Source: Terriglobus albidus
GTDB taxonomy: Bacteria; Acidobacteriota; Terriglobia; Terriglobales; Acidobacteriaceae
Assembly (NCBI RefSeq): GCF_008000815.1
Contig: NZ_CP042806.1
Span: 5,084,001 to 5,148,000, forward strand
Direction of reading: 5' to 3'
DNA length: 64,000 nucleotides
Below the pieces are notes generated by a model that did not search any database, had not been told where the DNA came from, and worked only from the letters and a program-made list of their open reading frames with translations. The translations under genes were made by a program, and so were the position numbers. Positions 1-64,000 of this stretch are shown piece after piece; the first letter of the stretch is position 1, and each line of letters begins with the position of its first letter.

Positions 1-2
1 AC

Positions 3-1136
3 GTGGATAACAAGCTCGTCTATGTCGTTCAGGGTGGCTCTCTCAATACGACTCTGTCGCTCACTCCTGGCTCTCACGACACTGTGGTGGAGGCGTCGGA
101 TCTCTGCGGCAGCTCGTCGAAGCTGTCGGTTCCCATCACCGTCACGGCTAAGACTGAGGTCTGGGTCAACTCTCCGAGTGCAGGTAAATCGAGCACCGTG
201 CCCGCCTTTGTAGCCTCCGCAACGACAACCTGCGCCTCCGGTATTGCGGCGATGGAGTTGTACGTGGATGGCCAGCTTATCGAGACCGAACAGGGCAATA
301 CCCTCAACTATCAGGCCGCGCTGTCGCCCGGCGCACACCAGACCGTGGTGCTGTCCCGAGATAACTGTGGAGGCTCCGCTAAGACGCCTATCGATCTTGT
401 GGTTGTAGGGCTATCGAATACCTTCACCAACCTGCAGGCAAGCCCCACATGGAATATGTCGGGTCAGAAGGCCCCGTACTACGACAACTGCGTCGACCAT
501 ACTGAACCTGGAGCGTGCGACGGAGTCACCTACTCCTACAACCGGAATATTGCGTCGCCGTCGTTAACAGGATCTGCGACGCAGTTCAACCTTGGCGGCG
601 CGCTGCCTTACTCTGACGTGCTCTTCTGGAATCACCTGATCGGAGCGTTTTCATCACAGAACCTTCCGGACATTGACCACAAGCTCATCGCAGCGACGAA
701 GAACTTCACCTACGATGCCTACTTCTACGTCACCAGCTATGACGAAGTGCACACGCAGGCACTCGAATTCGATATCAACTGGTTTCTCAACTCCGCTGGC
801 ATGACCTGGGGAACAGAGTGCCGGCTTCGCGGCGGTCACGTCTGGGCCTTATGGAACAACATCGATAAGAAGTGGGAGGCTACAGGCATCCCATGCGCCC
901 CGATGAAGGATGCATGGAACCACGTCACCATCAGCGGAAAGCGCAACGACGACAACACGCTGACGTATCAGACCATCACGCTGAACGGGAAATCGGTTGT
1001 GTTGAACAAGACGATTGCTCCCTTCTGGGTGCCGGCCGACTGGTACGGAGTTACGGTGAATTACCAGATGGATGGCGATGAAAAGCAGACCTCCGTCAAG
1101 AGCTACGTCGACAAGTTCAGCTTCATGTTCTGGTAG
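3..1136 (+). CDS. Secreted Ig-like repeat protein, C-terminal part (5' end outside window)
   Basis: The reading frame is open from the first bases, so this is probably the C-terminal 377 residues of a larger surface protein; the GTG at 3 need not be a start. Residues about 1-135 hold two similar beta-rich modules, each with a PGSHDTVV/PGAHQTVV strand followed by a Cys-containing turn (DLCGSSS, DNCGGS), like bacterial Ig-like repeats. The remaining 240 residues are rich in aromatic residues and cysteine and end in a Phe-Trp terminus, consistent with a jelly-roll or concanavalin-like domain, but I do not recognise an enzyme. Role in adhesion or carbohydrate binding is inference. Confidence 0.6.
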   Translation: MDNKLVYVVQGGSLNTTLSLTPGSHDTVVEASDLCGSSSKLSVPITVTAKTEVWVNSPSAGKSSTVPAFVASATTTCASGIAAMELYVDGQLIETEQGNTLNYQAALSPGAHQTVVLSRDNCGGSAKTPIDLVVVGLSNTFTNLQASPTWNMSGQKAPYYDNCVDHTEPGACDGVTYSYNRNIASPSLTGSATQFNLGGALPYSDVLFWNHLIGAFSSQNLPDIDHKLIAATKNFTYDAYFYVTSYDEVHTQALEFDINWFLNSAGMTWGTECRLRGGHVWALWNNIDKKWEATGIPCAPMKDAWNHVTISGKRNDDNTLTYQTITLNGKSVVLNKTIAPFWVPADWYGVTVNYQMDGDEKQTSVKSYVDKFSFMFW

Positions 1137-1197
1137 CCCGATAACGCGAATCCAAGTCCAGAAACCGACAACAAGATTCGAGCGAAACTCGAAACGG

Positions 1198-1352
1198 GTG
1201 GGAGCCGTGGGCTTCTAGCCCACGGTCTATCGGCTCAAGATAGAAATGGGCTTTTAGCCCTGGGCTTTTTCCTAACGGACAGAGAAGGCCCAGGGCTAAA
1301 GCCATTTACTTTTACGCCTTTATCAGCGGGCTGAAGCCCGCTGCTCCCACCC
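1198..1352. repeat. Dispersed palindromic repeat family A, copy 1
   Basis: About 155 bp bounded by GGTGGGAG and CTCCCACC. It contains three nested hairpins: one around 1207-1223, one from GGGCTTTTAGCCC to GGGCTAAAGCC, and AGCGGGCTGAAGCCCGCT near the end. The reverse complement of the element at 49405-49558 matches it along its whole length with scattered substitutions. It lies between the ends of two convergent genes. Confidence 0.8.
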
Positions 1353-1412
1353 AGTTTCGGCTCTGCCCTGAGCGATCGACGACCAATCGAATTGTCGAAC
1401 GCATCCCAGTAA

Positions 1413-1994
1413 CTACTCGACATTCCCCGTTAGGTCCAGGCCGACAATCAGGCTCTTTGCGTCAAGTGTTATCTCCAGGACGGTGCCGTTCTGCCACTCC
1501 CAGTGCAGCAGCGTCGTCTGCGGACGCTTTCCGGGGGTGATAGTGACGCGAGAGCCGTAGGCGGCAAGCGCCTTCGATACAGGGTCACCCATACCGACTC
1601 CGCGGAATGTCGCACAACTGCCCGGTTCGGGTTTACTGACCGCAGGCTGATCCTCGGGCCGGGTGACCGTGGCCGAATAGGTCGTGCGCGCGCCTTTTGG
1701 GTCGGCGTAGCGTGAGAGCACGCGCACATGGCAGGCCGGCGTATCCCACTCCACCGACTCGTCTCCTCCACCCGAGCCGTTGGCGTCGTTTTCCATCATC
1801 ACGGCGTTCTTGTGCAGGTCGACGGGCAATTTATACCGGCCCGCCTGGATATCGACGCCCGCGAGTCTACGCTCCGCCAGCCCCGGAGTAGCGGTCGAGG
1901 CAGGCTTCTGCGCAAGGGCAGGGGTGACGCATAACGGCAGCAACAAGGCGCCGGAGGTTCGCAAACCCACAGATTCTTTACTCCTTCTTGGCAA
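1413..1994 (-). CDS. Hypothetical secreted protein
   Basis: A 193-residue protein with a basic N-terminus (MPRRSK) and a hydrophobic stretch ending in ALAQ at about residues 13-28, a plausible signal peptide. The mature part has two cysteines (in PACHV and GSCATF) that could form a disulfide, and a repeated beta-strand pattern. I do not recognise the family. It is convergent with the Ig-like gene and divergent from trpG/pabA, with only about 65 bp between the two starts. Confidence 0.5.
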
Positions 1995-2059
1995 CCATAC
2001 CGCAACTCCGCCGGATGCGGAATTTCGAGCGATACACTAAAGACAGGGATTTCTCAGCT

Positions 2060-2647
2060 ATGGTCTTCGTTCTGGATAACTACGACTCTTTCACCTACAA
2101 CCTGGTGCAGTACATGGGCGAGCTGGGCGCTGAGCTGGTCATCCGCCGCAACGATGAGCTGTCGCCCGAGGAGATCGAGGCGCTTAAGCCCTCGCATATC
2201 GTCATCTCCCCCGGTCCCTGCACGCCGCAGGATGCAGGCGTCTCCATCGATCTGATCCGCCACTTTGCCGGACCTGCCCGAAGTGCCGGTGTGCCGATCC
2301 TCGGCGTTTGTCTCGGCCATCAGTCCATCGGCGCGGCCTTTGGCGCCACCGTCACCCGCGCCGCCCGCCTGATGCACGGCAAGACCAGCGAGGTGGAGCA
2401 TGACGGCAAGACCGTCTTTCACGGCATTCAGACGCCGATGACCTGCACCCGCTACCACTCGCTGATTGTGACCGAGGAGTCGCTGCCGCCCGAGCTGGAA
2501 GTCTCCGCGCGCACCCAGGACCCAGCCGGAAGCACGGTCATGGGTCTGCGTCACAAAACTCTACCGATCGAGGGAGTACAGTTTCATCCGGAGTCTGTTC
2601 TGACGGCGGACGGCAAAAAGCTGATCGCGAACTTTCTGAAGATGTAA
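2060..2647 (+). CDS. Anthranilate/aminodeoxychorismate synthase, glutamine amidotransferase subunit (TrpG/PabA)
   Basis: A 195-residue class I glutamine amidotransferase that releases ammonia from glutamine for chorismate amination in tryptophan or folate synthesis. The N-terminus ([13 protein letters not shown]) is typical of TrpG/PabA. The catalytic triad is visible as Cys84 in GVCLGHQ and His176/Glu178 in FHPES. I start it at the ATG at 2060, where the conserved N-terminus begins; the frame is open further upstream. No chorismate-binding partner (TrpE/PabB) is nearby, so the sequence does not separate TrpG from PabA, and the protein may serve both. The next gene begins directly after its stop codon. 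Confidence 0.9.
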
Positions 2648-3622
2648 ATGACAGCTCGAACACAGCACGGAGTGGGACCGGTCCGGCAAGGCATAGGTCT
2701 TGCTGCTGTCTTCGTGCTGTTGGTTGCTGTCTCGCCGGCTCAACAGCCTATTGGCACTGTTACCACCGAGAATGCATCCATCAGCGGTCTGGTCACGGTC
2801 TCAAACCAGAAGGCCACGATCGCCAACCAGGGATCGATCACCGCAGCGATCAATCGCACTGCAGAGCTGACACTGACCCGTGGCGGCGTGGTGCGCGTGT
2901 GCTCTACCTCGTCGATCCATGTCTCCCAGGCGAACTCCGCCGATCCTCCGCTGCTGCTCGCTCTGGACCGTGGAGCTCTGGAGGCGAGCTTCCAGGTAAC
3001 TGCTTCTGACATGTTGATGACCCCTGACCTGCGTTTCCAGGCAAGCGCGACAGGTGAGCTCAATCTGCATCTTCGGGTTACCCCCAACGGCGACACCTGC
3101 GTGGATAACCGCAGCAAGGCGGATGCTCCCCTGCTCCACGTCACCAGCGCCTTCGGCCCGGAAGGCTACTTCATCAAACCCGGACAGCACCTGCTGTTTG
3201 TCGGCGGATCACTGACACGTGTGATCGATACTGAGACCACCGCCTGCGGCTGCCCGCCGCCCCAGCCGGAGCCTGTACCGATCCCGGTTCAGATCGTCGC
3301 TGAGGGGAAACCGGTTACACCGACACAAGCCGCCGCCGAACATCCCTTCCCAGAGGCCCAGTCAGCCGGTCTGGCGCCTGGCCCCGTGACTGCTCCAGTG
3401 CCTGTTGGAGAGGTACATACCCAGATCGCTACGACGCTCTCCGTGAATGGCAATGCGCCGAAGCCCGTTCCTCCTCCGCCTGCTCCGGAGCCCCAGCCCG
3501 CCGAACAACCCAAGAAAGCTGCTACAAAGCCGGCCTCCAAACCAAATGCCTTCACGGCGATTGGGCACTTTTTCAAGCGGATCTTCGGTGGCGGAAGGCA
3601 GGTCGGAGTATCGGGGTCTTAG
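2648..3622 (+). CDS. Exported FecR-like/proline-rich protein
   Basis: A 324-residue protein whose ATG abuts the stop codon of trpG/pabA, suggesting co-transcription. Residues about 10-33 are a hydrophobic segment ending near SPAQQ (signal peptide or anchor). Residues about 35-190 are a beta-rich region with the pattern of FecR-like domains (ELTLTRGGVVRVC, then LDRGALEASF). The C-terminal third is rich in Pro, Ala and Lys, typical of periplasm-spanning linkers, and ends in a basic segment (HFFKRIFGGGRQ). The FecR link is by pattern only; the function is unknown. Confidence 0.55.
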   Translation: MTARTQHGVGPVRQGIGLAAVFVLLVAVSPAQQPIGTVTTENASISGLVTVSNQKATIANQGSITAAINRTAELTLTRGGVVRVCSTSSIHVSQANSADPPLLLALDRGALEASFQVTASDMLMTPDLRFQASATGELNLHLRVTPNGDTCVDNRSKADAPLLHVTSAFGPEGYFIKPGQHLLFVGGSLTRVIDTETTACGCPPPQPEPVPIPVQIVAEGKPVTPTQAAAEHPFPEAQSAGLAPGPVTAPVPVGEVHTQIATTLSVNGNAPKPVPPPPAPEPQPAEQPKKAATKPASKPNAFTAIGHFFKRIFGGGRQVGVSGS

Positions 3623-4200
3623 CGAAGGGCCTCGAAGAACCAGTGCAATAGCCAGCCGAGCGGGGAGTAAGGGTTGTGCTCACCGAAGTGAAACTCCCCT
3701 TGTGCCGTGTTTTCTCCAGATAAGTTCACAGGCCCCTCAATCAGCAGGAAGTGCGCCGAATTCGCTCCAGTGAGCCAGGAGCCACGTGTCCGGAACTCCC
3801 GTTTTCCAGCATGGGCGCCACGCCTTCTGCGAAACCCGGCGGCAAGCAACGCCCTCTCCGCCTCGTGAGGCGATCCGGAGAAAGTGAAGGTCCCGGCAGC
3901 GGTCTGGCCGGCCCCAGTCTTTGAGTGGGTGATGTGAAAGCAGAAGCCACTAAAACAACCCTGCCCATCGTGCGCCACCGGCGGATGCCCATTGCTCACA
4001 GTGACCGGGTGCAGCAGCCCACCATCGAACTCTGCGAACAGACCGCCGGGCAGGACGCGCAGACACCTTGCGAGGTCATGCCCTGCAGAGAGAATCTCTT
4101 GCGTGAAACGCTGTTGAGCCTTATGCGGCATGACCTCTTCTGAGGATGACATATCATCCAGAGCTGTCGCTTTCCCGATAGCTTGCGTCCAAGTAGACAT
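3619..4200 (-). CDS. Hypothetical protein
   Basis: A 193-residue cytosolic-looking protein that I do not recognise. Its stop overlaps the stop of the preceding plus-strand gene by 4 bases (convergent). The start is uncertain: the ATG at 4200 is the longest form, but a second Met (MSSSEEV, near 4152) would leave a more normal spacer to the divergent DUF4159 gene. It has a central Gly/His-rich strand region and ends in an aromatic stretch (GWLLHWFFEALR). Confidence 0.45.
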   Translation of the reverse strand: MSTWTQAIGKATALDDMSSSEEVMPHKAQQRFTQEILSAGHDLARCLRVLPGGLFAEFDGGLLHPVTVSNGHPPVAHDGQGCFSGFCFHITHSKTGAGQTAAGTFTFSGSPHEAERALLAAGFRRRRGAHAGKREFRTRGSWLTGANSAHFLLIEGPVNLSGENTAQGEFHFGEHNPYSPLGWLLHWFFEALR

Positions 4201-4260
4201 CGGGCGCGCTGTCCCTGGCGAAGGGGCGGCGTGCTATCTTCTGGCCAAACAGGAGCTGGA

Positions 4261-5094
4261 ATGCAGTTGCGGCGTATAACCCGCGCGGGAATCGCACTTG
4301 CGCTGCTCGGCGTTGGGTATGCCCAACGCGGTTTTCAGCATAACTTTCGCGAATATCCCTCCGTGGAGTACGGCCGGAGTGCCCCCCTCCCCTCCGATTG
4401 GCAAAAACCAGGAGAGTGGACCTTCGCGCGGCTGATGTTTCCCGGAGGTCCGCTCGACGGCTATCGCGGCCGTTTCGATGGGCCATGGCAGCAAGGACTC
4501 TCCCTCTGGACGCAGGACTATCCCAAGGCCGACCGCGACTTCGCCGCAAGTCTGCGCCGGCTGACGCGCGTCGATGCACGCAGCGTCGAACAGCCCGTTA
4601 ACCTGGAAAACGGCGATGAGGTTTACGACTATCCCTGGGTCTATGCCGTACAGGTCGGCGAGTGGGGACTTACCGAGAAACAGGGCGCCAAGCTCCGTGA
4701 CTATCTGATGCGTGGAGGCTTCTTCATGGCCGACGACTGTCATGGATCGGAAGAAGAGGCCTACTTCACCCGAACCATGAAGATGGTCTTCCCTGAGCGC
4801 GACCTCGTCGACATTCCTGACAACGACCCCGCCTTTCACGTGCTCTTCGATCTGAATGACCGCATCCAGGTACCGGGAGCAGAGCACCTGAACACGGGGT
4901 ATAAGAAAGACGGTCGTGTCGCGCACTGGAAGGGCATCTACGACGACAAAGGCAGACTGATGGTGGCGTTCAGCCTCAACTCTGATATCGGCGACTCATG
5001 GGAATACTACGACTCGCCATGGTATCCGCTGAAGTATTCAGAGATGGGCATCAAGCTCGGCGTAAATTATGTCATCTATGGGATGACGCACTAG
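4261..5094 (+). CDS. DUF4159 domain protein, exported
   Basis: A 277-residue protein starting at the ATG at 4261, with AGGAG just upstream; the frame is open to 4183 but that part lacks a signal. A signal peptide (about residues 1-22, ending GVGYAQ) precedes a DUF4159 domain: W-TFARLMFP near the start, then DARSVEQPVNL, DYPWVYAV, LRDYLMRGGFFMADDCHG and a C-terminal LGVNYVIYGMTH. DUF4159 proteins adopt a class I amidotransferase-like fold without an obvious catalytic Cys. They are common in acidobacteria and planctomycetes, usually beside MoxR/BatA operons, but this copy stands alone. The function is unknown. Confidence 0.75.
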   Translation: MQLRRITRAGIALALLGVGYAQRGFQHNFREYPSVEYGRSAPLPSDWQKPGEWTFARLMFPGGPLDGYRGRFDGPWQQGLSLWTQDYPKADRDFAASLRRLTRVDARSVEQPVNLENGDEVYDYPWVYAVQVGEWGLTEKQGAKLRDYLMRGGFFMADDCHGSEEEAYFTRTMKMVFPERDLVDIPDNDPAFHVLFDLNDRIQVPGAEHLNTGYKKDGRVAHWKGIYDDKGRLMVAFSLNSDIGDSWEYYDSPWYPLKYSEMGIKLGVNYVIYGMTH

Positions 5095-5095
5095 G

Positions 5096-5124
5096 AAAAA
5101 GGCGCGACCGCAGCCGCGCCTTTC
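5096..5124. terminator. Bidirectional intrinsic terminator
   Basis: Stem GGCGCG/CGCGCC with an A-tract on the left and a T-rich stretch on the right, between the convergent DUF4159 and aldo/keto reductase genes, so it can serve both strands. Confidence 0.65.
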
Positions 5125-5138
5125 AGAAAATAACTCAA

Positions 5139-6131
<993 letters not shown>

Positions 6132-6452
6132 GCGGATAGGATGCCTTGAGATGCAGGCCGGTTCCAGGAAGTCAGGACTCGCAAAATCATGGCTTTCATC
6201 GCCTGCCGTTTAGCCGCTCTGACATGCAAACCATAACTACACAATTTCTCCGTCGACCCCATTTTGCATCGCGCGGCGAACTTCCATGAACATTCCAAGC
6301 GACTTAGTCCATCGACAGACTCATAGCCGCAAGGGTGGTATCCTATAACAGATCGAAGAATCCGATCTGGTCTACTTGCTGGTTCCGGCTTGCCTCTACT
6401 CGCAAACACTCCACATTGCGTTCGGCGGTACTCAAATTACAAGGAATAAGTC
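6132..6452. other. Gene-free divergent intergenic region (321 bp)
   Basis: Lies between the divergent aldo/keto reductase and cold-shock genes, so it must carry both promoters and probably a long 5' leader for the cold-shock mRNA, as is usual for csp genes. I see AAGGAATAAGTC as the ribosome-binding region of csp at its right end, but no convincing -35/-10 pair and no repeat. Confidence 0.4.
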
Positions 6453-6656
6453 ATGGAACAAGGAATCGTGAAGTGGTTCAACGATGCAAAGGGATTTGGT
6501 TTTATCAGCCGTCAGAGCGGTGAGGATGTTTTCGTTCATCATAGAGCGATCAAAAGCAACGGATTCCGTAGCCTGCAGGAAGGTCAGACAGTACGTTTCA
6601 ACGTAGTGAAAGGCCAAAAGGGCTGGCAGGCCGAAGACGTTGAAGTTGTCTCTTAA
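6453..6656 (+). CDS. Cold-shock protein (CspA family)
   Basis: A complete 67-residue single-stranded nucleic-acid-binding OB-fold protein. RNP1 (KGFGFI) is at residues 13-18 and RNP2 (DVFVHH) at 25-30; the N-terminal GIVKWFN is canonical. It acts as an RNA chaperone or antiterminator. It is monocistronic, with a Shine-Dalgarno AAGGAA upstream and a strong terminator right after the stop. Confidence 0.97.
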
Positions 6657-6678
6657 GAGAAAGCAACAGGATCGATAG

Positions 6679-6706
6679 AAAGGGAGCTTACTGCTCCCTT
6701 TTCTTG
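6679..6706 (+). terminator. Rho-independent terminator of csp
   Basis: Stem AAAGGGAGC/GCTCCCTTT with a 5-nt loop, followed by TTCTTG; 22 bp after the csp stop. Confidence 0.8.
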
Positions 6707-6765
6707 TATGAACCCGTATTCGCAATTGATTGACTCTTCAAAGCCCTGTCCAAAGGAGACCCAAT

Positions 6766-7044
6766 ATGCAGAAGCCCGCTAAAGTGCAAGACAAGTACTA
6801 CCTGAAATCTCTCCATGAGGAGATCGCCCTCTTCGACCGCAAGCTGGCCCACCTGGCAAAGTACGAGGTCTTTGCCTCGGAAGCGGAACGTGACGCCGCA
6901 ATCGGCAAGATGGAGACAAAACGGGCAACCTTGGCACGGACTGCGCAGAAGCTTGTGGAAGATGGTATCGAATTTCACCCATCTGAACTTCCTCGCTCAT
7001 TGCGTACGCAAACGGAAAGCACGGAAAACGCCAATATCGCCTGA
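6766..7044 (+). CDS. Small hypothetical coiled-coil protein
   Basis: A 92-residue charged protein starting at the ATG at 6766, 8 bp after AAGGAG; a TTG further up is open but lacks a ribosome-binding site. Residues about 10-70 are helical with heptad-like spacing (SLHEEIALFDRKLAHLAKYEVF, then KMETKRATLARTAQKL), suggesting one or two amphipathic helices. I do not recognise it. It follows csp but is separated from it by a terminator. Confidence 0.55.
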   Translation: MQKPAKVQDKYYLKSLHEEIALFDRKLAHLAKYEVFASEAERDAAIGKMETKRATLARTAQKLVEDGIEFHPSELPRSLRTQTESTENANIA

Positions 7045-7257
7045 TCAAAAAAGCGAGCGGGTCACCCCCTGAAACTGCACGCACCGAGCTACATCACCAA
7101 GCACAGCTGATTGCTGATCGTGCTTCACATCCGGAAGACAATGGGCATGCATCCAAGATAGTGCGGCACGTAATATCGGCCACCGCACCTGGCGTTGCTT
7201 GTGTTCGGAATGCCATTCAGCAGGCGGACTCTACATCAGAAACACGGAGATCAAGCT

Positions 7258-7728
7258 ATGCGGAAATCGATCCTATCAACGGATGCCGATCAAGTAATTC
7301 CATCCTCCGATCATTGGCTCAACCTGGAGGAGCTCGCGAGCGTTGAGATCTCCTCGGAAGATCCTCGATATCCGTTCGAAGATGCTTTGCAGGGAACAGA
7401 ACGGGGTGGATGGAGAGCGGCAACGCCTGGTCCTCAGGTAATCCGCCTGATATTCGACAAGCCTCTCTCGATTCGCCGCATACGATTGGAGTTCCGTGAG
7501 GATGGACCAGAGAGAGCTCAGGAGTTCGCGCTATATGCTATGTCCGCGAATCAGGCTCGCAGAGAAGTATTACGCCAACAGTGGACCTTCAGCCCTGGAG
7601 GCGCTACACAGGAAATCGAAGACTATTCCGTGGAGTTGGTGGATGTAACCGTGATCGAGCTCCAGATCGATCCAGGCCGTCACGACAAGCAGAGGATCGC
7701 GTCTCTCCAATCGATTGCGATCGCCTGA
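7258..7728 (+). CDS. Discoidin-like (galactose-binding-fold) protein, uncharacterised
   Basis: A 156-residue protein starting at the ATG at 7258 with GGAG upstream. It has no signal peptide. The pattern of strands (GGWRAATPGPQVIRLIFD, then IRRIRLEFRED and QEFALYAMS) with a terminal LQSIAIA strand resembles F5/8 type C or carbohydrate-binding jelly-roll domains, in which RIRL-x-F and a final LxxIxI strand are usual. This is fold-level resemblance only; ligand and role are unknown. The next small gene starts 54 bp downstream. Confidence 0.5.
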   Translation: MRKSILSTDADQVIPSSDHWLNLEELASVEISSEDPRYPFEDALQGTERGGWRAATPGPQVIRLIFDKPLSIRRIRLEFREDGPERAQEFALYAMSANQARREVLRQQWTFSPGGATQEIEDYSVELVDVTVIELQIDPGRHDKQRIASLQSIAIA

Positions 7729-7782
7729 AATCTACAGCAGCAAAACGCCTCACTCTGCAGCGGCGTTCGAAAGGATTCAGAT

Positions 7783-7998
7783 ATGCGCTCCTTCCAGGTC
7801 TACCGTGCTCTCGATCGAATTCCGAATCGTTTTGCTCTCTGCCAGACCGTCTGTCGAGGTGCCCGGCATATTCACGTCGACGGAACTCCATTCGGCGGTA
7901 CCGTTACGGCAATGCTCCACGGTATCGAGAGTGGTGAATTTCACAGCCAGGTCGAAGCCAGGGTGCCTGGAAATAAAAAAGGACTTCTGGCCGCCTGA
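7783..7998 (+). CDS. Small protein resembling RNA polymerase omega subunit (RpoZ-like)
   Basis: A 71-residue protein whose start (MRSFQVYRALDRIPNRFALCQTV, then a GAR segment) resembles the N-terminus of omega subunits, where MRS-x-x-V-x-x-A and NR(Y/F)xL(V/C)xxxxxxAR are the conserved core. AAAGGA lies about 8 bp before the ATG. The C-terminal half does not look like a normal omega, so this may be a divergent paralogue rather than the housekeeping subunit. A minus-strand ORF of similar length overlaps it but has no recognisable features. Confidence 0.45.
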   Translation: MRSFQVYRALDRIPNRFALCQTVCRGARHIHVDGTPFGGTVTAMLHGIESGEFHSQVEARVPGNKKGLLAA

Positions 7999-8024
7999 AG
8001 CGGTTCCACAAGTGATGGTCCACA

Positions 8025-9179
8025 TCAATGCTGGAAAGACAACGTTGTCTGCTTCTCCGGCACCTGCAGTGTGATGCCACTGACGTCGTTCGTGGATACA
8101 GTCACCTCTTCTTCGACGGGACCATATTCACGAGAGACCTTGGGCGGTTGCGAGCCTGAGGCATCAGTCGCATCGAACGCACCATCCACACGTAATCTGT
8201 ACGTTCCCGAAGGCACGAAGGCGATCACGAAGCTGCCATCGGGAGTGATGTCAGCGTTCCGGGAAAATGAGCGGTCACTGGCATCCGTCAATTGCACAGC
8301 ACCGTGCACTACTGGTATGCCGTCTGTCTGCCGCACCACGCTGCCTCGGACCAGATGCAGGCCGCGTGTAGGAATGGTGATGGCCACGCCTCCCATCTCC
8401 TCACTTCCAACGATCTTGAAGGTCGATGCTTCCTTCTTATGGAAGGTTCCGGGCGCATAGAGCTGCTGCGTGTTCAGATAGAGGCTGACCGCTTGTGCCG
8501 TGTCCCTCGCAAAGACATTCGCCTGCACCATTCCCGCGATCACGCGATATTCCCCGGGAGGAACGCCTGCAATGCGGAACTTTCCCTGGTCATCCGTGGA
8601 TACCGCGGGCAAGCTCCTCTCTCCTGTCCGTGTGCGATTGGCAGAGGTTGGGGATGAGACCGCCTGCACGCTGACATCTGCCGCAGGCGCTCCATCGTCG
8701 TAGAGAATCTGGCCGCTGATCGCAGCGCCGCGCATCAACTCAACATCCAGAGCTACTACCTCCCCTCCACGAATCGTTACACCTGTCGCGCGAAGATGCC
8801 GCTGCACCTCAGGCTCAAGGCTCTCCCAATCGGAGAGATCTATCCCTGACATCGGATCAAGATAGCCCGTCAGCTCCACTTGAACGGCGTATGTTCCAGG
8901 TGAGGCATGGTCAATGACGAAAGCGCCATTAAGATCGCTGAACCCCTCTCCGCGTCCTCGCCCACGACGAAGAAGATCTGCAGACTTACCGTTCTCCTCC
9001 GGAAGAGGCACCAGACTTATCTTCGCCTGGCGCGCAGGCGCATGAGTATCCGCACAGAAGATATGCCCGGTCACACGACCTGCGGGAAGAGCTGTGTTCT
9101 CCCGCCCGACGGCCGGAGCGGGTGATTGGGCATGCAACGATAGAGCTGTCGTCAGAAAAAGGAAAGAGGCTCGATACAT
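8025..9179 (-). CDS. Exported carboxypeptidase-regulatory-like protein, paralogue 1
   Basis: A 384-residue protein with a signal peptide (about residues 1-17, ending LHAQ) followed by beta-sandwich modules of the carboxypeptidase regulatory (CarboxypepD_reg) type: GRVTGHIFCADTHAPAR, then GAFVIDHASPGTYAVQVELTGYL, ISGQILYDDGAPAADV, KFRIAGVPPGEYRVIAG and TYRLRVDGAFD. No catalytic domain or TonB-dependent barrel is present. It is about collinear with the protein encoded at 9339-10568, so the pair arose by tandem duplication. A surface or periplasmic binding role is inference. Confidence 0.75.
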   Translation of the reverse strand: MYRASFLFLTTALSLHAQSPAPAVGRENTALPAGRVTGHIFCADTHAPARQAKISLVPLPEENGKSADLLRRGRGRGEGFSDLNGAFVIDHASPGTYAVQVELTGYLDPMSGIDLSDWESLEPEVQRHLRATGVTIRGGEVVALDVELMRGAAISGQILYDDGAPAADVSVQAVSSPTSANRTRTGERSLPAVSTDDQGKFRIAGVPPGEYRVIAGMVQANVFARDTAQAVSLYLNTQQLYAPGTFHKKEASTFKIVGSEEMGGVAITIPTRGLHLVRGSVVRQTDGIPVVHGAVQLTDASDRSFSRNADITPDGSFVIAFVPSGTYRLRVDGAFDATDASGSQPPKVSREYGPVEEEVTVSTNDVSGITLQVPEKQTTLSFQH

Positions 9180-9210
9180 CTGCCGGCTCCCATCTCAGGG
9201 ATTCATCCAT

Positions 9211-9327
9211 TAGACGATTTTCCCTGTAAATGTAATGTAGGGCTTCCGCATCTATGGGTGTTTTCCGTAATGAAAACGCCGCTGCACTCCTCTTCCGGGA
9301 CACCCAGTAGCAGGGAAAATAGGTCTA
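9211..9327. repeat. MITE-like 116-bp repeat, copy 1 (degenerate, inverted orientation)
   Basis: Ends GATTTTCCCTG and CAGGGAAAAT, with a central GTTTTCCGTAATGAAAACG palindrome. It matches the reverse complement of the copies at 38017 and 45886 along its length, with more substitutions at the ends than the other copies. It sits between the two paralogous carboxypeptidase-like genes, just upstream of paralogue 1. Confidence 0.8.
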
Positions 9328-9338
9328 GACGACGAAAC

Positions 9339-10568
9339 TCACTTTGGGTTGGCGGCAGCGCGCACTGGAGCCATGAAACGCGGCGGCTTCGTCGGATCAT
9401 CGAGTGCAGGCACCTGCAGCGTGATTCCAGTGGAGTCTCCTGATGCGACAATCAACGTCTGCTCGGTCGTTCCGTAGTAGTGGCTGACACGTTCGGAACC
9501 GGAGAACCCGCCATTCTGATGATTGCGCTCGGGCATGTCGAACGCGCTGGTCACGCGCAGGGTGTACTGGCCAGCTGCTACGAAGTCAATTCGGAAACTG
9601 CCGTCCGGTGCGATCTGGCCATTGAGCATAAACGTCGGGTCGTCTGCGTCCACCATCTGGACGTTGCCTCCAGACACTGGCATTCCATTTGCCTGCTGTA
9701 TGACCGTTCCCGCTACGAAATGCATGCCTCGCGTCGGAATGGTAATCGTGATCCCGCTTTTCTCATCTGTTCCTGAGACTTTGATGATGTCAGCGCTTTT
9801 TTTGCGGAATGAGCCTGGCGCATAGACTGTCTGCGGATTGGAGATAGTTCGAGTGAGGCTGCCTCCTACGGAACCAATAACGGCCCGCTGGATACTAACG
9901 GAAGTTGCCACCAAGTACTCGCCCGGCGGAAGGCTCAGTATGCGAAATGCTCCATGGTCATCCGTGTTGTATAAGCGGCCGGGCAGCATCCGCCCAGGTC
10001 CCCTGTTGCCTGCACCAGGCAGGCTCACAATGGACGCATCTATGACATGCATCGTCACACCGGCTGCCGGTGATCCATCGTCAAATAGCACCTTACCGGA
10101 AATGGCTGCTCCACGTTCCAGGCTCACATCCACATTGGCGGTCTCGGAACCGTTGACTGTAACTGTCGACAGGCTGGACCGCAGCCTGTCCTGTTTCTGC
10201 GGATCGGAACTCATCCAGTCCTGAAGATCCACAGAAGACATTGGATCGAGGTATCCGGGTAGATCGACGCGTAAGGCGTAGGTTCCAGGAGCGACATGGG
10301 AAATAGCAAAGAACCCATCCAGATCGGTGGTCATCTGCCCGCCGCCCCCTGAGAAGATCACGCCAACCTGGCGGATGTCACTCCCTGCATCGCGCAGACG
10401 GGAGAGGCTGACGCGTGCGAATCGAGCAGGAGCGTGCGTATCCGCGCAGACAATATGCCCACTCACACTTCCCGAAGGAACTGATTGTGACTGCGTCATT
10501 TGAACCTGTGGCGCCTGTTGCGCAGGCATAGAAACTGCAATTGCCAGAAGAGAAAGTAAGCGGCGCAT
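9339..10568 (-). CDS. Exported carboxypeptidase-regulatory-like protein, paralogue 2
   Basis: A 409-residue protein. I start it at the ATG at 10568 because a signal peptide (MRRLLSLLAIAVSMPAQQ) follows directly and the bases before it (GGAGCCGACAG) match those before paralogue 1. Conserved blocks shared with paralogue 1 include SGHIVCADTHAPAR near residue 36, YALRVDLPGYLDPMS, ISGKVLFDDGSPAAGV and FRILSLPPGEYLVA. As in paralogue 1 there is no enzyme domain; several regulatory-like beta-sandwich modules fill the chain. The two copies now differ clearly, so the duplication is not recent. Confidence 0.75.
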   Translation of the reverse strand: MRRLLSLLAIAVSMPAQQAPQVQMTQSQSVPSGSVSGHIVCADTHAPARFARVSLSRLRDAGSDIRQVGVIFSGGGGQMTTDLDGFFAISHVAPGTYALRVDLPGYLDPMSSVDLQDWMSSDPQKQDRLRSSLSTVTVNGSETANVDVSLERGAAISGKVLFDDGSPAAGVTMHVIDASIVSLPGAGNRGPGRMLPGRLYNTDDHGAFRILSLPPGEYLVATSVSIQRAVIGSVGGSLTRTISNPQTVYAPGSFRKKSADIIKVSGTDEKSGITITIPTRGMHFVAGTVIQQANGMPVSGGNVQMVDADDPTFMLNGQIAPDGSFRIDFVAAGQYTLRVTSAFDMPERNHQNGGFSGSERVSHYYGTTEQTLIVASGDSTGITLQVPALDDPTKPPRFMAPVRAAANPK

Positions 10569-10680
10569 CTGTCGGCTCCGTTTCGAGCCGATTATGGGCG
10601 AACCCAGCCCAGAGTGCAATCTCCTTGTCGAATTCCTGATCCAGCTCTCCGGTATTCTGAAGCCGAAAGTAAGGAGCTTC

Positions 10681-10968
10681 ATGTTTATTCACGGATTTCT
10701 CTTCCGCTGGCAGCCAGGCGCTACCGAAGAACAGATCGCACGCGCCCAGCGCGAGATTCTTGCGTTCCAGGGCGTAATTCCCGGCCTGCGGGAGGTCCAC
10801 GTCGGCGAGAACCTTGCCGACAACAAGGGGGACTACACCTTCGCCGGCGTCATGATCTTCGAAAGCAAAGAAATCTACGCCGGCTATTCGGCGCATCCCG
10901 CGCATCAGGCGCTGCTTCAGTGGCTCATGCCCCTCATCGAGCCGATTGAGTTCGATCTGGAAGGGTAA
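10681..10968 (+). CDS. Dabb-family stress-responsive A/B barrel protein
   Basis: A 95-residue dimeric alpha/beta-barrel (ferredoxin-like) protein. The start is the ATG at 10681 with AAGGAG nearby. Typical features are an N-terminal FIHGFLFRWQPGAT strand and loop, then EILAFQGVIPGLREVHVGENL, and YSAHPAHQALLQWLMPLI near the C-terminus. Members of this family include stress-induced plant proteins and small bacterial enzymes; the substrate here is unknown. Confidence 0.85.
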   Translation: MFIHGFLFRWQPGATEEQIARAQREILAFQGVIPGLREVHVGENLADNKGDYTFAGVMIFESKEIYAGYSAHPAHQALLQWLMPLIEPIEFDLEG

Positions 10969-11023
10969 GCTGGCACATTCCCTACCGTTCGTTGGGACTT
11001 ATAGTGCTTAGAACGCCGGCACC

Positions 11024-11171
11024 CTTTGTTTGTTATTTCGGAGCGCTCGGGGTCCCCAGCCAGCTTTGCTGGCTGGGGTGACGAGTAAGCGGAGAAATCT
11101 GCTTTTCTACCGCGGCTTAAATGGCCGAGCCAAACTTGGAAAAGCAGATCCCTACAGGATGACAAACAAAA
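11024..11171. repeat. Dispersed inverted repeat family C, copy 1, with nested hairpin D
   Basis: Bounded by TTTGTTTGTTATTTCG on the left and GGATGACAAACAAAAG on the right, with inner GGAGAAATCTGCTTTT and AAAAGCAGAT arms. A separate hairpin, CCCAGCCAGC-TTT-GCTGGCTGGG, is nested near 11053-11077 and recurs near 45677. The rest of the 338-bp gap up to 11306 holds further short inverted repeats (for example ACCCCACCG/GGGTGGGG) and no credible gene. Confidence 0.75.
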
Positions 11172-11306
11172 GGTCGCGCGAAGCGCGATACCCCACGCTA
11201 GGCCAAAGCGAACAAGTTCGCCGGGGACCCCACCGTTTCGCCGCTGGCGAAAGGGTGGGGCAACGAGGGTTGTGTCTCAACCGAATTTGCCGATGTGCCC
11301 TGAGGG

Positions 11307-12041
11307 TTATTCGCGGATGCCGTCGAACATGTCGTGCGTCATTGCGGCGGGCTGCGGCGTCGCGGCGGAGATCAGCGTGTAGAACTCCTGCTGTCCAAAC
11401 TTATCCAGGTACGGCCGTACACTCTCCAGCACCGGTAACTGCGAAGCGTGTTTCTCAAAGGCCTCGATACGCACCGGCAGTACCTCCGCCGTATCCAACA
11501 CACAGCTCCACGGAGCCGGCATCAATGGCTCGCGCTCCTCAAGCGTGAAGTTGGTGGTGATGTGATAGAGCCGCTGCGCGAGATGGGGCTCGAGATCGAG
11601 TTCCGGATAGCGCTTTGCGCGTCCTGCCCAGTGATAGGCTGCCGAAGTAATCGCCGAAACCATCGTGTGATCCGGATGAACATTCAATCCGCCGTCCAGA
11701 CCGAAGGTGACGACTACATGCGGACGAAAGCTCCGCATGCGCTGCACCAGCTTTCTGCCGGCCTCATGCATATTGGCATGTACAAGCTGCGCGTCATGAT
11801 AGTCCAGCAGCTCATAGTGCTGAATGCCCAGAACCTCGCAGCTTGCCGCAAACTCTTCACGGCGGATGCGGCCGAGGTCCTTGCCATCGGTGGAGACTCC
11901 GCGGTTGGTCGCTGCCTGTCCATCGGTGAGACAGATACAGCTCACTTCAACTCCGTGCCGTGTGGCCAGCGCAATCGCGCCTCCAAAGGCAAAGCACTCG
12001 TCGTCAGGATGTGCGACGACGACCATCATCCTCAATCCCAT
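11307..12041 (-). CDS. PIG-L/LmbE-family deacetylase (BshB-like)
   Basis: A 244-residue zinc-dependent N-acetylglucosaminyl deacetylase-like protein. The metal and catalytic motif AHPDDE is at residues 10-15, and the second motif GLNVHPDH at 118-125 supplies the third zinc ligand and an active-site His. This family includes BshB of bacillithiol synthesis and MshB/Mca of mycothiol metabolism; the TFGLDGG-VHPDH block fits the BshB/Mca-like group. The bacillithiol partner genes bshA and bshC are not in the window, so the substrate is open. It overlaps rnhB by 10 bp and is probably co-transcribed with it. Confidence 0.85.
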   Translation of the reverse strand: MGLRMMVVVAHPDDECFAFGGAIALATRHGVEVSCICLTDGQAATNRGVSTDGKDLGRIRREEFAASCEVLGIQHYELLDYHDAQLVHANMHEAGRKLVQRMRSFRPHVVVTFGLDGGLNVHPDHTMVSAITSAAYHWAGRAKRYPELDLEPHLAQRLYHITTNFTLEEREPLMPAPWSCVLDTAEVLPVRIEAFEKHASQLPVLESVRPYLDKFGQQEFYTLISAATPQPAAMTHDMFDGIRE

Positions 12042-12829
12042 GCTGCGTTTTCTCCAGTGGCGCTCTCGCTGAGCACCTCTTCGTCAAAGGGTAGATCGTC
12101 CATCTCCAACGCTGCTTCCAGCGCCGCATCCGGATCGACCCCAGCTACCGGCGCAAAGCTCCGCCGGTGCAGCGGCGTTGGCCCCAACTCTTTCAAAGCT
12201 CTTCTGTGAGCCGGTGTCGCGTATCCCTTGTGCGATGCCATTCCATACCCGGGATGAAGCTCATCGGCAGCACGCATCAGCGCATCTCGGTGAACCTTCG
12301 CCACCACGGATGCCGCTGCAATCGAGAGCGACAGCGAATCGCCGTAGATCAGTTTTGTCTGCGGACAAGGATGGTCGATGCGCATGGCGTCGATCAGCAG
12401 ATGATCCGGCGCCAGAGAGAGTCCCGCGACTGCGTTTAACATCGCCAACCGCGACGCCTGGTAGATGTTGATGCGATCGATAGTCTCGGCGTCGACCTCG
12501 GCGACACAAACGGCCAGAGCCATGGCCCGCACCTGCAAGTCCAGCCGCTCGCGATCTTCGCGCTCCATCTGCTTGGAGTCCTTCAGGCCGGCCTCGGCCA
12601 GCTCGGCACACGCTTCCGGCAGAATGACGGCGGCTGCGACTACAGGGCCGTAGAGAGCTCCCCGGCCAACCTCATCCACGCCCGCAATCATCCGGTACCC
12701 GCGGTAACGCAGCGCCTGCTCTGGAGCGTCGGAGCACACGAGCTGACGTAGCATCATCTGTTTGGCTGTCGAGGGAGCCAGCTCCTTCCCCGTACGGGCG
12801 GAGACGGCTTTGGGACGGGAGAAACGCAT
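12032..12829 (-). CDS. rnhB: Ribonuclease HII
   Basis: A 265-residue RNase H type 2, which cleaves RNA in RNA-DNA hybrids and removes single ribonucleotides from DNA. The active-site motif GVDEVGRG is at residues 50-57 (Asp52, Glu53) with the third acidic residue Asp147 in LLIDAM; the RNase HII block SIAAASVVAKVHRD and the C-terminal HPGYGMASHKGY are intact. The first 45 residues are an extension beyond the usual family start, so the true start could lie further in. It is the first gene of a two-gene operon with the PIG-L deacetylase. Confidence 0.93.
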   Translation of the reverse strand: MRFSRPKAVSARTGKELAPSTAKQMMLRQLVCSDAPEQALRYRGYRMIAGVDEVGRGALYGPVVAAAVILPEACAELAEAGLKDSKQMEREDRERLDLQVRAMALAVCVAEVDAETIDRINIYQASRLAMLNAVAGLSLAPDHLLIDAMRIDHPCPQTKLIYGDSLSLSIAAASVVAKVHRDALMRAADELHPGYGMASHKGYATPAHRRALKELGPTPLHRRSFAPVAGVDPDAALEAALEMDDLPFDEEVLSESATGENAAWD

Positions 12830-12985
12830 GGCGCTGTCTTTCAGTGTATCGCCTGAATTTCCTCATGACTGCGAGCCTGACATAAGATATGCTTCCACCG
12901 AAGCAGCCTCCCTAAGAGAAGCAATCAAAAGCAGGTAAAATCCCATGACGCGGAACAGCAGGGCATGGAGGAGCGTGGCATATCT

Positions 12986-13945
12986 ATGTCTATGAAGCGG
13001 ATCTTCACTCTCATCGTGTGCGTCTCCACCCTGGCTGCGGCGCAGGATGCCGCCAAACCTGCGGACCAGGCTCCGCCCCCGGCCGCGTCGCAGAAAGAGC
13101 AGAAGGAACAGAAGGATCAGAGCGTAGGCACGCTGCGCGGTATCTTCGGCAAGAAAGGCAAGCCGGTAGTCAATCCGGAAGAAGAGGCCAAGCGCAAGGC
13201 TGAGATCCAGAGCCAGATCGATGCACTTCCCAAGCAGGGCGCCCCGATGCTCGATGAGGCCGGCAAGCAGATGCTCGACCCCGATGCCAGGCCGATGTTC
13301 AACCCGGCGCCAAAGCCTCTGCGCGACAAGCACGGCGAGCCCAGGTTGGACGAACACGGCAAGCTACTTCTGCAGACCAAGGACAATCTCGGCTACGACG
13401 AGCACGGGAAGAAGCTGAAAGCGGTCAAAGAGAAAGAACCGAAGAAGGTGCCGGTCACCATCGAACAGGGCACACTCACCGTGGATGGGTGGACCGGCAA
13501 AGCGCGGCTGAATTACGACATTGCCGACCTGAAGTATCTCTACATCTATGCCCCGGGCATCGGCAACACCGTCATCTCCGGAGCGCCATTCGAAGGCGCA
13601 ATCGAACAGAAGAACGCCTTCGACGGCAAGACGCTCACGGTCTCGGTCAGCGAGCACACGCTGCAGCTCGCCAGCGAAAAGCCGCTGCTGCACCAGAAGC
13701 ATCCCGCTTCGGCGTATGTCCGCGTCGACCGGGAGTACACCATGAGCTCGCGCTTCCCGGTCATGGGATACGGCACACTTCGGCGTCCGCCCTATGCCTG
13801 GCCGGGAGCGAAGGCAGTCTCTACCACCGCCCCTGATCTGCCCAAAGAGGTCAAACCCACGCTGGCTGCACCGAAGCCGGTAGCTGTTCCGCCGCCTGCT
13901 CCCACCGCCAAACCTTCGGGGCCCGGCACAGATAGCAAGAGGTAA
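12986..13945 (+). CDS. Hypothetical exported lysine/proline-rich protein
   Basis: A protein of about 319 residues. I start it at the ATG at 12986, 12 bp after GGAGGAG; an ATG at 12965 is open but precedes that site. A signal peptide (MSMKRIFTLIVCVSTLAAAQ) is followed by a charged linker (KEQKEQKDQ), a low-complexity stretch in which D-E-x-G-K-x-ML-D-type phrases recur, a compact beta-rich region (about 160-260) and a Pro/Ala-rich tail. I do not recognise the family. It ends at a strong bidirectional terminator shared with rplS. Confidence 0.55.
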   Translation: MSMKRIFTLIVCVSTLAAAQDAAKPADQAPPPAASQKEQKEQKDQSVGTLRGIFGKKGKPVVNPEEEAKRKAEIQSQIDALPKQGAPMLDEAGKQMLDPDARPMFNPAPKPLRDKHGEPRLDEHGKLLLQTKDNLGYDEHGKKLKAVKEKEPKKVPVTIEQGTLTVDGWTGKARLNYDIADLKYLYIYAPGIGNTVISGAPFEGAIEQKNAFDGKTLTVSVSEHTLQLASEKPLLHQKHPASAYVRVDREYTMSSRFPVMGYGTLRRPPYAWPGAKAVSTTAPDLPKEVKPTLAAPKPVAVPPPAPTAKPSGPGTDSKR

Positions 13946-13956
13946 CAGAAACACGA

Positions 13957-13983
13957 AAAAGCCGGCCAAAGGGCCGGCTTTTT
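13957..13983. terminator. Bidirectional intrinsic terminator
   Basis: Perfect stem GCCGGCC/GGCCGGC with A5 before and T5 after, between the convergent gene ending at 13945 and rplS. Confidence 0.9.
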
Positions 13984-14012
13984 GCGTCAGAAAAATTGAC
14001 GCCGTAGACGCG

Positions 14013-14366
14013 CTAGGCGCGCTCGACTTCCTTCAGGCGGGCAGCCTTGCCACGCAGACCGCGCAGATAGAACAGCTTGGCGCGGCGAACCTGGTAGGAA
14101 CGAACCTTTTCGACCTTGTCGACAACCTTGGAGTTGTACGGGAAGATGCGCTCAACACCCTGTCCGAAGCTCATCTTACGGACGGTGAAGCTGCCCTGTG
14201 GGCCCTGCTTGGTGGCGATCACAATGCCTTCAAACGCCTGGAGACGCTCTTTGTCGCCCTCTTTGATCTTAACCTGCACGCGCACGGTGTCTCCGGGGCC
14301 GAACTTCGGGAGATCGGTCCGCTGAAGCTTAGCGGCAAGTTTCTGCATGATGGGGTTGATTGACAT
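14013..14366 (-). CDS. rplS: 50S ribosomal protein L19
   Basis: A 117-residue L19, a 50S protein at the interface with the 30S subunit. The family features are complete: [32 protein letters not shown], and the C-terminal [18 protein letters not shown]. It stands alone; the usual partners rpsP, rimM and trmD are not adjacent, and the upstream gene is an SDR ending 87 bp away. Confidence 0.97.
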
Positions 14367-14452
14367 GACACACTTTTCCTTCGAAGAGTCGAAGCCTCAG
14401 TTTACAGGAAAATCATGCAGATTGGAACCACACTGAGCACTATTGCCAACGG

Positions 14453-15562
14453 TTATTGCTCAGCGGTCTGATTGTTTTCGCGCTGGAGATGCTCGTTCCA
14501 GGCGGCAATCGGCTTGAACTCCGGCTGTGGAAGCTCGCTGCCCTGCACCACCGGTGCATGCTTCGTCGCTGCCGGCGCCTCGGGCAGGAACCAGGCGTTC
14601 AGGATTCCTGCTACCGCCTGCGTGGTCTCTGGCGCAAGACCGTGGATGCGAGCTGCCAGCCACGCCTGCGGCGTGATAAACAGCTCTGCCTTCCGCGCCG
14701 CCACCGCATTGAAGATGCGGTTGGCAGCGCGCTTGGTGCTGGCGGAGAGCCCTGGCAGCATCGCCGCCATGGCAAACCACTGGTACTCCTTCTCCGGCTG
14801 CCCGCGGAACTCCGCCTTGACGTGTGATCCGGTCCGCAGCAGCCCCGGACACACCGTGGTGACATGAATCCCCTTCGACTTCAGCTCCACATGCAGCCCC
14901 TCGGAGAACCCGGTCAACGCAAACTTCGACGCCGTGTACGGCAGCATGTGCGGTATGGCAAGCTTGCCCCCGATAGACGCAATATTCACAATCGTGCCAG
15001 AACGGCGAACCAGCATCTGCGGCAGCACCGCATGCACGGTGTTCAACGCCGAGAAGAAGTTCACCCGCATAGCCTCGTCGAAGGCGGCAAGGGGCTGCTC
15101 CTCCACCGGGCCGACCTGGATGATGCCGGCGTTGTTGATCAGCACATCCACGCGCCCGAAGTGGGTGGTCGCGCGCCGGATCAGATCGGCCGCCTCGGCC
15201 TCATCACTCAGATCGCACGGCACCAGCAGCACGTCCTCCGCGTAACGGACAGCGGCGCGGTCCAGCAGCAGTTGCCGGGCCCGCAGCAGTTCCTCGGGAT
15301 CGCGCGCGGCCAGCACCAGCGATGCTCCGCCACGGGCAAAGCGCTGCGCCAGGGCAAGGCCCAGGCCGCGAGATCCACCGGCGATCACGACAACCTTGTT
15401 TTGCACAGCTTTACGACGTTTGCTCGCCACATAAACCGCGCCGGCCGTAACGGCCATACCTGCAGCGCCCAGCAACACCTGGGCCGCCGGATTCGTTGCT
15501 GTCGCCGCCCGATAGAGCTTGCGCAGCGCCATCCGCTTGCCAATCTTGAAGAGAAATCCCAT
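14453..15562 (-). CDS. Membrane-anchored short-chain dehydrogenase/reductase
   Basis: A 369-residue SDR with a predicted N-terminal membrane segment (about residues 28-46) that most classical SDRs lack. The Rossmann motif AGGSRGLG is at 61-68, NNAG at 143-146, and the catalytic residues Ser196, Tyr209 and Lys213 (YTASK) are in place. The C-terminal extension after about residue 300 is Pro/Glu-rich. It belongs to the extended membrane-bound group that often acts on lipid or ketone substrates; the actual substrate is unknown. Confidence 0.85.
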   Translation of the reverse strand: MGFLFKIGKRMALRKLYRAATATNPAAQVLLGAAGMAVTAGAVYVASKRRKAVQNKVVVIAGGSRGLGLALAQRFARGGASLVLAARDPEELLRARQLLLDRAAVRYAEDVLLVPCDLSDEAEAADLIRRATTHFGRVDVLINNAGIIQVGPVEEQPLAAFDEAMRVNFFSALNTVHAVLPQMLVRRSGTIVNIASIGGKLAIPHMLPYTASKFALTGFSEGLHVELKSKGIHVTTVCPGLLRTGSHVKAEFRGQPEKEYQWFAMAAMLPGLSASTKRAANRIFNAVAARKAELFITPQAWLAARIHGLAPETTQAVAGILNAWFLPEAPAATKHAPVVQGSELPQPEFKPIAAWNEHLQRENNQTAEQ

Positions 15563-15654
15563 AACTATCCGTTCAGATGGCCGTCCACTTCAGCCGGTTG
15601 CTGCAACATATCCTTTCGAACCACAAACCGCGTCGAATACTATGGGAGTAGTTT

Positions 15655-16038
15655 ATGGCGACCAAGCGTAAGTCGAAGGGAGCATACATGATCTCGGCCG
15701 TGGCCGAGATGTATGACATTCACCCGCAGACGCTTCGCTTATACGAGCGCGAAGGCCTTCTGCGGCCCTCCCGTTCTGAAGGCAACACTCGTCTCTACAC
15801 CGACGAAGACCTGGAGCGCCTGGAGTTCATCCTCAACCTTGCCCGAGACCTTGGTGTGAATATCGCAGGCATCGCGATCGTGCTGCAGATGCGCGAACGC
15901 ATGGAAGAGATGAACCGGCAGATGCAGCACTTTGTCGAGTACGTCCGCACCGAGATGATCACCCGCATCCACCAGGCACAGCAGCCGCAGGGTCCGGGGC
16001 TCGTGCCTTTCAAGCGACCAGTGGGGCCGAAGAAATAG
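15655..16038 (+). CDS. hspR: MerR-family transcriptional regulator, HspR-like
   Basis: A 127-residue protein with an N-terminal winged-helix MerR DNA-binding domain: YMISAVAEMYDIHPQTLRLY, then a conserved EGLL-PSRSEGNTRLYT segment, a close match to the heat-shock repressor HspR. A helical dimerisation region follows (DLERLEFILNLARDLGVNIAGI). No cysteine metal-sensor cluster is present, as in HspR. HspR genes usually sit in dnaK-grpE-dnaJ operons, but here the next gene is a glycosyltransferase whose GTG overlaps the hspR stop by one base. I saw no obvious HAIR operator upstream. Confidence 0.85.
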   Translation: MATKRKSKGAYMISAVAEMYDIHPQTLRLYEREGLLRPSRSEGNTRLYTDEDLERLEFILNLARDLGVNIAGIAIVLQMRERMEEMNRQMQHFVEYVRTEMITRIHQAQQPQGPGLVPFKRPVGPKK

Positions 16039-17228
16039 TGAGTTTGACACTCTGCGGGTGGGCTCTCCGGGGCCTGCTCTCTGTTGCAAGTCTGGGCACA
16101 GTTACGTCTGCCATCTATACCGGCATGGTGATTGTGGCTGCACTGAAATACCGGAGGCGCAAAAAGGCCGCTGAGCGGATGCCTGCCGACTTTGCCCCTC
16201 CCGTCAGCGTCTGCAAGCCGCTGCATGGCGATGAGCCCGGCCTCGAGCGGAACCTCGTCTCCTTCTTCGAGCAGCAGTATCCGGGCGAGTGGGAGATGAT
16301 CTTCATCGCCCGTCACTCCAACGATGCCGGCCTGCAACTGGCACAACAGGTAGGACAGCGGTATCCGCAGGTCAACGCACGCTACCTGACCTGCGGCGAG
16401 CCGAAGTATCCCAACGCAAAGATGTACTCGCTCGGCGTGCTTGCTGAAGCTGCCAGGCACGAGACGCTGGTGACCAGCGACGCAGACGCGCGCGTTGTTC
16501 CGGACTATCTGCTGCGCTGCGTACAGGACCTGAAAGACGGCACCGCGCTCTCCTCCTGCCTCTACCGCGGAACTGTCGATGAACCCGGCATTGCCACCGC
16601 TCTTGATGCCATGGGCAAAACCGTGGAGATGTGCGCCGGGGTTCTGGTGGCCACCATGGTAGAAGGGGGCACAAAGTTCTCGCTTGGCGTAACCATGATT
16701 CTGCGCCGCGATGCCTTCGACCATGCCGGGGGGTACGAAGACCTGGGCCAATACCATGCTGAAGATTTCATCCTCGGCAATCGTCTGGCCGAGCAGGGTA
16801 AACGGGTAATCATGTCCCCGCACATCATCGACCTGACCGTGCCGAAGACCACGCTGGTGCTCAGCTTCCGCAATCAGCTTCGCTGGATGCAGAGCACGCG
16901 CCGCTCGCGGCCCGCGGGACACCTTGGCACCGGTCTCACATTTGCCCTGCCCTTTGGTGTGCTCGGCCTGCTGTGGGGCCTGCTCGCAGGTCATCCGCTG
17001 TTCGGTTTTGGATTCCTTGCTGCTGCCTGCGCAAACCGTATGGTGCAGGCTTTGACGATGCTGAGGATACTGGACGATCCGAACTGGGCGCGCTACACGC
17101 TGCTGTATCCGCTGCGCGATCTGATGGGTTCCATCATCTGGCTCTGCTCTTATCTGCCGGGAGAGATGTACTACCACGGTGGGCTGTATGAGCTGACTCC
17201 TGATGGTAAGTTGAGGCGGCGTAAGTAA
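16038..17228 (+). CDS. GT21-type membrane glycosyltransferase (HpnI/ceramide glucosyltransferase-like)
   Basis: A 396-residue GT2-fold glycosyltransferase with an N-terminal membrane helix (about 10-36) and several helices after residue 300. Catalytic motifs are VSVCKPLHGDEPGLERNL (57-72), SDADARV (147-153), the DF acid at Asp243 (YHAEDF) and LRW at 281-283. These are diagnostic for ceramide glucosyltransferase-like enzymes; bacterial members include HpnI, which adds N-acetylglucosamine to bacteriohopanetetrol. hpnJ and hpnK are not adjacent, so the hopanoid role is a hypothesis. It starts at a GTG overlapping the hspR stop (TAGTG) and must be translationally coupled to it. Confidence 0.8.
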   Translation: MSLTLCGWALRGLLSVASLGTVTSAIYTGMVIVAALKYRRRKKAAERMPADFAPPVSVCKPLHGDEPGLERNLVSFFEQQYPGEWEMIFIARHSNDAGLQLAQQVGQRYPQVNARYLTCGEPKYPNAKMYSLGVLAEAARHETLVTSDADARVVPDYLLRCVQDLKDGTALSSCLYRGTVDEPGIATALDAMGKTVEMCAGVLVATMVEGGTKFSLGVTMILRRDAFDHAGGYEDLGQYHAEDFILGNRLAEQGKRVIMSPHIIDLTVPKTTLVLSFRNQLRWMQSTRRSRPAGHLGTGLTFALPFGVLGLLWGLLAGHPLFGFGFLAAACANRMVQALTMLRILDDPNWARYTLLYPLRDLMGSIIWLCSYLPGEMYYHGGLYELTPDGKLRRRK

Positions 17229-17238
17229 AAAAATATGC

Positions 17239-17316
17239 CCCCAGCGGCTGAAGCCGCAGTCTTTGTGGAGCTTCCGTACGGGACGGCTGGAAGCCGTCCC
17301 CTTAAGCAAGGCATTC
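17239..17316. repeat. Dispersed palindromic repeat family B, copy 1
   Basis: Two hairpins in fixed order: CAGCGGCTGAAGCCGC at 17242-17257 and GGGACGGCT-GGAAGCCGTCCC at 17280-17300, then TTAAGCA and ATTCGC. The same arrangement occurs at 37298-37376. The remaining gene-free bases up to 17515 carry short GC-rich inverted repeats and no credible coding frame. Confidence 0.75.
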
Positions 17317-17515
17317 GCACCTGCGGTGCGAAATGGTTGCGATACGCGCAACGGCTTGTTGTGCAATGCGGCGAAGCCCTCTCTGCAGGCTGGCGTTCTC
17401 TATCAACTTCGCCGGATGGTTTGCTTAGGCACGGCTTCCAGCCCTGCCCTACCGACGCTGAAGGACATGCAGCTCATTCATCGTTTCTTTACATCCGTCG
17501 GCTACCGTTTTTGCC

Positions 17516-18436
17516 ATGCATCGCAGAGACTTTCTTACGCTTGCCGGTACCGCCGGAGCCGCACTTGCGCTCGGTGTCGACGCTCCGTCCGCCCACGCTC
17601 AGCAGCAGGACTTCACCTTCCTCTTCCTGACCGACACCCACATTCAGCCGGAGCTCGATGCTGCCAAGGGCTGCGATATGGCGTTCAAGAAGATGCGGAC
17701 CGTCAAGGCTGACTTCGCCATCCAGGGTGGCGATCATGTCTTCGACTCCCTGGAGGTTCCAACCTCGCGTGCGCTCAGCCTCTTCGATCTCTACAACAAG
17801 ACCGAGCAGGACCTTGGCCTGAAGGTGCACCATGCCATCGGCAACCACGATGTGCTGGGCATCTATCCCAAGAGCGGCGTCTCCCCTACCGATCCGCTCT
17901 ATGGCAAGAAGACCTTTGAAGACCGCATGGGTGCTCGCTACCGCTCCTTCGATCACAAGGGCATTCACTTCGTCATTCTGGACTCGATCTTTATCACCAG
18001 CGACCGCGCCTATGAAGGCCGCATTGAAGCAGATCAGCTAAGCTGGCTGGACGCCGATCTGAAGAAAGTCCCTGCCGGAACTCCGGTCATCGTGACCAGC
18101 CACATTCCAATCATCTCGGCCTATGAGCAGTACCTCCCGCCTCCGGCTAAGCCTTCAGCGCATCATGGATTGACGGTGGCGAACTCGGCAGAGGTGATCA
18201 AGACCTTCGAAGGGCACAACGTTCTGGCCGTGCTGCAGGGCCATACACACGTCAACGAGGTCGTTACCTGGAAGGGCGTGCAGTACATCACCTCCGGCGC
18301 TGTGAGCGGCAACTGGTGGAAGGGTACGCACATGGGATCGCCCGAGGGCTACACCGATGTGTCCGTCTCCAACGGCAAGCTCTCGACACGGTATGAGACC
18401 TATGGCTTCCGGGCTACGGTGCGGGAAGACAGCTAA
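17516..18436 (+). CDS. Tat-exported metallophosphoesterase
   Basis: A 306-residue calcineurin-like phosphoesterase with a twin-arginine signal (RRDFLTLAG at residues 3-11). The metal-binding motifs appear in order: DTH at 40-42, GGDH at 71-74, GNHD at 109-112, a His in VTSHIPI, and GHTH near residue 240. This predicts a binuclear-metal phosphatase or phosphodiesterase folded in the cytoplasm and exported. The substrate is unknown. The 16-bp tandem array begins about 50 bp after its stop. Confidence 0.9.
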   Translation: MHRRDFLTLAGTAGAALALGVDAPSAHAQQQDFTFLFLTDTHIQPELDAAKGCDMAFKKMRTVKADFAIQGGDHVFDSLEVPTSRALSLFDLYNKTEQDLGLKVHHAIGNHDVLGIYPKSGVSPTDPLYGKKTFEDRMGARYRSFDHKGIHFVILDSIFITSDRAYEGRIEADQLSWLDADLKKVPAGTPVIVTSHIPIISAYEQYLPPPAKPSAHHGLTVANSAEVIKTFEGHNVLAVLQGHTHVNEVVTWKGVQYITSGAVSGNWWKGTHMGSPEGYTDVSVSNGKLSTRYETYGFRATVREDS

Positions 18437-18486
18437 AAGGTAGTTGCTGGCTGCTGGTTCCTGGTTGCTAGTTGGAAGAACCCGAC

Positions 18487-19108
18487 GGGAAATTGAATAA
18501 GGGAATGATTGAATAAGGGAATGATTGAATAAGGGAATGATTGAATAAGGGAATGATTGAATAAGGGAATGATTGAATAAGGGAATGATTGAATAAGGGA
18601 ATGATTGAATAAGGGAATGATTGAATAAGGGAATGATTGAATAAGGGAATGATTGAATAAGGGAATGATTGAATAAGGGAATGATTGAATAAGGGAATGA
18701 TTGAATAAGGGAATGATTGAATAAGGGAATGATTGAATAAGGGAATGATTGAATAAGGGAATGATTGAATAAGGGAATGATTGAATAAGGGAATGATTGA
18801 ATAAGGGAATGATTGAATAAGGGAATGATTGAATAAGGGAATGATTGAATAAGGGAATGATTGAATAAGGGAATGATTGAATAAGGGAATGATTGAATAA
18901 GGGAATGATTGAATAAGGGAATGATTGAATAAGGGAATGATTGAATAAGGGAATGATTGAATAAGGGAATGATTGAATAAGGGAATGATTGAATAAGGGA
19001 ATGATTGAATAAGGGAATGATTGAATAAGGGAATGATTGAATAAGGGAATGATTGAATAAGGGAATGATTGAATAAGGGAATGATTGAATAAGGGAATGA
19101 TTGAATAA
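18487..19108. repeat. 38-copy perfect 16-bp tandem repeat array
   Basis: The unit GGGAATGATTGAATAA is repeated 38 times without a single mismatch from 18501 to 19108; one shortened unit (GGGAAATTGAATAA) precedes it at 18487-18500. There are no spacers, so it is not a CRISPR. The last 14 bases of the unit are identical to the inverted repeats flanking the four-helix-bundle gene at 56713-57078. The plus strand has stops in all frames. The minus strand is open in all three frames because 16 is not divisible by 3 and the unit lacks a reverse stop, so a spurious long ORF runs through it. Confidence 0.98.
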
Positions 19109-19109
19109 G

Positions 19110-19135
19110 GGGCGCGGTGATGACCGCGCCCTTTC
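19110..19135. terminator. Hairpin/terminator between array and methyltransferase gene
   Basis: Perfect 9-bp stem GGGCGCGGT/ACCGCGCCC with loop GATG, then TTTCT, directly after the array and touching the stop codon of the minus-strand methyltransferase gene. Confidence 0.6.
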
Positions 19136-19965
19136 TACTTCTTTTTCCTGGTCCATTTCGCCAGGCGTTTGCGCATGATGGCGACAGCTTCTTTGCTTGA
19201 GTCCATCAGGAGGAAGTCGCGGCCGTTGCGGACGGCGGCCTCTCCGGTTGTTCCTGAACCGGCGAAGAAGTCCAGCACTAGATCGCCGGGATTGGAGTGC
19301 ACCTTCACGATGCGCTCCAGCACGCCCAGCGGCTTCTGCGTCGGGTAGCCGGTCTTCTCCTTCCCTGTGGGCGAGACGATGGTGTGCCACCAGACATCGG
19401 TCGGCGTCTTTCCCTTTGCCGCTTTCTGCTCTCCAACCAGCTTCGGAGCCATGTAGGGGATGCGGTCGCACTCGTCGAGATGGAAGGTAAAATTCGCGGG
19501 ATCCTTCGTGTACCAAAGGATGTTGTCGTGCTTGGCAGGCCAGCGTGACTTCGACCGGGCGCCGTAGTCGTATGCCCAGATGATCTCGTTCTGGAAGCAT
19601 TCACGGCCGAAGATACCGTCGAGCATCACCTTGGCGTAGTGCACCTCGCGCGGGTCCAGGTGGAGAAAGAACGATCCTGCCGGTGAAAGCACACGGTAGG
19701 CCTCTTGCAGGCGGGGCTGCAGAAAGCCGAGAAAGTCGTCGAAGATATCGTGATAGCCCGCCGGGCCATCCAGTTTTTCCGTGCGATACCGTTTCCCAGC
19801 AAATCCACTTCGGTCTCCATGGACCTCATCGCGGATGGTGCGGATGCGCTGCCGCTTCTGGATGCGGCCTGTATTGAACGGCGGATCGATGTAGATCAGC
19901 GGAACAGAGCCGGTAGCTAGCTTCTTGAGTCTGGAGAGATTGTCACCGAGCAGAATTCGTCCCAC
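19135..19965 (-). CDS. Site-specific DNA methyltransferase, beta class (N6-adenine or N4-cytosine)
   Basis: About 276 residues when started at the GTG at 19965 (GRILLGDNLSRLKKL follows); the frame stays open to 20250, but that part is Arg-rich antisense of the neighbouring phosphatase. Motif order is that of beta-class enzymes: catalytic motif IV IDPPFNTG near the N-terminus, then the SAM-binding motif I DFFAGSGTTGEA near the C-terminus, with PTQKP just before it. The target sequence is unknown. No restriction endonuclease is adjacent, so it is an orphan or regulatory enzyme. It is divergent from the PP2C gene with about 75 bp between starts. Confidence 0.85.
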   Translation of the reverse strand: MGRILLGDNLSRLKKLATGSVPLIYIDPPFNTGRIQKRQRIRTIRDEVHGDRSGFAGKRYRTEKLDGPAGYHDIFDDFLGFLQPRLQEAYRVLSPAGSFFLHLDPREVHYAKVMLDGIFGRECFQNEIIWAYDYGARSKSRWPAKHDNILWYTKDPANFTFHLDECDRIPYMAPKLVGEQKAAKGKTPTDVWWHTIVSPTGKEKTGYPTQKPLGVLERIVKVHSNPGDLVLDFFAGSGTTGEAAVRNGRDFLLMDSSKEAVAIMRKRLAKWTRKKK

Positions 19966-20039
19966 AGTGACTTTGAGGCTAACCGATGCGCTGAAAAATG
20001 CAATCGTCCTTTCACGGAAGCGTGTATCGTCGGTGGTGG

Positions 20040-20816
20040 ATGGAAGCCCGTCGGGATCTGAAGCTTGAGCACGCCATGCTGTCGGACGTCGGCCGTGTCC
20101 GCAAAGGCAACGAGGACGCCTGCGGCGCCGATGCAAAGGCCGGGCTCTTCGTGGTCTGTGACGGCATGGGTGGAGCTGCCGCCGGTGAGATTGCCAGCCA
20201 TCTTGCCGTGGAGACTTTTCTGAAGGAGTTCGGCGCACGCAAAGCTGCAAAACGTCGTACCTCTCCGGCTCAACTTCTTGACGATGCCGTTGCCGCAGCC
20301 AACAAAGCCGTCATCACCAAGGCAAAGACCTCGCCCGACCTGCGTGGTATGGGCACAACCCTGGTCTCGTTGCTGGTGCAGCGCAGCGAGGAAGGCCATG
20401 AGGCCCCATTTGAAGTATGGACGGCACATGCTGGCGACTCGCGATGCTACCGTCTGCGCAAGGGTGAGCTGCACCGCCTGACCCAGGATCACTCCCTGGT
20501 CGAAGAACAGCTCCGCGCCGGTCTTATCACACCGGAGGAGGCCGAGTTCTCTCCCATCCGCAATGTCATCACACGTGCCGTCGGCTCTCAGAGCGACGTC
20601 GATACCGAGGTCCACTGCGATGATGCACTGCCCGGTGACTTATATCTGCTGTGCTCTGACGGCCTGACCCGCGATCTGTCAGACAGCGATCTGGCACGGC
20701 ATCTGCGGGCCGCGGGCGACGATCTGGAGCTGGTCTGCCGTTCGATGATCGGAGAGGCCAACGTGATGGGCGGCGCCGATAACATCACTTGCCTGCTTGT
20801 CCGTATCCCGCTTTGA
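20040..20816 (+). CDS. PP2C-family serine/threonine phosphatase
   Basis: A 258-residue Stp1/PrpC-like phosphatase starting at the ATG at 20040. Metal-binding motifs are present: SDVGRVRKGNEDACG, VCDGMGGAAAGE, AHAGDSRCYRLR, LTQDHS, LLCSDGLTRDL and GGADNITCLLVRI. It dephosphorylates Ser/Thr-phosphorylated proteins and usually opposes Hanks-type kinases, none of which is in this window. The MaoC gene starts 27 bp after its stop and may be co-transcribed. Confidence 0.93.
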   Translation: MEARRDLKLEHAMLSDVGRVRKGNEDACGADAKAGLFVVCDGMGGAAAGEIASHLAVETFLKEFGARKAAKRRTSPAQLLDDAVAAANKAVITKAKTSPDLRGMGTTLVSLLVQRSEEGHEAPFEVWTAHAGDSRCYRLRKGELHRLTQDHSLVEEQLRAGLITPEEAEFSPIRNVITRAVGSQSDVDTEVHCDDALPGDLYLLCSDGLTRDLSDSDLARHLRAAGDDLELVCRSMIGEANVMGGADNITCLLVRIPL

Positions 20817-20843
20817 TAGACTTCGCTCAACAACGAGGAGCGT

Positions 20844-21302
20844 ATGGGGAACGAGCTTTACTTTGAAGATTTTCACCTGGGGCAGAAGTTTCAATCGCAC
20901 GGCAGCGTGAAGGTGACCGCGGCGGATATCAAAGAGTTCGGCGAAAAATACGACCCTCAGCCCTTTCACCTGGACGAAACGGCGGGAGAGAACTCCTTCT
21001 TCGGAGGCCTGGCAGCCTCCGGCTGGCTCACCGCAGCCATCGTTATGCGCATGCGCGTGGAAACCATTCGGGTTGCAGGCGGCATGATCGGCGCCGGCGT
21101 GGAAGAGATCCGCTGGACCAAGCCGGTACGTCCCGGCGACTCCCTGCATACGGATACCGAAGTCGTCGGTGTGCGGCAGTCCAACAAGCGGCCGAACTTT
21201 GGCGTGGTAACCATCCAGACCCTTACCCTGAACCAGCGGGAAGAGATCGTGATGCGCAGCCGGGTCAACTTCCTGGCGCCGCTTCGCTCGGCAAAAAAGT
21301 AG
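20844..21302 (+). CDS. MaoC-family dehydratase
   Basis: A 152-residue hot-dog-fold protein. The hydratase 2 motif is intact: Asp37 and His42 in YDPQPFHLDE, followed by FFGGLAASGWLTAAI. This pair catalyses hydration of enoyl-CoA or enoyl thioesters. Single-domain members act in fatty-acid or side-chain degradation or as mesaconyl-type hydratases; substrate not readable. AACGAGGAGCGT is its ribosome-binding region. Confidence 0.9.
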   Translation: MGNELYFEDFHLGQKFQSHGSVKVTAADIKEFGEKYDPQPFHLDETAGENSFFGGLAASGWLTAAIVMRMRVETIRVAGGMIGAGVEEIRWTKPVRPGDSLHTDTEVVGVRQSNKRPNFGVVTIQTLTLNQREEIVMRSRVNFLAPLRSAKK

Positions 21303-21363
21303 CCGGGTATCAAACCAAATAACCCCCTCCGTTTGCACAGCGGAGGGGCGTATCGTTAACGTC

Positions 21364-22323
21364 ATGCGAATGACGGTGCTGGCTTCGGGTTCCAAGGGCA
21401 ACAGCACCGTGGTCTCCTCCCGCTCGACCCGCATCCTGGTCGATGCCGGCCTTAGCTGCCGCGAACTGATGAAACGCATGCGGGCAGCCGGTGAAGATCC
21501 GCAGGCACTGGACGCAATCCTGATCACTCACGAACACCAGGACCATGTGAACGGCCTCCCGGTGATGGCACGCAAGCTGGGTATTCCCGTTTACTTTACT
21601 GAGCAGACCCACCGTGCCTGGGTGCGCCAGATGTCTCCGCAGCGCCGCATGACCTATGCCCAATGGCTGGCCCAACGCGAGCAGGAGATGGAAGTTGTCT
21701 ATGGGAAGGGCCCGGACAACGCCGCTTCCTCCGGAGAATCTGCAGCCGTAGAAATACAGGCGGAAGCCGAGGAAGATGAAATCGAGAACGACGCGGACTC
21801 CCCAAAAGCCGATCCGGCGCGTCTGCCGTCCGTAGGCTATTTTGCCGCCGGGCAGCACTTCGCCATCGGCGATATCGACGTCACCCCATTCACCATTCCC
21901 CACGATGCCGCCGACCCCTGCGGTTTTGTCTTTGAGGCGGATGGCTGCCGCATCGCCATTGCCACTGACCTGGGCTATATGCCCCCTAACGTCAAGCAGT
22001 CCGTCAGAAGGTGTGATGTCCTGATGCTTGAGTCCAATCACGATCCTGAGATGCTCCGCGACGGACCCTACCCCTGGAGCGTCAAGCAAAGGGTTATGTC
22101 GCGGGTCGGGCACCTCTCCAACCATGCCGCTGCCGACTTTCTCGGCAAGGATTACGATGGCGGAGCGCAGTTCGTTATTCTGGCGCATCTCTCTGAAAGC
22201 AATAACCTTCCGGAGCTGGCACAAATCGCTGCCGAGGAAGCCCTGAACGGAAAAATGAGTCTTTTGGGCAATAAAGTCCTGCTTGCACGCCAGGATCTGC
22301 CCCTGGAACCGATCTCTCTGTAA
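21364..22323 (+). CDS. MBL-fold metallo-hydrolase, WalJ/YycJ-like, with acidic insertion
   Basis: A 319-residue metallo-beta-lactamase-fold hydrolase. It begins with the family signature VLASGSKGNSTVV and carries the metal motif THEHQDH at 55-61, IPHDAADPCGF, and the C-terminal GHLSNHAAADF and ILAHLSESNN blocks. Related YycJ/WalJ proteins are 5'-3' DNA exonucleases linked to mutation repair and cell-wall control. It differs from typical members of about 260 residues by a hydrophilic insertion at about residues 105-155 rich in Glu, Asp, Ala and Ser, placed between the first metal motif and the next core strand. Confidence 0.85.
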   Translation: MRMTVLASGSKGNSTVVSSRSTRILVDAGLSCRELMKRMRAAGEDPQALDAILITHEHQDHVNGLPVMARKLGIPVYFTEQTHRAWVRQMSPQRRMTYAQWLAQREQEMEVVYGKGPDNAASSGESAAVEIQAEAEEDEIENDADSPKADPARLPSVGYFAAGQHFAIGDIDVTPFTIPHDAADPCGFVFEADGCRIAIATDLGYMPPNVKQSVRRCDVLMLESNHDPEMLRDGPYPWSVKQRVMSRVGHLSNHAAADFLGKDYDGGAQFVILAHLSESNNLPELAQIAAEEALNGKMSLLGNKVLLARQDLPLEPISL

Positions 22324-22429
22324 GACGCTGAAACAGAGAATCTTTTTAGATCGGAAGAAAGTCAAATCTTTGTAAAATGGAATTCACATTCCCCATGAAC
22401 ACTATGGTTTTGTGCCGGGAAGGAGCTGC

Positions 22430-22873
22430 ATGCGCACATCGGAATGCACGGATCAGGTAGTTGGCGATATTCTCTCCGGATGGCGGTATGACATCTCGGG
22501 CTTAACCCCGGAGATGCGGGTCGATTATGAGCGCCATCTGGCAGCATGCGACCATTGCCGCAGCCGTCAGCAACTGCATCGTACCGTCGACGTCTCTCTG
22601 ATCGTTGTCAGCACGCTTTCAGTACTTGCCTTCATCATTGCGGTCGCGATCCTTCACCGTTACGCCGGCCTGTCCCAGGTTGCCCTGGCGCACCTGCACC
22701 TGCGGCGTGTGGAGTGGGCTTTGACGATGAAGGATGCCGCCGTAGCCGGCCTTCTGTTTTCCACGATCGCCTGGGTTCTGGTCGCCGTTGCGACCCCCGC
22801 TCCCAAGGTGTTGAACGGAATGCTGCAGGAGCGTATCTCTGACGACGGGCGGGAACGCTACAAGCGCGCCTGA
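22430..22873 (+). CDS. Membrane protein with zinc-finger-like N-terminus (zf-HC2/anti-sigma-like)
   Basis: A 147-residue protein starting at the ATG at 22430 with GGAAGGAG upstream. Residues 36-42 read HLAACDHC, the H-x3-C-x2-C motif of anti-sigma zinc fingers. Two or three hydrophobic segments follow (about 52-74 and 98-120). No sigma factor gene is adjacent, so an anti-sigma role is not supported by context. It is monocistronic, ending at a strong terminator. Confidence 0.65.
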   Translation: MRTSECTDQVVGDILSGWRYDISGLTPEMRVDYERHLAACDHCRSRQQLHRTVDVSLIVVSTLSVLAFIIAVAILHRYAGLSQVALAHLHLRRVEWALTMKDAAVAGLLFSTIAWVLVAVATPAPKVLNGMLQERISDDGRERYKRA

Positions 22874-22894
22874 GCTCGCTCCTCTAAACTATTC

Positions 22895-22922
22895 AAAGCC
22901 CCGGCAATGTCCGGGGCTTTGC
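22895..22922 (+). terminator. Rho-independent terminator
   Basis: Stem AAAGCCCCGG/CCGGGGCTTT with a 6-nt loop, about 20 bp after the zinc-finger membrane protein. Confidence 0.85.
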
Positions 22923-23000
22923 TGTTTTAGCGGCACCCGTCTTGGACGGGACGGCATCAAACCCGCAAAGTGCTACCCTGAAGGAAGCAAGACCCATTTG

Positions 23001-23834
23001 ATGGACCCCGCCGAACAATCCCCCCTTTCTGCACCGCAGCCTGATGTTCTGCCGCCCGAGCCCGGGCCGCAGCCGCAGGAGAACCGCTCCGGCTGGCGTT
23101 TTCTCGCCGCCCCGGCGACTTATACCCTGCTCGGCGTCAACTGCGCTGTCTTTTTATGGATGGTGCTGCATGGGGTTTCGCTGACACTGCCCTCTCCCCA
23201 GGATCTGCAGCATTATGGAGCCAACATCACTGCACTGGTCCTGGAGGGACAATGGTGGCGCCTGTTGACGGCAATGTTCGTCCACGTTGGCATCCTCCAT
23301 CTAGCCACCAACATGTGGTGCCTGTGGAATCTGGGGCTCCTGGGAGAACCTCTTCTGGGCCGCCGCGGCATGTTTGCGGTCTACATCCTGACTGGCGCCG
23401 CAGGAAACCTGCTGAGCATGGCCTTCAACGTCATTCTCTGCGCCTGGGATCGCAACTGGTGCCCTCTTTACTTTTCGGCAGGCGCGGGAGCCTCCGGTGC
23501 GGTCTTCGGTCTGGCCGGAATCCTGATCGTGCTGCTCTCAAACCGCAGGCTTCCGATTCCGTGGCCGGAGCTCAAGAAGCTGCGTGGATCGGTGATCCAG
23601 TTCGCCATTCTGAACCTGGCTATCGGCGTGGCTACACTGTTCCGCGACACCGGCATTCACATCGACAACAGCGCCCACGTCGGCGGCTTTCTGTGTGGCC
23701 TGGCAATGGGTGTTCCCCTGCTGCCGTGCATGACTGCGGGCCGTGAAAAATACCTGACCCGCCAGACCGTCACCTTCCTGGCCGCCGCGCTTGGCCTGGC
23801 GCTGTTCGGGTATTGGATCGCCAATCTGCGCTAG
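23001..23834 (+). CDS. Rhomboid-family intramembrane serine protease
   Basis: A 277-residue protein with a Pro/Glu-rich cytoplasmic N-terminus (1-33) and six to seven membrane helices. Rhomboid hallmarks: WWRLLT (85-90), HLATN (100-104), catalytic Ser165 in GAGASGA and catalytic His226 in AHVGGF. It cleaves transmembrane substrates; none is identifiable here. The start is chosen at the ATG at 23001 (a TTG one codon earlier is possible), after AAGGAAG. Confidence 0.93.
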   Translation: MDPAEQSPLSAPQPDVLPPEPGPQPQENRSGWRFLAAPATYTLLGVNCAVFLWMVLHGVSLTLPSPQDLQHYGANITALVLEGQWWRLLTAMFVHVGILHLATNMWCLWNLGLLGEPLLGRRGMFAVYILTGAAGNLLSMAFNVILCAWDRNWCPLYFSAGAGASGAVFGLAGILIVLLSNRRLPIPWPELKKLRGSVIQFAILNLAIGVATLFRDTGIHIDNSAHVGGFLCGLAMGVPLLPCMTAGREKYLTRQTVTFLAAALGLALFGYWIANLR

Positions 23835-23853
23835 AAATATTCGACCTATAGGG

Positions 23854-24038
23854 TTTTGTTTGTCATTTCGCAGCGTAGCGGAGAAATCTGCTTATTCTTC
23901 GCGATTTCACTGCGAAGAATAGGAGTATCGCGCTATGCGCGACCGCCTTTTCTCACCAACCCGGAAGGGTATCGGTAGAGGAGAAGAGTATCGGTAGAGA
24001 AGCAGATTTCTCCGCTACGCTCCGAAATGACAAAAAAG
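23854..24038. repeat. Dispersed inverted repeat family C, copy 2
   Basis: A 185-bp palindrome: TTTGTCATTTCG-CAGCGTAGCGGAGAAATCTGCTT on the left, and the complementary AAGCAGATTTCTCCGCTACG-CTCCGAAATGACAAA on the right. Inside is a second inverted repeat, ATTCTTCGC/GCGAAGAAT. It fills the gap between the rhomboid gene and the lasso B2-like gene. Confidence 0.85.
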
Positions 24039-24060
24039 AAGTGTCATCAAACTCCCGGCC

Positions 24061-24534
24061 TCAGCGGAAGCTGGCGTGTGCGTTGAGGACACTTGCGCCG
24101 GTGTTCTTTCCCGCGTCCGGAAATACAGCGATCTGGGTATAACCCACAGCTTCGCGCACACCGACAACCGGGCGCCCTGAGGCCGTGACCCATACATGTG
24201 CCGCCAGATTTTCTTTGGGATTCACGCCATAGTGCAGGATCGATGCAATACCACGCCGGCGAAGCATCTGGTGCGCCGCGATGCCGCGATGGAAGCAGAC
24301 CGAACGCCAGGGCAGGCGGATCGAGGTACGCTGCACCGCCCAGCTCACGCGTTTGATTTGCCGCAGCCTCTGCTCCTCGGCAAGCTCCCGGGCCCGCAGC
24401 CGGGGCTGCATGCAATGGCGGTAGAGTTTGCCGGGTAGCACATCGAGCACAAGCCACGACAGAAAGAGCCAGGCTGTCGCCTCGGCAGCAATGGGAAGCT
24501 CACGCCATAATCCGAATTTACCGCTCAGACTCAT
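24061..24534 (-). CDS. Lasso peptide biosynthesis B2-type protease (transglutaminase-like)
   Basis: A 157-residue protein matching the B2 (leader peptidase) family of lasso peptide clusters. A hydrophobic segment lies at about 18-34. The conserved nucleophile is Cys80 in SVCFHRGIAAHQML, followed by LHYGV and the catalytic His113 in AAHVWV. In lasso pathways B2 removes the leader peptide while the RRE protein B1 delivers the precursor. It overlaps the PqqD-like gene by 4 bp, the usual B1-B2 coupling. No lasso cyclase (asparagine-synthetase-like) or clear precursor is in this window. Confidence 0.85.
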   Translation of the reverse strand: MSLSGKFGLWRELPIAAEATAWLFLSWLVLDVLPGKLYRHCMQPRLRARELAEEQRLRQIKRVSWAVQRTSIRLPWRSVCFHRGIAAHQMLRRRGIASILHYGVNPKENLAAHVWVTASGRPVVGVREAVGYTQIAVFPDAGKNTGASVLNAHASFR

Positions 24535-24827
24535 GACAGGCGGCGAATCAGGTTCTGCTCTCGCATCTTTTCCATCAGTGCGAGCACATCACGCTCCACC
24601 TCGGCCGCGTCGTGATGGTAGGTCTCGGCCAGCTCACGCACCATAACGCCGACCTCGGGTCCATGCTGCAGGCGCCGCCAGATGTCGCTGCCGATCGTGT
24701 CCAGGCCGTAATAGTGCCCTTTGGCAAGATTCATCAGAACGACGTTGCCGTCGACCTCGGATCCAATCTGCTCGTCGCTCCAGGCATAGCGGTCCTGGAG
24801 TCTGATCGGTTCGTGTACAGCTGGCAT
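24531..24827 (-). CDS. PqqD-family RiPP recognition element (lasso B1-like)
   Basis: A 98-residue PqqD-fold protein, which binds leader peptides. I start it at the ATG at 24827, because the longer frame runs into the divergent kinase gene. Family signature: DEQIGSEVDGNVVLMNLAKG, then YYGLDTIGSDIWRRL and VERDVLALMEKM. Its stop overlaps the start of the B2 gene (ATGA). Its start is only 51 bp from that of the HprK-like kinase on the other strand, so the three genes share one control region. Confidence 0.85.
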   Translation of the reverse strand: MPAVHEPIRLQDRYAWSDEQIGSEVDGNVVLMNLAKGHYYGLDTIGSDIWRRLQHGPEVGVMVRELAETYHHDAAEVERDVLALMEKMREQNLIRRLS

Positions 24828-24878
24828 AACTCTTTCCCCATCCTCGTAGATTGTTGTAAAACTGGAAGCGATCTCCCC

Positions 24879-25814
24879 GTGACCACTTCTGCAACAGATT
24901 ACTTCCTCTGCGGCTGGCATGTACGCTCAGAATTTCCGCTGCCCGAACTCGCCCTCTGGCAGGACACCCAGCATCATCCAGACATCACGCTGACCCTGAA
25001 CGAGCCGGAGCTCGTCGACCCGGCCGCGCCTGCGGCCTGGCCCGGTTTTCAGATCGAAGCACCCGCTCTCGCTCGCGTTGAGATGACCTCCATCTGTACG
25101 TTTTCCGTAAGGGACGGCTGTGAGATCCGGCTGCGGGTCGAACCCGGCGCAGATCCGATCGAGGTCCGGAACTTCCTGTATGGCACAGGTCTCGGCATGA
25201 TCTGCCACCAGCGCGGCGTCTTCCCCCTGCACGGTTCCTGCCTGAGCCTGGGAGGCCGCGCCGTCATCTTCTCCGGACGCTCCGGAGCGGGCAAGTCTAC
25301 CCTTGCCGCAGCCCTCACCCAGCGGGGACACACCATGCTCTCGGACGATGTCTGCGCTTTGGAGCCAACAGCGGAGGGGTGGTCTGTGCGTCCGGCCTTT
25401 CCTCGCGTCAAACTGCTGCCGCAGTCGCTGGAGGTTCTCCCCGACCTGAAACAGTCCGGCGTTCATGCCGCACTGCAGGGCAAGTATCACTTCCGTTTTG
25501 AAAATGTATCCGCCTTCTCACAGAAGACCACTCCCTTGGCGGCTATCTATTTTCTGGAGCGTGGCGAAGACGGCGAGCCCGCTACCCTTCTACGGAAAAC
25601 CGGAATGGATGCCCTGCTGCTGGTACAGCAACAGGTCTTCCGCCGCCGGGCAGGAGAGCTGCTTGGCCGCCGGCAAGCTATCTTCACCACCTCAGGGGCC
25701 ATTGTCTCGAACGTTCCGGTCTATGTGCTCCGCCGCGCTTTCGACCTTCAGCGGCTGCAGAAAACCATCGATCTGCTGGAAGAGGCACACGAAGCTGTCC
25801 CCGTGCAAATCTAA
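24879..25814 (+). CDS. HprK-like serine kinase of RiPP/lasso type
   Basis: A 311-residue protein starting at the GTG at 24879. The C-terminal half is an HPr-kinase-like domain: FPLHGS at 115-120, P-loop GRSGAGKS at 133-140, and SDDVCAL at 155-161 with the expected acidic pair. The N-terminal half resembles that of HprK-related proteins found beside PqqD and B2 genes. In some lasso pathways such kinases phosphorylate the C-terminal serine of the peptide; that role here is inference. It is divergent from the B1-B2 pair and ends 22 bp before the convergent DUF1800 gene. Confidence 0.75.
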   Translation: MTTSATDYFLCGWHVRSEFPLPELALWQDTQHHPDITLTLNEPELVDPAAPAAWPGFQIEAPALARVEMTSICTFSVRDGCEIRLRVEPGADPIEVRNFLYGTGLGMICHQRGVFPLHGSCLSLGGRAVIFSGRSGAGKSTLAAALTQRGHTMLSDDVCALEPTAEGWSVRPAFPRVKLLPQSLEVLPDLKQSGVHAALQGKYHFRFENVSAFSQKTTPLAAIYFLERGEDGEPATLLRKTGMDALLLVQQQVFRRRAGELLGRRQAIFTTSGAIVSNVPVYVLRRAFDLQRLQKTIDLLEEAHEAVPVQI

Positions 25815-25836
25815 AGATATACCGGCATAAATACTT

Positions 25837-27966
25837 CTAGCGCACCTGGAACTCCGGAGAGCCGAGGACCAGGGCCGTCAGCATATTCAGCGTGTCGGGT
25901 GGACTCATAGGTTGCTGTTGCTGGGCAGCCTGCTGGGTTTGACTGGTTTGGGCCTGGCGCTGATCGAGCTGAGATCCGGTCTGCGCCTGTGGCGCCGGCT
26001 GCGCGACCTGCTGATGGATCAGGGCGTTCGTCTTCTCCGAGACCGGGCCTCCCACCAGGGTCTTTTCCAGCACATCCAGGGCTACGTCCATTCCGGTCAC
26101 CTGCGAGGGCGTACGTCCTCGCACAGACGACACCGAATCGACGATCTTCACCGCCCGGACCTCGTTATTGTTCGCAGGGGTGCTGACTGGCTTCACTCCT
26201 CCGGAAACTGAAGGCTGCGACATCAGGCCGACGGCAAGCAGACGGGATGAGTCGAACTTCTGCCCTCCGTACTTGCTCTGCGTCAACTGCATAGCGAAGT
26301 TCAGCCGGTCGATCAACGCAGTGGTATTCATCCAGTGATCGGCGGTGATGTAGTAGCCGGTCGGCTCCAGCTTGCCGTAGAAGGGCATTCCCATCTGACG
26401 CAGGGTCTGCACCATCTGACCGGGATTGCCGGGATCGGTTGCTGTGGCGCGGAAGGCTGAGGCGAGAAACTCCTGCGGCGTCTTCACCTTGTTGCGGAAG
26501 TACTTCCGCGAGTTGAATTCAGGCGAGTGCACCATAGTCAGAAGTACCTGCTTGATATCTCCGTAGGTCTGCTGAAAGGTATCGGCCATACGGTCGACCA
26601 GTGCCGGCGGAGGGTCGTCAGCAACGAAGCGTTGCGCGAGCTTCCAGCTGATGAAATGCGCAGTCTGCGGCATCGACGCAAGCCTGGTCAGAGCGCTGAT
26701 TCCCTGCTGCTGGCCGTTCTGGGGATCGTCCGGAACGGTCTGGCCGAACCACAGCTTCTCCCCAGGTTCGTGCTTTTTGGGATCGAAGACGAATTTGCCG
26801 CCGAGGTTCTGGTTATCGACGCTCCAACCGGTGAGGACGGCGGCGAGCTTCGTGACATCTGCCTGGGAGTAGCCACCATTCACACCGACGGTATGCAGCT
26901 CCATCACCTCGCGTGCATAGTTTTCGTTGAGCCCGCGGCCGTTGCGCTTGCCGTCAATTCGTTTGCCACCGTTGGCTTCGCTATTGGGCCCGATGGAGGT
27001 GAAGTTGTCGAGGTAAACCATCATCGCCGGGGACTTGGCGGTCGCCAGCAGCAGATCGCGGAACTTGCCCAGAGCGTAGGGCCGGATGGCGTCGCGCTCA
27101 TAGGCGGGCGTATACCACTGGTCGGAGTCTTTCGGACCGTAGACGTTGAAGTGATTGAACCAGAAGTCGGTCATCACCTCCTGCACCTGGCGTTCGCTTA
27201 ACACCATGCGCAGCATCTTCGCCTCACTCAGTTCCTGCAGTGCACGATAGCTGGAGCCTGAGGGGGCGGCCATGGCATAGAAGTACTCCCGCTCGCGTGG
27301 CGTGAACTCACCGATCAGAAGGTTGCGCTGTTCTCCGGCAACGTACTGCGTAAAAGCCGCACGATCGGCCACAGGCCGCGAAAGCAGGTTCGCCATGCGG
27401 TCTTTGCGGTCGATGGCGAAGAGTTCTCCGGCGATACGTGCCGCAGTGGCCTGATCAGCTTTTTTCTGCTCCTCCTGCTGCTCCGGCGTAGGCATGTGGC
27501 TGGTACCGTCGGCATCGACCTTTTTGTCGTCCAGCGACTTCTGCCAGCGCCAGAGCCCGACCTCGTAGACTGCGGCCAGCTGCGGGTCCGACGGTTTAGG
27601 CATCTTGCCTTCGGCGACCTGCTGCACCACGAACTGCGCTGGGAAGGTCTGCACCACCTGATCCGGCGTCATGCGCAGGACAGGATAGTCGCCCAGGCGC
27701 CGCGCCACCACGTCGTCCTTGATGCTGTTGGGATCGAGCTGCTGAGCAAGCCACTTGTCGACTCCCATGGAGAGGACCTGCTCCACCTCGCCCGGCCGCG
27801 CTCCGAAGGTGAATCGGTTGAGAATCTGCTGCGCTCGCTCGCGCTCGGTGAGGGGCTGCAAGGGCGTAGCCTTCTCGGTCTTAGGGGCTTTCGCCTTCGG
27901 CACTTGGGCCGGAAGCAGGATGGCAGGCAAAAGAACTACTGCAAAACCAACAAACGCTCGGCGCAT
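25837..27966 (-). CDS. Exported DUF1800 protein
   Basis: A 709-residue protein. I start it at the ATG at 27966, preceded by GGAGG and followed by a signal peptide (MRRAFVGFAVVLLPAILLPAQ). DUF1800 features: an N-terminal ILNRFTFGARPGE, MTDFWFNHFNVYG in the middle, the NYAREVMELHTVGV block and a later LLTMVHSPEF. The C-terminal 60 residues are Gln/Ala/Thr-rich and low in complexity. DUF1800 genes usually pair with a DUF1501 gene; none is adjacent here. The function is unknown; an export or assembly role has been proposed for the family. Confidence 0.88.
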   Translation of the reverse strand: MRRAFVGFAVVLLPAILLPAQVPKAKAPKTEKATPLQPLTERERAQQILNRFTFGARPGEVEQVLSMGVDKWLAQQLDPNSIKDDVVARRLGDYPVLRMTPDQVVQTFPAQFVVQQVAEGKMPKPSDPQLAAVYEVGLWRWQKSLDDKKVDADGTSHMPTPEQQEEQKKADQATAARIAGELFAIDRKDRMANLLSRPVADRAAFTQYVAGEQRNLLIGEFTPREREYFYAMAAPSGSSYRALQELSEAKMLRMVLSERQVQEVMTDFWFNHFNVYGPKDSDQWYTPAYERDAIRPYALGKFRDLLLATAKSPAMMVYLDNFTSIGPNSEANGGKRIDGKRNGRGLNENYAREVMELHTVGVNGGYSQADVTKLAAVLTGWSVDNQNLGGKFVFDPKKHEPGEKLWFGQTVPDDPQNGQQQGISALTRLASMPQTAHFISWKLAQRFVADDPPPALVDRMADTFQQTYGDIKQVLLTMVHSPEFNSRKYFRNKVKTPQEFLASAFRATATDPGNPGQMVQTLRQMGMPFYGKLEPTGYYITADHWMNTTALIDRLNFAMQLTQSKYGGQKFDSSRLLAVGLMSQPSVSGGVKPVSTPANNNEVRAVKIVDSVSSVRGRTPSQVTGMDVALDVLEKTLVGGPVSEKTNALIHQQVAQPAPQAQTGSQLDQRQAQTSQTQQAAQQQQPMSPPDTLNMLTALVLGSPEFQVR

Positions 27967-28033
27967 GGGGGGACGTACCTCCGCGTGCCTGTTTAGAACC
28001 GTAGCCGCCAGAGAAAGTTGCGAAGGTCGTGTC

Positions 28034-28756
28034 TTATACAGTTTGTGCCGCGCGGGTGGTCGCCGGTGCCTTGCTCCGCTTCCACAGCATCCACGCAAGA
28101 CGGCCCAAAAGCAGCGCCATCAGAACGGCGGTATCCCTCCACGGTGTGAGCACGCCCTTCTTCACCAGCCACCAGTAGTGGATGACAGCGAGTGCTCCCG
28201 CGACATAGACCCAGCGATGCAGCCGCTGCCAGGGCTTACCGCCCATCCTGCGCAGCACCCATTGCGGGCTGGTGAGCGCCAGCAGCAGCAGAATGAACCA
28301 GCTCAGAAGGCCCACCTGGACGAACTTACGTTTCATCGCATCTTCCCGGATGGTGGGCCAGACGGCGACGAAGTTCGTCCACAACACGCTCAGATGCCCG
28401 GACTTCACTCCCTCCCATGCGCTATTCACGTCGTAACCCGAGAAGAGAAAGAGATAGGTGCCGAGGTGCAACGTTGCGTAGAAGAAAGCAAAGAGGCCGA
28501 GCATGCGACGGAAGCGGATCAGCCATGCCAGCTTCGGCGACAGGCGGCGGACAGGTGTGATCGCCAGAGAGATCAGTAGAAACCACATCGTCCAGTCGCC
28601 GGTGATGTGGGTAAGCGTATTGACCGGATCGGCGCCGAGAGCGTCCGGCTGCGTTCCGCTGGCTGCCAGCCAGAAACGCCAGGCGACCCGCACAAACGGG
28701 AGCAGGCTGAGAGGAAAGACAATCCACTTCAGCAGTGCAATCGAACGGTTATTCAA
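28034..28756 (-). CDS. msrQ: Heme-binding membrane subunit of methionine-sulfoxide reductase (MsrQ-like)
   Basis: A 240-residue protein with six hydrophobic helices and the ferric-reductase-like transmembrane signature: NTLTHITGDWTMWFLL, RRMLGLFAFFYATLHLGTYL, and WQRLHRWVYVAGALAVIHYWW with the conserved heme-ligand histidines. MsrQ passes electrons from the quinone pool to the periplasmic molybdoenzyme MsrP, which repairs oxidised methionines. msrP is usually adjacent, but neither neighbour is MsrP. It lies just downstream of the gene at 28778 on the same strand. Confidence 0.85.
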   Translation of the reverse strand: MNNRSIALLKWIVFPLSLLPFVRVAWRFWLAASGTQPDALGADPVNTLTHITGDWTMWFLLISLAITPVRRLSPKLAWLIRFRRMLGLFAFFYATLHLGTYLFLFSGYDVNSAWEGVKSGHLSVLWTNFVAVWPTIREDAMKRKFVQVGLLSWFILLLLALTSPQWVLRRMGGKPWQRLHRWVYVAGALAVIHYWWLVKKGVLTPWRDTAVLMALLLGRLAWMLWKRSKAPATTRAAQTV

Positions 28757-28777
28757 ATCCCCACGCCCACCCTTCCC

Positions 28778-29743
28778 CTACTTCTGGTTATTGGACGCTC
28801 GCCGCAGCGCATCGAGAGAGATAGCGGAGGTAAGGACCGTGCGCTCCTTCTTTTGCTCGATTTTGGTATTCGCCAGGGCTTCCAGGAGCAGCGTGTCTTC
28901 GGCCGACCGGGCCTGGTTCAACTCAAAGCCCCGAAAGAGCGTCAGCAACATGTTCATATTGCCCGCATCGCGGGCGGCAGCCTGTTCGTTGGCTGCGATC
29001 TCTTCCACTCGCAAGCGGAGTGAACCGACAAAACGCGCCGAGGCGACGAAGGTCGCATCCTGTGGCAGAGGAAGCTGTACGCCGCCAATGTTCATATTGC
29101 CGCTCTCGGTCAAAGGCAGGCCGATCTGACCGATACCCCACGCAAACGAGAGCAGTGGAACAGAACTGTAATGCTCGCCCAGCAGCGAGGAGCCGGAGAA
29201 GGGCGAAGCCGAGGCGCGGTAGCGATCGAGAATGGAGTGGAGCTGCTCAGCCGTTGGCATATTAGAGGCGGCCACCATGTCGTAGCCGAGGGTGGTGACC
29301 CGCAGCTTGCGGTTCTCAACCGGCACGGTGAAGATCTCGTGGCCGGCATAGTTCTCGGTCGAGCTGGAAATGGAACGCAGATAGTCGCTCAATCGCTTGC
29401 CGTCGAAGCGCCCCTCGAAGACCTCCGAGTAGGCCACCGGGCCGTTTGGGCCGGTTGGATCATCCATACGGTGCAACGAAAAGGCCACAGCATCGAGGTC
29501 GCGCTCAAAAAGAAAACCGGTCGCATCGATGAACTTCTGGTAGTCCGGCGTGCGCGTAATCGCCTTCTGATCCAGCTTCGTGATCAAGCGGATGGGTTTC
29601 AGGTTGAGGTAGAGAATACCGTCGGACTCCGGCAGCAGCCGCGCCACCTCAGGCGGAGCGTTCTTGCGCAGAAGAATGGCGACCACCAGCGCACCAAGCA
29701 GCGCCAGGGCGATCAGCAGCGAGTACCGCGTGCGTTTTCGCAT
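28778..29743 (-). CDS. Hypothetical membrane-anchored protein
   Basis: A 321-residue protein with an N-terminal anchor (about residues 8-25, after MRKRTR) and a long exported domain. The opening of that domain, LLPESDGILYLNLKPIRL, resembles DUF3352-like proteins that begin with a PADT-x-xYLN-type strand, but the match is weak. No catalytic motif is visible. It is upstream of msrQ with 21 bp between, suggesting co-transcription. Confidence 0.5.
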   Translation of the reverse strand: MRKRTRYSLLIALALLGALVVAILLRKNAPPEVARLLPESDGILYLNLKPIRLITKLDQKAITRTPDYQKFIDATGFLFERDLDAVAFSLHRMDDPTGPNGPVAYSEVFEGRFDGKRLSDYLRSISSSTENYAGHEIFTVPVENRKLRVTTLGYDMVAASNMPTAEQLHSILDRYRASASPFSGSSLLGEHYSSVPLLSFAWGIGQIGLPLTESGNMNIGGVQLPLPQDATFVASARFVGSLRLRVEEIAANEQAAARDAGNMNMLLTLFRGFELNQARSAEDTLLLEALANTKIEQKKERTVLTSAISLDALRRASNNQK

Positions 29744-29805
29744 GCGTATTGATTGTGCGGGTTTCGCAGGGATCGAGCAAGCTCGATCATGATTGAAGAA
29801 TGGAA

Positions 29806-29884
29806 GGATTGAATAATTGAATGATTGAAACCAGCAGCTGCGGCAACCAGTTCTTCAATCATTCAATTAGCAATTATTCAATTC
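29806..29884. repeat. Gene-less palindrome related to the 14-mer repeat family
   Basis: Inverted arms AATTGAATGATTGAA (29815-29829) and TTCAATCATTCAATT (29854-29868) are perfect. Outer arms GGATTGAATAATTG and CAATTATTCAATTC extend the match with one mismatch and a 2-nt bulge. The 24-nt loop is Gln-codon-like CAGCAGCTGCGG sequence. The right end runs into the TGA stop codon of the gene at 29883-30725. It shares GAATGATTGAA with the tandem array at 18501 and the flanks of the four-helix gene. Confidence 0.85.
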
Positions 29885-30725
29885 ACCTTCCAATAGCAAA
29901 TGTATAGATCTTCCCCGCATTCGCCATGCCCCGTTGATTCACGTTGCCAGGGGGCAGAACGCCATATTCGCCTGGCTCAAGGTCGGGGACCTCGTAGGCG
30001 TACATGTTCTTTCCGATCTTGCGCGGCTGGAAGGAGACAGAGTCACGCTCGGCTCCGGACTGGGAGTGAAAGACGTTGCCGGTCTCGGTGCGGAACTCGC
30101 GATTGTCGGCGTGCTGGCGGAAGCGCAGCAGAAGGTATTCTTCCGGTTGCGTGCCGCCCGGCGTGTAGATCAGGATCTGGTCGCCGGCGCGCATGTTGAG
30201 CTTTGCGCTCGAGCCCTTGACGTGGCCATTCATGTCTTTCTTGATGATGCCGTTGGTGAGGGTCGACTTCAGGGCTCCGCCCTGACGGAAATTCACCAAC
30301 TCGATCGGCATCGGCTGCCAGTCCTGCGTCTCGCGCAGCTTGTAATAGACGCCGATATCGTCCACCTGTGACGAAGCGGGCGGCAGGTCGATCGGCCTCT
30401 CGGTATGGGCTGTCATACCCGAGTTTTTGGCAAGCATGGCGGAGATCACTGTCTGGGAGACACCAGCCTCTTTCAGCGCGATGAGATCGTCGGGGCCGGT
30501 GGCGTAGCTTCCAGGTTGTGTCCGCACCGTCTGCGCAATGAGGTCTTCATCCAGCCCCGCCTTGGCCATGCGGATGATGGCGTCGTTGGTCAGCGTCTTC
30601 TGCTCTTTCGGAGCGCCGACGTTGGGGGATGCGGGGCCCTCCTGCTGTGTGCCGGTAACGTCTTGCGCCAGGCTTACGGGAAGCGGAAGAACCAGCAGCG
30701 TGCCAAGGGCTAGGGAACGAAGCAT
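29883..30725 (-). CDS. Hypothetical exported protein
   Basis: A 280-residue protein with a signal peptide (about 1-20, ending VSLAQ). Residues about 42-95 form a helical SHOCT-like or short-helix unit (LTNDAIIRMAKAGLDEDLI, then DDLIALKEAGVSQTVISAML). A beta-rich domain follows with VPDLEPGEYGVLPPG near the end, similar to C-terminal domains seen in acidobacterial secreted proteins. I do not recognise a defined function. Its stop codon coincides with the outer arm of the 29806-29884 palindrome. Confidence 0.55.
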   Translation of the reverse strand: MLRSLALGTLLVLPLPVSLAQDVTGTQQEGPASPNVGAPKEQKTLTNDAIIRMAKAGLDEDLIAQTVRTQPGSYATGPDDLIALKEAGVSQTVISAMLAKNSGMTAHTERPIDLPPASSQVDDIGVYYKLRETQDWQPMPIELVNFRQGGALKSTLTNGIIKKDMNGHVKGSSAKLNMRAGDQILIYTPGGTQPEEYLLLRFRQHADNREFRTETGNVFHSQSGAERDSVSFQPRKIGKNMYAYEVPDLEPGEYGVLPPGNVNQRGMANAGKIYTFAIGR

Positions 30726-30863
30726 AGGAGTACACCTCAGGAACTATTCTGTGGGACGACAGACTGCAGGAAAAGATAACCTGCGGCAACCGTGTCCCGC
30801 ATATGGAGTCGGCCCTTCTTGTGCCTAGGGGCCTGCTTTCATCGATTTTGCTCCTGCCTCGGT

Positions 30864-30892
30864 TTTACGCACAGCCGTCTGTGTGCTAGATT
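30864..30892 (+). promoter_or_regulatory. Candidate sigma-70 promoter of the tRNA/tuf cluster
   Basis: TTTACG at 30864-30869 and TAGATT at 30887-30892 with a 17-bp spacer, each 4 of 6 to the consensus. Transcription would begin near 30899, at a perfect hairpin (30898-30926) upstream of tRNA-Thr. Confidence 0.3.
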
Positions 30893-30897
30893 TGATT

Positions 30898-30926
30898 CTG
30901 CGCTGCTCTTGAAAACAGCAGCGCAG
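30898..30926 (+). other. Perfect hairpin before the tRNA cluster
   Basis: CTGCGCTGCT/AGCAGCGCAG, 10-bp stem with a 9-nt loop, ending 12 bp before tRNA-Thr. No T-tract follows on the plus strand. It may be a processing or attenuation structure in the leader. Confidence 0.5.
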
Positions 30927-30938
30927 ATTGCTGTTTGG

Positions 30939-31014
<76 letters not shown>

Positions 31015-31132
31015 ATTAGCTCCCCTGGCAGCGCAGGTTTTGGTAGTAACGCCCCTCCCGGCTGCACTTCCTGCCATCTCAACGGTTGTTCTGGTTGTGA
31101 TGCGGGGTTGCGTGCGGTAGGGGTGACAATGT

Positions 31133-31219
31133 GCACAGGTGGCCGAGTGGTTAATGGCAGCAGACTGTAAATCTGCCGCGCAACGCGCTACGGAGGTTCG
31201 AATCCTCCCCTGTGCACCA
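31133..31219 (+). tRNA. tRNA-Tyr (anticodon GTA)
   Basis: Acceptor GCACAGG pairs with CCTGTGC, followed by A and an encoded CCA. It has a long class II variable arm and anticodon GTA at 31167-31169 in CAGACTGTAAATCTG. Confidence 0.97.
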
Positions 31220-31241
31220 CTAAGTTTGTGAGGCGGAGCCG

Positions 31242-31501
<260 letters not shown>

Positions 31502-31517
31502 GATTTTTGTAAGGCGG

Positions 31518-31592
31518 GCGGGAGTAACTCAGTGGTAGAGTCACAGCCTTCCAAGCTGTTGGTCGCGGGTTCGATTCCCGTCTCCCGCTCCA
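31518..31592 (+). tRNA. tRNA-Gly (anticodon TCC)
   Basis: Acceptor GCGGGAG pairs with CTCCCGC; CCA is encoded. Anticodon stem ACAGC/GCTGT with loop CTTCCAA gives TCC at 31550-31552. Confidence 0.97.
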
Positions 31593-31620
31593 GATGCTTC
31601 GGTGTTGTCGAGGAGATTGG

Positions 31621-31929
31621 ATGTACGAGCAGGCAGTAATTCCTGTGCAAGACCAGCAGACGTTTAACGCGGTCAAAGCCGCAATCGAGCTTTCATTTTC
31701 CTCCGCAAAAGTACAGGACTTCCTGAAGTCGCTGGATCGCAGCAGACTGCGCGTCCGCGAGTTCGAGCGGGTTCTTGCCGCCGGCAAGCTTGGCACTGCT
31801 GCTTCCAACAGCTACGCCAAGCTCAGCGATGGTGACAGAGGCATGATCCGTGAGTTTTACCTCTCCACCCTGGAGAAGGTCGCTCCCGAGCTGCGGGCGA
31901 AATATCTGAAGGTGTACGCCTACTACTGA
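31621..31929 (+). CDS. Hypothetical helical protein upstream of tuf
   Basis: A 102-residue mainly alpha-helical protein starting at the ATG at 31621 after GAGGAG. It has no signal peptide or cysteine. Helices include FNAVKAAIELSFSSAKVQDFLKS and DRGMIREFYLSTLEKVAP. It sits between tRNA-Gly and tuf on the same strand, an unusual place for an unrelated gene. I do not recognise it. Confidence 0.6.
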   Translation: MYEQAVIPVQDQQTFNAVKAAIELSFSSAKVQDFLKSLDRSRLRVREFERVLAAGKLGTAASNSYAKLSDGDRGMIREFYLSTLEKVAPELRAKYLKVYAYY

Positions 31930-32010
31930 GGCGTTACGCAAACCCCAAAATTAGTTTTGAAACAAAACCGGCTGCAGTTGGCCGGGTGTGCAATCTGACA
32001 GGAGAAGAAG

Positions 32011-33198
<1,188 letters not shown>

Positions 33199-33263
33199 GA
33201 CCACAGCGGATGGTGGAAGACGCGCTTTGCGCGTAAGTGCCTGACGCAATCATCAACAAGAGT

Positions 33264-33293
33264 GGCGAGCCTCGGCTCGCCGCTTTTGTTTTT
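33264..33293 (+). terminator. Rho-independent terminator of tuf
   Basis: Stem GGCGAGCC-TC-GGCTCGCC followed by GCTTTTGTTTTT, about 65 bp after the tuf stop. Confidence 0.88.
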
Positions 33294-33569
33294 GCTTCGA
33301 GAGACTTAGCGCGTAAGAAACTTCCACAGAAGATTGCGTTTTCGATCAGCAATCTCGGCTTCCGCCCTTCCCCTGACAACGGGTTTCGTGGATAATAGTC
33401 CAAGGCGATGCGTGGCCTGACCGCTTCGCTTCCAGGAACAAAACTCAGGATTTTGGTAGCAGGGGCCATATGCCCTGCGTCGCGGCGTGTCGGGAGGGCG
33501 GTCAAACGTCCAGTGAATGACATAGCTGCTTGCCAGTCGAAGTGGCTGGCCAAGTGAAGGAGAGCAATT
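33294..33569. other. Gene-free region upstream of rpmG (276 bp)
   Basis: Lies between the tuf terminator and rpmG and must hold the promoter of the rpmG-trnW-secE-nusG-rplK unit. I see no convincing gene, no clear promoter hexamers and no member of the repeat families. AAGGAGAG at its right end is the rpmG ribosome-binding site. Confidence 0.4.
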
Positions 33570-33719
33570 ATGCGCGAGATCGTTACCCTGCAGTGCCCGG
33601 AGTGCAAGAACCGGAACTATTCGACCACCAAGAACAAGAAGACGACCACGGGCCGTCTGGAATTCTCGAAGTTCTGCAAGTTCTGCCGGAAGCATACCGC
33701 GCATAAGGAAACCAAGTAA
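33570..33719 (+). CDS. rpmG: 50S ribosomal protein L33
   Basis: A 49-residue L33 of the zinc-binding type: two Cys pairs, CPEC at 9-12 and CKFC at 36-39, and the typical [12 protein letters not shown] and KHTAHKETK segments. The ATG at 33570 follows AAGGAGAG. It is in the classic position between tuf and tRNA-Trp/secE. Confidence 0.97.
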
Positions 33720-33776
33720 GGGACTTCCCCGTCCAGAGAGACAGGCGGAAGCCGGTCTGGCGGGGTAAGTCATCAC

Positions 33777-33852
33777 AGGGGCGTAAGCTCAACGGTTAAA
33801 CTGTCGGTCTCCAAAACCGAACTTGGGGGTTCGAATCCCTCCGCCCCTGCCA
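33777..33852 (+). tRNA. tRNA-Trp (anticodon CCA)
   Basis: Acceptor AGGGGCG pairs with CGCCCCT, then G and an encoded CCA. Anticodon stem TCGGT/ACCGA with loop CTCCAAA gives CCA at 33811-33813. Confidence 0.97.
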
Positions 33853-33873
33853 AAGATTCGAGAAGGTACATTT

Positions 33874-34134
33874 ATGGCCAAGGCGGTCGCAGTGGCAGAA
33901 GAGCAGAACCAGGGAATGCAGGTTTGGAAGTCCCAGCCGGCAAAGCTGAGCGGCTTTCTCAAGGACGTGCGCAACGAGTTGAAGAAGGTGGTCTCGCCCT
34001 CGCCGACCGAGGTCCGCTCGACCACGATCGTCGTGATCGTGACCGTGTTTGTCTTCGCCTTCTACTTCTGGATTGTGGACAACGTCATTGGCAAGGGCAT
34101 TGAAGTCGTCCTGGATAAGCTGACCTCGCACTAA
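33874..34134 (+). CDS. secE: Preprotein translocase subunit SecE
   Basis: An 86-residue SecE. The conserved amphipathic block FLKDVRNELKKVVSPSPTEV is followed by a single membrane helix (about residues 49-69). It stabilises SecY in the translocon. The ATG at 33874 follows AGAAGG; it starts 21 bp after tRNA-Trp. Confidence 0.96.
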   Translation: MAKAVAVAEEQNQGMQVWKSQPAKLSGFLKDVRNELKKVVSPSPTEVRSTTIVVIVTVFVFAFYFWIVDNVIGKGIEVVLDKLTSH

Positions 34135-34163
34135 TATTTCCCCGCACTCTGAAGAAGGCATCC

Positions 34164-34781
34164 ATGTCAGAAGAACTGAACCCGGCAGGCAGCAGCAACG
34201 ACGGTGGTGAGCAGGTTCCCGCCGCCGAACTCGCGCCTCCGACGAATGAAAACTTCAAGTGGTACATCATCCACGCCTACTCCGGCTTTGAGCGCAAGGT
34301 GCGCGAGTCTATCGAGAGCCGCGTACAAGCCTTCGGTCTGCAGAACAAGATCGGCCGCGTGATGATTCCCACGGAGCCGGTGACTGAGCTCCGCAACGGT
34401 AAGAAGTACACCATCGAGCGCGTCTTCCTGCCCGGCTACGTGTTGGTCGAGATGGATCTCGATAACGACTTGTGGCACATCATCAAGAACACGCCGCGGG
34501 TTACGGGCTTTCTGGGCACCGGCGACAAGCCGGTAGCGCTGAGCGAAGAAGAAGTCAGCTCCATTCTCTTCCGCGCCGATGTCTCCAAGGAGAAGCCCAA
34601 GCTCAAGGTCAAGTTCGACAAGGGCGAGCAGGTACGCATCACGGAAGGGCCGTTTGCGAACTTCAATGGCACGGTGGACGACGTCAACGAGGACAAACAG
34701 ACGCTCAAGGTCATGGTTTCGATCTTCGGCCGCGCAACTCCAGTCGAGATCGAATTCTCCAAGGTCGACAAGATCGTCTAG
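34164..34781 (+). CDS. nusG: Transcription termination/antitermination factor NusG
   Basis: A 205-residue NusG. An acidic, Ser/Pro-rich N-terminal tail of about 25 residues precedes the NGN domain (KWYIIHAYSGFERKVRESIE, then FLPGYVLVEMDL and NTPRVTGFLG). The C-terminal KOW motif (GEQVRITEGPFANFNGTV) ends with IEFSKVDKIV. It links RNA polymerase with Rho or the ribosome. It lies 29 bp after secE. Confidence 0.98.
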   Translation: MSEELNPAGSSNDGGEQVPAAELAPPTNENFKWYIIHAYSGFERKVRESIESRVQAFGLQNKIGRVMIPTEPVTELRNGKKYTIERVFLPGYVLVEMDLDNDLWHIIKNTPRVTGFLGTGDKPVALSEEEVSSILFRADVSKEKPKLKVKFDKGEQVRITEGPFANFNGTVDDVNEDKQTLKVMVSIFGRATPVEIEFSKVDKIV

Positions 34782-34906
34782 TACGAAGGTTTTGCCTGGT
34801 GTCTTCTACCACCGGGCCGCGCTGGCGGCGGGGGCTTCACCCGCGGCAGTCAGCATGGAAGTGAAATCTACGTCTGCGCCCAGCGCAGACACGAAGGACA
34901 AGCAAC

Positions 34907-35341
34907 ATGGCACCGAAAAAGGTTCAAGGATACGTCAAGCTGCAGGTTGAGGCCGGTAAGGCCAACCCGGCGCCGCCGATCGGCCCCGCTCTCGGTCAGG
35001 CGCAGGTCAACATCATGGAGTTCTGCAAGCAGTTCAACGCCCGCACGCAGAATAAAGAACTCGCCGGAATGACTATTCCGGTCGTGATCACGGTTTACGC
35101 TGACCGTTCGTTCACTTTCGAGACTAAGACGCCCCCCGCCGCCAATCTTCTGAAGAAGGCTGCTGGTATTCAGAAGGGCGCCGGCGCGCCGAACAAGGAC
35201 AAGGTTGGTAAGGTTACCGAGGCTCAGGTTCGCGAAATCGCTATCCAGAAGATGCCTGACCTGAACGCCGCTTCCGTGGAAACCGCGATCAAGTCGATCA
35301 AGGGTACGGCCCGCTCGATGGGTATCGAAGTCGTCGGCTAA
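34907..35341 (+). CDS. rplK: 50S ribosomal protein L11
   Basis: A 144-residue L11, part of the GTPase-associated centre. Motifs: [21 protein letters not shown] at the N-terminus, then [13 protein letters not shown] and the RNA-binding C-domain with [15 protein letters not shown]. In most bacteria rplA, rplJ, rplL and rpoB follow, but here a terminator and an SDR gene come next. The 125-bp gap after nusG is also longer than usual. Confidence 0.98.
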
Positions 35342-35365
35342 AGGATTTCTTGCACTCTCGCAAGC

Positions 35366-35393
35366 ACGGAGCGCCCTGAGCGCTCCGTTTTTC
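35366..35393 (+). terminator. Rho-independent terminator of rplK
   Basis: Stem ACGGAGCG/CGCTCCGT with a 7-nt loop, then TTTTTCTTT, 25 bp after the rplK stop. It closes the ribosomal unit. Confidence 0.88.
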
Positions 35394-35425
35394 TTTGTGC
35401 ACCACACCCGGTGTAGGCTGGCGGC

Positions 35426-36286
35426 ATGTCCCGCAGATCGGTTGTCGTTACCGGAGCCTCCAGCGGCATTGGCCTGGCTACCGTAAGAGTTCTCACCAGG
35501 CATGGGTTCCATGTCTTCGGCACCGTTCGCCGGCAGGAAGATTTCCACATGCTGCAATCCTGGTGCACTCCCCTTCTGATGGACGTCACGGATGAGGCCT
35601 CTATCCAGCGAGTTTTTGAGGAGGTCCGCTCTGCACTCGGAGGAGAGACACTGGCTGGGCTGGTCAACAACGCCGGCATCGCCGTGCATGGCCCTTTGGC
35701 CTACCTGCCGATCGACGACTTCCGGCGTCAGCTCGAGGTGAATCTGGTGGCTCCGGTTCGCCTGAGCCAGGTCTTTGCTCCCCTGCTGGGTGCTGACCGC
35801 GGCCGTACTGGGCCGCCCGGGCGCATCGTGAATGTCAGCTCCGTCTCCGGGAAGCTGGCTTCGCCCTTCCTGGGAGCCTATGCTGCGTCCAAATTTGGGC
35901 TGGAAGCTATTTCAGAATCGATGCGGCGCGAACTTTTGCTGCACGGAATCGACGTGATCGTGGTGGCTCCGGGCGCCGTCGTAACCCCCATCTGGGACAA
36001 GGCAGAGGCCATCGGTATCGAACAGTTCCGCCAGACCGAATACGCCACGGCGCTGGAGCGTTTTGCACAGATTTTCCTCACCCAGGGCAGGCAGGGATTC
36101 CCGCCCGAGCGTGTGGGCAAGGTGATCCTCGCAGCGCTTACGGCTTCCAGGCCGAAGACCAGGTACGCGGTGGTGCCTCATAGATTTCGGGGGTGGATAC
36201 TCCCAAAGATCGTGCCCGCTCGCATGGCAGACCGTTACGTCGGCAAGCTGCTCGGCCTGACGCTCCACGCCGGGAAAGACCGCTGA
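35426..36286 (+). CDS. Short-chain dehydrogenase/reductase
   Basis: A 286-residue classical SDR. TGASSGIG is at residues 9-16, NNAG in the middle, and the catalytic SVSGK...YAASK block is intact. It resembles 17-beta-hydroxysteroid or retinol dehydrogenase-like SDRs of about 280 residues. The substrate is unknown. It follows the rplK terminator and ends just before a second SDR encoded on the other strand. Confidence 0.88.
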   Translation: MSRRSVVVTGASSGIGLATVRVLTRHGFHVFGTVRRQEDFHMLQSWCTPLLMDVTDEASIQRVFEEVRSALGGETLAGLVNNAGIAVHGPLAYLPIDDFRRQLEVNLVAPVRLSQVFAPLLGADRGRTGPPGRIVNVSSVSGKLASPFLGAYAASKFGLEAISESMRRELLLHGIDVIVVAPGAVVTPIWDKAEAIGIEQFRQTEYATALERFAQIFLTQGRQGFPPERVGKVILAALTASRPKTRYAVVPHRFRGWILPKIVPARMADRYVGKLLGLTLHAGKDR

Positions 36287-36312
36287 GCGGCCCTCCCCCG
36301 GTTTAGAGGCCA

Positions 36313-37176
36313 CTACCGCGTCTGCAGTTCCGCGAAGGGTACTGTTCCCTCGAAGACAGTGGAATGTGTCAGGTCCCGGAAGCGCTCCGCCTCCTGGTGA
36401 CGCGCATCTTCCGCCATCCTGACCCGCTTCTCGGCATCCACGCCGAGGATCAGCCGCATGGGCACCTCCTCGCTGTTGGCCAGCTTCACGATCAGAGCCG
36501 CGATCTTCTTCGGGTCACCCTCCTGGTGCCCTTCATATTTGTCTCTCAGGGCGATAAGCTGTCCGACCGAGGGCTCGTAGTCCGGCAGCAGATCCGGAAG
36601 GCCTGCACCGGCGCGGCGAAGCCAGTTGGTGCGGATGCCGCCCGGCTCCAGGGTACAAATCTTTACGCCGAAGGGTGCGACCTCGAGTGCAACCGAGTCA
36701 CTGAAGCCGCCTACCGCCCATTTGGCGGCGTGATACGGAGCATTCCCCGGCATAGCGATGCGGCCGCCGATCGACGAGACCTGAAAGATCAGCCCGCTGC
36801 GCTGCTTACGCATCTGCGGCAAGGCCGCGCGTGTGGTGTAGACCACGCCATACAAGCAGGTGTCGACAACGGCCTGGAAATCCTCCGGAGAGATCTGCTC
36901 AAAGGGAGCAAACAATCCGTAGCCGGCGTTGTTAACCAGAACGTCCAGGGAGCCGAAAGTATCAATGGCGGTTTGCACAGCTGCTTGTGCGGCGGCCTCG
37001 TCCCGAACCTCCAGCTTCACCGGCTTGATGCGTTCTCCGTACTGGGCCATCAGCGGTGCAAGCTCCTCGATCCGTCGCGCACCGGCGACCACCGAATCTC
37101 CCGCTGCAAGGGCAGCCTCCACGATGTCCCGCCCGAGACCATTGCCGCTTCCCGTTACCAACCAGACCTTGCTCAT
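36313..37176 (-). CDS. Short-chain dehydrogenase/reductase, probably TetR-controlled
   Basis: A 287-residue SDR. I start it at the ATG at 37176, preceded by GGAGGA; upstream Mets in frame lack a ribosome-binding site. TGSGNGLG near residue 8, NNAGYGLFAPFE, and the catalytic SSIGGRIAMP...YHAAK block are all present. Such oxidoreductases often belong to small TetR-regulated detoxification units, and a TetR gene lies upstream on the same strand (37437-38003). The link is inference. Confidence 0.85.
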   Translation of the reverse strand: MSKVWLVTGSGNGLGRDIVEAALAAGDSVVAGARRIEELAPLMAQYGERIKPVKLEVRDEAAAQAAVQTAIDTFGSLDVLVNNAGYGLFAPFEQISPEDFQAVVDTCLYGVVYTTRAALPQMRKQRSGLIFQVSSIGGRIAMPGNAPYHAAKWAVGGFSDSVALEVAPFGVKICTLEPGGIRTNWLRRAGAGLPDLLPDYEPSVGQLIALRDKYEGHQEGDPKKIAALIVKLANSEEVPMRLILGVDAEKRVRMAEDARHQEAERFRDLTHSTVFEGTVPFAELQTR

Positions 37177-37297
37177 CTTAAGAATTCCTCCTGCAAGATC
37201 AGATTCCATAATGAGTGAGTAGTTGCTCATTTATTTAATTCAAGCTACCCTCTTTTGTTTTTGTCATCCCGCAGGGATCTGCTTTGCTAAATCCTGA

Positions 37298-37376
37298 CCT
37301 CAGCGGCTGAAGCCGCTCTTCTTTTCGGCGGGTATGCGGGACGGCTTGAAGCCGTCCCCTTAAGCACTACATTCGC
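37298..37376. repeat. Dispersed palindromic repeat family B, copy 2
   Basis: CAGCGGCTGAAGCCGC at 37301-37316 and GGGACGGCTTGAAGCCGTCCC at 37338-37358, then TTAAGCA and ATTCGC, the same order as at 17239-17316. The bases before it (TTTTGTTTTTGTCATCCCGCAGGG) resemble one arm of family C. It lies between the SDR and TetR genes. Confidence 0.75.
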
Positions 37377-37436
37377 GCTACGCGCGAACGGTGAACGAAA
37401 CGGACAACTGAATGGATGACGGCCCCTACTCTGCTG

Positions 37437-38003
37437 CTACTGCAAAGCACGCCAGAAGAGATCAAACGTCTTTTCTTTCAGGCTTTCGCGCTGGCGTGGT
37501 TTTTTGGCGATGTACTCCATGGCGGCGTCCTGCATGGCGCCCATCATCGAGCTGGCGAAGCCTTTGGGCAATCCCTTCGCGGCGATGCGTTCTTCCACCC
37601 CGGCGAGGGCGCTATCTACCTCTCCGCGCATGGCGGCGCTTTTCGCCCTGGTCTCCTCCGTCAGCACCTCCGAAAGGTTCAGGCGCATGGAGACGGACCG
37701 CTTCTCCGGGTAGGCGATTGCCCAGTCCAGGCTGACGGACCAGACGTGCCAGGCACGGTCCCTGAGCGAACCTTTTACGGGGAAACCTTTGTGGATGACG
37801 CCGTAGATCTCCGCCTTTAGTTCAAGATAGAGTTCGTTGAGAAGCTGTTCCTTGGTGGCGAAGTAGGTATACAGAGTTCCTTCGGCCACTCCCGCGCGCT
37901 TTGCAATCCGTGACGTGGAGACGGAGAGTCCCGCGGCGGCAATCTCATGAATTGCCGCCTGCAGCAGGGCGGAGCGTTTTTCCGGACTGAGGGGCCGCGC
38001 CAT
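37437..38003 (-). CDS. TetR-family transcriptional regulator
   Basis: A 188-residue regulator. The N-terminal helix-turn-helix is typical (SALLQAAIHEIAAAGLSVST, then IAKRAGVAEGTLYTYFATKEQL, residues about 11-54). The C-terminal ligand domain is helical and variable. It is upstream of the SDR at 36313-37176 on the same strand, which it may control. Its start is 14 bp from a MITE-like repeat that separates it from the divergent sigma factor operon. Confidence 0.92.
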   Translation of the reverse strand: MARPLSPEKRSALLQAAIHEIAAAGLSVSTSRIAKRAGVAEGTLYTYFATKEQLLNELYLELKAEIYGVIHKGFPVKGSLRDRAWHVWSVSLDWAIAYPEKRSVSMRLNLSEVLTEETRAKSAAMRGEVDSALAGVEERIAAKGLPKGFASSMMGAMQDAAMEYIAKKPRQRESLKEKTFDLFWRALQ

Positions 38004-38016
38004 CTCTACCGAGTAT

Positions 38017-38132
38017 TAGAGCATTTTCCCTGTTGCTGGGTATCCCGGAAGAGAAGCGCAGCGGCGTTTTCATCGCGGAAAACGCCCATGGATGCGGAAG
38101 CCCTACTCTACTCCTACAGGGAAAATACTCTA
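38017..38132. repeat. MITE-like 116-bp repeat, copy 2
   Basis: Starts TAGAGCATTTTCCCTG and ends CAGGGAAAATACTCTA (15 of 16 bp inverted), with an internal GCGTTTTC-ATCGC-GGAAAACGC palindrome. It lies between the divergent TetR and ECF sigma genes, where it may contribute to or separate their promoters. Confidence 0.9.
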
Positions 38133-38188
38133 CAAGAAAATCTGCAATATGTTTTGAGTTGCTTCGTTCTACAGGATGAGCGAAGCGC

Positions 38189-38752
38189 ATGACGCACGAG
38201 ATGAGCCTCGACGAACAGGACCGGTTCCTTACCGAGACGATGGAGCGCGATAAGCCCCGTCTGCGCAGCTTCATTCGCCGACGGGTGAAGGATGCCGACC
38301 AGGCCGAGGACATTCTGCAGGAGGTCTTCTACGAGCTGGTGGAGACCTACCGAATGATGAAGCCGGTGGAAACGGTTACCGGGTGGATGTTCACCGTTGC
38401 CCGCAACCGGATCACGGATATGTTCCGGAAGAAGACTCCGGAGTCATTGCAGCAGCCAGTGATGGACGACAGCTCATTGACGCTTGAGGATCTATTGCCC
38501 TCACGCGATGCAGGCCCGGAAGCAGCGTATGCGCGAGAGGTATTGATGGATCTGATTGAAGAAGCTCTGGATGAGCTGCCACAGGCACAGCGCGAGGTGT
38601 TTATCGCGCATGAGATCGACGGGCTGAGCTTCAAAGAGATCTCCGCCGCGACCGGTGTGGGTGTAAGTACCCTGCTCTCGCGCAAACGATATGCCGTGCT
38701 GCATCTGCGGGAGCGGCTGGAAGAGATGAAAGACGTATTTGAAAGCAGGTAG
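38189..38752 (+). CDS. ECF-type RNA polymerase sigma factor
   Basis: A 187-residue sigma-70 family protein with only regions 2 and 4. Region 2: RRRVKDADQAEDILQEVFYE and TGWMFTVARNRITDMFRKK; region 4: LDELPQAQREVFIAHEIDGL and FKEISAATGVGVSTLLSRKR. The next gene starts 3 bp after its stop and encodes a small membrane protein, a common place for a cognate anti-sigma factor. The signal is unknown. Confidence 0.92.
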   Translation: MTHEMSLDEQDRFLTETMERDKPRLRSFIRRRVKDADQAEDILQEVFYELVETYRMMKPVETVTGWMFTVARNRITDMFRKKTPESLQQPVMDDSSLTLEDLLPSRDAGPEAAYAREVLMDLIEEALDELPQAQREVFIAHEIDGLSFKEISAATGVGVSTLLSRKRYAVLHLRERLEEMKDVFESR

Positions 38753-38755
38753 GCG

Positions 38756-39139
38756 ATGAGAAAGCCATTCAAAATTGTGAAGGTGTTGCTGATCGCGGCG
38801 GTGGCCGCAACGGTTGTTGGATTTGCGGTCATGTTGCTGTGGAATGCACTGATGCCGGCGATCTTCGCCCTGCCCCGCATCACCTACTGGCAGGCACTCG
38901 GGCTCTTTGTTCTTGGCAAGCTGCTCTTTGGCGGCTTTCACGGTCGCAGACATCATGACGGCTACCGCTGGGGACGTCATATGCGCGAGCGCTGGGAACA
39001 GATGTCTCCGGAAGAGCGCGAGAAGTTACGTGAAGGCCTGCGCGGCAGCCGCTGCTGGCCAGGACACCCCGGATACCGCGGCGGGCCGTGGGGACGCGGC
39101 GATGAAGTCCCGAAAAAAGAGGAGGCAAGCCGTGGATGA
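38756..39139 (+). CDS. Small membrane protein downstream of ECF sigma, possible anti-sigma
   Basis: A 127-residue protein with two hydrophobic helices (about 9-30 and 44-62), then a His/Arg-rich segment (GGFHGRRHHDGYRWGRHMRE) and a helix (MSPEEREKLREGL). The tail is Gly/Trp-rich. Position right after the sigma gene suggests an anti-sigma or sensor role, and the His cluster could bind metal. Both are inference; no known anti-sigma domain is visible. Confidence 0.65.
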   Translation: MRKPFKIVKVLLIAAVAATVVGFAVMLLWNALMPAIFALPRITYWQALGLFVLGKLLFGGFHGRRHHDGYRWGRHMRERWEQMSPEEREKLREGLRGSRCWPGHPGYRGGPWGRGDEVPKKEEASRG

Positions 39140-39302
39140 ACAGACATTGAGAACCGATCTGCTGATGCCCCGGCTGGCGGAGCTGGAAGCAGAGAATGAG
39201 CGGCTGCGGCAGATGCTGGCGGAGTTGTTGATGACGAATCAGGTGTTGCGGCAGGGACGGAGTTCTACAGAGCGTGAAACGAAGTCGTTATTGAGGGCGT
39301 AG
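39132..39302 (+). CDS. Small leucine-zipper-like coiled-coil protein
   Basis: A 56-residue protein starting at the GTG at 39132, 8 bp inside the end of the preceding gene and directly after AGAGGAGG. Residues about 12-42 are a continuous heptad helix (LAELEAENERLRQMLAELLM) typical of dimeric coiled coils. It is the third gene of the sigma operon. An ATG ten codons earlier is in frame but less well placed. Confidence 0.6.
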   Translation: MDEQTLRTDLLMPRLAELEAENERLRQMLAELLMTNQVLRQGRSSTERETKSLLRA

Positions 39303-39317
39303 GTAGAGATCGGGTGC

Positions 39318-39362
39318 CCCACATATGCGCAGCATATGTGGGAGATCGAGCGAAGCTCGATA
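39318..39362. other. Two adjacent hairpins after the sigma operon
   Basis: CCCACATATGC-GCA-GCATATGTGGG (11-bp stem) followed by GATCGAGC/GCTCGAT. A short T-rich stretch follows (TGTTTTTGATTT), so the pair may end transcription of the sigma operon. Confidence 0.5.
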
Positions 39363-39393
39363 GATGTTTTTGATTTGTCTTAGAACGTGCTGT

Positions 39394-39726
39394 CTATCGG
39401 GTGATCTCAAAGAAACGAACCGTCCTCCTCCTCGGAATCCAGAACCAGAGATCCTGCAAGAACGTGATCAATATAACGGAACCACATACCAGCAACAGCA
39501 AGCCCTGAACTTGTTGCCCAGGGGTACGAAGATGCCCAACCTGGGCCTCGCAGGAAAACTGAAACATTACGACGCCGCTCTCGGCCGGTTGTGGCAATTG
39601 AGTCTTCTCAGAGACACGCTTCTCGAGCCGATGACACTCGGCCATCTCGGTCTTTATTCGATAGACAGTCGGGATAAAGGCCACCAGAAAGAGCGCGAAG
39701 AAGATAAGGAATCTGCGAGAAAACAT
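39394..39726 (-). CDS. Small hypothetical membrane protein
   Basis: A 110-residue protein with hydrophobic segments at about 5-21 and 74-90 and a short soluble part with two Cys. Its start overlaps the stop of the upstream gene (39726), so the pair is translationally coupled. I do not recognise it. Confidence 0.5.
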   Translation of the reverse strand: MFSRRFLIFFALFLVAFIPTVYRIKTEMAECHRLEKRVSEKTQLPQPAESGVVMFQFSCEAQVGHLRTPGQQVQGLLLLVCGSVILITFLQDLWFWIPRRRTVRFFEITR

Positions 39727-40373
39727 CAGGTGAATGCCCGCAGCTTAGAGTACTTGCGCCAATCGAAGGCGAGTGAAACCGGAGTCGCTGCCACGGAAAA
39801 CATCAGAAGCCAAGCCATCACTTTGTAAGACACCGGCAATGGCCGATCCACTATCCAGCAGGGATGAGGAGTTGTGCCGACCATACCCTCCTGAAGAGCA
39901 AATGCCTCCATCATCATTGCGGTCTCACATGGTCGTCTTTCTTCCATCTCCTTTCCGATGACATAAGTGATGTATCCGCCGGAAATGACGAGGAGAAGAA
40001 ACAGCATCTTCGTACGCGACGAAATCCAACCCAGTCTTGCGGCAGGGAGCACAACCTTACAGGACCGGCATCTACGCATCGATATCGTCCAGAAACCGGC
40101 ATAGGAACCTTTGCATACTGGGCAAAGTAGATGCCTCCGTTCCAAGCAGCCTTGAATTGCCCACGTCAACACAAGGAGAGAAGCCAGAACTACCCCGATA
40201 TAGAGCGCCAGGCGAAGCAGCGTCAGGTTCTGGTTATGTCGCGGCCAGGATACGAGATCTATGACAAGAAGCGTTGCGAAGATACAGACCGCCCCGATCG
40301 CAGTTCGCTTGGTTCGCTTGCGTGTCTGATAAAAACCCGCCCATTCACTGGGCGTTACCAACTTCTCTGGCAT
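39726..40373 (-). CDS. Hypothetical membrane protein with zinc-ribbon-like Cys pairs
   Basis: A 215-residue protein started at the ATG at 40373 (an upstream extension in frame is Arg/Pro-rich and unlikely). Three to four hydrophobic segments surround a soluble loop with CPVC and CRSC, arranged like a treble-clef or zinc ribbon. Forms a two-gene unit with the 110-residue membrane protein. The function is unknown. Confidence 0.5.
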   Translation of the reverse strand: MPEKLVTPSEWAGFYQTRKRTKRTAIGAVCIFATLLVIDLVSWPRHNQNLTLLRLALYIGVVLASLLVLTWAIQGCLERRHLLCPVCKGSYAGFWTISMRRCRSCKVVLPAARLGWISSRTKMLFLLLVISGGYITYVIGKEMEERRPCETAMMMEAFALQEGMVGTTPHPCWIVDRPLPVSYKVMAWLLMFSVAATPVSLAFDWRKYSKLRAFT

Positions 40374-40447
40374 AAAAGCATTCTCTAGAAAGCGGGCTCT
40401 CTTCGCCAGAAAATAACAAACCAAACACGTTCGCGCGTAGCGCGAAT

Positions 40448-40472
40448 GCCCAGGTCCCCTCGGGACCTGGGC
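40448..40472. other. Perfect 11-bp hairpin between convergent-side genes
   Basis: GCCCAGGTCCC-CTC-GGGACCTGGGC in the gap between the gene at 39726 and the HD-domain gene. A preceding TTCGCGCGTAGCGCGAA palindrome is similar to one near 37372. No T-tract. Confidence 0.5.
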
Positions 40473-40492
40473 ACCCGGTGTATGGGTTATTC

Positions 40493-41110
40493 CTAAGCTG
40501 CGGTTCCCTTCAAGCCCAGTTCTTCTGCGCGTGCCTGCAGGGCTGTCAGGCAATTGTTGATGTGATCGTCGATAGGAATCCCCAGCAGCTCTGCGCCTTG
40601 TGTCATGTCTTCACGCTTTACGGCGCGGGCAAAGGCTTTGTCTTTCATCTTCTTCTTTACGCCTGTTACTTCGACCTCAAAGATCGACTTGCTTGGCTTT
40701 ACCAAGGCACACGCCGTCAGAAAGCCTGCGAGCTCGTCACAGGCGAAGAGCGCCCGCTCCAGGTGCGTCTCTCGCGGTACGCCGCTGTAGTCTGCGTGGG
40801 ACAAAATGGCGCGGCGGATCTCTTCGGGCCAGCCCTGCTCCGCAAGCACCTTCTCACCGACGAAGGGATGTTCTTCGAGCGATGGGTGCCGATCATAGTC
40901 GAAGTCGTGGAGCAGGCCGGTGATGGCATATTTCTCGGTGAACGCTGCGGACTCGTCTCCGCTTAAGCCCAATCGTTCCGCCTCGCGGGCGCCGTAGAAC
41001 TCTGTGCAGGCCTCCACGGCAAGTGCATGCTTGATCAGGCTGGCAGACTCGGTCCACTCCTTCAATACTTCCCATGCGCGATCGCGGGTATATGAATGCA
41101 TGTGAGACAT
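40493..41110 (-). CDS. HD-domain phosphohydrolase
   Basis: About 205 residues; starts at 41131, 41110 or 41101 are all possible and none has a strong ribosome-binding site. HD-domain metal residues are visible: a His in KHALAVEA, the HD pair in GLLHDFDYDRHP, and a later His in ILSHADYSG. The layout resembles the small YedJ/HDIG group of hydrolases. The substrate (nucleotide or phosphate ester) is unknown. Confidence 0.8.
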   Translation of the reverse strand: MSHMHSYTRDRAWEVLKEWTESASLIKHALAVEACTEFYGAREAERLGLSGDESAAFTEKYAITGLLHDFDYDRHPSLEEHPFVGEKVLAEQGWPEEIRRAILSHADYSGVPRETHLERALFACDELAGFLTACALVKPSKSIFEVEVTGVKKKMKDKAFARAVKREDMTQGAELLGIPIDDHINNCLTALQARAEELGLKGTAA

Positions 41111-41358
41111 GGTAACGGGATTGCGAAGCATCTGCTCAAGTGAGAAAGCGTCCTCCTTTTCCTCAGAGGTGAAGTATGGCGGTGGGAAACAAGTTACTCT
41201 TTTGGTTCTTTTTCGGGTTTTCTCCCTGTTTTAGCTAATAATCATCGGGATTCCTCTTGACTAAGCAGTAACCGGGTGTCAATCTAGGCACATCCACACC
41301 GTCCAGGCATTGACGGGTGGGCGGGTCCCTTGCTCTGGCGACTTCGCGACAATTAAAT

Positions 41359-41892
41359 ATGGCAACCATGATGGCTCCCGTTGAACAGCGGGAAGTTCTT
41401 CGTTGCGATCACTGCAGTCTGGTTCAGTTCCGGACTACAAATGCGCTGTGCCGCCGCTGCCACAAGCCGCTTGAGGCTGATGAGCCGGAGGTCGCACCAG
41501 CACCCCTTGCAATCGTTCCGCCACAACCGGCTCAGGAAGGCTCGCTGCAGGTAGCGACCGCTGTGCGTGATCTGCGTCGCGTCCGCAACCTGTCGCAGCG
41601 CCAGTTGGCGACGCGCATGAACGTGCCGCGTACCTACATCTCAAAGATTGAGAACGGCAAAGCGATGCCGACGCTCGGCTCTCTGGAGCGGCTCGCTAAC
41701 GCGCTGCAGGTCGACATCTCGGCGCTGCTGCGTGACTCGCGCTCGCGCCGCACCGATGAGGCTGCTGTGCTGTTGGCTGATCCATTCCTGGCAGAGATTG
41801 CCGGCTATGTCAGCCAGTTGGACAGCCTGCAGCGTTCCATCTTCATGAATCACGTCCGTGAGCTCGCGAGCGGACGCCGGAAGATGGCGTAA
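41359..41892 (+). CDS. XRE-family regulator with N-terminal zinc ribbon
   Basis: A 177-residue protein starting at the ATG at 41359. Residues about 15-38 hold CDHC and CRRC, a probable zinc ribbon. An Ala/Pro linker leads to an XRE helix-turn-helix (VRDLRRVRNLSQRQLATRMN, then VPRTYISKIENGKAMPTLGS). The C-terminal helix may dimerise. The target is unknown; no operon partner. The 230-bp upstream region shows TTGACT but no good -10. Confidence 0.85.
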   Translation: MATMMAPVEQREVLRCDHCSLVQFRTTNALCRRCHKPLEADEPEVAPAPLAIVPPQPAQEGSLQVATAVRDLRRVRNLSQRQLATRMNVPRTYISKIENGKAMPTLGSLERLANALQVDISALLRDSRSRRTDEAAVLLADPFLAEIAGYVSQLDSLQRSIFMNHVRELASGRRKMA

Positions 41893-41998
41893 GCAAAGCA
41901 GTACCTGCTTTCTCTCTCCAAGATCCCGCGGAGGATGTTCCGGCATCCTTCGCGGACCCGCAATCCTGCGACGCGTCGCTTCTCAGGATTGCAGGGCT

Positions 41999-42610
41999 TC
42001 AAGACCTGGAAGTGAGATTGACCGCGAGACGAGAGACGAGATACTCCTGCAGCACGCTTTCGAAGTTTGAGAGCCACGCCGGATGCGCCGGCCATGCGGG
42101 AGCTGTCACCAGCGTTCCATCCACAACCGCCTCGGTCATCCCGATCGGCTGATACGATCCGCCGGCCAGCTTTACCTCTGATGCACACGCCGGATACGCA
42201 CTGATCTTTTTCCCCTGCAGCACGCCCGCTGCGGCAAGAATCTGCGGACCATGACAGACAGCCGCCACCGGTTTGCCCGCCTCGAAGAAGTGGCGCACAG
42301 TTTTCAACACGTCTTCATCCGTCCGTAGATACTCCGGCGACCGGCCACCTGGAATCACCAGGCCGTCATACTGCGCAACGTCTACCTCGACGAAGGTCGC
42401 GTTCAACATGAAGTTGTGGCCGCGCTTCTCGCTGTAGGTCTGGTCGCCTTCGAAGTCGTGAATCGCCGTGCGGACAAACTCGCCCTTGCTCTTCTTAGGG
42501 CAAACGGCATCGACGGTGTGTCCCAGCACCTGCAGGGTCTGGAACGGCACCATGACTTCATAGTCTTCAACGTAGTCGCCAACCAACATGAGCAGCTTCG
42601 CGTGCGCCAT
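41999..42610 (-). CDS. DJ-1/PfpI-family protein
   Basis: A 203-residue class I amidotransferase-like protein. The nucleophile elbow AAVCHGPQ contains the reactive Cys, and the N-terminal [17 protein letters not shown] carries the conserved acidic residue. It resembles PfpI-type chaperone/protease/glyoxalase proteins. A MITE-like copy lies just upstream of its start. Confidence 0.88.
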
Positions 42611-42632
42611 GACTTCTCCTTCGATGGTTACC

Positions 42633-42748
42633 TAGAGCATTTCTCCTGTTGCAGGGTATCCCGGAAAGAGCGTGCAGCGGCGTTTTCATTGAGGAAAACG
42701 CCCATAGATGCATAAGCCCTGCACTACACCTACAGGAGAAACGCTCTA
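42633..42748. repeat. MITE-like 116-bp repeat, copy 3
   Basis: Starts TAGAGCATTTCTCCTG and ends CAGGAGAAACGCTCTA, with the central GCGTTTTC...GGAAAACGC palindrome. Its last three bases (CTA) are the reverse of the TAG stop codon of the minus-strand ndh gene, so the end of the element supplies that stop. Confidence 0.9.
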
Positions 42749-44086
42749 TCGTTTTGCGGTGAGCTCCGGAGCATTGAGGTCGAGCTTCTCTTCGACCTGC
42801 TGTTCATTCCATCCTGGCAGGTTCTGTGAGCCCACAATCAGCCGTGCGCCATCCTTGAAGAAGAGATAGGTGTACGCCCACTGGCGGAAGACCGAGAACC
42901 GGCTGCGGAAGTTGATGAGGAAGCTGATGTGGATCACCAGCCAGACGATCCACGCAGGAAAACCAGACATGTGCGCCTTGAAAGGCCAGATCACCTTGGC
43001 GATCGCCGCCTTACGGCCGATGGTGGCCATGTCGCCCTTATCGAAGTAGTGGAACGGAGTACGCTTCTCCCCGTTGATATCGGCGAGGATCAGCTTTGCG
43101 GCATGGACGCCCATCTGCATGGCCGGCTGCGCGGTACCGGGAACCTGACGCCCATCCTGCTCCACGTGCGCAAGGTCGCCGCAGATGAAGATCTCCGGAT
43201 GGTTCTTTGGGTTTAGGAACTGGTCCACTAGTACGCAGCCACGCCGGTCGATCTCCACCTTAAGCAGCTTTCCGAGCGGTGAGGCTTGCACGCCCGCAGC
43301 CCATAGGGTGACGACGGTATCGATCCGCCTTGCGTCCGGTCCAGTGCCCAGAATCACGTACCCCGGCTGGACATCGGTGACGTGCTGCCCGGTCAGGACC
43401 TGAACTCCAAGGTCGTTGAGCTGACGGACAGCGCTCTCGCGAAGATCCTCCGGGTACGCAGCCAGAATGCTGGGCGAGCCCTCCAGGATCAGAACCTTGG
43501 CCTGTGATGGATCGATGTGGCGGAAGTCACGACGCATGTATAACTTGGCGATATCGGAGATGGCGCCGGCAAGCTCTACGCCGGTCGGTCCCCCACCGAT
43601 GATGACGAAGTTCAGCTCCGGGTGCGTGCCTTTTTCGAGCATCTCGCGCTCGGCGAGTTCGAAGGCCAGCAGCACCCGTCGGCGGATCTCCACAGCGTCT
43701 TCGATCGTCTTGAGACCGGGAGCCAGCTTGGACCATTCGTCCTGCCCGAAGTAGGAGTGCGTCGATCCGGTGGCGACGATCAGATAGTCGTAGGTAAGCT
43801 GTGCACCCGACCGAAGATCGACCCGCCTGCGATCGGTGTCGAAGCCAATGGCTTCATCCATCAGCACCTCGACATTGGAATTGTGCCGAAAGACCGCACG
43901 AATCGGCTGAGCAATATCGGAGGGATTCAGCACCGCCAGAGCCACCTGGTACAGCAGCGGCTGAAAGGTATGGTGATTACGACGATCGACGATCGTGATA
44001 TCCATCGCCTGCTTCGCCAGAGTCTGCGCTGCGCGTAGACCGGCAAATCCTGCACCCAGAATGACTACCCGTTTGCGTTCGGCCAT
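42746..44086 (-). CDS. ndh: Type II NADH:quinone dehydrogenase (NDH-2)
   Basis: About 446 residues. I prefer the ATG at 44086 (MAERKRVV), which has GGGGG upstream; the ATG four codons earlier touches the MITE copy and would need a ribosome-binding site inside it. Motifs: FAD-binding VVILGAGFAGLRAAQTL, NAD-binding FVIIGGGPTGVELAG, and GDLAHVEQDGRQVPGTAQPAMQMG. A C-terminal amphipathic region anchors it to the membrane. It oxidises NADH with quinone without pumping protons. Inverted MITE copies lie at both ends. Confidence 0.92.
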   Translation of the reverse strand: MAERKRVVILGAGFAGLRAAQTLAKQAMDITIVDRRNHHTFQPLLYQVALAVLNPSDIAQPIRAVFRHNSNVEVLMDEAIGFDTDRRRVDLRSGAQLTYDYLIVATGSTHSYFGQDEWSKLAPGLKTIEDAVEIRRRVLLAFELAEREMLEKGTHPELNFVIIGGGPTGVELAGAISDIAKLYMRRDFRHIDPSQAKVLILEGSPSILAAYPEDLRESAVRQLNDLGVQVLTGQHVTDVQPGYVILGTGPDARRIDTVVTLWAAGVQASPLGKLLKVEIDRRGCVLVDQFLNPKNHPEIFICGDLAHVEQDGRQVPGTAQPAMQMGVHAAKLILADINGEKRTPFHYFDKGDMATIGRKAAIAKVIWPFKAHMSGFPAWIVWLVIHISFLINFRSRFSVFRQWAYTYLFFKDGARLIVGSQNLPGWNEQQVEEKLDLNAPELTAKR

Positions 44087-44097
44087 CTCTACCCCCA

Positions 44098-44211
44098 TGG
44101 AGCATTTTCCCTGTGGTGTAGTGTAGGGCTTCGCATCCTATGGGCGTTTTCCGCAATGAAAACGCCGCTGGACGCCCTTCCGGAATACCCAGCAACAGGG
44201 GAAATGCTCTA
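44098..44211. repeat. MITE-like repeat, copy 4 (inverted)
   Basis: Matches the reverse complement of copies 2, 3 and 5. Left end TGGAGCATTTTCCCTG, right end CAGGGGAAATGCTCTA, central CGTTTTCCGCAATGAAAACG. It begins at the upstream ATG of ndh. With copy 3 it brackets ndh in inverted orientation. Confidence 0.9.
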
Positions 44212-44295
44212 ACCAATACGATGCAACAGGTTGTGTTACCGGCTCACCCAATTCCCCATCCAGCCCCAGATCAAAAGTAGGGGCAGAAGGTGCAA

Positions 44296-44496
44296 TTAAA
44301 TCTCGGGATAGAAGTCGAAGAAAGCATCCAGGCTCTGCTTCAACTGGGCTTCAATCTGTTCCCGGGAACCCTCCAGCAGATGCATCGTCACCCGGGCCGA
44401 ATTGCCGTTCTTCAGCTCGATGGGGGCTTCGCCGACGGAGGAGATCTCATCGGCGGGCAGAAGTCGCATTCCATAGACAAGTACAAGATTCGCCAT
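44296..44496 (-). CDS. Small hypothetical protein
   Basis: A 66-residue acidic protein (VLVYGMRLLPADEISSVGEA, then LLEGSREQIEAQLKQSLDAF). A beta-strand/helix alternation suggests a small alpha/beta fold. It is divergent from trxB with about 90 bp between the starts. I do not recognise the family. Confidence 0.5.
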   Translation of the reverse strand: MANLVLVYGMRLLPADEISSVGEAPIELKNGNSARVTMHLLEGSREQIEAQLKQSLDAFFDFYPEI

Positions 44497-44584
44497 GGGT
44501 CTATTGTCGCTCCGAAACCAGACTGCCGCAGAGGGAGGGGACGGTTTGAATCTTCCGGACGCCGTTTACAATCAAACCTTAGCC

Positions 44585-45538
44585 ATGTCCGACCATACAA
44601 CCCGCGACACAGTCATCCTCGGTTCCGGCTGCTCCGGCCTGACGGCTGCCATCTATACCGCCCGTGCCAACCTGAAGCCCCTCGTTCTGGAGGGTCATGA
44701 GCCCGGCGGACAGCTTTCCATCACCACGCTGGTCGAGAACTTCCCCGGCTGGCCCCAGGGCGTACAGGGACCTGAGCTGATCGAGAACATGAAACAGCAG
44801 GCGACGCGCTTTGGCGCGGAGCTCAAGATGGCTCACCTGGTCTCGGTGGATCTCTCCAAGCGACCCTTCGAGCTGAACCTGGGTAAGGAGACCATCCACA
44901 CCCGCACGCTGATCATCGCCTCCGGCGCTTCGGCCCGGTGGCTGGGGATTCCCAGCGAACAGGCTCTGATCGGTCATGGCGTCTCAAGCTGCGCTACCTG
45001 CGACGGCTTCTTCTTCTCCGGCAAAGAGATCGCAGTGGTGGGCGGCGGCGACTCGGCCATGGAAGAGGCGCTCTTCCTTACCCGCTTCGCCACCAAGGTG
45101 ACGCTGATCAACCGCAGCGAGAACTTCCGCGCCAGCAAGATCATGCTGGAGCGCGCGATGGCTCACCCGAACATCGTCTTCCGAACCAGCACGGTGGTGG
45201 ACGAAGTTCTGGGCGTGGAAGAGAAGGACGTCAAAGGCCTGAAGCTACGGAACATCAAGACCAACGTCGCGGAGAATCTGCCCCTGTCGGGCCTGTTCCT
45301 TGGCATCGGTCATGAGCCGAATGCGAAGGCGTTTCGCCACCAGATCGATCTGGACGATGACGGTTACATCAAGACCGTGAACAACGTCTTCTGCACACTA
45401 AATGGGCAGATTGTTCCCGGCGTCTTCGCCTCCGGCGACGTGCAGGACCGCCGCTACCGCCAGGCCATCACGGCTGCCGGCACCGGCTGCATGGCCGCGC
45501 TGGAAGTTGAGAAGTTCCTCGAAGAGCACGGAAGGTAA
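44585..45538 (+). CDS. trxB: Thioredoxin-disulfide reductase
   Basis: A 317-residue low-molecular-weight thioredoxin reductase. FAD motif VILGSGCSGLTAAIYTARA (10-28); redox-active CATC at Cys136/Cys139; NADPH motif VVGGGDSAMEEALFLT; C-terminal GVFASGDVQDRRYRQAITAAG. It passes electrons from NADPH to thioredoxin. The ATG at 44585 is chosen because the conserved N-terminus begins there. No thioredoxin gene is adjacent. Confidence 0.95.
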   Translation: MSDHTTRDTVILGSGCSGLTAAIYTARANLKPLVLEGHEPGGQLSITTLVENFPGWPQGVQGPELIENMKQQATRFGAELKMAHLVSVDLSKRPFELNLGKETIHTRTLIIASGASARWLGIPSEQALIGHGVSSCATCDGFFFSGKEIAVVGGGDSAMEEALFLTRFATKVTLINRSENFRASKIMLERAMAHPNIVFRTSTVVDEVLGVEEKDVKGLKLRNIKTNVAENLPLSGLFLGIGHEPNAKAFRHQIDLDDDGYIKTVNNVFCTLNGQIVPGVFASGDVQDRRYRQAITAAGTGCMAALEVEKFLEEHGR

Positions 45539-45550
45539 TCGTAGGACGTT

Positions 45551-45858
45551 GGGGCGGGCCATCCAATTGCTGTCAGTCAGCGCCGGGAGCAGATTTTCCT
45601 GAGCTCTAGGAGCGAGGAGAGAACTGTAGCTGGTCTACTGGAACGACGAGCGACAACGAGATCAGGAAATCGGGGTCCCCAGTCAGCTTTGCTGGCTGGG
45701 GTGAAGAAAATCTGCCCCGGCCCTTCGGGTTGCGGCGCAAATTCGCCCATACTTCGTTGTCGGCCTCGACTGTGGACCCGCCACAGCCTTCGACCTCCGC
45801 CTCGTATGAACAAATTTGCGCTCGCAACGCTGCCGACAGAAACTGGATGGCCCGCCCC
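45551..45858. repeat. 308-bp element with 15-bp perfect inverted ends
   Basis: GGGGCGGGCCATCCA at 45551-45565 is the exact reverse complement of 45844-45858. Imperfect pairing continues inward for about 30 bp. Inside are CCCAGTCAGC-TTT-GCTGGCTGGG near 45677-45700 (also at 11053) and GCAGATTTTC/GAAAATCTGC. No credible coding frame. It occupies most of the gap between trxB and the VOC gene. Confidence 0.75.
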
Positions 45859-45885
45859 CAGGCCGCGATATCCTGTCGGCACCTT

Positions 45886-46002
45886 TAGAGCATTTTCCCT
45901 GTTGCTGGGTATCCCGGAAGAGGAGTGCAGCGGCGTTTTCATTGCGGAAAACGCCCATAGATTCGGATGCCCTTACTCTACACCTGCAGGGAAAATGCTC
46001 TA
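45886..46002. repeat. MITE-like repeat, copy 5 (best-preserved ends)
   Basis: TAGAGCATTTTCCCTG and CAGGGAAAATGCTCTA are perfect 16-bp inverted ends, starting and ending in TA. The central palindrome is GCGTTTTC-ATTGC-GGAAAACGC. Its end lies just before the GGAGG of the VOC gene. Confidence 0.92.
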
Positions 46003-46015
46003 CGGAGGTCCCTTC

Positions 46016-46429
46016 ATGGAGATTCGCGGCCTTTGTCCGCTTCTGGGAGTCTTCGATATGCCGCGGTCGGTGCGGTTCTACTGTGACAACCTCGGTTTTG
46101 AGATCCATCAGCGTTCCGCGACCTACGCGGTCGAAGACGGCGTAGAGCTCTTTCATTGGGCATGGCTCAGGCGCGATGATGCGGAACTGATGCTGAACAC
46201 CGCTTACGACGAAGGCCAGCGTCCCGACCTGGAAAATCTCATGCGCGTCGCGGCTCACCAGGACACCACGCTTTATCTCGCCTGTCCGGACGTGGACGGC
46301 GCCTATGAAGAGCTAAAAGCAAAGGGTGTCTCCTGTGAGCCTCCGCAGACGGCCTGGTATGGGATGCGGCAGCTAAGCATGCGTGATCCGGATGGATTCG
46401 GAGTTGTACTTCAGTGGAGGGCAGAGTAG
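46016..46429 (+). CDS. VOC-family protein (glyoxalase/bleomycin-resistance fold)
   Basis: A 137-residue single VOC-domain pair protein: LLGVFDMPRSVRFYCDNLGFE opens the first module, and LYLACPDVDGAYEELKAKGV, then MRQLSMRDPDGFGVVLQ closes the second, with the C-terminal Glu/Gln typical of metal sites. It could be a lyase, dioxygenase or resistance protein. GGAGG upstream adjoins the MITE copy. The DUF4188 gene begins 2 bp after its stop. Confidence 0.85.
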   Translation: MEIRGLCPLLGVFDMPRSVRFYCDNLGFEIHQRSATYAVEDGVELFHWAWLRRDDAELMLNTAYDEGQRPDLENLMRVAAHQDTTLYLACPDVDGAYEELKAKGVSCEPPQTAWYGMRQLSMRDPDGFGVVLQWRAE

Positions 46430-46431
46430 CT

Positions 46432-46905
46432 ATGGCGGTACAAACTGGACGCTACACCGCACAGATCGAAGGCGATTTCGTCGTCTTCCTGATCGGCATG
46501 CGCATCAACTCGCTATGGGCTGTGCACAAATGGATGCCGGTCACGCAGACGATGCCGCGCATGCTGAAGGAGCTCTATCGCCAGCCGGAGCTCGGCTTTC
46601 TTCGGCACGAAATCTTCCTCGGCTGGCGCATGCTGATGACGGTACAGTACTGGCGCACCTTCGACCAGCTTCATGCCTATGCCCATGCCCGCGATCATGA
46701 ACACCTGCCGGCATGGGCCGAATTCAACCGCCGCGTGGTGAAGAGCGGAGCTGTGGGTGTCTTTCATGAGACCTACCTGGTGAAGGCCGGACAGTATGAA
46801 GCCATTTATTCGGATATGCCACGCTTCGGTCTGGCCAGTGCTGGACAGCATGTGCCTGCGATAGGACGGTTGAATACGGCTCGGGAGCGATTGCAGTCAG
46901 ATTAG
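46432..46905 (+). CDS. DUF4188 protein
   Basis: A 157-residue protein with the DUF4188 pattern: FVVFLIGMRINSLWAVHKWM, then WRTFDQLHAYAHARDHEHLPAWAEF and GVFHETYLV. The family has a ferredoxin-like fold resembling heme-dependent aldoxime dehydratases and antibiotic monooxygenases; activity unknown. It is coupled to the VOC gene (2-bp gap), so the two may act together on a reactive small molecule. Confidence 0.8.
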   Translation: MAVQTGRYTAQIEGDFVVFLIGMRINSLWAVHKWMPVTQTMPRMLKELYRQPELGFLRHEIFLGWRMLMTVQYWRTFDQLHAYAHARDHEHLPAWAEFNRRVVKSGAVGVFHETYLVKAGQYEAIYSDMPRFGLASAGQHVPAIGRLNTARERLQSD

Positions 46906-46987
46906 ATGAGTTTTGAATTCCGGGGCTTCCTTACCCGCCCTAGCGTTGCGAGGGCGGGGCACCCCGGGTGGGACAATATCGTTCGAT

Positions 46988-47028
46988 AAAAAGGCGGATC
47001 GAGCTAAGCTCGATCCGCCTTCGTTTTT
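46988..47028. terminator. Bidirectional intrinsic terminator
   Basis: Perfect 15-bp stem AAGGCGGATCGAGCT/AGCTCGATCCGCCTT around one base, with A5 before and CGTTTTT after, between the convergent DUF4188 and Lys-rich protein genes. Confidence 0.9.
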
Positions 47029-47044
47029 ATCCAGCAACCAGGAA

Positions 47045-47314
47045 CTACTTCGGTGGCATTCCTGCTTCCGTGGCCTTCTTATCGGCCTTGTCCTGGGCCT
47101 TGTCGGCTTTCTTCTGTTCGCTGGAATCCAGCTGCTTCCGCTTGGCCTTATCAGCCTTTGCCTGGGCCTTCTCGGCCTTGGCTTCCTTCTTCAGCTGCTT
47201 CTGCTCCTGTTTATTGGCTTCCTGGCGGGTTTGCTGGCTGGTCTCTTGAGCCAAGCCGGCCAGGCCCAGGCTCAGGGCACACCCCAGTACCGCAGCGCGT
47301 GTCATGTAGGTCAT
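47045..47314 (-). CDS. Small exported Lys/Gln/Ala-rich protein
   Basis: An 89-residue protein started at the ATG at 47314. A signal peptide (MTYMTRAAVLGCALSLGLAG) is followed by a highly charged helix of KAEKAQAKADKAKRK-type sequence, predicted to be one long coiled coil. Strongly basic low-complexity sequence; function unknown. Confidence 0.6.
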   Translation of the reverse strand: MTYMTRAAVLGCALSLGLAGLAQETSQQTRQEANKQEQKQLKKEAKAEKAQAKADKAKRKQLDSSEQKKADKAQDKADKKATEAGMPPK

Positions 47315-47370
47315 CTTCCACCTCCGTGCGACCTCATAAGACGCGTATTGCACCATTTGTGCTGCCCAAC

Positions 47371-47700
47371 TTAGAAGCGGTGGAACATGAAAAAGGCGGC
47401 GCCTACCAGACATCCAAAGGCGGCGAAGTAGTTCCAGCGCAGCCTCTCGCCGAAATACAGCACGGCGAAGACGCCGAAGACCGACATGGTGATGACCTCC
47501 TGCAGCACCTTGAGCTGTTCGGGAGAGAACTTGCCGGCGCCGATGCGGTTAGCCGGAACCTGCAGGCAATATTCAAAAAAAGCAATTGCCCAGCTTATGA
47601 GAATCACCTTCCACAGCGCGGCGTCGCGATGCTTCAGGTGGCCATACCAGGCGATAGTCATAAAGATGTTCGAACCAATAAGAAGCAGAATCGTCCACAT
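47371..47700 (-). CDS. DMT-family small membrane protein (DUF486)
   Basis: A 109-residue protein with four hydrophobic helices. DUF486 signature: ILLLIGSNIFMTIAWYGHLK, WAIAFFEYCLQVPANRIG and FGVFAVLYFGERLRWNYF. It is a short relative of drug/metabolite transporters; the substrate is unknown. It is divergent from yggS with 27 bp between the starts. Confidence 0.88.
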   Translation of the reverse strand: MWTILLLIGSNIFMTIAWYGHLKHRDAALWKVILISWAIAFFEYCLQVPANRIGAGKFSPEQLKVLQEVITMSVFGVFAVLYFGERLRWNYFAAFGCLVGAAFFMFHRF

Positions 47701-47727
47701 ACGTTCCTCAGATGCAAAACTAGAGAT

Positions 47728-48420
47728 ATGTCCATCGTAGAAAACCTGGAGCGCGTCCGCGAACAGATCGCCGCAGCCTGCGCCAAGGCAGGCAGAAGCG
47801 AAGCCGATGTCGCCCTGATGGCCGTCTCCAAAACGCATCCCGCATCGGCGATCGAAGAGGCATATGCCGCGGGACAGAGACTCTTCGGCGAGAACCGCGT
47901 GCAGGAGTGGGAGGCAAAATCCGCGCAGCTCTCGCTGCCAGGCCTGGAGATGCACCTCATCGGCCCGCTGCAGTCCAACAAGACCAATAAGGCCGCAGGA
48001 CTGTTTCATACGATTGAAGCTGTCGATTCGTTACGCATCGCACAACGGCTCGACACAGCCGCACAGGCTCTTGGCCGCAGGCTTCCGATACTGATAGAGA
48101 TCAAGCTCTCGCACGAAGACTCAAAGCACGGCATGGCTCCGCAGGAACTTCCTGCCCTGCTGGAGGCGCTGCCTGCGCTGAGCCATGTGATTCCGGTCGG
48201 CCTTATGACAGTGCCGCCGTTGGATGCCCAGGGCGAGGAGGCACGTCCCTACTTCCGCCGTCTGCGTGAGCTACGCGACCAGGCACAAACCAGGATCGCT
48301 ACCCTCACTCATCTCTCCATGGGGATGTCGCATGACTACACCGTAGCGATTGAAGAGGGCTCCACCTGCGTTCGGGTGGGAACAGCCATCTTCGGTGAGC
48401 GGGAGTACTCGCAGCCGTGA
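47728..48420 (+). CDS. Pyridoxal-phosphate homeostasis protein (YggS/PLPBP)
   Basis: A 230-residue alanine-racemase-N-like TIM barrel. The PLP-binding Lys35 is in [39 protein letters not shown] and [11 protein letters not shown] are diagnostic. It buffers PLP and supports amino-acid homeostasis. The ATG at 47728 is chosen; upstream in-frame sequence is antisense of the neighbour. The DUF167 gene begins inside its stop codon. Confidence 0.95.
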
Positions 48421-48719
48421 GCCTGCGACTGCAGCAGAGCGGCGAGGATTGCCTGCTTCCGGTCCGGCTCCATCCCGGAGCCCGGCGCAACGCCATTACC
48501 GGCGAGCACGATGGAGCCCTCAAAATCGCATTGACGGCACCTCCCGTGGACGGCAAAGCCAACGAAGCCCTATTGCGCTATCTTGCTGAAATACTGGGAG
48601 TTTCTCTGAACCGGATAGAGTTGAAGAGCGGCCAGACCAGCCGATCCAAAATGGTTTTGATCACATGCATCCGGGCCGAGGAGGTCGCAGCAAAGCTGAC
48701 ACCGGCCACGTATACTTAG
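48417..48719 (+). CDS. DUF167 (YggU-family) protein
   Basis: A 100-residue protein starting at a GTG that overlaps the yggS stop (GTGA), so it is translationally coupled. Family pattern: [33 protein letters not shown] and [16 protein letters not shown]. The YggS-YggU pairing is widespread in bacteria; the function is unknown. Confidence 0.9.
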
Positions 48720-48786
48720 GGGAAGAGCAAGCCCAAATCCCGATTGCGATTTGCGAATCGCCATTCTTCATTCGGAGACTTTTTTC

Positions 48787-49392
48787 ATGCAATTTCGCCG
48801 TCTGGCTTGCGGCGCTGTATTTAGCGCCCTCCTCCTGATGCTCTTTGGCTCCCGCACAGCGGCACACGCCAACGACCTCCCCACCGGCATAAATCCGGTT
48901 CCCAGCCGCCCTCTCGAGCAGTACCGTCTGCGTCTGCATCATCTGCATACCGGCGAGGACATCGATGTGGTTTACAAGATCGGCAACGAGTATGTCCCCT
49001 CGGGCATCGCGAAGCTGAACGGTTTTCTGCGGGACCATCGCACGGGCGATATTGCCCACTACGACCCGAAAGAGTTTGACGTGCTGCACACGCTGCTTGC
49101 CCGGCTCGGACGGCCCAACAACGTGATCGATATCGTCTGCGGCTATCGCACGCCGTGGAGCAATAACTTCCTGCGCGGCCGCAACGCGAATACGGGCGTG
49201 GCAAAGAACTCGCAGCATGTGCTGGCCAAGGCGATCGATATCCGGGTTCCGGGCATCACCACCGCGAGACTGCGTCAGGCGGCGCTGAGCCTGCATGCCG
49301 GGGGTGTTGGGTATTATCCGGTGTCACAGTTTGTGCATGTGGATGTGGGACCGGTGCGGCAGTGGACGTACGGTACGGCGCATAACGATTGA
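48787..49392 (+). CDS. DUF882/peptidase M15-like murein endopeptidase (MepK-like)
   Basis: A 201-residue protein with a signal peptide (about 1-28, ending AHAND). The M15-type zinc motifs are present: SQHVLAKAIDIRV (H, D) and VHVDVGPVRQW (H-x-D near the C-terminus), with CGYRTPWSN before them. E. coli MepK of this family cuts 3-3 crosslinks in peptidoglycan, the bonds made by L,D-transpeptidases; a large L,D-transpeptidase gene lies just downstream on the other strand. Confidence 0.85.
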   Translation: MQFRRLACGAVFSALLLMLFGSRTAAHANDLPTGINPVPSRPLEQYRLRLHHLHTGEDIDVVYKIGNEYVPSGIAKLNGFLRDHRTGDIAHYDPKEFDVLHTLLARLGRPNNVIDIVCGYRTPWSNNFLRGRNANTGVAKNSQHVLAKAIDIRVPGITTARLRQAALSLHAGGVGYYPVSQFVHVDVGPVRQWTYGTAHND

Positions 49393-49404
49393 CGAGTTTG
49401 AGCA

Positions 49405-49558
49405 GGTGGGAGCAGCGGGCTTCAGCCGGCTGATTTGAGTAGTACAACACAATGGGCTTTAGCCTGGGCCTTATCTGTCTCTCCTGAAAGGCCCAGGGCT
49501 AAAGCCCAACTTTATTTTGAGCCTGTAAACCGTGGGCTGAAAGCCCACGGCTCCCACC
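49405..49558. repeat. Dispersed palindromic repeat family A, copy 2 (inverted)
   Basis: Bounded by GGTGGGAGCAGC and CCCACGGCTCCCACC. Its reverse complement matches 1198-1352 throughout, including CCCAGGGCTAAAGCCC and GTGGGCTGAAAGCCCAC hairpins. It lies between two convergent cell-wall genes. Confidence 0.8.
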
Positions 49559-49636
49559 GGATCGAGCTTCACTCGATACCACTTTTCGCTTCGCGAAAGA
49601 GTGGAGAACAAAGCGGGTCCTTCGCCCTTCAGCGCT

Positions 49637-51385
49637 TTAAACGGTCTCTCCTGGTGCGGTCTTGGGCTTTACCTCTTCTTTGAACCAGGGATAGGGATAG
49701 CCCTTGCGCAGGACATCTTCGAGCTGTTTGTCGTACTGGTAGACATCGTCGTAGAAGTGGATGTCTCCATCTTCCGCGACCAGCGCCGTGGCATAGAAGA
49801 TCACCACCGGAAGCGGCTGCTTCAGCACAACCGTCTTGTTGTCCGGACCATTGTTCATCGCGTCGTGGATCTTCTCTTCCGTCCACTCCGGCTGATCCTT
49901 CAGAACCCAGTCAGCAAGCTTCTCCGGTTCCTGCAGGCGGATACAGCCATGTGAGAAGTCGCGCTTGGAGTTGGCGAAAAGCTGCGTCGCAGGCGTGGAG
50001 TGCATGTAGATGTCGTACTGGTTGGGGAACATGAACTTCACCAGACCGAGCGAGTTCTTCGGGCCCGGCTTCTCGCGGACGATCACGCGGCCTTGTGCGA
50101 TGGAGTCAGCGTTATAACTCGTCACCGGCTGGCCTTGCGCATTCACCACTTCAAAGTTCTTCTTTCCCAGATATCCGGGATCTTTCGCGACGTGCGGAGC
50201 GATCTCCTTGCGCGCAATGTTGGTCGTCACCGTCCAGTAAGGACGGAAGACGATGTATTTCATCTTCTGCGTGAAGACCGGCGTCTGGTGCTGACCGATG
50301 AACTGCCCCACGACGACGCGCATGCTGAAGTCGAGCTTGTGGGTTGCGGGGTCATGCACACGCAGAACAAACTCCGGCAGGTTCACCTGCAGCGGCGCCT
50401 TAAGAAACTCGTCAGGAAGCCAGCGCCACCGTTCCAGTGTGTCCTGGAACTGGTGAATCCTTGCTGCCGGAGAGATGTTCAGCGCTGCAATGGTCTGTGG
50501 CCCCAGTTTGCCATTCTCTTCCAGGCCATGGCGGTGCTGGAAGTGCTTCACGACATCCGCGACCTCAGCCGTGTAGGCATTTCCCTGCGGTGCTCCGCCC
50601 TCAGAGACATCGCCGAGGATCGTGAGCCGCTGCCACATGGCCTGCAGGCCGGAATACTCGCCACCGGGCAGAATCGGCTTCGCGATGGCCGGCAGCGGAT
50701 CCCACTGTGGATTTGCCTTCGCCATATCGATGTATTTGCCGAGAGCCTCCTCGGTCGCGCGGTACTGGTCGCTGTTGGGCTCGACCAAGGCGATCTGCGA
50801 GGCGACATCTTCGGAGTCGACGACGTTTTCCGCGAGGAAGGTCGGCAGATCATAACGCTTTCCGAGGGCGTTGACGTCAAAGTCGAAGTGCTGAGGATTG
50901 ACGCGGCCAATGTGGAGGTCGCTGATCAGGCGCATGGTGCAGACCGTCATCGCGATATCGAACTTTGCCAGCTCATCGTCCGAGGCGGAAGACATGCCGG
51001 CCAGGCGCTGCTGCCAGCGATCGGCATCGTAGTCTTCCGGGTTCAGTCCCTTGTGATCGATCGTCTGGAAGAGATGGATGACATCCGTCGTTGCCTTTAC
51101 CGGCTTCTTATCGCGTGTCCACGCCAGGCGATATTCGCGCATGGCATAGAAGTTCTGTACGTAGTTCTTGTAGTCGGTGTAGTTGGGCCAGCGCAGCATG
51201 GGCAGATTGCCGGTGGCGTCCAACTGCTGCAGCTGATTGGAGTAATCCGGGGAGAAGGTCTCGAGCGTCTTGCCGACACCGTGCTTTCGCTTACAACCAC
51301 CTGCTGTTACCAGAACCGCGATCATTGCCGCGGCAAACACACGACCACCCAGGACTCTACCGTTCACACAGCCTCCGTGCTGCAT
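49637..51385 (-). CDS. Large L,D-transpeptidase (YcbB/LdtD type)
   Basis: About 582 residues from the ATG at 51385. An N-terminal hydrophobic segment ends in TAGGC, possibly a lipobox. The chain holds the scaffold domain, a peptidoglycan-binding domain (VVKHFQHRHGLEENGKLGPQTIAAL) and a YkuD catalytic domain with HSTPATQLF and the nucleophile in RDFSHGCIRL. It makes 3-3 crosslinks in peptidoglycan in the periplasm. The nearby DUF882 endopeptidase cuts the same bond. Confidence 0.93.
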   Translation of the reverse strand: MQHGGCVNGRVLGGRVFAAAMIAVLVTAGGCKRKHGVGKTLETFSPDYSNQLQQLDATGNLPMLRWPNYTDYKNYVQNFYAMREYRLAWTRDKKPVKATTDVIHLFQTIDHKGLNPEDYDADRWQQRLAGMSSASDDELAKFDIAMTVCTMRLISDLHIGRVNPQHFDFDVNALGKRYDLPTFLAENVVDSEDVASQIALVEPNSDQYRATEEALGKYIDMAKANPQWDPLPAIAKPILPGGEYSGLQAMWQRLTILGDVSEGGAPQGNAYTAEVADVVKHFQHRHGLEENGKLGPQTIAALNISPAARIHQFQDTLERWRWLPDEFLKAPLQVNLPEFVLRVHDPATHKLDFSMRVVVGQFIGQHQTPVFTQKMKYIVFRPYWTVTTNIARKEIAPHVAKDPGYLGKKNFEVVNAQGQPVTSYNADSIAQGRVIVREKPGPKNSLGLVKFMFPNQYDIYMHSTPATQLFANSKRDFSHGCIRLQEPEKLADWVLKDQPEWTEEKIHDAMNNGPDNKTVVLKQPLPVVIFYATALVAEDGDIHFYDDVYQYDKQLEDVLRKGYPYPWFKEEVKPKTAPGETV

Positions 51386-51521
51386 CTGTTCCCTTACGAT
51401 GCCATAAGTGGCCCTATTGTCAGCCAGAGAAAACGGTGCGGCCTTCCAAAGACCCACCGGCGGGTAAGAAAAGGCATTCGATCCACAGTGCTTCCGCTAC
51501 ACTGTCGTGACACCGTTTGCT

Positions 51522-52952
51522 ATGAACCTGTATGCCATCGTTCTGGGCACTATCGTCGCGACCCTGCTGACCGTCTCCTTCACCCGGCTTTCCAAGGTGA
51601 AGACGAAGGCAGATTTCCTGGTTGCAGGCCGCTCCCTTCCCGCCTTTGTTCTGGTCTTCACCCTGCTCTCCTCGTGGATCGGCTCAGGCTCACTTCTTGG
51701 CGGCGCTGAGAATGCCTATAAGCACGGCTTTGTTGCCCTGTGGCAGGGTGGCGGCGGATGGGCAGGGCTGTTCCTGATCTACTTCATCGCTCCCCGAGCA
51801 CGGAAGTTTGCGCAGTTCACCATTCCCGATCTTCTGGAGGCACGCTACAACCAGACAGCCCGCGTGCTGGGAGTGATCGCCATTCTGTTTGCCTTTACCG
51901 CCATTACCAGCTACCAGTTCATCGGCGGCGGCGACATTCTTGCGCTGATCTTCCCAGACACGATCTCGCCGATGCTGGGCCGGTATATCATTGCCGCCTT
52001 CGTGATCTTCTTCACCGCGATTGCGGGGATGTCTTCGGTGGCTTACACCGATCTGGTGATTGGCTTGCTTGCGACCGTCTCACTGGTGGTCTCCTTCCCG
52101 CTGCTGGTCCATACGGCAGGAGGATGGGGCGCCGTGCATGCGGCGTTGCCGGCGAGCTACTTCACCCCCCTGGGTGACTTCTCCCTGATCCAGGCGCTGG
52201 AGATCTTTCTGCCGACCTGCCTGCTGATGCTGGGCAACCAGTCGATGTATCAGAAGTTCTTCGCGGCCAAGAGCGAGAAAGACGCCAGGGTCGCCGTGGT
52301 GGGCTGGATCATCGGCACCGTCATCCTTGAGACTGTGATCGTGGCGCTGGCGATCGTGGGAAATGTCCTGGCAAAGCAGAGTGGCTCGCTGCCCTATCCG
52401 CGCGAAATTCTGGCCTTTACAGCCCTGCACTCGCTGCCCAGCCTGCTGGGGGCTGTGATGATGGGCGCTATCTTTGCCAAGGTAATCTCCACGGCAAACA
52501 GCTTCCTGTTCTCGCCTGCCACCAACCTGATCAACGACATCTATGTACGCTATCTTTCTCCGGATGCGTCTGATAAGAAAGTATTGATTGTCTCGCGGCT
52601 GACAGTGGTTTTGCTGGGCGGGTGGGCTCTCTGGCAGGCTGTCGGCATTACCAGTGTCCTGGCCAAAACGCTCTATGCCTATACCATTTACTCAGCGGCG
52701 TTGACGCCGGTGATTCTGGCGGCATTCTTCTGGCAGCGTGCGACCGCTGCCGCGGCTGTCGCATCCATTGCAGCGGGTACGGTAGTGACCGTCTCGTGGG
52801 ATACGGTCTGGGTGAAGCATCTGCTTCCACAGGCCATTGCGGAACGAGATGCAATTTTTCCTGCATTGCTGGTTTCACTCCTGTGCCTGATCGTTGTAAG
52901 CTACCTGACGCCGCCACCGGATAAGGAACACTTAGCTCGGTTATCGGCTTAA
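51522..52952 (+). CDS. Sodium:solute symporter family protein
   Basis: About 476 residues with 12-13 hydrophobic helices. SSS-type features: LVAGRSLPAFVLVFTLLSSWIGSGS near the N-terminus, ITSYQFIGGGDILA, and GAIFAKVISTANSFLFSPATN. A GTG at 51507 is also possible; neither has a strong ribosome-binding site. It couples solute uptake to sodium; the substrate (sugar, proline, pantothenate or other) cannot be told. Confidence 0.88.
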   Translation: MNLYAIVLGTIVATLLTVSFTRLSKVKTKADFLVAGRSLPAFVLVFTLLSSWIGSGSLLGGAENAYKHGFVALWQGGGGWAGLFLIYFIAPRARKFAQFTIPDLLEARYNQTARVLGVIAILFAFTAITSYQFIGGGDILALIFPDTISPMLGRYIIAAFVIFFTAIAGMSSVAYTDLVIGLLATVSLVVSFPLLVHTAGGWGAVHAALPASYFTPLGDFSLIQALEIFLPTCLLMLGNQSMYQKFFAAKSEKDARVAVVGWIIGTVILETVIVALAIVGNVLAKQSGSLPYPREILAFTALHSLPSLLGAVMMGAIFAKVISTANSFLFSPATNLINDIYVRYLSPDASDKKVLIVSRLTVVLLGGWALWQAVGITSVLAKTLYAYTIYSAALTPVILAAFFWQRATAAAAVASIAAGTVVTVSWDTVWVKHLLPQAIAERDAIFPALLVSLLCLIVVSYLTPPPDKEHLARLSA

Positions 52953-53054
52953 AATTTTCGTGTGGGAGTCACATCCCGTATTGTTTTCTCAGCGTCTATT
53001 CGTGCATTCACGAGAAACGACCCCCAACCTAACCCCATCCCAAAAGGACGAATC

Positions 53055-53381
53055 ATGGAACTGAACGAAAACCTCCTGATGCAACCCGCCACCCACGACT
53101 TCGTACCCGAAGGCCTGCTGGCCCTCAACGCCGCCGAGATGTGGCAGGCCGCCCCCGTGACCGACGACGATGACGATGAGGATGAGGATTACGACGAAGA
53201 CGAAGACGAGGATGATGAGGACGACGACGAGGACGGCGATTACGAGGACGAAGAAGACGACGACGCCGAGGATGAGGATGACGACGAGGACGAGTACGAT
53301 GAGGACGGCGACGACGAGCCCGAGTACGAGGACTACGACGACGATGAGGAGGATGAGGAGGATGACGACGACTACGAATAG
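53055..53381 (+). CDS. Protein with extreme acidic Asp/Glu tail
   Basis: A 108-residue protein. Residues 1-36 are ordinary (MELNENLLMQPATHDFVPEG, then LLALNAAEMWQAAPVT). Residues 37-108 are nearly all Asp and Glu with some Tyr and few Gly/Ala/Pro, built from GAY/GAR codons. AAAAGGACG precedes the ATG. I do not recognise it; such tails may bind cations or basic proteins. The next gene begins 18 bp downstream on the same strand. Confidence 0.7.
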   Translation: MELNENLLMQPATHDFVPEGLLALNAAEMWQAAPVTDDDDDEDEDYDEDEDEDDEDDDEDGDYEDEEDDDAEDEDDDEDEYDEDGDDEPEYEDYDDDEEDEEDDDDYE

Positions 53382-53399
53382 AGCATCCAACGAATTGCC

Positions 53400-53861
53400 A
53401 TGTCGAACGCAAAGCCGAATCTACTGAAGGGCCTGCTGGCGGGTGTCGCCGCAGGCCTTGTCGCTACCGCTGCTAAGGGCCTCGTCGAGAAGTTCTATCC
53501 CCCGCACACGCACGGCGAGTTGGAGCCGTCGGAGCTTCTGGTGGAGAAGCTTGCGGGTCACCACCTCTCCCCTTCCACCAAAGCCACTGCGGCACAGACG
53601 ATCCACTGGGGTTTCGGCGCACTGGCCGGCGGAGCCTATGGAATGCTCGCGGAACTCTATCCCGCTGCCACAGCGCGTAACGGAGCACAGTTTGGTGTCG
53701 TCCTCGCCACCCTGACCCATGAAAGCGCCTTTCCGAAGCTGGGTCTGGCAGCCGAACCGGAAGATCAGGATGTGCGTGAGCAGAGCAGCGAGATGATCTC
53801 CCACGTTGTGTACGGCGTGGTGACAGAGACGGTCCGCTCCGTGGTACGCCGCGTTCTCTAA
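53400..53861 (+). CDS. DUF1440 (YagU-like) membrane protein
   Basis: A 153-residue protein with the DUF1440 pattern: LLKGLLAGVAAGLVATAAKGLVEKFYPP at the N-terminus, TIHWGFGALAGGAYGMLAE and a C-terminal SHVVYGVVTETVR. E. coli YagU of this family is an inner-membrane protein linked to acid resistance. The DUF503 gene follows after one base, so the genes at 53055-54159 are likely one operon. Confidence 0.8.
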   Translation: MSNAKPNLLKGLLAGVAAGLVATAAKGLVEKFYPPHTHGELEPSELLVEKLAGHHLSPSTKATAAQTIHWGFGALAGGAYGMLAELYPAATARNGAQFGVVLATLTHESAFPKLGLAAEPEDQDVREQSSEMISHVVYGVVTETVRSVVRRVL

Positions 53862-53862
53862 G

Positions 53863-54159
53863 ATGCCCATTGGTCGCCTGACGATCGAGCTTCACATCGA
53901 ACATGCGCAGTCCCTGAAGGACCGCCGCCAGGCCGTGCGCTCGCTTAAAGACAAGCTGCGCCACGGTTTCAATATCGGCGTGGCAGAACTGGATGACGCC
54001 AGCCTGTGGAACCGCGCAACCATTGGCGTTGTGGCGATCTCGGCTTCGCGTGATTACGTGCTCGGCCTGCTGCAACAGGTGGAAGATGCGGCACATCGGC
54101 TGGCGCCGGGTTTGGGGGCTGAGATTCTGGATGCTTCGGCGGATTTGATGGAGGAGTAA
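53863..54159 (+). CDS. DUF503 (YlxP-like) protein
   Basis: A 98-residue protein with the DUF503 signature: ELHIEHAQSLKDRRQAVRSLKDKLR and FNIGVAELDDASLWNRATIGVVAIS. In many bacteria it sits between infB and rbfA (YlxP), with a suspected role in ribosome assembly. Here it is instead tied to the DUF1440 gene. Confidence 0.9.
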   Translation: MPIGRLTIELHIEHAQSLKDRRQAVRSLKDKLRHGFNIGVAELDDASLWNRATIGVVAISASRDYVLGLLQQVEDAAHRLAPGLGAEILDASADLMEE

Positions 54160-54193
54160 GGGGTGGGTGAGGTCGAGACTTTACTCGGACCCA

Positions 54194-54299
54194 TTTTTGT
54201 CATCCCGAAGGGATCTGTTTTTTGTCTTTACCCAGGGCTGAAAAACGGGTAGAGAAGCAGATTTCTCCGCTCCCTTCGGTCACTACGAAATGACAAACA
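54194..54299. repeat. Dispersed inverted repeat family C, copy 3
   Basis: TTTTTGTCATCCCGAAGGGATCTG on the left and GAGAAGCAGATTTCTCCGC plus CGAAATGACAAACAAA on the right. The left arm is a variant of copies 1 and 2. It is followed directly by a terminator. Confidence 0.7.
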
Positions 54300-54335
54300 A
54301 AACGAAGGCCGGCTCTAAGAGCCGGCCTTCGTTTC
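54300..54335. terminator. Bidirectional intrinsic terminator
   Basis: AACGAAGGCCGGCTC-TAA-GAGCCGGCCTTCGTT, a perfect 15-bp stem with A-rich and T-rich flanks, between the DUF503 gene and the convergent ridA gene. Confidence 0.9.
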
Positions 54336-54350
54336 TGCCTGAGGCGGGAT

Positions 54351-54836
54351 TTACTTCTTGCTCTTTACGGCGATGACTTCGATCTCCAGGGCGGCGCCGG
54401 GAGCGACCAGGGCCGCTACCTGCACGGCCGAGCGGGCCGGCTTGTTCGGCTGATCCTTGGTACCGAAGTACTTTACGAACTCAGAGTTCATTGCGGCGAA
54501 CTCTAACTTGCCGGTCTTGGGATCGGCAGCCAGGAAGACGGTCGCCTTCACGACATCACCCATGGTCAGGCCCTGGGCCTTCAGCTGCGCGTCGATCTTG
54601 GCCAGCACTGACGCAGCCTGAGTCTTGGTGTCGCCGTAGTCGGCCGGGGTGCCCTTGGCCGGGTCAGCCGGGGTTACGGGCGAAGGAAGCTGGCCGGAGA
54701 GGTAATAGATGTCGCCGGCCCAGACGCCAGTGGCGATGAAGCCCTTGTCGTCCTGGATATGCTTGACTGTGGTCTGCGCGTGAGCGGTGGTGGCGGCAGC
54801 GGCGGCCAGGGCGAGAGCGAGGATGGTCTTCTTCAT
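54351..54836 (-). CDS. Exported RidA-family protein
   Basis: A 161-residue RidA (YjgF/YER057c) protein with a signal peptide (MKKTILALALAAAAATTAHAQ). RidA core features: GDIYYLSGQLP, VVKATVFLAADP with the active-site Arg replaced or shifted to PARSAVQVAALVAPGAALEIEVIAV near the C-terminus. RidA hydrolyses reactive imines or enamines to keto acids and ammonia, but most RidA proteins are cytosolic. Upstream on the same strand is a Tat-exported amine oxidase, an imine source. Confidence 0.85.
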   Translation of the reverse strand: MKKTILALALAAAAATTAHAQTTVKHIQDDKGFIATGVWAGDIYYLSGQLPSPVTPADPAKGTPADYGDTKTQAASVLAKIDAQLKAQGLTMGDVVKATVFLAADPKTGKLEFAAMNSEFVKYFGTKDQPNKPARSAVQVAALVAPGAALEIEVIAVKSKK

Positions 54837-54904
54837 GCGAGGTCTCCTGAAAATTCGTTCACAAGGAAAACGGGGCGAGCCTGAATGGCCCGCCCCTGGT
54901 TATC

Positions 54905-56497
54905 TTAGGCGCTTACCGTGTCAGAGTGCTTTCCGCCGAGGCGGGCCGCCTTCACGTGGTCGCTGATCATCTGGATGGCGCGGCGTCCGCTTCCGGCGGC
55001 GCCCTCCTGCCAGCCCACCACGTGCGAGGTGTGGTCACCGGCGAAGTAGATGGGGCCATCGTTCTGCGTGATGGTGGCGTAGTCCGCCTTGGTGATGGCG
55101 CCGATCCATGAACCCTCATTCCACTTCACGTGCTTCCAGCCGCAGAAGACGGGCTTGGAAACCAGCTTGCCGTAGCCGGGGTGCATCTTCTCGATGGACT
55201 GACGCGACGACTCAAACTTCTCGTCCATCGACAGTTTGTTGAAGCCGTCGATCGCCTCATCCTGGTAGCCGGCGCAGATCATGCCGGGGCCATCGGAGAA
55301 GAGGTTGTTTGAGGGGTACCAGATCGGCTGCGGTCCTTTGGCCAGGAAGCTGAGGCCGCCGTAGATGTTGAAGTCCTTCTCCCAGAAGCGGGTCGAGGCT
55401 TCCCACGGCACCTTGTAGGAGCCACGGTAGGAGTCGGCAGCGCGGGAGACGGTGGCCTTTACCTCGGGCGACAGGTCCGCCTTGATCTTGTTCAGGATCG
55501 TCAGCGGCATGGCGCAGACGCAGTAGTCGGCCTCGATGGTGCGCTGCACGCCGGCCTTCTCGTAGACAACCTTCACACCCTTACCGGTCTTAGTGATCTC
55601 GGTGACCGGACAGTTGAAGTTCACGATGGGGCCGAGCGACTTGGCCAGGGCATTTGAGATCTGCTGCATGCCGTTGACCGGCTGCATCATGGTCGCCTGC
55701 CAGTCCCACTGCTCTTCGTAGAGCTCGGCGCTCCAGAAGTTGCCGTCCAGAAGCGCGTGCATCGGGATGGGCTCGCGGTTGACGATCATCTCCTGCGGGC
55801 CGGCGCCAGGATACTGGGTGACGTCGGCGCGGTCAGAGCCGGTGTACTTGTTCTTGCCGTCCAGCGGTCCCCACAGGTGCATGATGTCGGCCAGGCGCTC
55901 GCGGTCCTGCTTGGTGAGCTCGGAGTCGAGAGACCCGCCGTTCAAAGCCTTGGTCAGCAGTTCAGCCACTTCACCACGGGTGTCATTGATGACCTTGCGC
56001 TGGGTGTAGGGCTTGCCGCCGTTGACCTTGTCGTTCTGCAGCAGCGTGGAGCGGGAGGTGTTGACGCAGACCTCCATCGGCACCTTGAGCTCGCGCACAT
56101 AGTGCAGGATGGTGCCGTGCACCGAGGGGATGCGGGCGGGACCCATATTCCAGTACAGGCCGGGAGCCCAGTTGATGTTCTGCTTGGTGCCGTCGACGAA
56201 CTCAAGAACGTCGCCGCCGCGGGCCGAATAAGCACGGCCGCCGGGACGATGGCGGGCTTCCAGAACGGTAACGTTGTACCCGAGTTTACGAGCCTCGTAG
56301 GCAGTCACCAAACCGGCGACGCCGCCGCCAAGGACAACGATGCTGACACCTTTACCCGCACCGGTTGTGGCCTTAACTTGCTCAGCCTCAACTTCTTTCA
56401 TCGGCATCAGGCCGAGAGCTTGCATGGTGACAACTGCAGCGCTGAAACCGCCAGCCTGCCCTACGCGCGTAAGGAAATCGCGCCGTGTAATACCCAT
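54905..56497 (-). CDS. Tat-exported flavin amine oxidase
   Basis: A 530-residue FAD-dependent amine or L-amino-acid oxidase. A twin-arginine signal (RRDFLTRVGQ) is at residues 5-14. The dinucleotide fold VVLGGGVAGLVTAYEARKLGY near residue 54, the GG motif HRPGGRAYS, and the C-terminal GPIYFAGDHTSHVVGWQEGA are complete. It oxidises amines or amino acids to imines with hydrogen peroxide. The exported RidA gene follows 68 bp downstream on the same strand. Confidence 0.9.
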   Translation of the reverse strand: MGITRRDFLTRVGQAGGFSAAVVTMQALGLMPMKEVEAEQVKATTGAGKGVSIVVLGGGVAGLVTAYEARKLGYNVTVLEARHRPGGRAYSARGGDVLEFVDGTKQNINWAPGLYWNMGPARIPSVHGTILHYVRELKVPMEVCVNTSRSTLLQNDKVNGGKPYTQRKVINDTRGEVAELLTKALNGGSLDSELTKQDRERLADIMHLWGPLDGKNKYTGSDRADVTQYPGAGPQEMIVNREPIPMHALLDGNFWSAELYEEQWDWQATMMQPVNGMQQISNALAKSLGPIVNFNCPVTEITKTGKGVKVVYEKAGVQRTIEADYCVCAMPLTILNKIKADLSPEVKATVSRAADSYRGSYKVPWEASTRFWEKDFNIYGGLSFLAKGPQPIWYPSNNLFSDGPGMICAGYQDEAIDGFNKLSMDEKFESSRQSIEKMHPGYGKLVSKPVFCGWKHVKWNEGSWIGAITKADYATITQNDGPIYFAGDHTSHVVGWQEGAAGSGRRAIQMISDHVKAARLGGKHSDTVSA

Positions 56498-56624
56498 GGG
56501 AAAAACACTCCTTTAGTTGCGACTGACCTTGGAGATGAAGCTGGTCCCCACGCAGATGGACGAATCCCCCGACGAGGAAAACCAAGAACTGTAGCCCGAT
56601 GGAAACATCCTATAGGAATGAGGA

Positions 56625-56712
56625 CTGATTGAATAATCGAATAATTGAATCACCAGCCCGAAGGGCTGGTGATTTGATGATTGAAGGAATTGAATGATTG
56701 AATAATGGCCAC
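56625..56712. repeat. Left inverted-repeat flank of the four-helix-bundle gene
   Basis: AT-rich GATTGAATAA and ATAATTGAAT units, a hairpin CACCAGCCC-GAAG-GGGCTGGTG, then ATTGAAGGAATTGAATGATT. The core GAATGATTGAATAA at 56692-56705 is the exact inverse of 57107-57120 and equals the last 14 bases of the 16-bp array unit at 18501-19108. Confidence 0.92.
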
Positions 56713-57078
56713 TTAACCCGAGTTGGAGTTCCTCAGATAGCCGGCAAAGCCTGTGAGTTGGCGGCCGACCTCTTCGATCAGCTCCTCAAGTTGGCTGGAC
56801 AGCTGCTGATCGCCAAATTCCAATAGCCGAGCAATCGTAAGTTGAGTCTGCAGCTCGTTATTGGAGCCCCGGGCCATCACAACGTAACGATGGAAATCGG
56901 TCCGCCCTCGCGCGCTTCCTTCCGCAATATTGGAAGCAGTTGAGACGCTCGCCCGCCGCATCTGCGCAGTCAGGCCGTATAGCTCTTCTTTGGGGTAAGT
57001 CCTGGTGACACGATAGGTCAGTTCTGCGAGCTCAACAGCTCGCTGCCATACGGGCAGCTCTCGATAGGATTTCGGCAT
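56713..57078 (-). CDS. Four-helix-bundle protein (S23/23S rRNA-intervening-sequence type)
   Basis: A 121-residue all-helical protein of the family that includes the S23 proteins encoded in 23S rRNA intervening sequences and the Avd proteins of diversity-generating retroelements. Signature: SYRELPVWQRAVELAELTYR near the N-terminus, ELYGLTAQMRRASVSTASNI, then AEGSARG, and a C-terminal EEVGRQLTGFAGYL. It is not in an rRNA gene and no reverse transcriptase is nearby. Perfect 14-bp inverted repeats flank it, so it looks like a compact insertion. Its molecular role is not established. Confidence 0.92.
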   Translation of the reverse strand: MPKSYRELPVWQRAVELAELTYRVTRTYPKEELYGLTAQMRRASVSTASNIAEGSARGRTDFHRYVVMARGSNNELQTQLTIARLLEFGDQQLSSQLEELIEEVGRQLTGFAGYLRNSNSG

Positions 57079-57101
57079 TCACGAGATTCTGCCGAAAGCG
57101 A

Positions 57102-57141
57102 AGATTTTATTCAATCATTCACTCATTCCATCATTCAATTT
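57102..57141. repeat. Right inverted-repeat flank of the four-helix-bundle gene
   Basis: TTATTCAATCATTC at 57107-57120 is the exact inverse of 56692-56705; further units CATTCCATCATTCAATT follow. The repeat includes the stop codon of the nei gene (TGA read on the minus strand at 57131-57133), so the insertion edge coincides with the end of that gene. Confidence 0.92.
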
Positions 57142-57976
57142 TCTGGCATTCCGGGCACCAATACGTCGACCTCGCCTGAATTCCTTGTTTGCGCGAGAGG
57201 ATGGTGGTGCCGCAGCGGCGGCAGGGTTCTCCTGCTCGGCCGTAGACCCAGAGGCGTTCTTCGCGGTCGATGCGGCGGGTGGTGCGGCGCGGGCCGGTGA
57301 AGGTCACTATGTCGCCTCCAGCACCGTCTTTGATGTTGGCCTGCATGTAGCGTTGCGCGTGGTCGGCGAGATGCAGCATCTCTTCTTCGGTCATCGTGCT
57401 CATCTTGCGGAAGGGATGTACCTGTGCGGTAAAGCACACTTCTGACTTGTAGACATTGCCGAGCCCTGCCATTACCTGCTGATTCAGAAGGACGACAGCG
57501 ACCTCATCTTCAGGATGCGAGGCGGCTCGTGCCTTGAGACGCTCCAAGCCGGTTTGCGGCGTGAAGTCTGCGTCCAGTACATCCGGGCCGAGCTTGGTCA
57601 CAGACGTATGGCGTGCAAGCGACTGGGAGGTATGGAATTCAGCGATTGGGACATTGAACGCTACCGCCTCGAAACCGGCAACACCCAGAATGAGGCGCAT
57701 GTCTTTGCGTGGCCGCCACCAGCGCTCGCCTGGACGATAGATGTGCCAGGAGCCGCTCATCATCATGTGTGTGAGCAGGATTAGATCACCGGAGAGGTAG
57801 ATCAACAGCCACTTTCCGCGCGACTCTACCTTTTCGACAACTCGGCCGGTGATGGATGCATCGTCATGGACACGCTGCAAAGGAGCCAGTGCGGTTTCAA
57901 AGCGTGTGACCGTCTTACCGGTCAGCGCTTTAGTCAGAGCTCGTGCAGCGCGGAAGATGGTATCGCCTTCAGGCAT
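57131..57976 (-). CDS. nei: Endonuclease VIII-like DNA glycosylase (Fpg/Nei family)
   Basis: A 281-residue bifunctional DNA glycosylase/AP lyase. The catalytic N-terminus PEGDTIFRAAR (Pro2, Glu3) is intact; the helix-two-turn-helix is NQQVMAGLGNVYKSEVCF, and the C-terminal zinc finger has CRRCG and CPEC. MPEGDTI places it nearer Nei than MutM. It removes oxidised bases. It lies 12 bp downstream of lhr on the same strand, so the two are probably one repair operon. Confidence 0.93.
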   Translation of the reverse strand: MPEGDTIFRAARALTKALTGKTVTRFETALAPLQRVHDDASITGRVVEKVESRGKWLLIYLSGDLILLTHMMMSGSWHIYRPGERWWRPRKDMRLILGVAGFEAVAFNVPIAEFHTSQSLARHTSVTKLGPDVLDADFTPQTGLERLKARAASHPEDEVAVVLLNQQVMAGLGNVYKSEVCFTAQVHPFRKMSTMTEEEMLHLADHAQRYMQANIKDGAGGDIVTFTGPRRTTRRIDREERLWVYGRAGEPCRRCGTTILSRKQGIQARSTYWCPECQKIE

Positions 57977-57988
57977 ACGGATCAGTAC

Positions 57989-60900
57989 TCAGGTGAATTG
58001 CTGGACAGGAGCAAGTTGCTTTCGGAGATTGAAACCCATCGGCGCGGCAACGAAACCTGCTTCCAGCAAAGCTTTTGCTATCGAGCTCTCCGCCACAGGC
58101 ACGCCATTGACCGTAGCGATCAGCATGCCTGCGCGCGAGCGATGTTCATCGCCTTCTTCTTTACGGCCGACGACGGCGGCGAAGAATTGCGCGAGAGATC
58201 GGGCCATCTGTGTGCGCGCCGGTTCTTCTTCAGGGAGGAAGACCTGCACATTCGGATTACCTCGGCGAAGATAGGCTGCCAACGCTCCATCGCAAAGAAC
58301 GACACGCCCGCCGACAGAACGTGTCAGAGTGCTGGCTGCATCGGGAGCCGCAGGCCAGCGCAGCAAGGAACCGTAGGGATTAGCCGGATCAGTCGCGGCC
58401 AGGAGCAGCATCTCGGGCTCTTCCTGCTGCACCTTGTTGCGCAGGGTACGCAGTAGATCCAACCCGGCCGGTAGTGCGAACTGCACCGCGCCGAGATCTG
58501 CAGCGAAGTAGCCACGGCGAATTTTGCCCGATTCCTCCATCGCCTTCAACACGTCATAGATCGCCGAGAAACCTCCGGGCAGATTCTCCGCATGCGCTGT
58601 CTCGCGGAAGACGATGCCGTATCGCGCCAGGAGCTGCTGCGCCATGGCATGCGACCACTGCGTCGCTCGCTCCACTGGATCGACAAAGGCAACCGCGTTC
58701 AGCGCCCATCGCCCTTGCCCTGTTGGCGGAGTCGTCCGTCGCGATCGGAAACCGGAAGCAGCCTGCTGGTTATGGATGCGGCGCGCCGGCACTCGCGAGG
58801 TCGTGGACCGTTCGCTGTAGGCACGCAGCGCGTGCAGTGAATCGTTCGTCACCAGTCCCTTCCAAACCAGCGACCACAATGCATCGAGAAGATCGCCGGG
58901 ATATCCTCCGCCGGTCCCTTCCAGCAGTTGCGCGAAGAAGGTTGCTCCGCGCTGCTGCAGATATTCAACGACCTGCAGCTCTTTGCCCGTTAGCTCCGGC
59001 ACGGGCCGCGGCGTCCACAACAGCGGCAGCTTGTCGGCGAGGTAGAGGCCGACACGGCCATCACGCTCCCCTAACGGCTCCAGTCCGACCCAGATCACCT
59101 CTCCCGCAGCGATCAGCGTGTCGAGATCGGCAGGCTTGTATGTCGCGATGCGTGCGGGAAGAATCTCTCCCTCCAACAGTGATGCCGGTACAGGAGAGCC
59201 CTGTAGATTCTCAACCGCATCCAGCACCGCATCGAGACCGCGGCGCGGTGTGACAACTCCCTGCCAATTCGTGAAGAAGCGCGCCAGTACGCGTTGTTCC
59301 ACCGGCTCAACTTCTTTACGCAGCTTCGCCAGAGACTTGCGGCGGATGGTGCGCAGTACCTCAACATCGCACCACTCACGATGCGATCCTTCAGGGCGGA
59401 AGCCGCCCTCTACGACGCGCCCCACCTGCACCAGACGCTGCAGTGTCGCCTCGACCTGGGGAGCCGGCAGAGCAAACCGCCGTGCAGCTTCCGCAGTCGT
59501 GAAGGGTCCATGCGTGCGGGCATAGCGGCGGACCAGATCTGTCAGCGCATCCTGCGTCTTTTCTAAGAATGCCGCCGGAAGTCCCGGCGGTAGCGGGATA
59601 CCGAGCGCATCGCGATACCGCGCAGCATCCTCCACCGCGATGAGGCGCTTGTCGCCGGCGATGCTGATCTCCAGCACGCGCCGCGATTTCTTCAGCCGGT
59701 CCACCGTCAGCGCGATCTCGGGCGAGACCACACGCTCCAGCAGTTCCGATGGCCGCAGATCACCAAGCCGCAGCAGCAGATCATGCACACCGTCTGCGTT
59801 GCGTGCACGATATCCTTCGGCGCGGAGCTGAAGCTGTTCTTCGGTCTCTGCGATGGCCGCCGCGTCCAGAAGTTCGCGCAGATCGGCATCGCCCATCAGC
59901 TCACGAAGCTGTTCCTGGTCGATCGACAGCGCCTGTGCACGGCGCTCGGCCAGCGGAGCATCGCCGTCGTAGATGTAGTTCGCCACATAGCTGAAGAGCA
60001 GCGCCGAGGCAAAGGGCGAAGGCGTGCGCGAATCAACCGTATGCACGCGCAGATCGCGGCGTGCGATGAGTGCGAGGATCTCCCGCAACGCGGGCAGATC
60101 GAAGACATCGCGCAGGCATTCGCGGTATGCCTCCAGCAACATGGGAAACTCCGCATAGCGCGATGCCACCGCCAGCAGGTCGTAAGCGCGTTTCCTCTGC
60201 TGCCACAGCGGAGCCCGTCCGTCGGCACGACGGCGAGGCAACAGCAGCGCCCGCGCCGCAGCCTCGCGGAACTTTGCCGCAAACAACGCTGTTGCTCCGA
60301 GCTGACGCATCACCAGTTGCACTGCTTCGTCCGGCTCCGGCAGAAGCTGCTCCACGACAGGAGGCTCATCAGTCTCTGGAAAGCGCAGGACAAAACCATC
60401 CTCAGACCACATCGTCTCCACATCGCCGCCGTTTGCCGCCTTCACGCGCGCCGTGGCCGCCATGGCCCAAGGCGCGTGGACGCGCGATCCGAATGGAGTG
60501 AGCACACAGACGCGCCAGTCACCCAGCTCATCCCGCACGCGTTCGATGACGAGGTTACGATCGTCCGGAACAATACGTGTCGCTATCTCCTGATCCGCGA
60601 GATAACGCAGTACGTTCTCCGCCGCCATGGGATCGAGATCATGCTCCCGCGTCAGCTTTGTCACCGCAGCCGGCCGTGGCATATCGCGGAGTTCACGAAC
60701 AAGCTGACCGATCCTGCGGCCGAACTCCAGCGGACGCCCTGCTCCATCGCCGTGCCAGAAGGGCATCTTGCCTGGCTCTCCCGGGGCTGGAGAAACCAGC
60801 ACTCGGTCATGCGTAATCTCATCGATTCGCCACGTCGATGCTCCCAGCACAAACGTGTCGCCGGTGCGCGACTCGAAGACCATCTCTTCATCCAGCTCAC

Positions 60901-62665
60901 CAACGCGGACCGGTTTTGCCCGCTCACCGGAGAGGAAGACACCATAGAGGCCGCGGTCCGGAATGGTGCCTGCATTGAGGATCGCGATGCGCTTTACGCC
61001 CTCGCGCGGCAGCAACCAGTTGGCGGTGCGGTCCCAGGTCACGCGCGGACGCAGCTCGGCGAATTCGTCCGAAGGATAGCGGCCGGCCAGCATATCGAGT
61101 ACGCCATCGAAGCTGGTACGCGAGAGCCCGGCAAAGTTCGCACATCCTCGCACCAGATCGAAAAGCGCGTCATACCCAATGCCGGGCGACTCCTCGCGGC
61201 GGCGCGTACGCCACCCTTCGGCAGTCTCGGCATCCATCGGCGGCTGCGACACAACAGCAACGATCTGCTGCGCCAGCACGTCCAGCGGATTACGCAGGAA
61301 ACGCGTTGCCTCCACATGGCCTTCATGCATGGCACGCGTCACTGCCGCACATGCAACCAGGTCTGCCCTGTACTTGGGAAAGATTACGCCCGATGACGGA
61401 GCGCCCACCGTATGCCCGGCACGTCCGATGCGCTGCAGGCCGCTGGCGACCGAGGGCGGAGCCTCGATCTGGATCACAAGGTCCACGGCGCCCATATCGA
61501 TGCCAAGCTCGAGCGATGAGGTGGCGACCAGAGCCTTCAGCCGGCCCTCCTTCAACATCTCCTCAATCTCAGAACGTTGTGACGCAGCCAGACTGCCGTG
61601 ATGGGCACGCGCGATCTGCTCTCCTGCAAGATCATTGATCGCGCCCGCGAGGCGCTCGGCGATACGCCGTGCATTGACGAAGAGAATGGTGGACTCGTGC
61701 TGACGGATGATCTCCAACAGCCGCGGATGGATAGACTGCCAGATGCTGGTGCGCTTCGGTCCCTGCGATGCAGGGCCGCTGGGAAGGTCTTCCACCTCGC
61801 CTAGACGGGCCATATCTTCGACCGGCACCTCGACGCGGAGCTCCAGGCGCTTGCGGGCTCCGGCGTTGACGATCGTTACCGGCCGGAAGCGTATGCCGGC
61901 CGCGGCCTCATCGGGCTCTTCTCCGCCTGGCTGCGATTGCGCCTCTTCCACCGGCGGGCGACTCTCTGCTCCCCCCAGGAACCGCGCCACTTCCTCCAAC
62001 GGCCGTTGTGTCGCACTGAGGCCAATACGCTGCAGCCGACGTCCGCAGAGAGCCTCCAAGCGCTCAAGCGACATCGCCATGTGCGCGCCACGCTTGGTGG
62101 GAACGAGAGCATGGATCTCATCGATGATGACGGTCTCGACGGACCGCAGCGCCTCTCCCGCCTCACTCGTGAGCAGCAGGTAAAGAGACTCCGGAGTCGT
62201 GATCAGAATGTCGCCGGGGTGGCGGCGAAAGCGCGCCCGCTCCAATTGGCTGGTATCGCCGGTACGCACGGAGATAACGGGCTCGTAGAACTCCGTCTCC
62301 ATCTGCCGCGCCTGGTTGGCAATGCCTGCCAGCGGTGAGCGCAGATTGCGTTCGACATCCACCGCCAGCGCCTTCAGGGGCGACAGATACAGAACCGTCA
62401 CACCCTGCCCTTGCTTTTCGGGAGGCGTCTGCAGCATGAGCCGGTCCAGACACCAGAGGAATGCGGTCAACGTTTTACCGGTACCGGTCGGCGCCAGAAT
62501 CAGTGTGGAGTCGCCGCGTGCAATGGCCGGCCAGCCCTCCACCTGCGGCGGCGTCGGCGCCTCAAAGACGGCGCGGAACCACGCTGCCGTGACCGGGTGA
62601 AAGAGCTCCAGCACATCGGCTGCGGGGGTGGCGGGGCTGGAGGCGTCTTTCGTCGTGCGGGCCAT
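57989..62665 (-). CDS. lhr: Lhr-type superfamily 2 DNA helicase
   Basis: A 1558-residue Lhr (large helicase-related) protein, the full length of bacterial Lhr. Motif I APTGTGKT at 58-65; Walker B DEIH in VIIDEIHALVPTKRG; motif VI QRIGRAGHTVGA. The Lhr-specific winged helix and long C-terminal domain follow. Lhr translocates 3'-5' on single-stranded DNA and unwinds RNA-DNA hybrids; the C-terminal domain of E. coli Lhr has uracil-DNA glycosylase activity. It is paired with nei. Confidence 0.95.
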   Translation of the reverse strand: MARTTKDASSPATPAADVLELFHPVTAAWFRAVFEAPTPPQVEGWPAIARGDSTLILAPTGTGKTLTAFLWCLDRLMLQTPPEKQGQGVTVLYLSPLKALAVDVERNLRSPLAGIANQARQMETEFYEPVISVRTGDTSQLERARFRRHPGDILITTPESLYLLLTSEAGEALRSVETVIIDEIHALVPTKRGAHMAMSLERLEALCGRRLQRIGLSATQRPLEEVARFLGGAESRPPVEEAQSQPGGEEPDEAAAGIRFRPVTIVNAGARKRLELRVEVPVEDMARLGEVEDLPSGPASQGPKRTSIWQSIHPRLLEIIRQHESTILFVNARRIAERLAGAINDLAGEQIARAHHGSLAASQRSEIEEMLKEGRLKALVATSSLELGIDMGAVDLVIQIEAPPSVASGLQRIGRAGHTVGAPSSGVIFPKYRADLVACAAVTRAMHEGHVEATRFLRNPLDVLAQQIVAVVSQPPMDAETAEGWRTRRREESPGIGYDALFDLVRGCANFAGLSRTSFDGVLDMLAGRYPSDEFAELRPRVTWDRTANWLLPREGVKRIAILNAGTIPDRGLYGVFLSGERAKPVRVGELDEEMVFESRTGDTFVLGASTWRIDEITHDRVLVSPAPGEPGKMPFWHGDGAGRPLEFGRRIGQLVRELRDMPRPAAVTKLTREHDLDPMAAENVLRYLADQEIATRIVPDDRNLVIERVRDELGDWRVCVLTPFGSRVHAPWAMAATARVKAANGGDVETMWSEDGFVLRFPETDEPPVVEQLLPEPDEAVQLVMRQLGATALFAAKFREAAARALLLPRRRADGRAPLWQQRKRAYDLLAVASRYAEFPMLLEAYRECLRDVFDLPALREILALIARRDLRVHTVDSRTPSPFASALLFSYVANYIYDGDAPLAERRAQALSIDQEQLRELMGDADLRELLDAAAIAETEEQLQLRAEGYRARNADGVHDLLLRLGDLRPSELLERVVSPEIALTVDRLKKSRRVLEISIAGDKRLIAVEDAARYRDALGIPLPPGLPAAFLEKTQDALTDLVRRYARTHGPFTTAEAARRFALPAPQVEATLQRLVQVGRVVEGGFRPEGSHREWCDVEVLRTIRRKSLAKLRKEVEPVEQRVLARFFTNWQGVVTPRRGLDAVLDAVENLQGSPVPASLLEGEILPARIATYKPADLDTLIAAGEVIWVGLEPLGERDGRVGLYLADKLPLLWTPRPVPELTGKELQVVEYLQQRGATFFAQLLEGTGGGYPGDLLDALWSLVWKGLVTNDSLHALRAYSERSTTSRVPARRIHNQQAASGFRSRRTTPPTGQGRWALNAVAFVDPVERATQWSHAMAQQLLARYGIVFRETAHAENLPGGFSAIYDVLKAMEESGKIRRGYFAADLGAVQFALPAGLDLLRTLRNKVQQEEPEMLLLAATDPANPYGSLLRWPAAPDAASTLTRSVGGRVVLCDGALAAYLRRGNPNVQVFLPEEEPARTQMARSLAQFFAAVVGRKEEGDEHRSRAGMLIATVNGVPVAESSIAKALLEAGFVAAPMGFNLRKQLAPVQQFT

Positions 62666-62764
62666 GCGTTGCGTCTATTAGATGCTGCTCTGAGGCTTAT
62701 GGCGAGTGCTGGTTACACCCACCATCAAACCCAGCCGTTGCCTTTGGTATGATCGTTTTCCACG

Positions 62765-63205
62765 ATGACGACAGCTCCGAAACCGCACGCCTCCGGCCTG
62801 GACCATGAACTGATTGAGCAACTCCACACGCTCGCCCAGCGCGTCGCGCGGAACTCTTATTCCCCGTACTCGAAGTTCAAGGTGGGAGCGGCGGTGCTTC
62901 TCTCTGACGGCTCCATTCATGTGGGTTGCAATGTAGAAAACGCGTCGTACCGGCTAACCTGCTGCGCCGAGCAAAGCGCCATCTCCTCGGCGGTGTCGCA
63001 CAAGGGACCAGAGATCAAGATCCGCGCCGTCTCTGTCACTAACCTGAACGGTGCGGCCAGCATGCCCTGCGGCGCCTGCCGCCAGACTCTGTTGGAGTTC
63101 GGCGACACCGAGACCTGGATCTTCTTCCCCGGTCTTGATGGAGTGGCCGCCTCAGCGCCGTTATCCGCCCTGATTCCCTTCGGCTTCAAACTCGCCCACG
63201 ACTAG
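62765..63205 (+). CDS. cdd: Cytidine deaminase
   Basis: A 146-residue homotetrameric-type cytidine deaminase. Zinc and catalytic residues: Cys67 and Glu69 in CCAEQSAI, Cys102 and Cys105 in MPCGACRQ. YSPYSKFKVGAAV binds the substrate. It converts cytidine or deoxycytidine to uridine forms. A pyrimidine-nucleoside phosphorylase gene follows 52 bp downstream, a usual salvage pair. Confidence 0.96.
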   Translation: MTTAPKPHASGLDHELIEQLHTLAQRVARNSYSPYSKFKVGAAVLLSDGSIHVGCNVENASYRLTCCAEQSAISSAVSHKGPEIKIRAVSVTNLNGAASMPCGACRQTLLEFGDTETWIFFPGLDGVAASAPLSALIPFGFKLAHD

Positions 63206-63257
63206 CCGCCGGTGAGCCGGTATGCTGTCCTGATGCACGCGAAGGACCTGCAGCACC

Positions 63258-64000
63258 ATGTCTGAACATCTTCATCCCATTGACATCATCCTTGCCAAGC
63301 GCGACGGCAAGGAATTGAGCGGCGAACAGATCGAAAACTTCATCGCCGACGTTGTATCCGGTGACGTCACCGACGCCCGGCTCGCCGCCTTTCTGATGGC
63401 AGTCTTTCAGCGCGGTCTCACCCGCACCGAGCTTGCCTATCTGACCAGCGCCATGCGTTTTTCCGGCGAGGTCTTCGACGCCGCCATCTCGCGCGGGACC
63501 AATGTCGATAAGCACTCCACCGGCGGTATCGGTGACAAGACATCGCTGCTGCTGGCGCCCATTGCGGCCGCCGCGGGCCTGTGTGTCCCGATGATCTCGG
63601 GCCGCTCGCTGGGACACTCCGGTGGGACCCTGGACAAGCTTGAGACCATTCCCGGCTACAACACGCAGCTCACCATGGAACAGTTCGGTGAGGTCATCCG
63701 CAAGGCCGGCTGCTCCATCATCGGGCAGACCGAACGCCTGGTCCCCGCCGACCGCATCCTCTACGCCATGCGCGACCACACCGGCACGGTGGAATCGCCC
63801 TATCTGATCTGCGCCAGCATCATGAGCAAGAAGCTCGCTGCCGGCCTCAATGCGTTGGTGCTGGACGTAAAGACCGGCTCCGGCGCCTTCATGAAGAAGG
63901 TCGAGGACGCGGAGTTTCTGGCCAGCCTTCTGGTCTCGACCGGTGAGCTCGCCGGCACAAAGACCGGTGCTCTGCTCACGACCGTCGATCAGCCATTGGG
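63258..64000 (+). CDS. Pyrimidine-nucleoside (thymidine) phosphorylase, 5' part
   Basis: Starts at the ATG at 63258 and runs off the window, giving about 247 residues of a protein usually 430-440 long. Family signatures: DIILAKRDGKELS at the N-terminus, KHSTGGIGDKTSLLLAP, SGRSLGHSGGTLDKLETIPGY and VLDVKTGSGAFMKK. It splits thymidine, uridine or deoxyuridine with phosphate into base and sugar 1-phosphate. With cdd it forms a pyrimidine salvage unit. Confidence 0.95.
   Translation, partial: MSEHLHPIDIILAKRDGKELSGEQIENFIADVVSGDVTDARLAAFLMAVFQRGLTRTELAYLTSAMRFSGEVFDAAISRGTNVDKHSTGGIGDKTSLLLAPIAAAAGLCVPMISGRSLGHSGGTLDKLETIPGYNTQLTMEQFGEVIRKAGCSIIGQTERLVPADRILYAMRDHTGTVESPYLICASIMSKKLAAGLNALVLDVKTGSGAFMKKVEDAEFLASLLVSTGELAGTKTGALLTTVDQPL

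Follow-up and report, generated by a model that had tools for sequence, protein, structure and literature searches.

A four-helix bundle gene between inverted arms in Terriglobus albidus is probably one copy of a small IVS-like mobile unit outside rRNA

The window, by which we mean the whole 64,000-nucleotide stretch of Terriglobus albidus DNA analysed here, has a small gene between a nei gene and an amine oxidase gene on the same strand (Table 1). The ORF listing of the window gives it as a minus-strand ORF that starts with ATG. Its product is a member of PF05635 (23S_rRNA_IVP; E = 6.8e-31, 107.1 bits against a curated cut-off of 33.8) and of TIGR02436 (E = 9.1e-30, 103.1 bits against a cut-off of 24). 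The nearest solved structure is 2gsc/XCC0516 (E = 6.9e-23). The protein has a pI of 8.1 and the median for 129 family members is 8.9; members of this four-helix family are mostly basic. Against the copy in a genome of the same genus (G008) the dN/dS is 0.06, at a dS of 3.1 that is close to saturation. A weak match of the protein to the cas_csx17 profile was also seen, and elsewhere in the window an ORF on the plus strand (52962-53381) is mostly one long aspartate/glutamate run.

Table 1. Features at the four-helix locus, its neighbours and a second bracket in the window
Feature	Position	Strand	Basis
Four-helix bundle gene (PF05635 23S_rRNA_IVP / TIGR02436), 121 aa	56713..57078	-	profile and structure matches
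Gene-upstream arm, degenerate tandem 8-nt copies (TGAATGAT/TGATTGAA), overlaps nei stop	57107..57140	-	sequence; predicted RNA pairing with the other arm
Gene-downstream arm, gene-proximal block, with perfect 14-nt inverse of 57107-57120	56688..56706	-	sequence
Gene-downstream arm, distal blocks, 8-nt unit around GC hairpin (56640-56659 / 56663-56682)	56623..56687	-	sequence, fold
Whole unit (arm, gene, arm) between same-strand nei and amine oxidase genes	56623..57140	-	inverted-arm score; outer borders approximate
Fpg/Nei-type DNA glycosylase gene (nei), end inside arm	57131..57976	-	context
Flavin amine oxidase gene	54905..56497	-	context
Second bracket, gene-less, TGATTGAA arms	29789..29883	.	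borders read by eye

A preliminary description of this stretch had claimed that perfect 14-bp inverted repeats enclose the gene, that further copies of the same motif surround them and that the layout merges with the nei stop codon. All of this holds. GAATGATTGAATAA at 56692-56705 is the exact reverse complement of 57107-57120. These 14-mers are the clearest parts of two longer AT-rich arms, at 56623-56706 and 57107-57140, where an 8-nt unit, TGATTGAA, is repeated in tandem with much degeneration. The nei stop codon (TGA, 57131-57133) falls within the nei-side arm, and the flank on the amine oxidase side holds its own GC hairpin. Pairing of the flanks in the transcript had been proposed as a check, and a single fold of the gene-sense transcript with no shuffled control predicts 31 arm-arm base pairs with the ORF in the loop.

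Chance is one alternative: AT-rich, low-complexity flanks around an unremarkable gene might resemble each other for no reason. The window arms are indeed AT-rich and degenerate, and one of 2000 Markov shuffles of both flanks matches the observed arm score. However, when the same geometry is slid along the window a score above 16 is reached at 3 of 1579 positions, and all three are at the four-helix gene. A score above 14 is reached at 11 positions, eight of them at two other places. These sliding and shuffle controls, together with the multi-genome controls below, refute chance, and many other loci have GC-rich arms. We consider this explanation practically negligible.

Matched arms are found at most loci of the family. 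We took PF05635 loci from the genus of the window, from its phylum (mostly the best-scoring among the matches listed) and from other phyla. G-numbers stand for compared genomes, with G000 that of the window, and L-numbers for individual loci. Each upstream flank was locally aligned with its reverse-complemented downstream counterpart and a score above 14 was counted; the controls were shifted positions of the same geometry and not annotated genes. With lenient boundaries, where the ORF may run into an arm, 115 of 132 loci have matched inverted arms versus 35 of 1998 shifted controls, and the remaining 17 have no detectable pair. With strict boundaries it is 97 of 132 versus 29 of 2481 shifted positions. 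Left out of the 132 are L008, L010, L016 and L019 (fragments or ambiguous), L134, L152, one unlocated match and L220 (flank too short), and L385 is outside the analysed set. The 132 may include rRNA sites: one short, non-diagnostic 23S rRNA pattern matched in 4 loci. In a separate test on the genomes that hold five other loci outside the Acidobacteria and one inside, 19 of 29 loci have matched arms versus 1.35% of 812 cross-locus pairs, and 16 of 26 without the acidobacterial genome. All 11 plasmid records opened, out of 24 matched, score above 14 as well (lowest 14.5), a count that includes two near-identical records and has no shifted control. The unit appears to occur between neighbouring genes in several bacterial phyla.

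The preliminary description had also expected other copies of the gene to carry the same flanks, and here it was wrong. There are 78 distinct units among the 84 loci with a readable period, and loci within one genome also differ. Since nearly every locus has its own 7-8-nt unit, asking for the same flanks is the wrong test and asking for matched flanks is the right one. The period among the 97 strict loci is 7 in 64 and 8 in 14, and 13 show no clear period. The median arm length is 34 nt; L011 and L388 have far longer arms with many head-to-tail copies of AGTTGCC or AGCTAAA. A phage collection searched with unit DNA gave no match.

The arms can be compared with the proteins they enclose. We did this for 112 loci with a permutation test, using pairs from different genomes and different sites. 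At 60% protein identity or more (18 pairs) the mean arm similarity is 0.49 versus 0.20 when permuted, and at 50% or more (313 pairs) it is 0.245 versus 0.201; none of 2000 permutations reaches either value. At 45% or more (1153 pairs) the covariation is weak, with 100 of 2000 permutations reaching the observed value. There are 39 pairs of at least 57% identity that have no detectable flank homology, and six of them share arms, versus 0.7% of all pairs. One of these six consists of an acidobacterial and a Lyngbya copy. Exceptions exist where close proteins have different arms, namely L011 versus L006 and L013 (about 70% identity) and L017 versus L072. Judged from sequence comparison, the arms tend to go with the protein lineage rather than with the site, and this covariation suggests that the four-helix protein recognises its own arms. 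The dN/dS is 0.06-0.18 in five of eight pairs, a range that includes the window gene versus G008 with its dS of 3.1; the other three pairs are dS-saturated and give no ratio. G001 has two copies whose synonymous sites are saturated while their arms are still 94-95% identical, so within one genome the arms seem to be kept alike or homogenised.

The best evidence that the unit comes or is missing as a whole is in cyanobacterial plasmids, where several sites exist in filled and empty versions. In Trichormus variabilis plasmid C the neighbours of the four-helix gene are two genes without a known function, and a TrbI/VirB10-type gene follows directly. Six plasmids were found that have this site without the gene, and the three fetched have flanks that are about 98% identical. 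Relative to Aulosira plasmid3, plasmid C has a 428-bp insert bounded by the arms, with flanks 98.4% identical and GTAA(T) at both borders. A Scytonema copy at this site is 414 bp and has one arm two heptads shorter. L370 and L377 differ by two heptads in the left arm between near-identical plasmid flanks, so repeat number may change quickly. In a decayed copy at the Trichormus site (L376) the left arm and part of the ORF remain. Other broken or truncated copies are L016 and L010 (both in G018) and L383 (pNPM1); some keep arms, and the truncated copies suggest decay.

A second site is a Nostoc junction that is filled in pNsp_a and pC052_D. In pNsp_b, pNsp_c, pC052_B and p057_H there are only 3 nt between the same genes. 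Comparing pNsp_a or pC052_D with pNsp_c gives a 417-bp insert with TTCTA on both sides, as read by eye, and pNsp_c has a different unit one gene further along. Compared over their whole length of arm, ORF and arm, the units of Nostoc and Trichormus are 78% alike, and their sites are unrelated. The cas10|cmr3 junction is filled in a PCC 7003 plasmid and empty in pAQ6 of PCC 7002 (416 bp). A junction after an integrase gene is filled in two plasmids of one Calothrix strain and gives a filled and empty pair with a 507-bp insert. A Nostoc edaphicum plasmid is filled between nrdB and nrdA, and at a further Aulosira site the borders of the insert, about 403 bp long, are unclear. Direct border repeats of 4-5 nt are readable at two plasmid sites, and divergence blurs those that we label D, E and F. 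The neighbours of the four-helix gene are co-directional with each other in 11 of 11 plasmid contexts (L386 and L387 counted once, from an incomplete gene table), and the gene runs in the direction of both in 8 of 11. Two of the units lie inside CRISPR operons, L388 at cas6|cas4 and L390 at cas10|cmr3.

The chromosomes of the window's genus have a comparable site between sucC and sucD. These names, like pheS and pheT below, were assigned by reading the sequence and not by database match. Among 17 genus genomes the junction is filled in 3, empty in 11 with the genes overlapping at TAATG, and occupied by unrelated genes in 3; G011 and G012, which have only sucD fragments, are outside the 17. The three filled genomes have three different arm units, those of G015 being read by eye and failing the automated test. 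The same junction is also filled in genomes of two further genera, and pheS-pheT is another recurrent site. Fitting the five sucC-sucD occupants to the protein tree against the other same-site groups takes two changes: three are in one starred clade, L017 belongs to a different one, and the distant position of L007 is weakly supported. On this tree the occupants are placed in at least two supported protein clades, and the starred branches alone would be compatible with one origin. In five of six same-site groups the occupants are one side of a branch, and such one-branch groups would fit old inheritance.

At the sites we examined, arms and gene are either there together or missing together, and a filled site is the gap between one gene's stop codon and the start codon of the gene that follows on the same strand. 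Block presence and absence, paired arms and shared arms at unrelated sites together mean that arm, gene and arm are the moving unit. The filled and empty pairs in the cyanobacterial plasmids and at sucC-sucD support the preliminary suggestion of an IVS-like insertion unit whose only gene encodes the four-helix protein. One could instead see the arms as cis-acting RNA hairpins (a terminator, transcript stability or translational coupling) that arose by slippage and mirror correction beside an immobile cellular gene. The arms do abut stop codons and are predicted to pair, and for the heptamer hairpins of cyanobacteria a role in transcript stability or in translational coupling has been proposed (PMC2670836). 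However, this scenario leaves the block presence and absence, the sequence-specific amplification of arms in single genomes and the shared arms at unrelated sites unexplained, and the filled and empty pairs with near-identical flanks speak against it. We consider it very unlikely.

The window's own site is less tidy. The preliminary description looked to related genomes for an empty nei-amine oxidase locus with clean edges, and this is not what they have. Sixteen genus genomes have a full-length nei locus, and nei adjoins the amine oxidase gene in four of them (G000, G001, G008 and G018). G000 and G008 have related four-helix genes there, 76% identical and in opposite orientation, with ATTGAATG arms in one and GTTGAATG in the other. 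G001 has a different four-helix lineage with GTTGCTAG arms, beside a leftover ATTCAATC tract. G018 has no four-helix gene but keeps one tract of the TGATTGAA type, a ATTCAATC tract that is the only match of that genome to the tested 15-mer. This fits either a loss that left a solo arm or an older tract.

Arms also occur where there is no gene. The window genome has one PF05635 match and 78 matches to ATTGAATGATTGAAT with at most 1 mismatch, compared with 0 for the reversed pattern. These 15-mer matches overlap within arrays and form 39 clusters, of which 18 have both orientations. All 18 of these end with a reverse copy and 17 start with a forward copy. The ATTGAATGATTGAAT family is abundant in 4 of 19 genus genomes (G000, G001, G008, G010), and G013 and G018 have one match each. 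For the arm that flanks the genes of G001 we counted 62 matches in that genome, 20-29 in the three related ones and 0 in the other 15. G029 itself has 194 matches to the arm of its gene; among the phylum genomes two more have 8 and 5, and 146 of 149 have 0. The AGTCGTC arm is less private: G139, its source, has 126 matches, but G069 has 108 and eight more genomes have some, several of these with a non-zero control. A de novo scan, with N excluded (41 candidates in G054 were runs of N and were dropped), yielded 52 brackets with tandem arms across 700 kb from 7 PF05635-positive genomes and 0 across 1.01 Mb from 13 genomes without PF05635. This sample is small and has several close relatives; its positive contigs, except that of G000, were known from earlier matches and its negative contigs are mostly arbitrary. 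The brackets are in 5 of the 7 positive genomes, with none in the 100 kb sampled of the other two, G000 included. Their arms resemble the four-helix arms of their own genome more than expected by chance (p = 0.0015), though many match none of the compared arms. In the genomes tested, arms of the same sequence have been amplified genome-wide as gene-less brackets.

The preliminary view of the four-helix gene as the unit's cargo must be amended accordingly. The gene does lie within matched arms, but the same arms also exist without it as dispersed brackets. A tblastn search (E up to 1) for four-helix remnants in gene-less brackets, run over 60 loci of G000, G001, G008 and G010, returned the window gene and three matches with E of 0.3-0.9 that we took as chance. 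The interiors of the brackets L159, L160 and L172 are about 300-400 nt and have other palindromic-looking repeats and no four-helix match. We rejected arm polarity as proof of a link between arms and gene. The gene-upstream arm is G-rich at four-helix loci (86 versus 7, with 4 ties), but gene-less brackets have the same inward polarity, as in the 18 mixed clusters of G000. In the de novo set the polarity is weaker (39 G>C versus 11 C>G).

The brackets raise the question of whether the arms belong to the unit at all. They could be host repeats, REP- or STRR-like, with the gene inserting into or being kept in dispersed brackets that were already there. Gene-less brackets with the same arms far outnumber genes in G000, bracket polarity is equal with or without the gene, and G018 has its arm-like tract and no gene. 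However, the empty plasmid sites that we label A, B and F and the empty sucC-sucD junctions have no arm; arms and gene arrive together. The tendency of the arms to track the protein lineage at unrelated sites also argues against host repeats. We therefore hold the host-repeat explanation to be unlikely and keep the arms in the unit.

It is worth considering what moves the unit. No transposase was recognised in it; the only gene recognised is the four-helix gene, which matches no catalytic family. In one scenario the unit moves with the four-helix protein as a passenger or as a regulator, and the hairpins are moved by an enzyme of the host or another resident, such as a Y1/RAYT transposase or a reverse transcriptase acting in trans. 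In its favour are the abundance of gene-less brackets and the lack of a match between the protein and any family that has a known catalytic domain. RVT_1 was not detected in 12 of 17 PF05635-positive genomes nor in 3 of 3 PF05635-negative ones (15 of 20, some of them drafts). The RVT_1-negative genomes include G000, G001, G008, G010 and G029, all of which have abundant arms. The data therefore do not require a reverse transcriptase, and we regard one acting in trans as unsupported. The covariation of arms and protein also argues for recognition by the protein itself and against a passenger. On balance the passenger scenario is possible but doubtful.

Other systems of small repeats are like the present units in some respects. 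REP/BIME elements are tagged palindromes served by a Y1 (RAYT) transposase. The likeness is in the many small palindromic non-autonomous copies with a rare associated gene, but the present arms are tandem heptads or octads and the gene encodes a four-helix protein. Insertion sequences and MITEs have inverted ends, short border repeats and gene-less derivatives. The present unit shares the inverted ends and the gene-less derivatives, and the direct repeats at two plasmid sites may be target-site duplications. However, it has no recognised transposase and its end sequence varies from copy to copy. The Avd protein of diversity-generating retroelements, by the account in PMC10053308, belongs to the same four-helix superfamily as the window protein and partners a reverse transcriptase and template/variable repeats. 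The window protein is below the cut-offs of the bAvd and Avd profiles, and no RVT_1 was found in G000.

The closest likeness in build is to the intervening sequences (IVSs) of 23S rRNA genes, for which we rely on the sections of PMC4990558 consulted. The Coxiella IVS is 428 nt long and has a 28-bp terminal stem; GACAGAT heptamers in tandem directly precede its S23 ORF, and their number varies among strains. Known IVSs are most commonly in helices 9, 25 or 45 of 23S rRNA, and their sporadic distribution is attributed to horizontal transfer. S23/IVP proteins have no known function by this account, which cites Lin 2006 for a solved relative that is a pentamer of four-helix bundles. Our plasmid records annotate the family as 'S23 ribosomal protein', 'four helix bundle protein' or hypothetical. 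A lone S23/IVP ORF, ends that pair as a long stem, a similar length and heptamers beside the ORF are thus common to both. The window unit differs in that it lies between nei and amine oxidase genes and not inside a 23S rRNA gene. Matched arms at unrelated operon junctions and gene-less brackets are features of the present units that are absent from those sections.

The arms themselves are like two sets of described repeats. The STRRs of cyanobacteria are mostly repeats of 7 bp that can fold into hairpins; they are found between hupS and hupL, and no function is assigned to them in the consulted sections of PMC2670836. The TAACTGA heptamers of Beggiatoaceae have a patchy spread whose mechanism is not evident, and a repeat-binding protein as mobile element has been raised for them (PMC4679880). 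Both resemble the present arms as tandem units of about 7 nt between genes, some of them hairpins, some inside operons, with a patchy spread that looks horizontal. By the STRR type of definition, the window genome has an 8-nt unit with its 78 matches in 39 clusters, and the period is 7 or 8 in 78 of the 97 strict loci. The difference is that these sections of the two papers name no agent or linked gene, while the present arms are tied to a four-helix gene. In a search of an open-access library we found no link of heptamer repeats to four-helix genes. The unit would be IVS-like by its build, outside rRNA by its place and a candidate source of heptamer repeats.

We argue that the feature in the window is one copy of a small mobile IVS-like unit outside rRNA, made of arm, gene and inverted arm and about 0.4-0.5 kb long, and we give this a probability of roughly 0.75. 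The unit is probably tied to the genome-wide short repeats, whose origin is unexplained. A route for its movement can be proposed. In RNA, folding predicts that the arms pair into one long stem whose loop holds the ORF, as in the 23S rRNA IVSs. The mostly basic and probably pentameric protein would bind the repeats of its own arms, either as an RNA stem or as single-stranded DNA. It may then help host enzymes to copy and insert the unit and its gene-less derivatives, with the chemistry done by those enzymes. Stop-start junctions are transcribed and may tolerate a looped-out ORF, and in that they would be like the rRNA loops that house IVSs. Insertion there would be cheap for the host, since with the stem the ORF could be looped out or removed by RNase III.

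A broader proposal is tentative, and we put it somewhat short of even odds. In it there is a widespread class of elements in which a non-enzymatic four-helix pentamer recognises its own ever-changing heptad arms, kept matched by concerted change, and moves itself and gene-less brackets into operon junctions by means of hairpins and host enzymes. Such a class would be the source of the heptamer repeats in cyanobacteria and other phyla, and the rRNA IVSs would be a special case of it.

Units of this kind in CRISPR operons could pass for CRISPR accessory genes. The question raised is how a unit of about 430 bp without a recognisable transposase moves, and natural filled and empty pairs are now at hand for direct tests. 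Three separate puzzles, the rRNA IVSs, the free-standing S23 genes and the heptamer repeats (STRR and TAACTGA), would be joined. The S23/IVP proteins would gain a concrete biology as proteins of mobile units in operon junctions.
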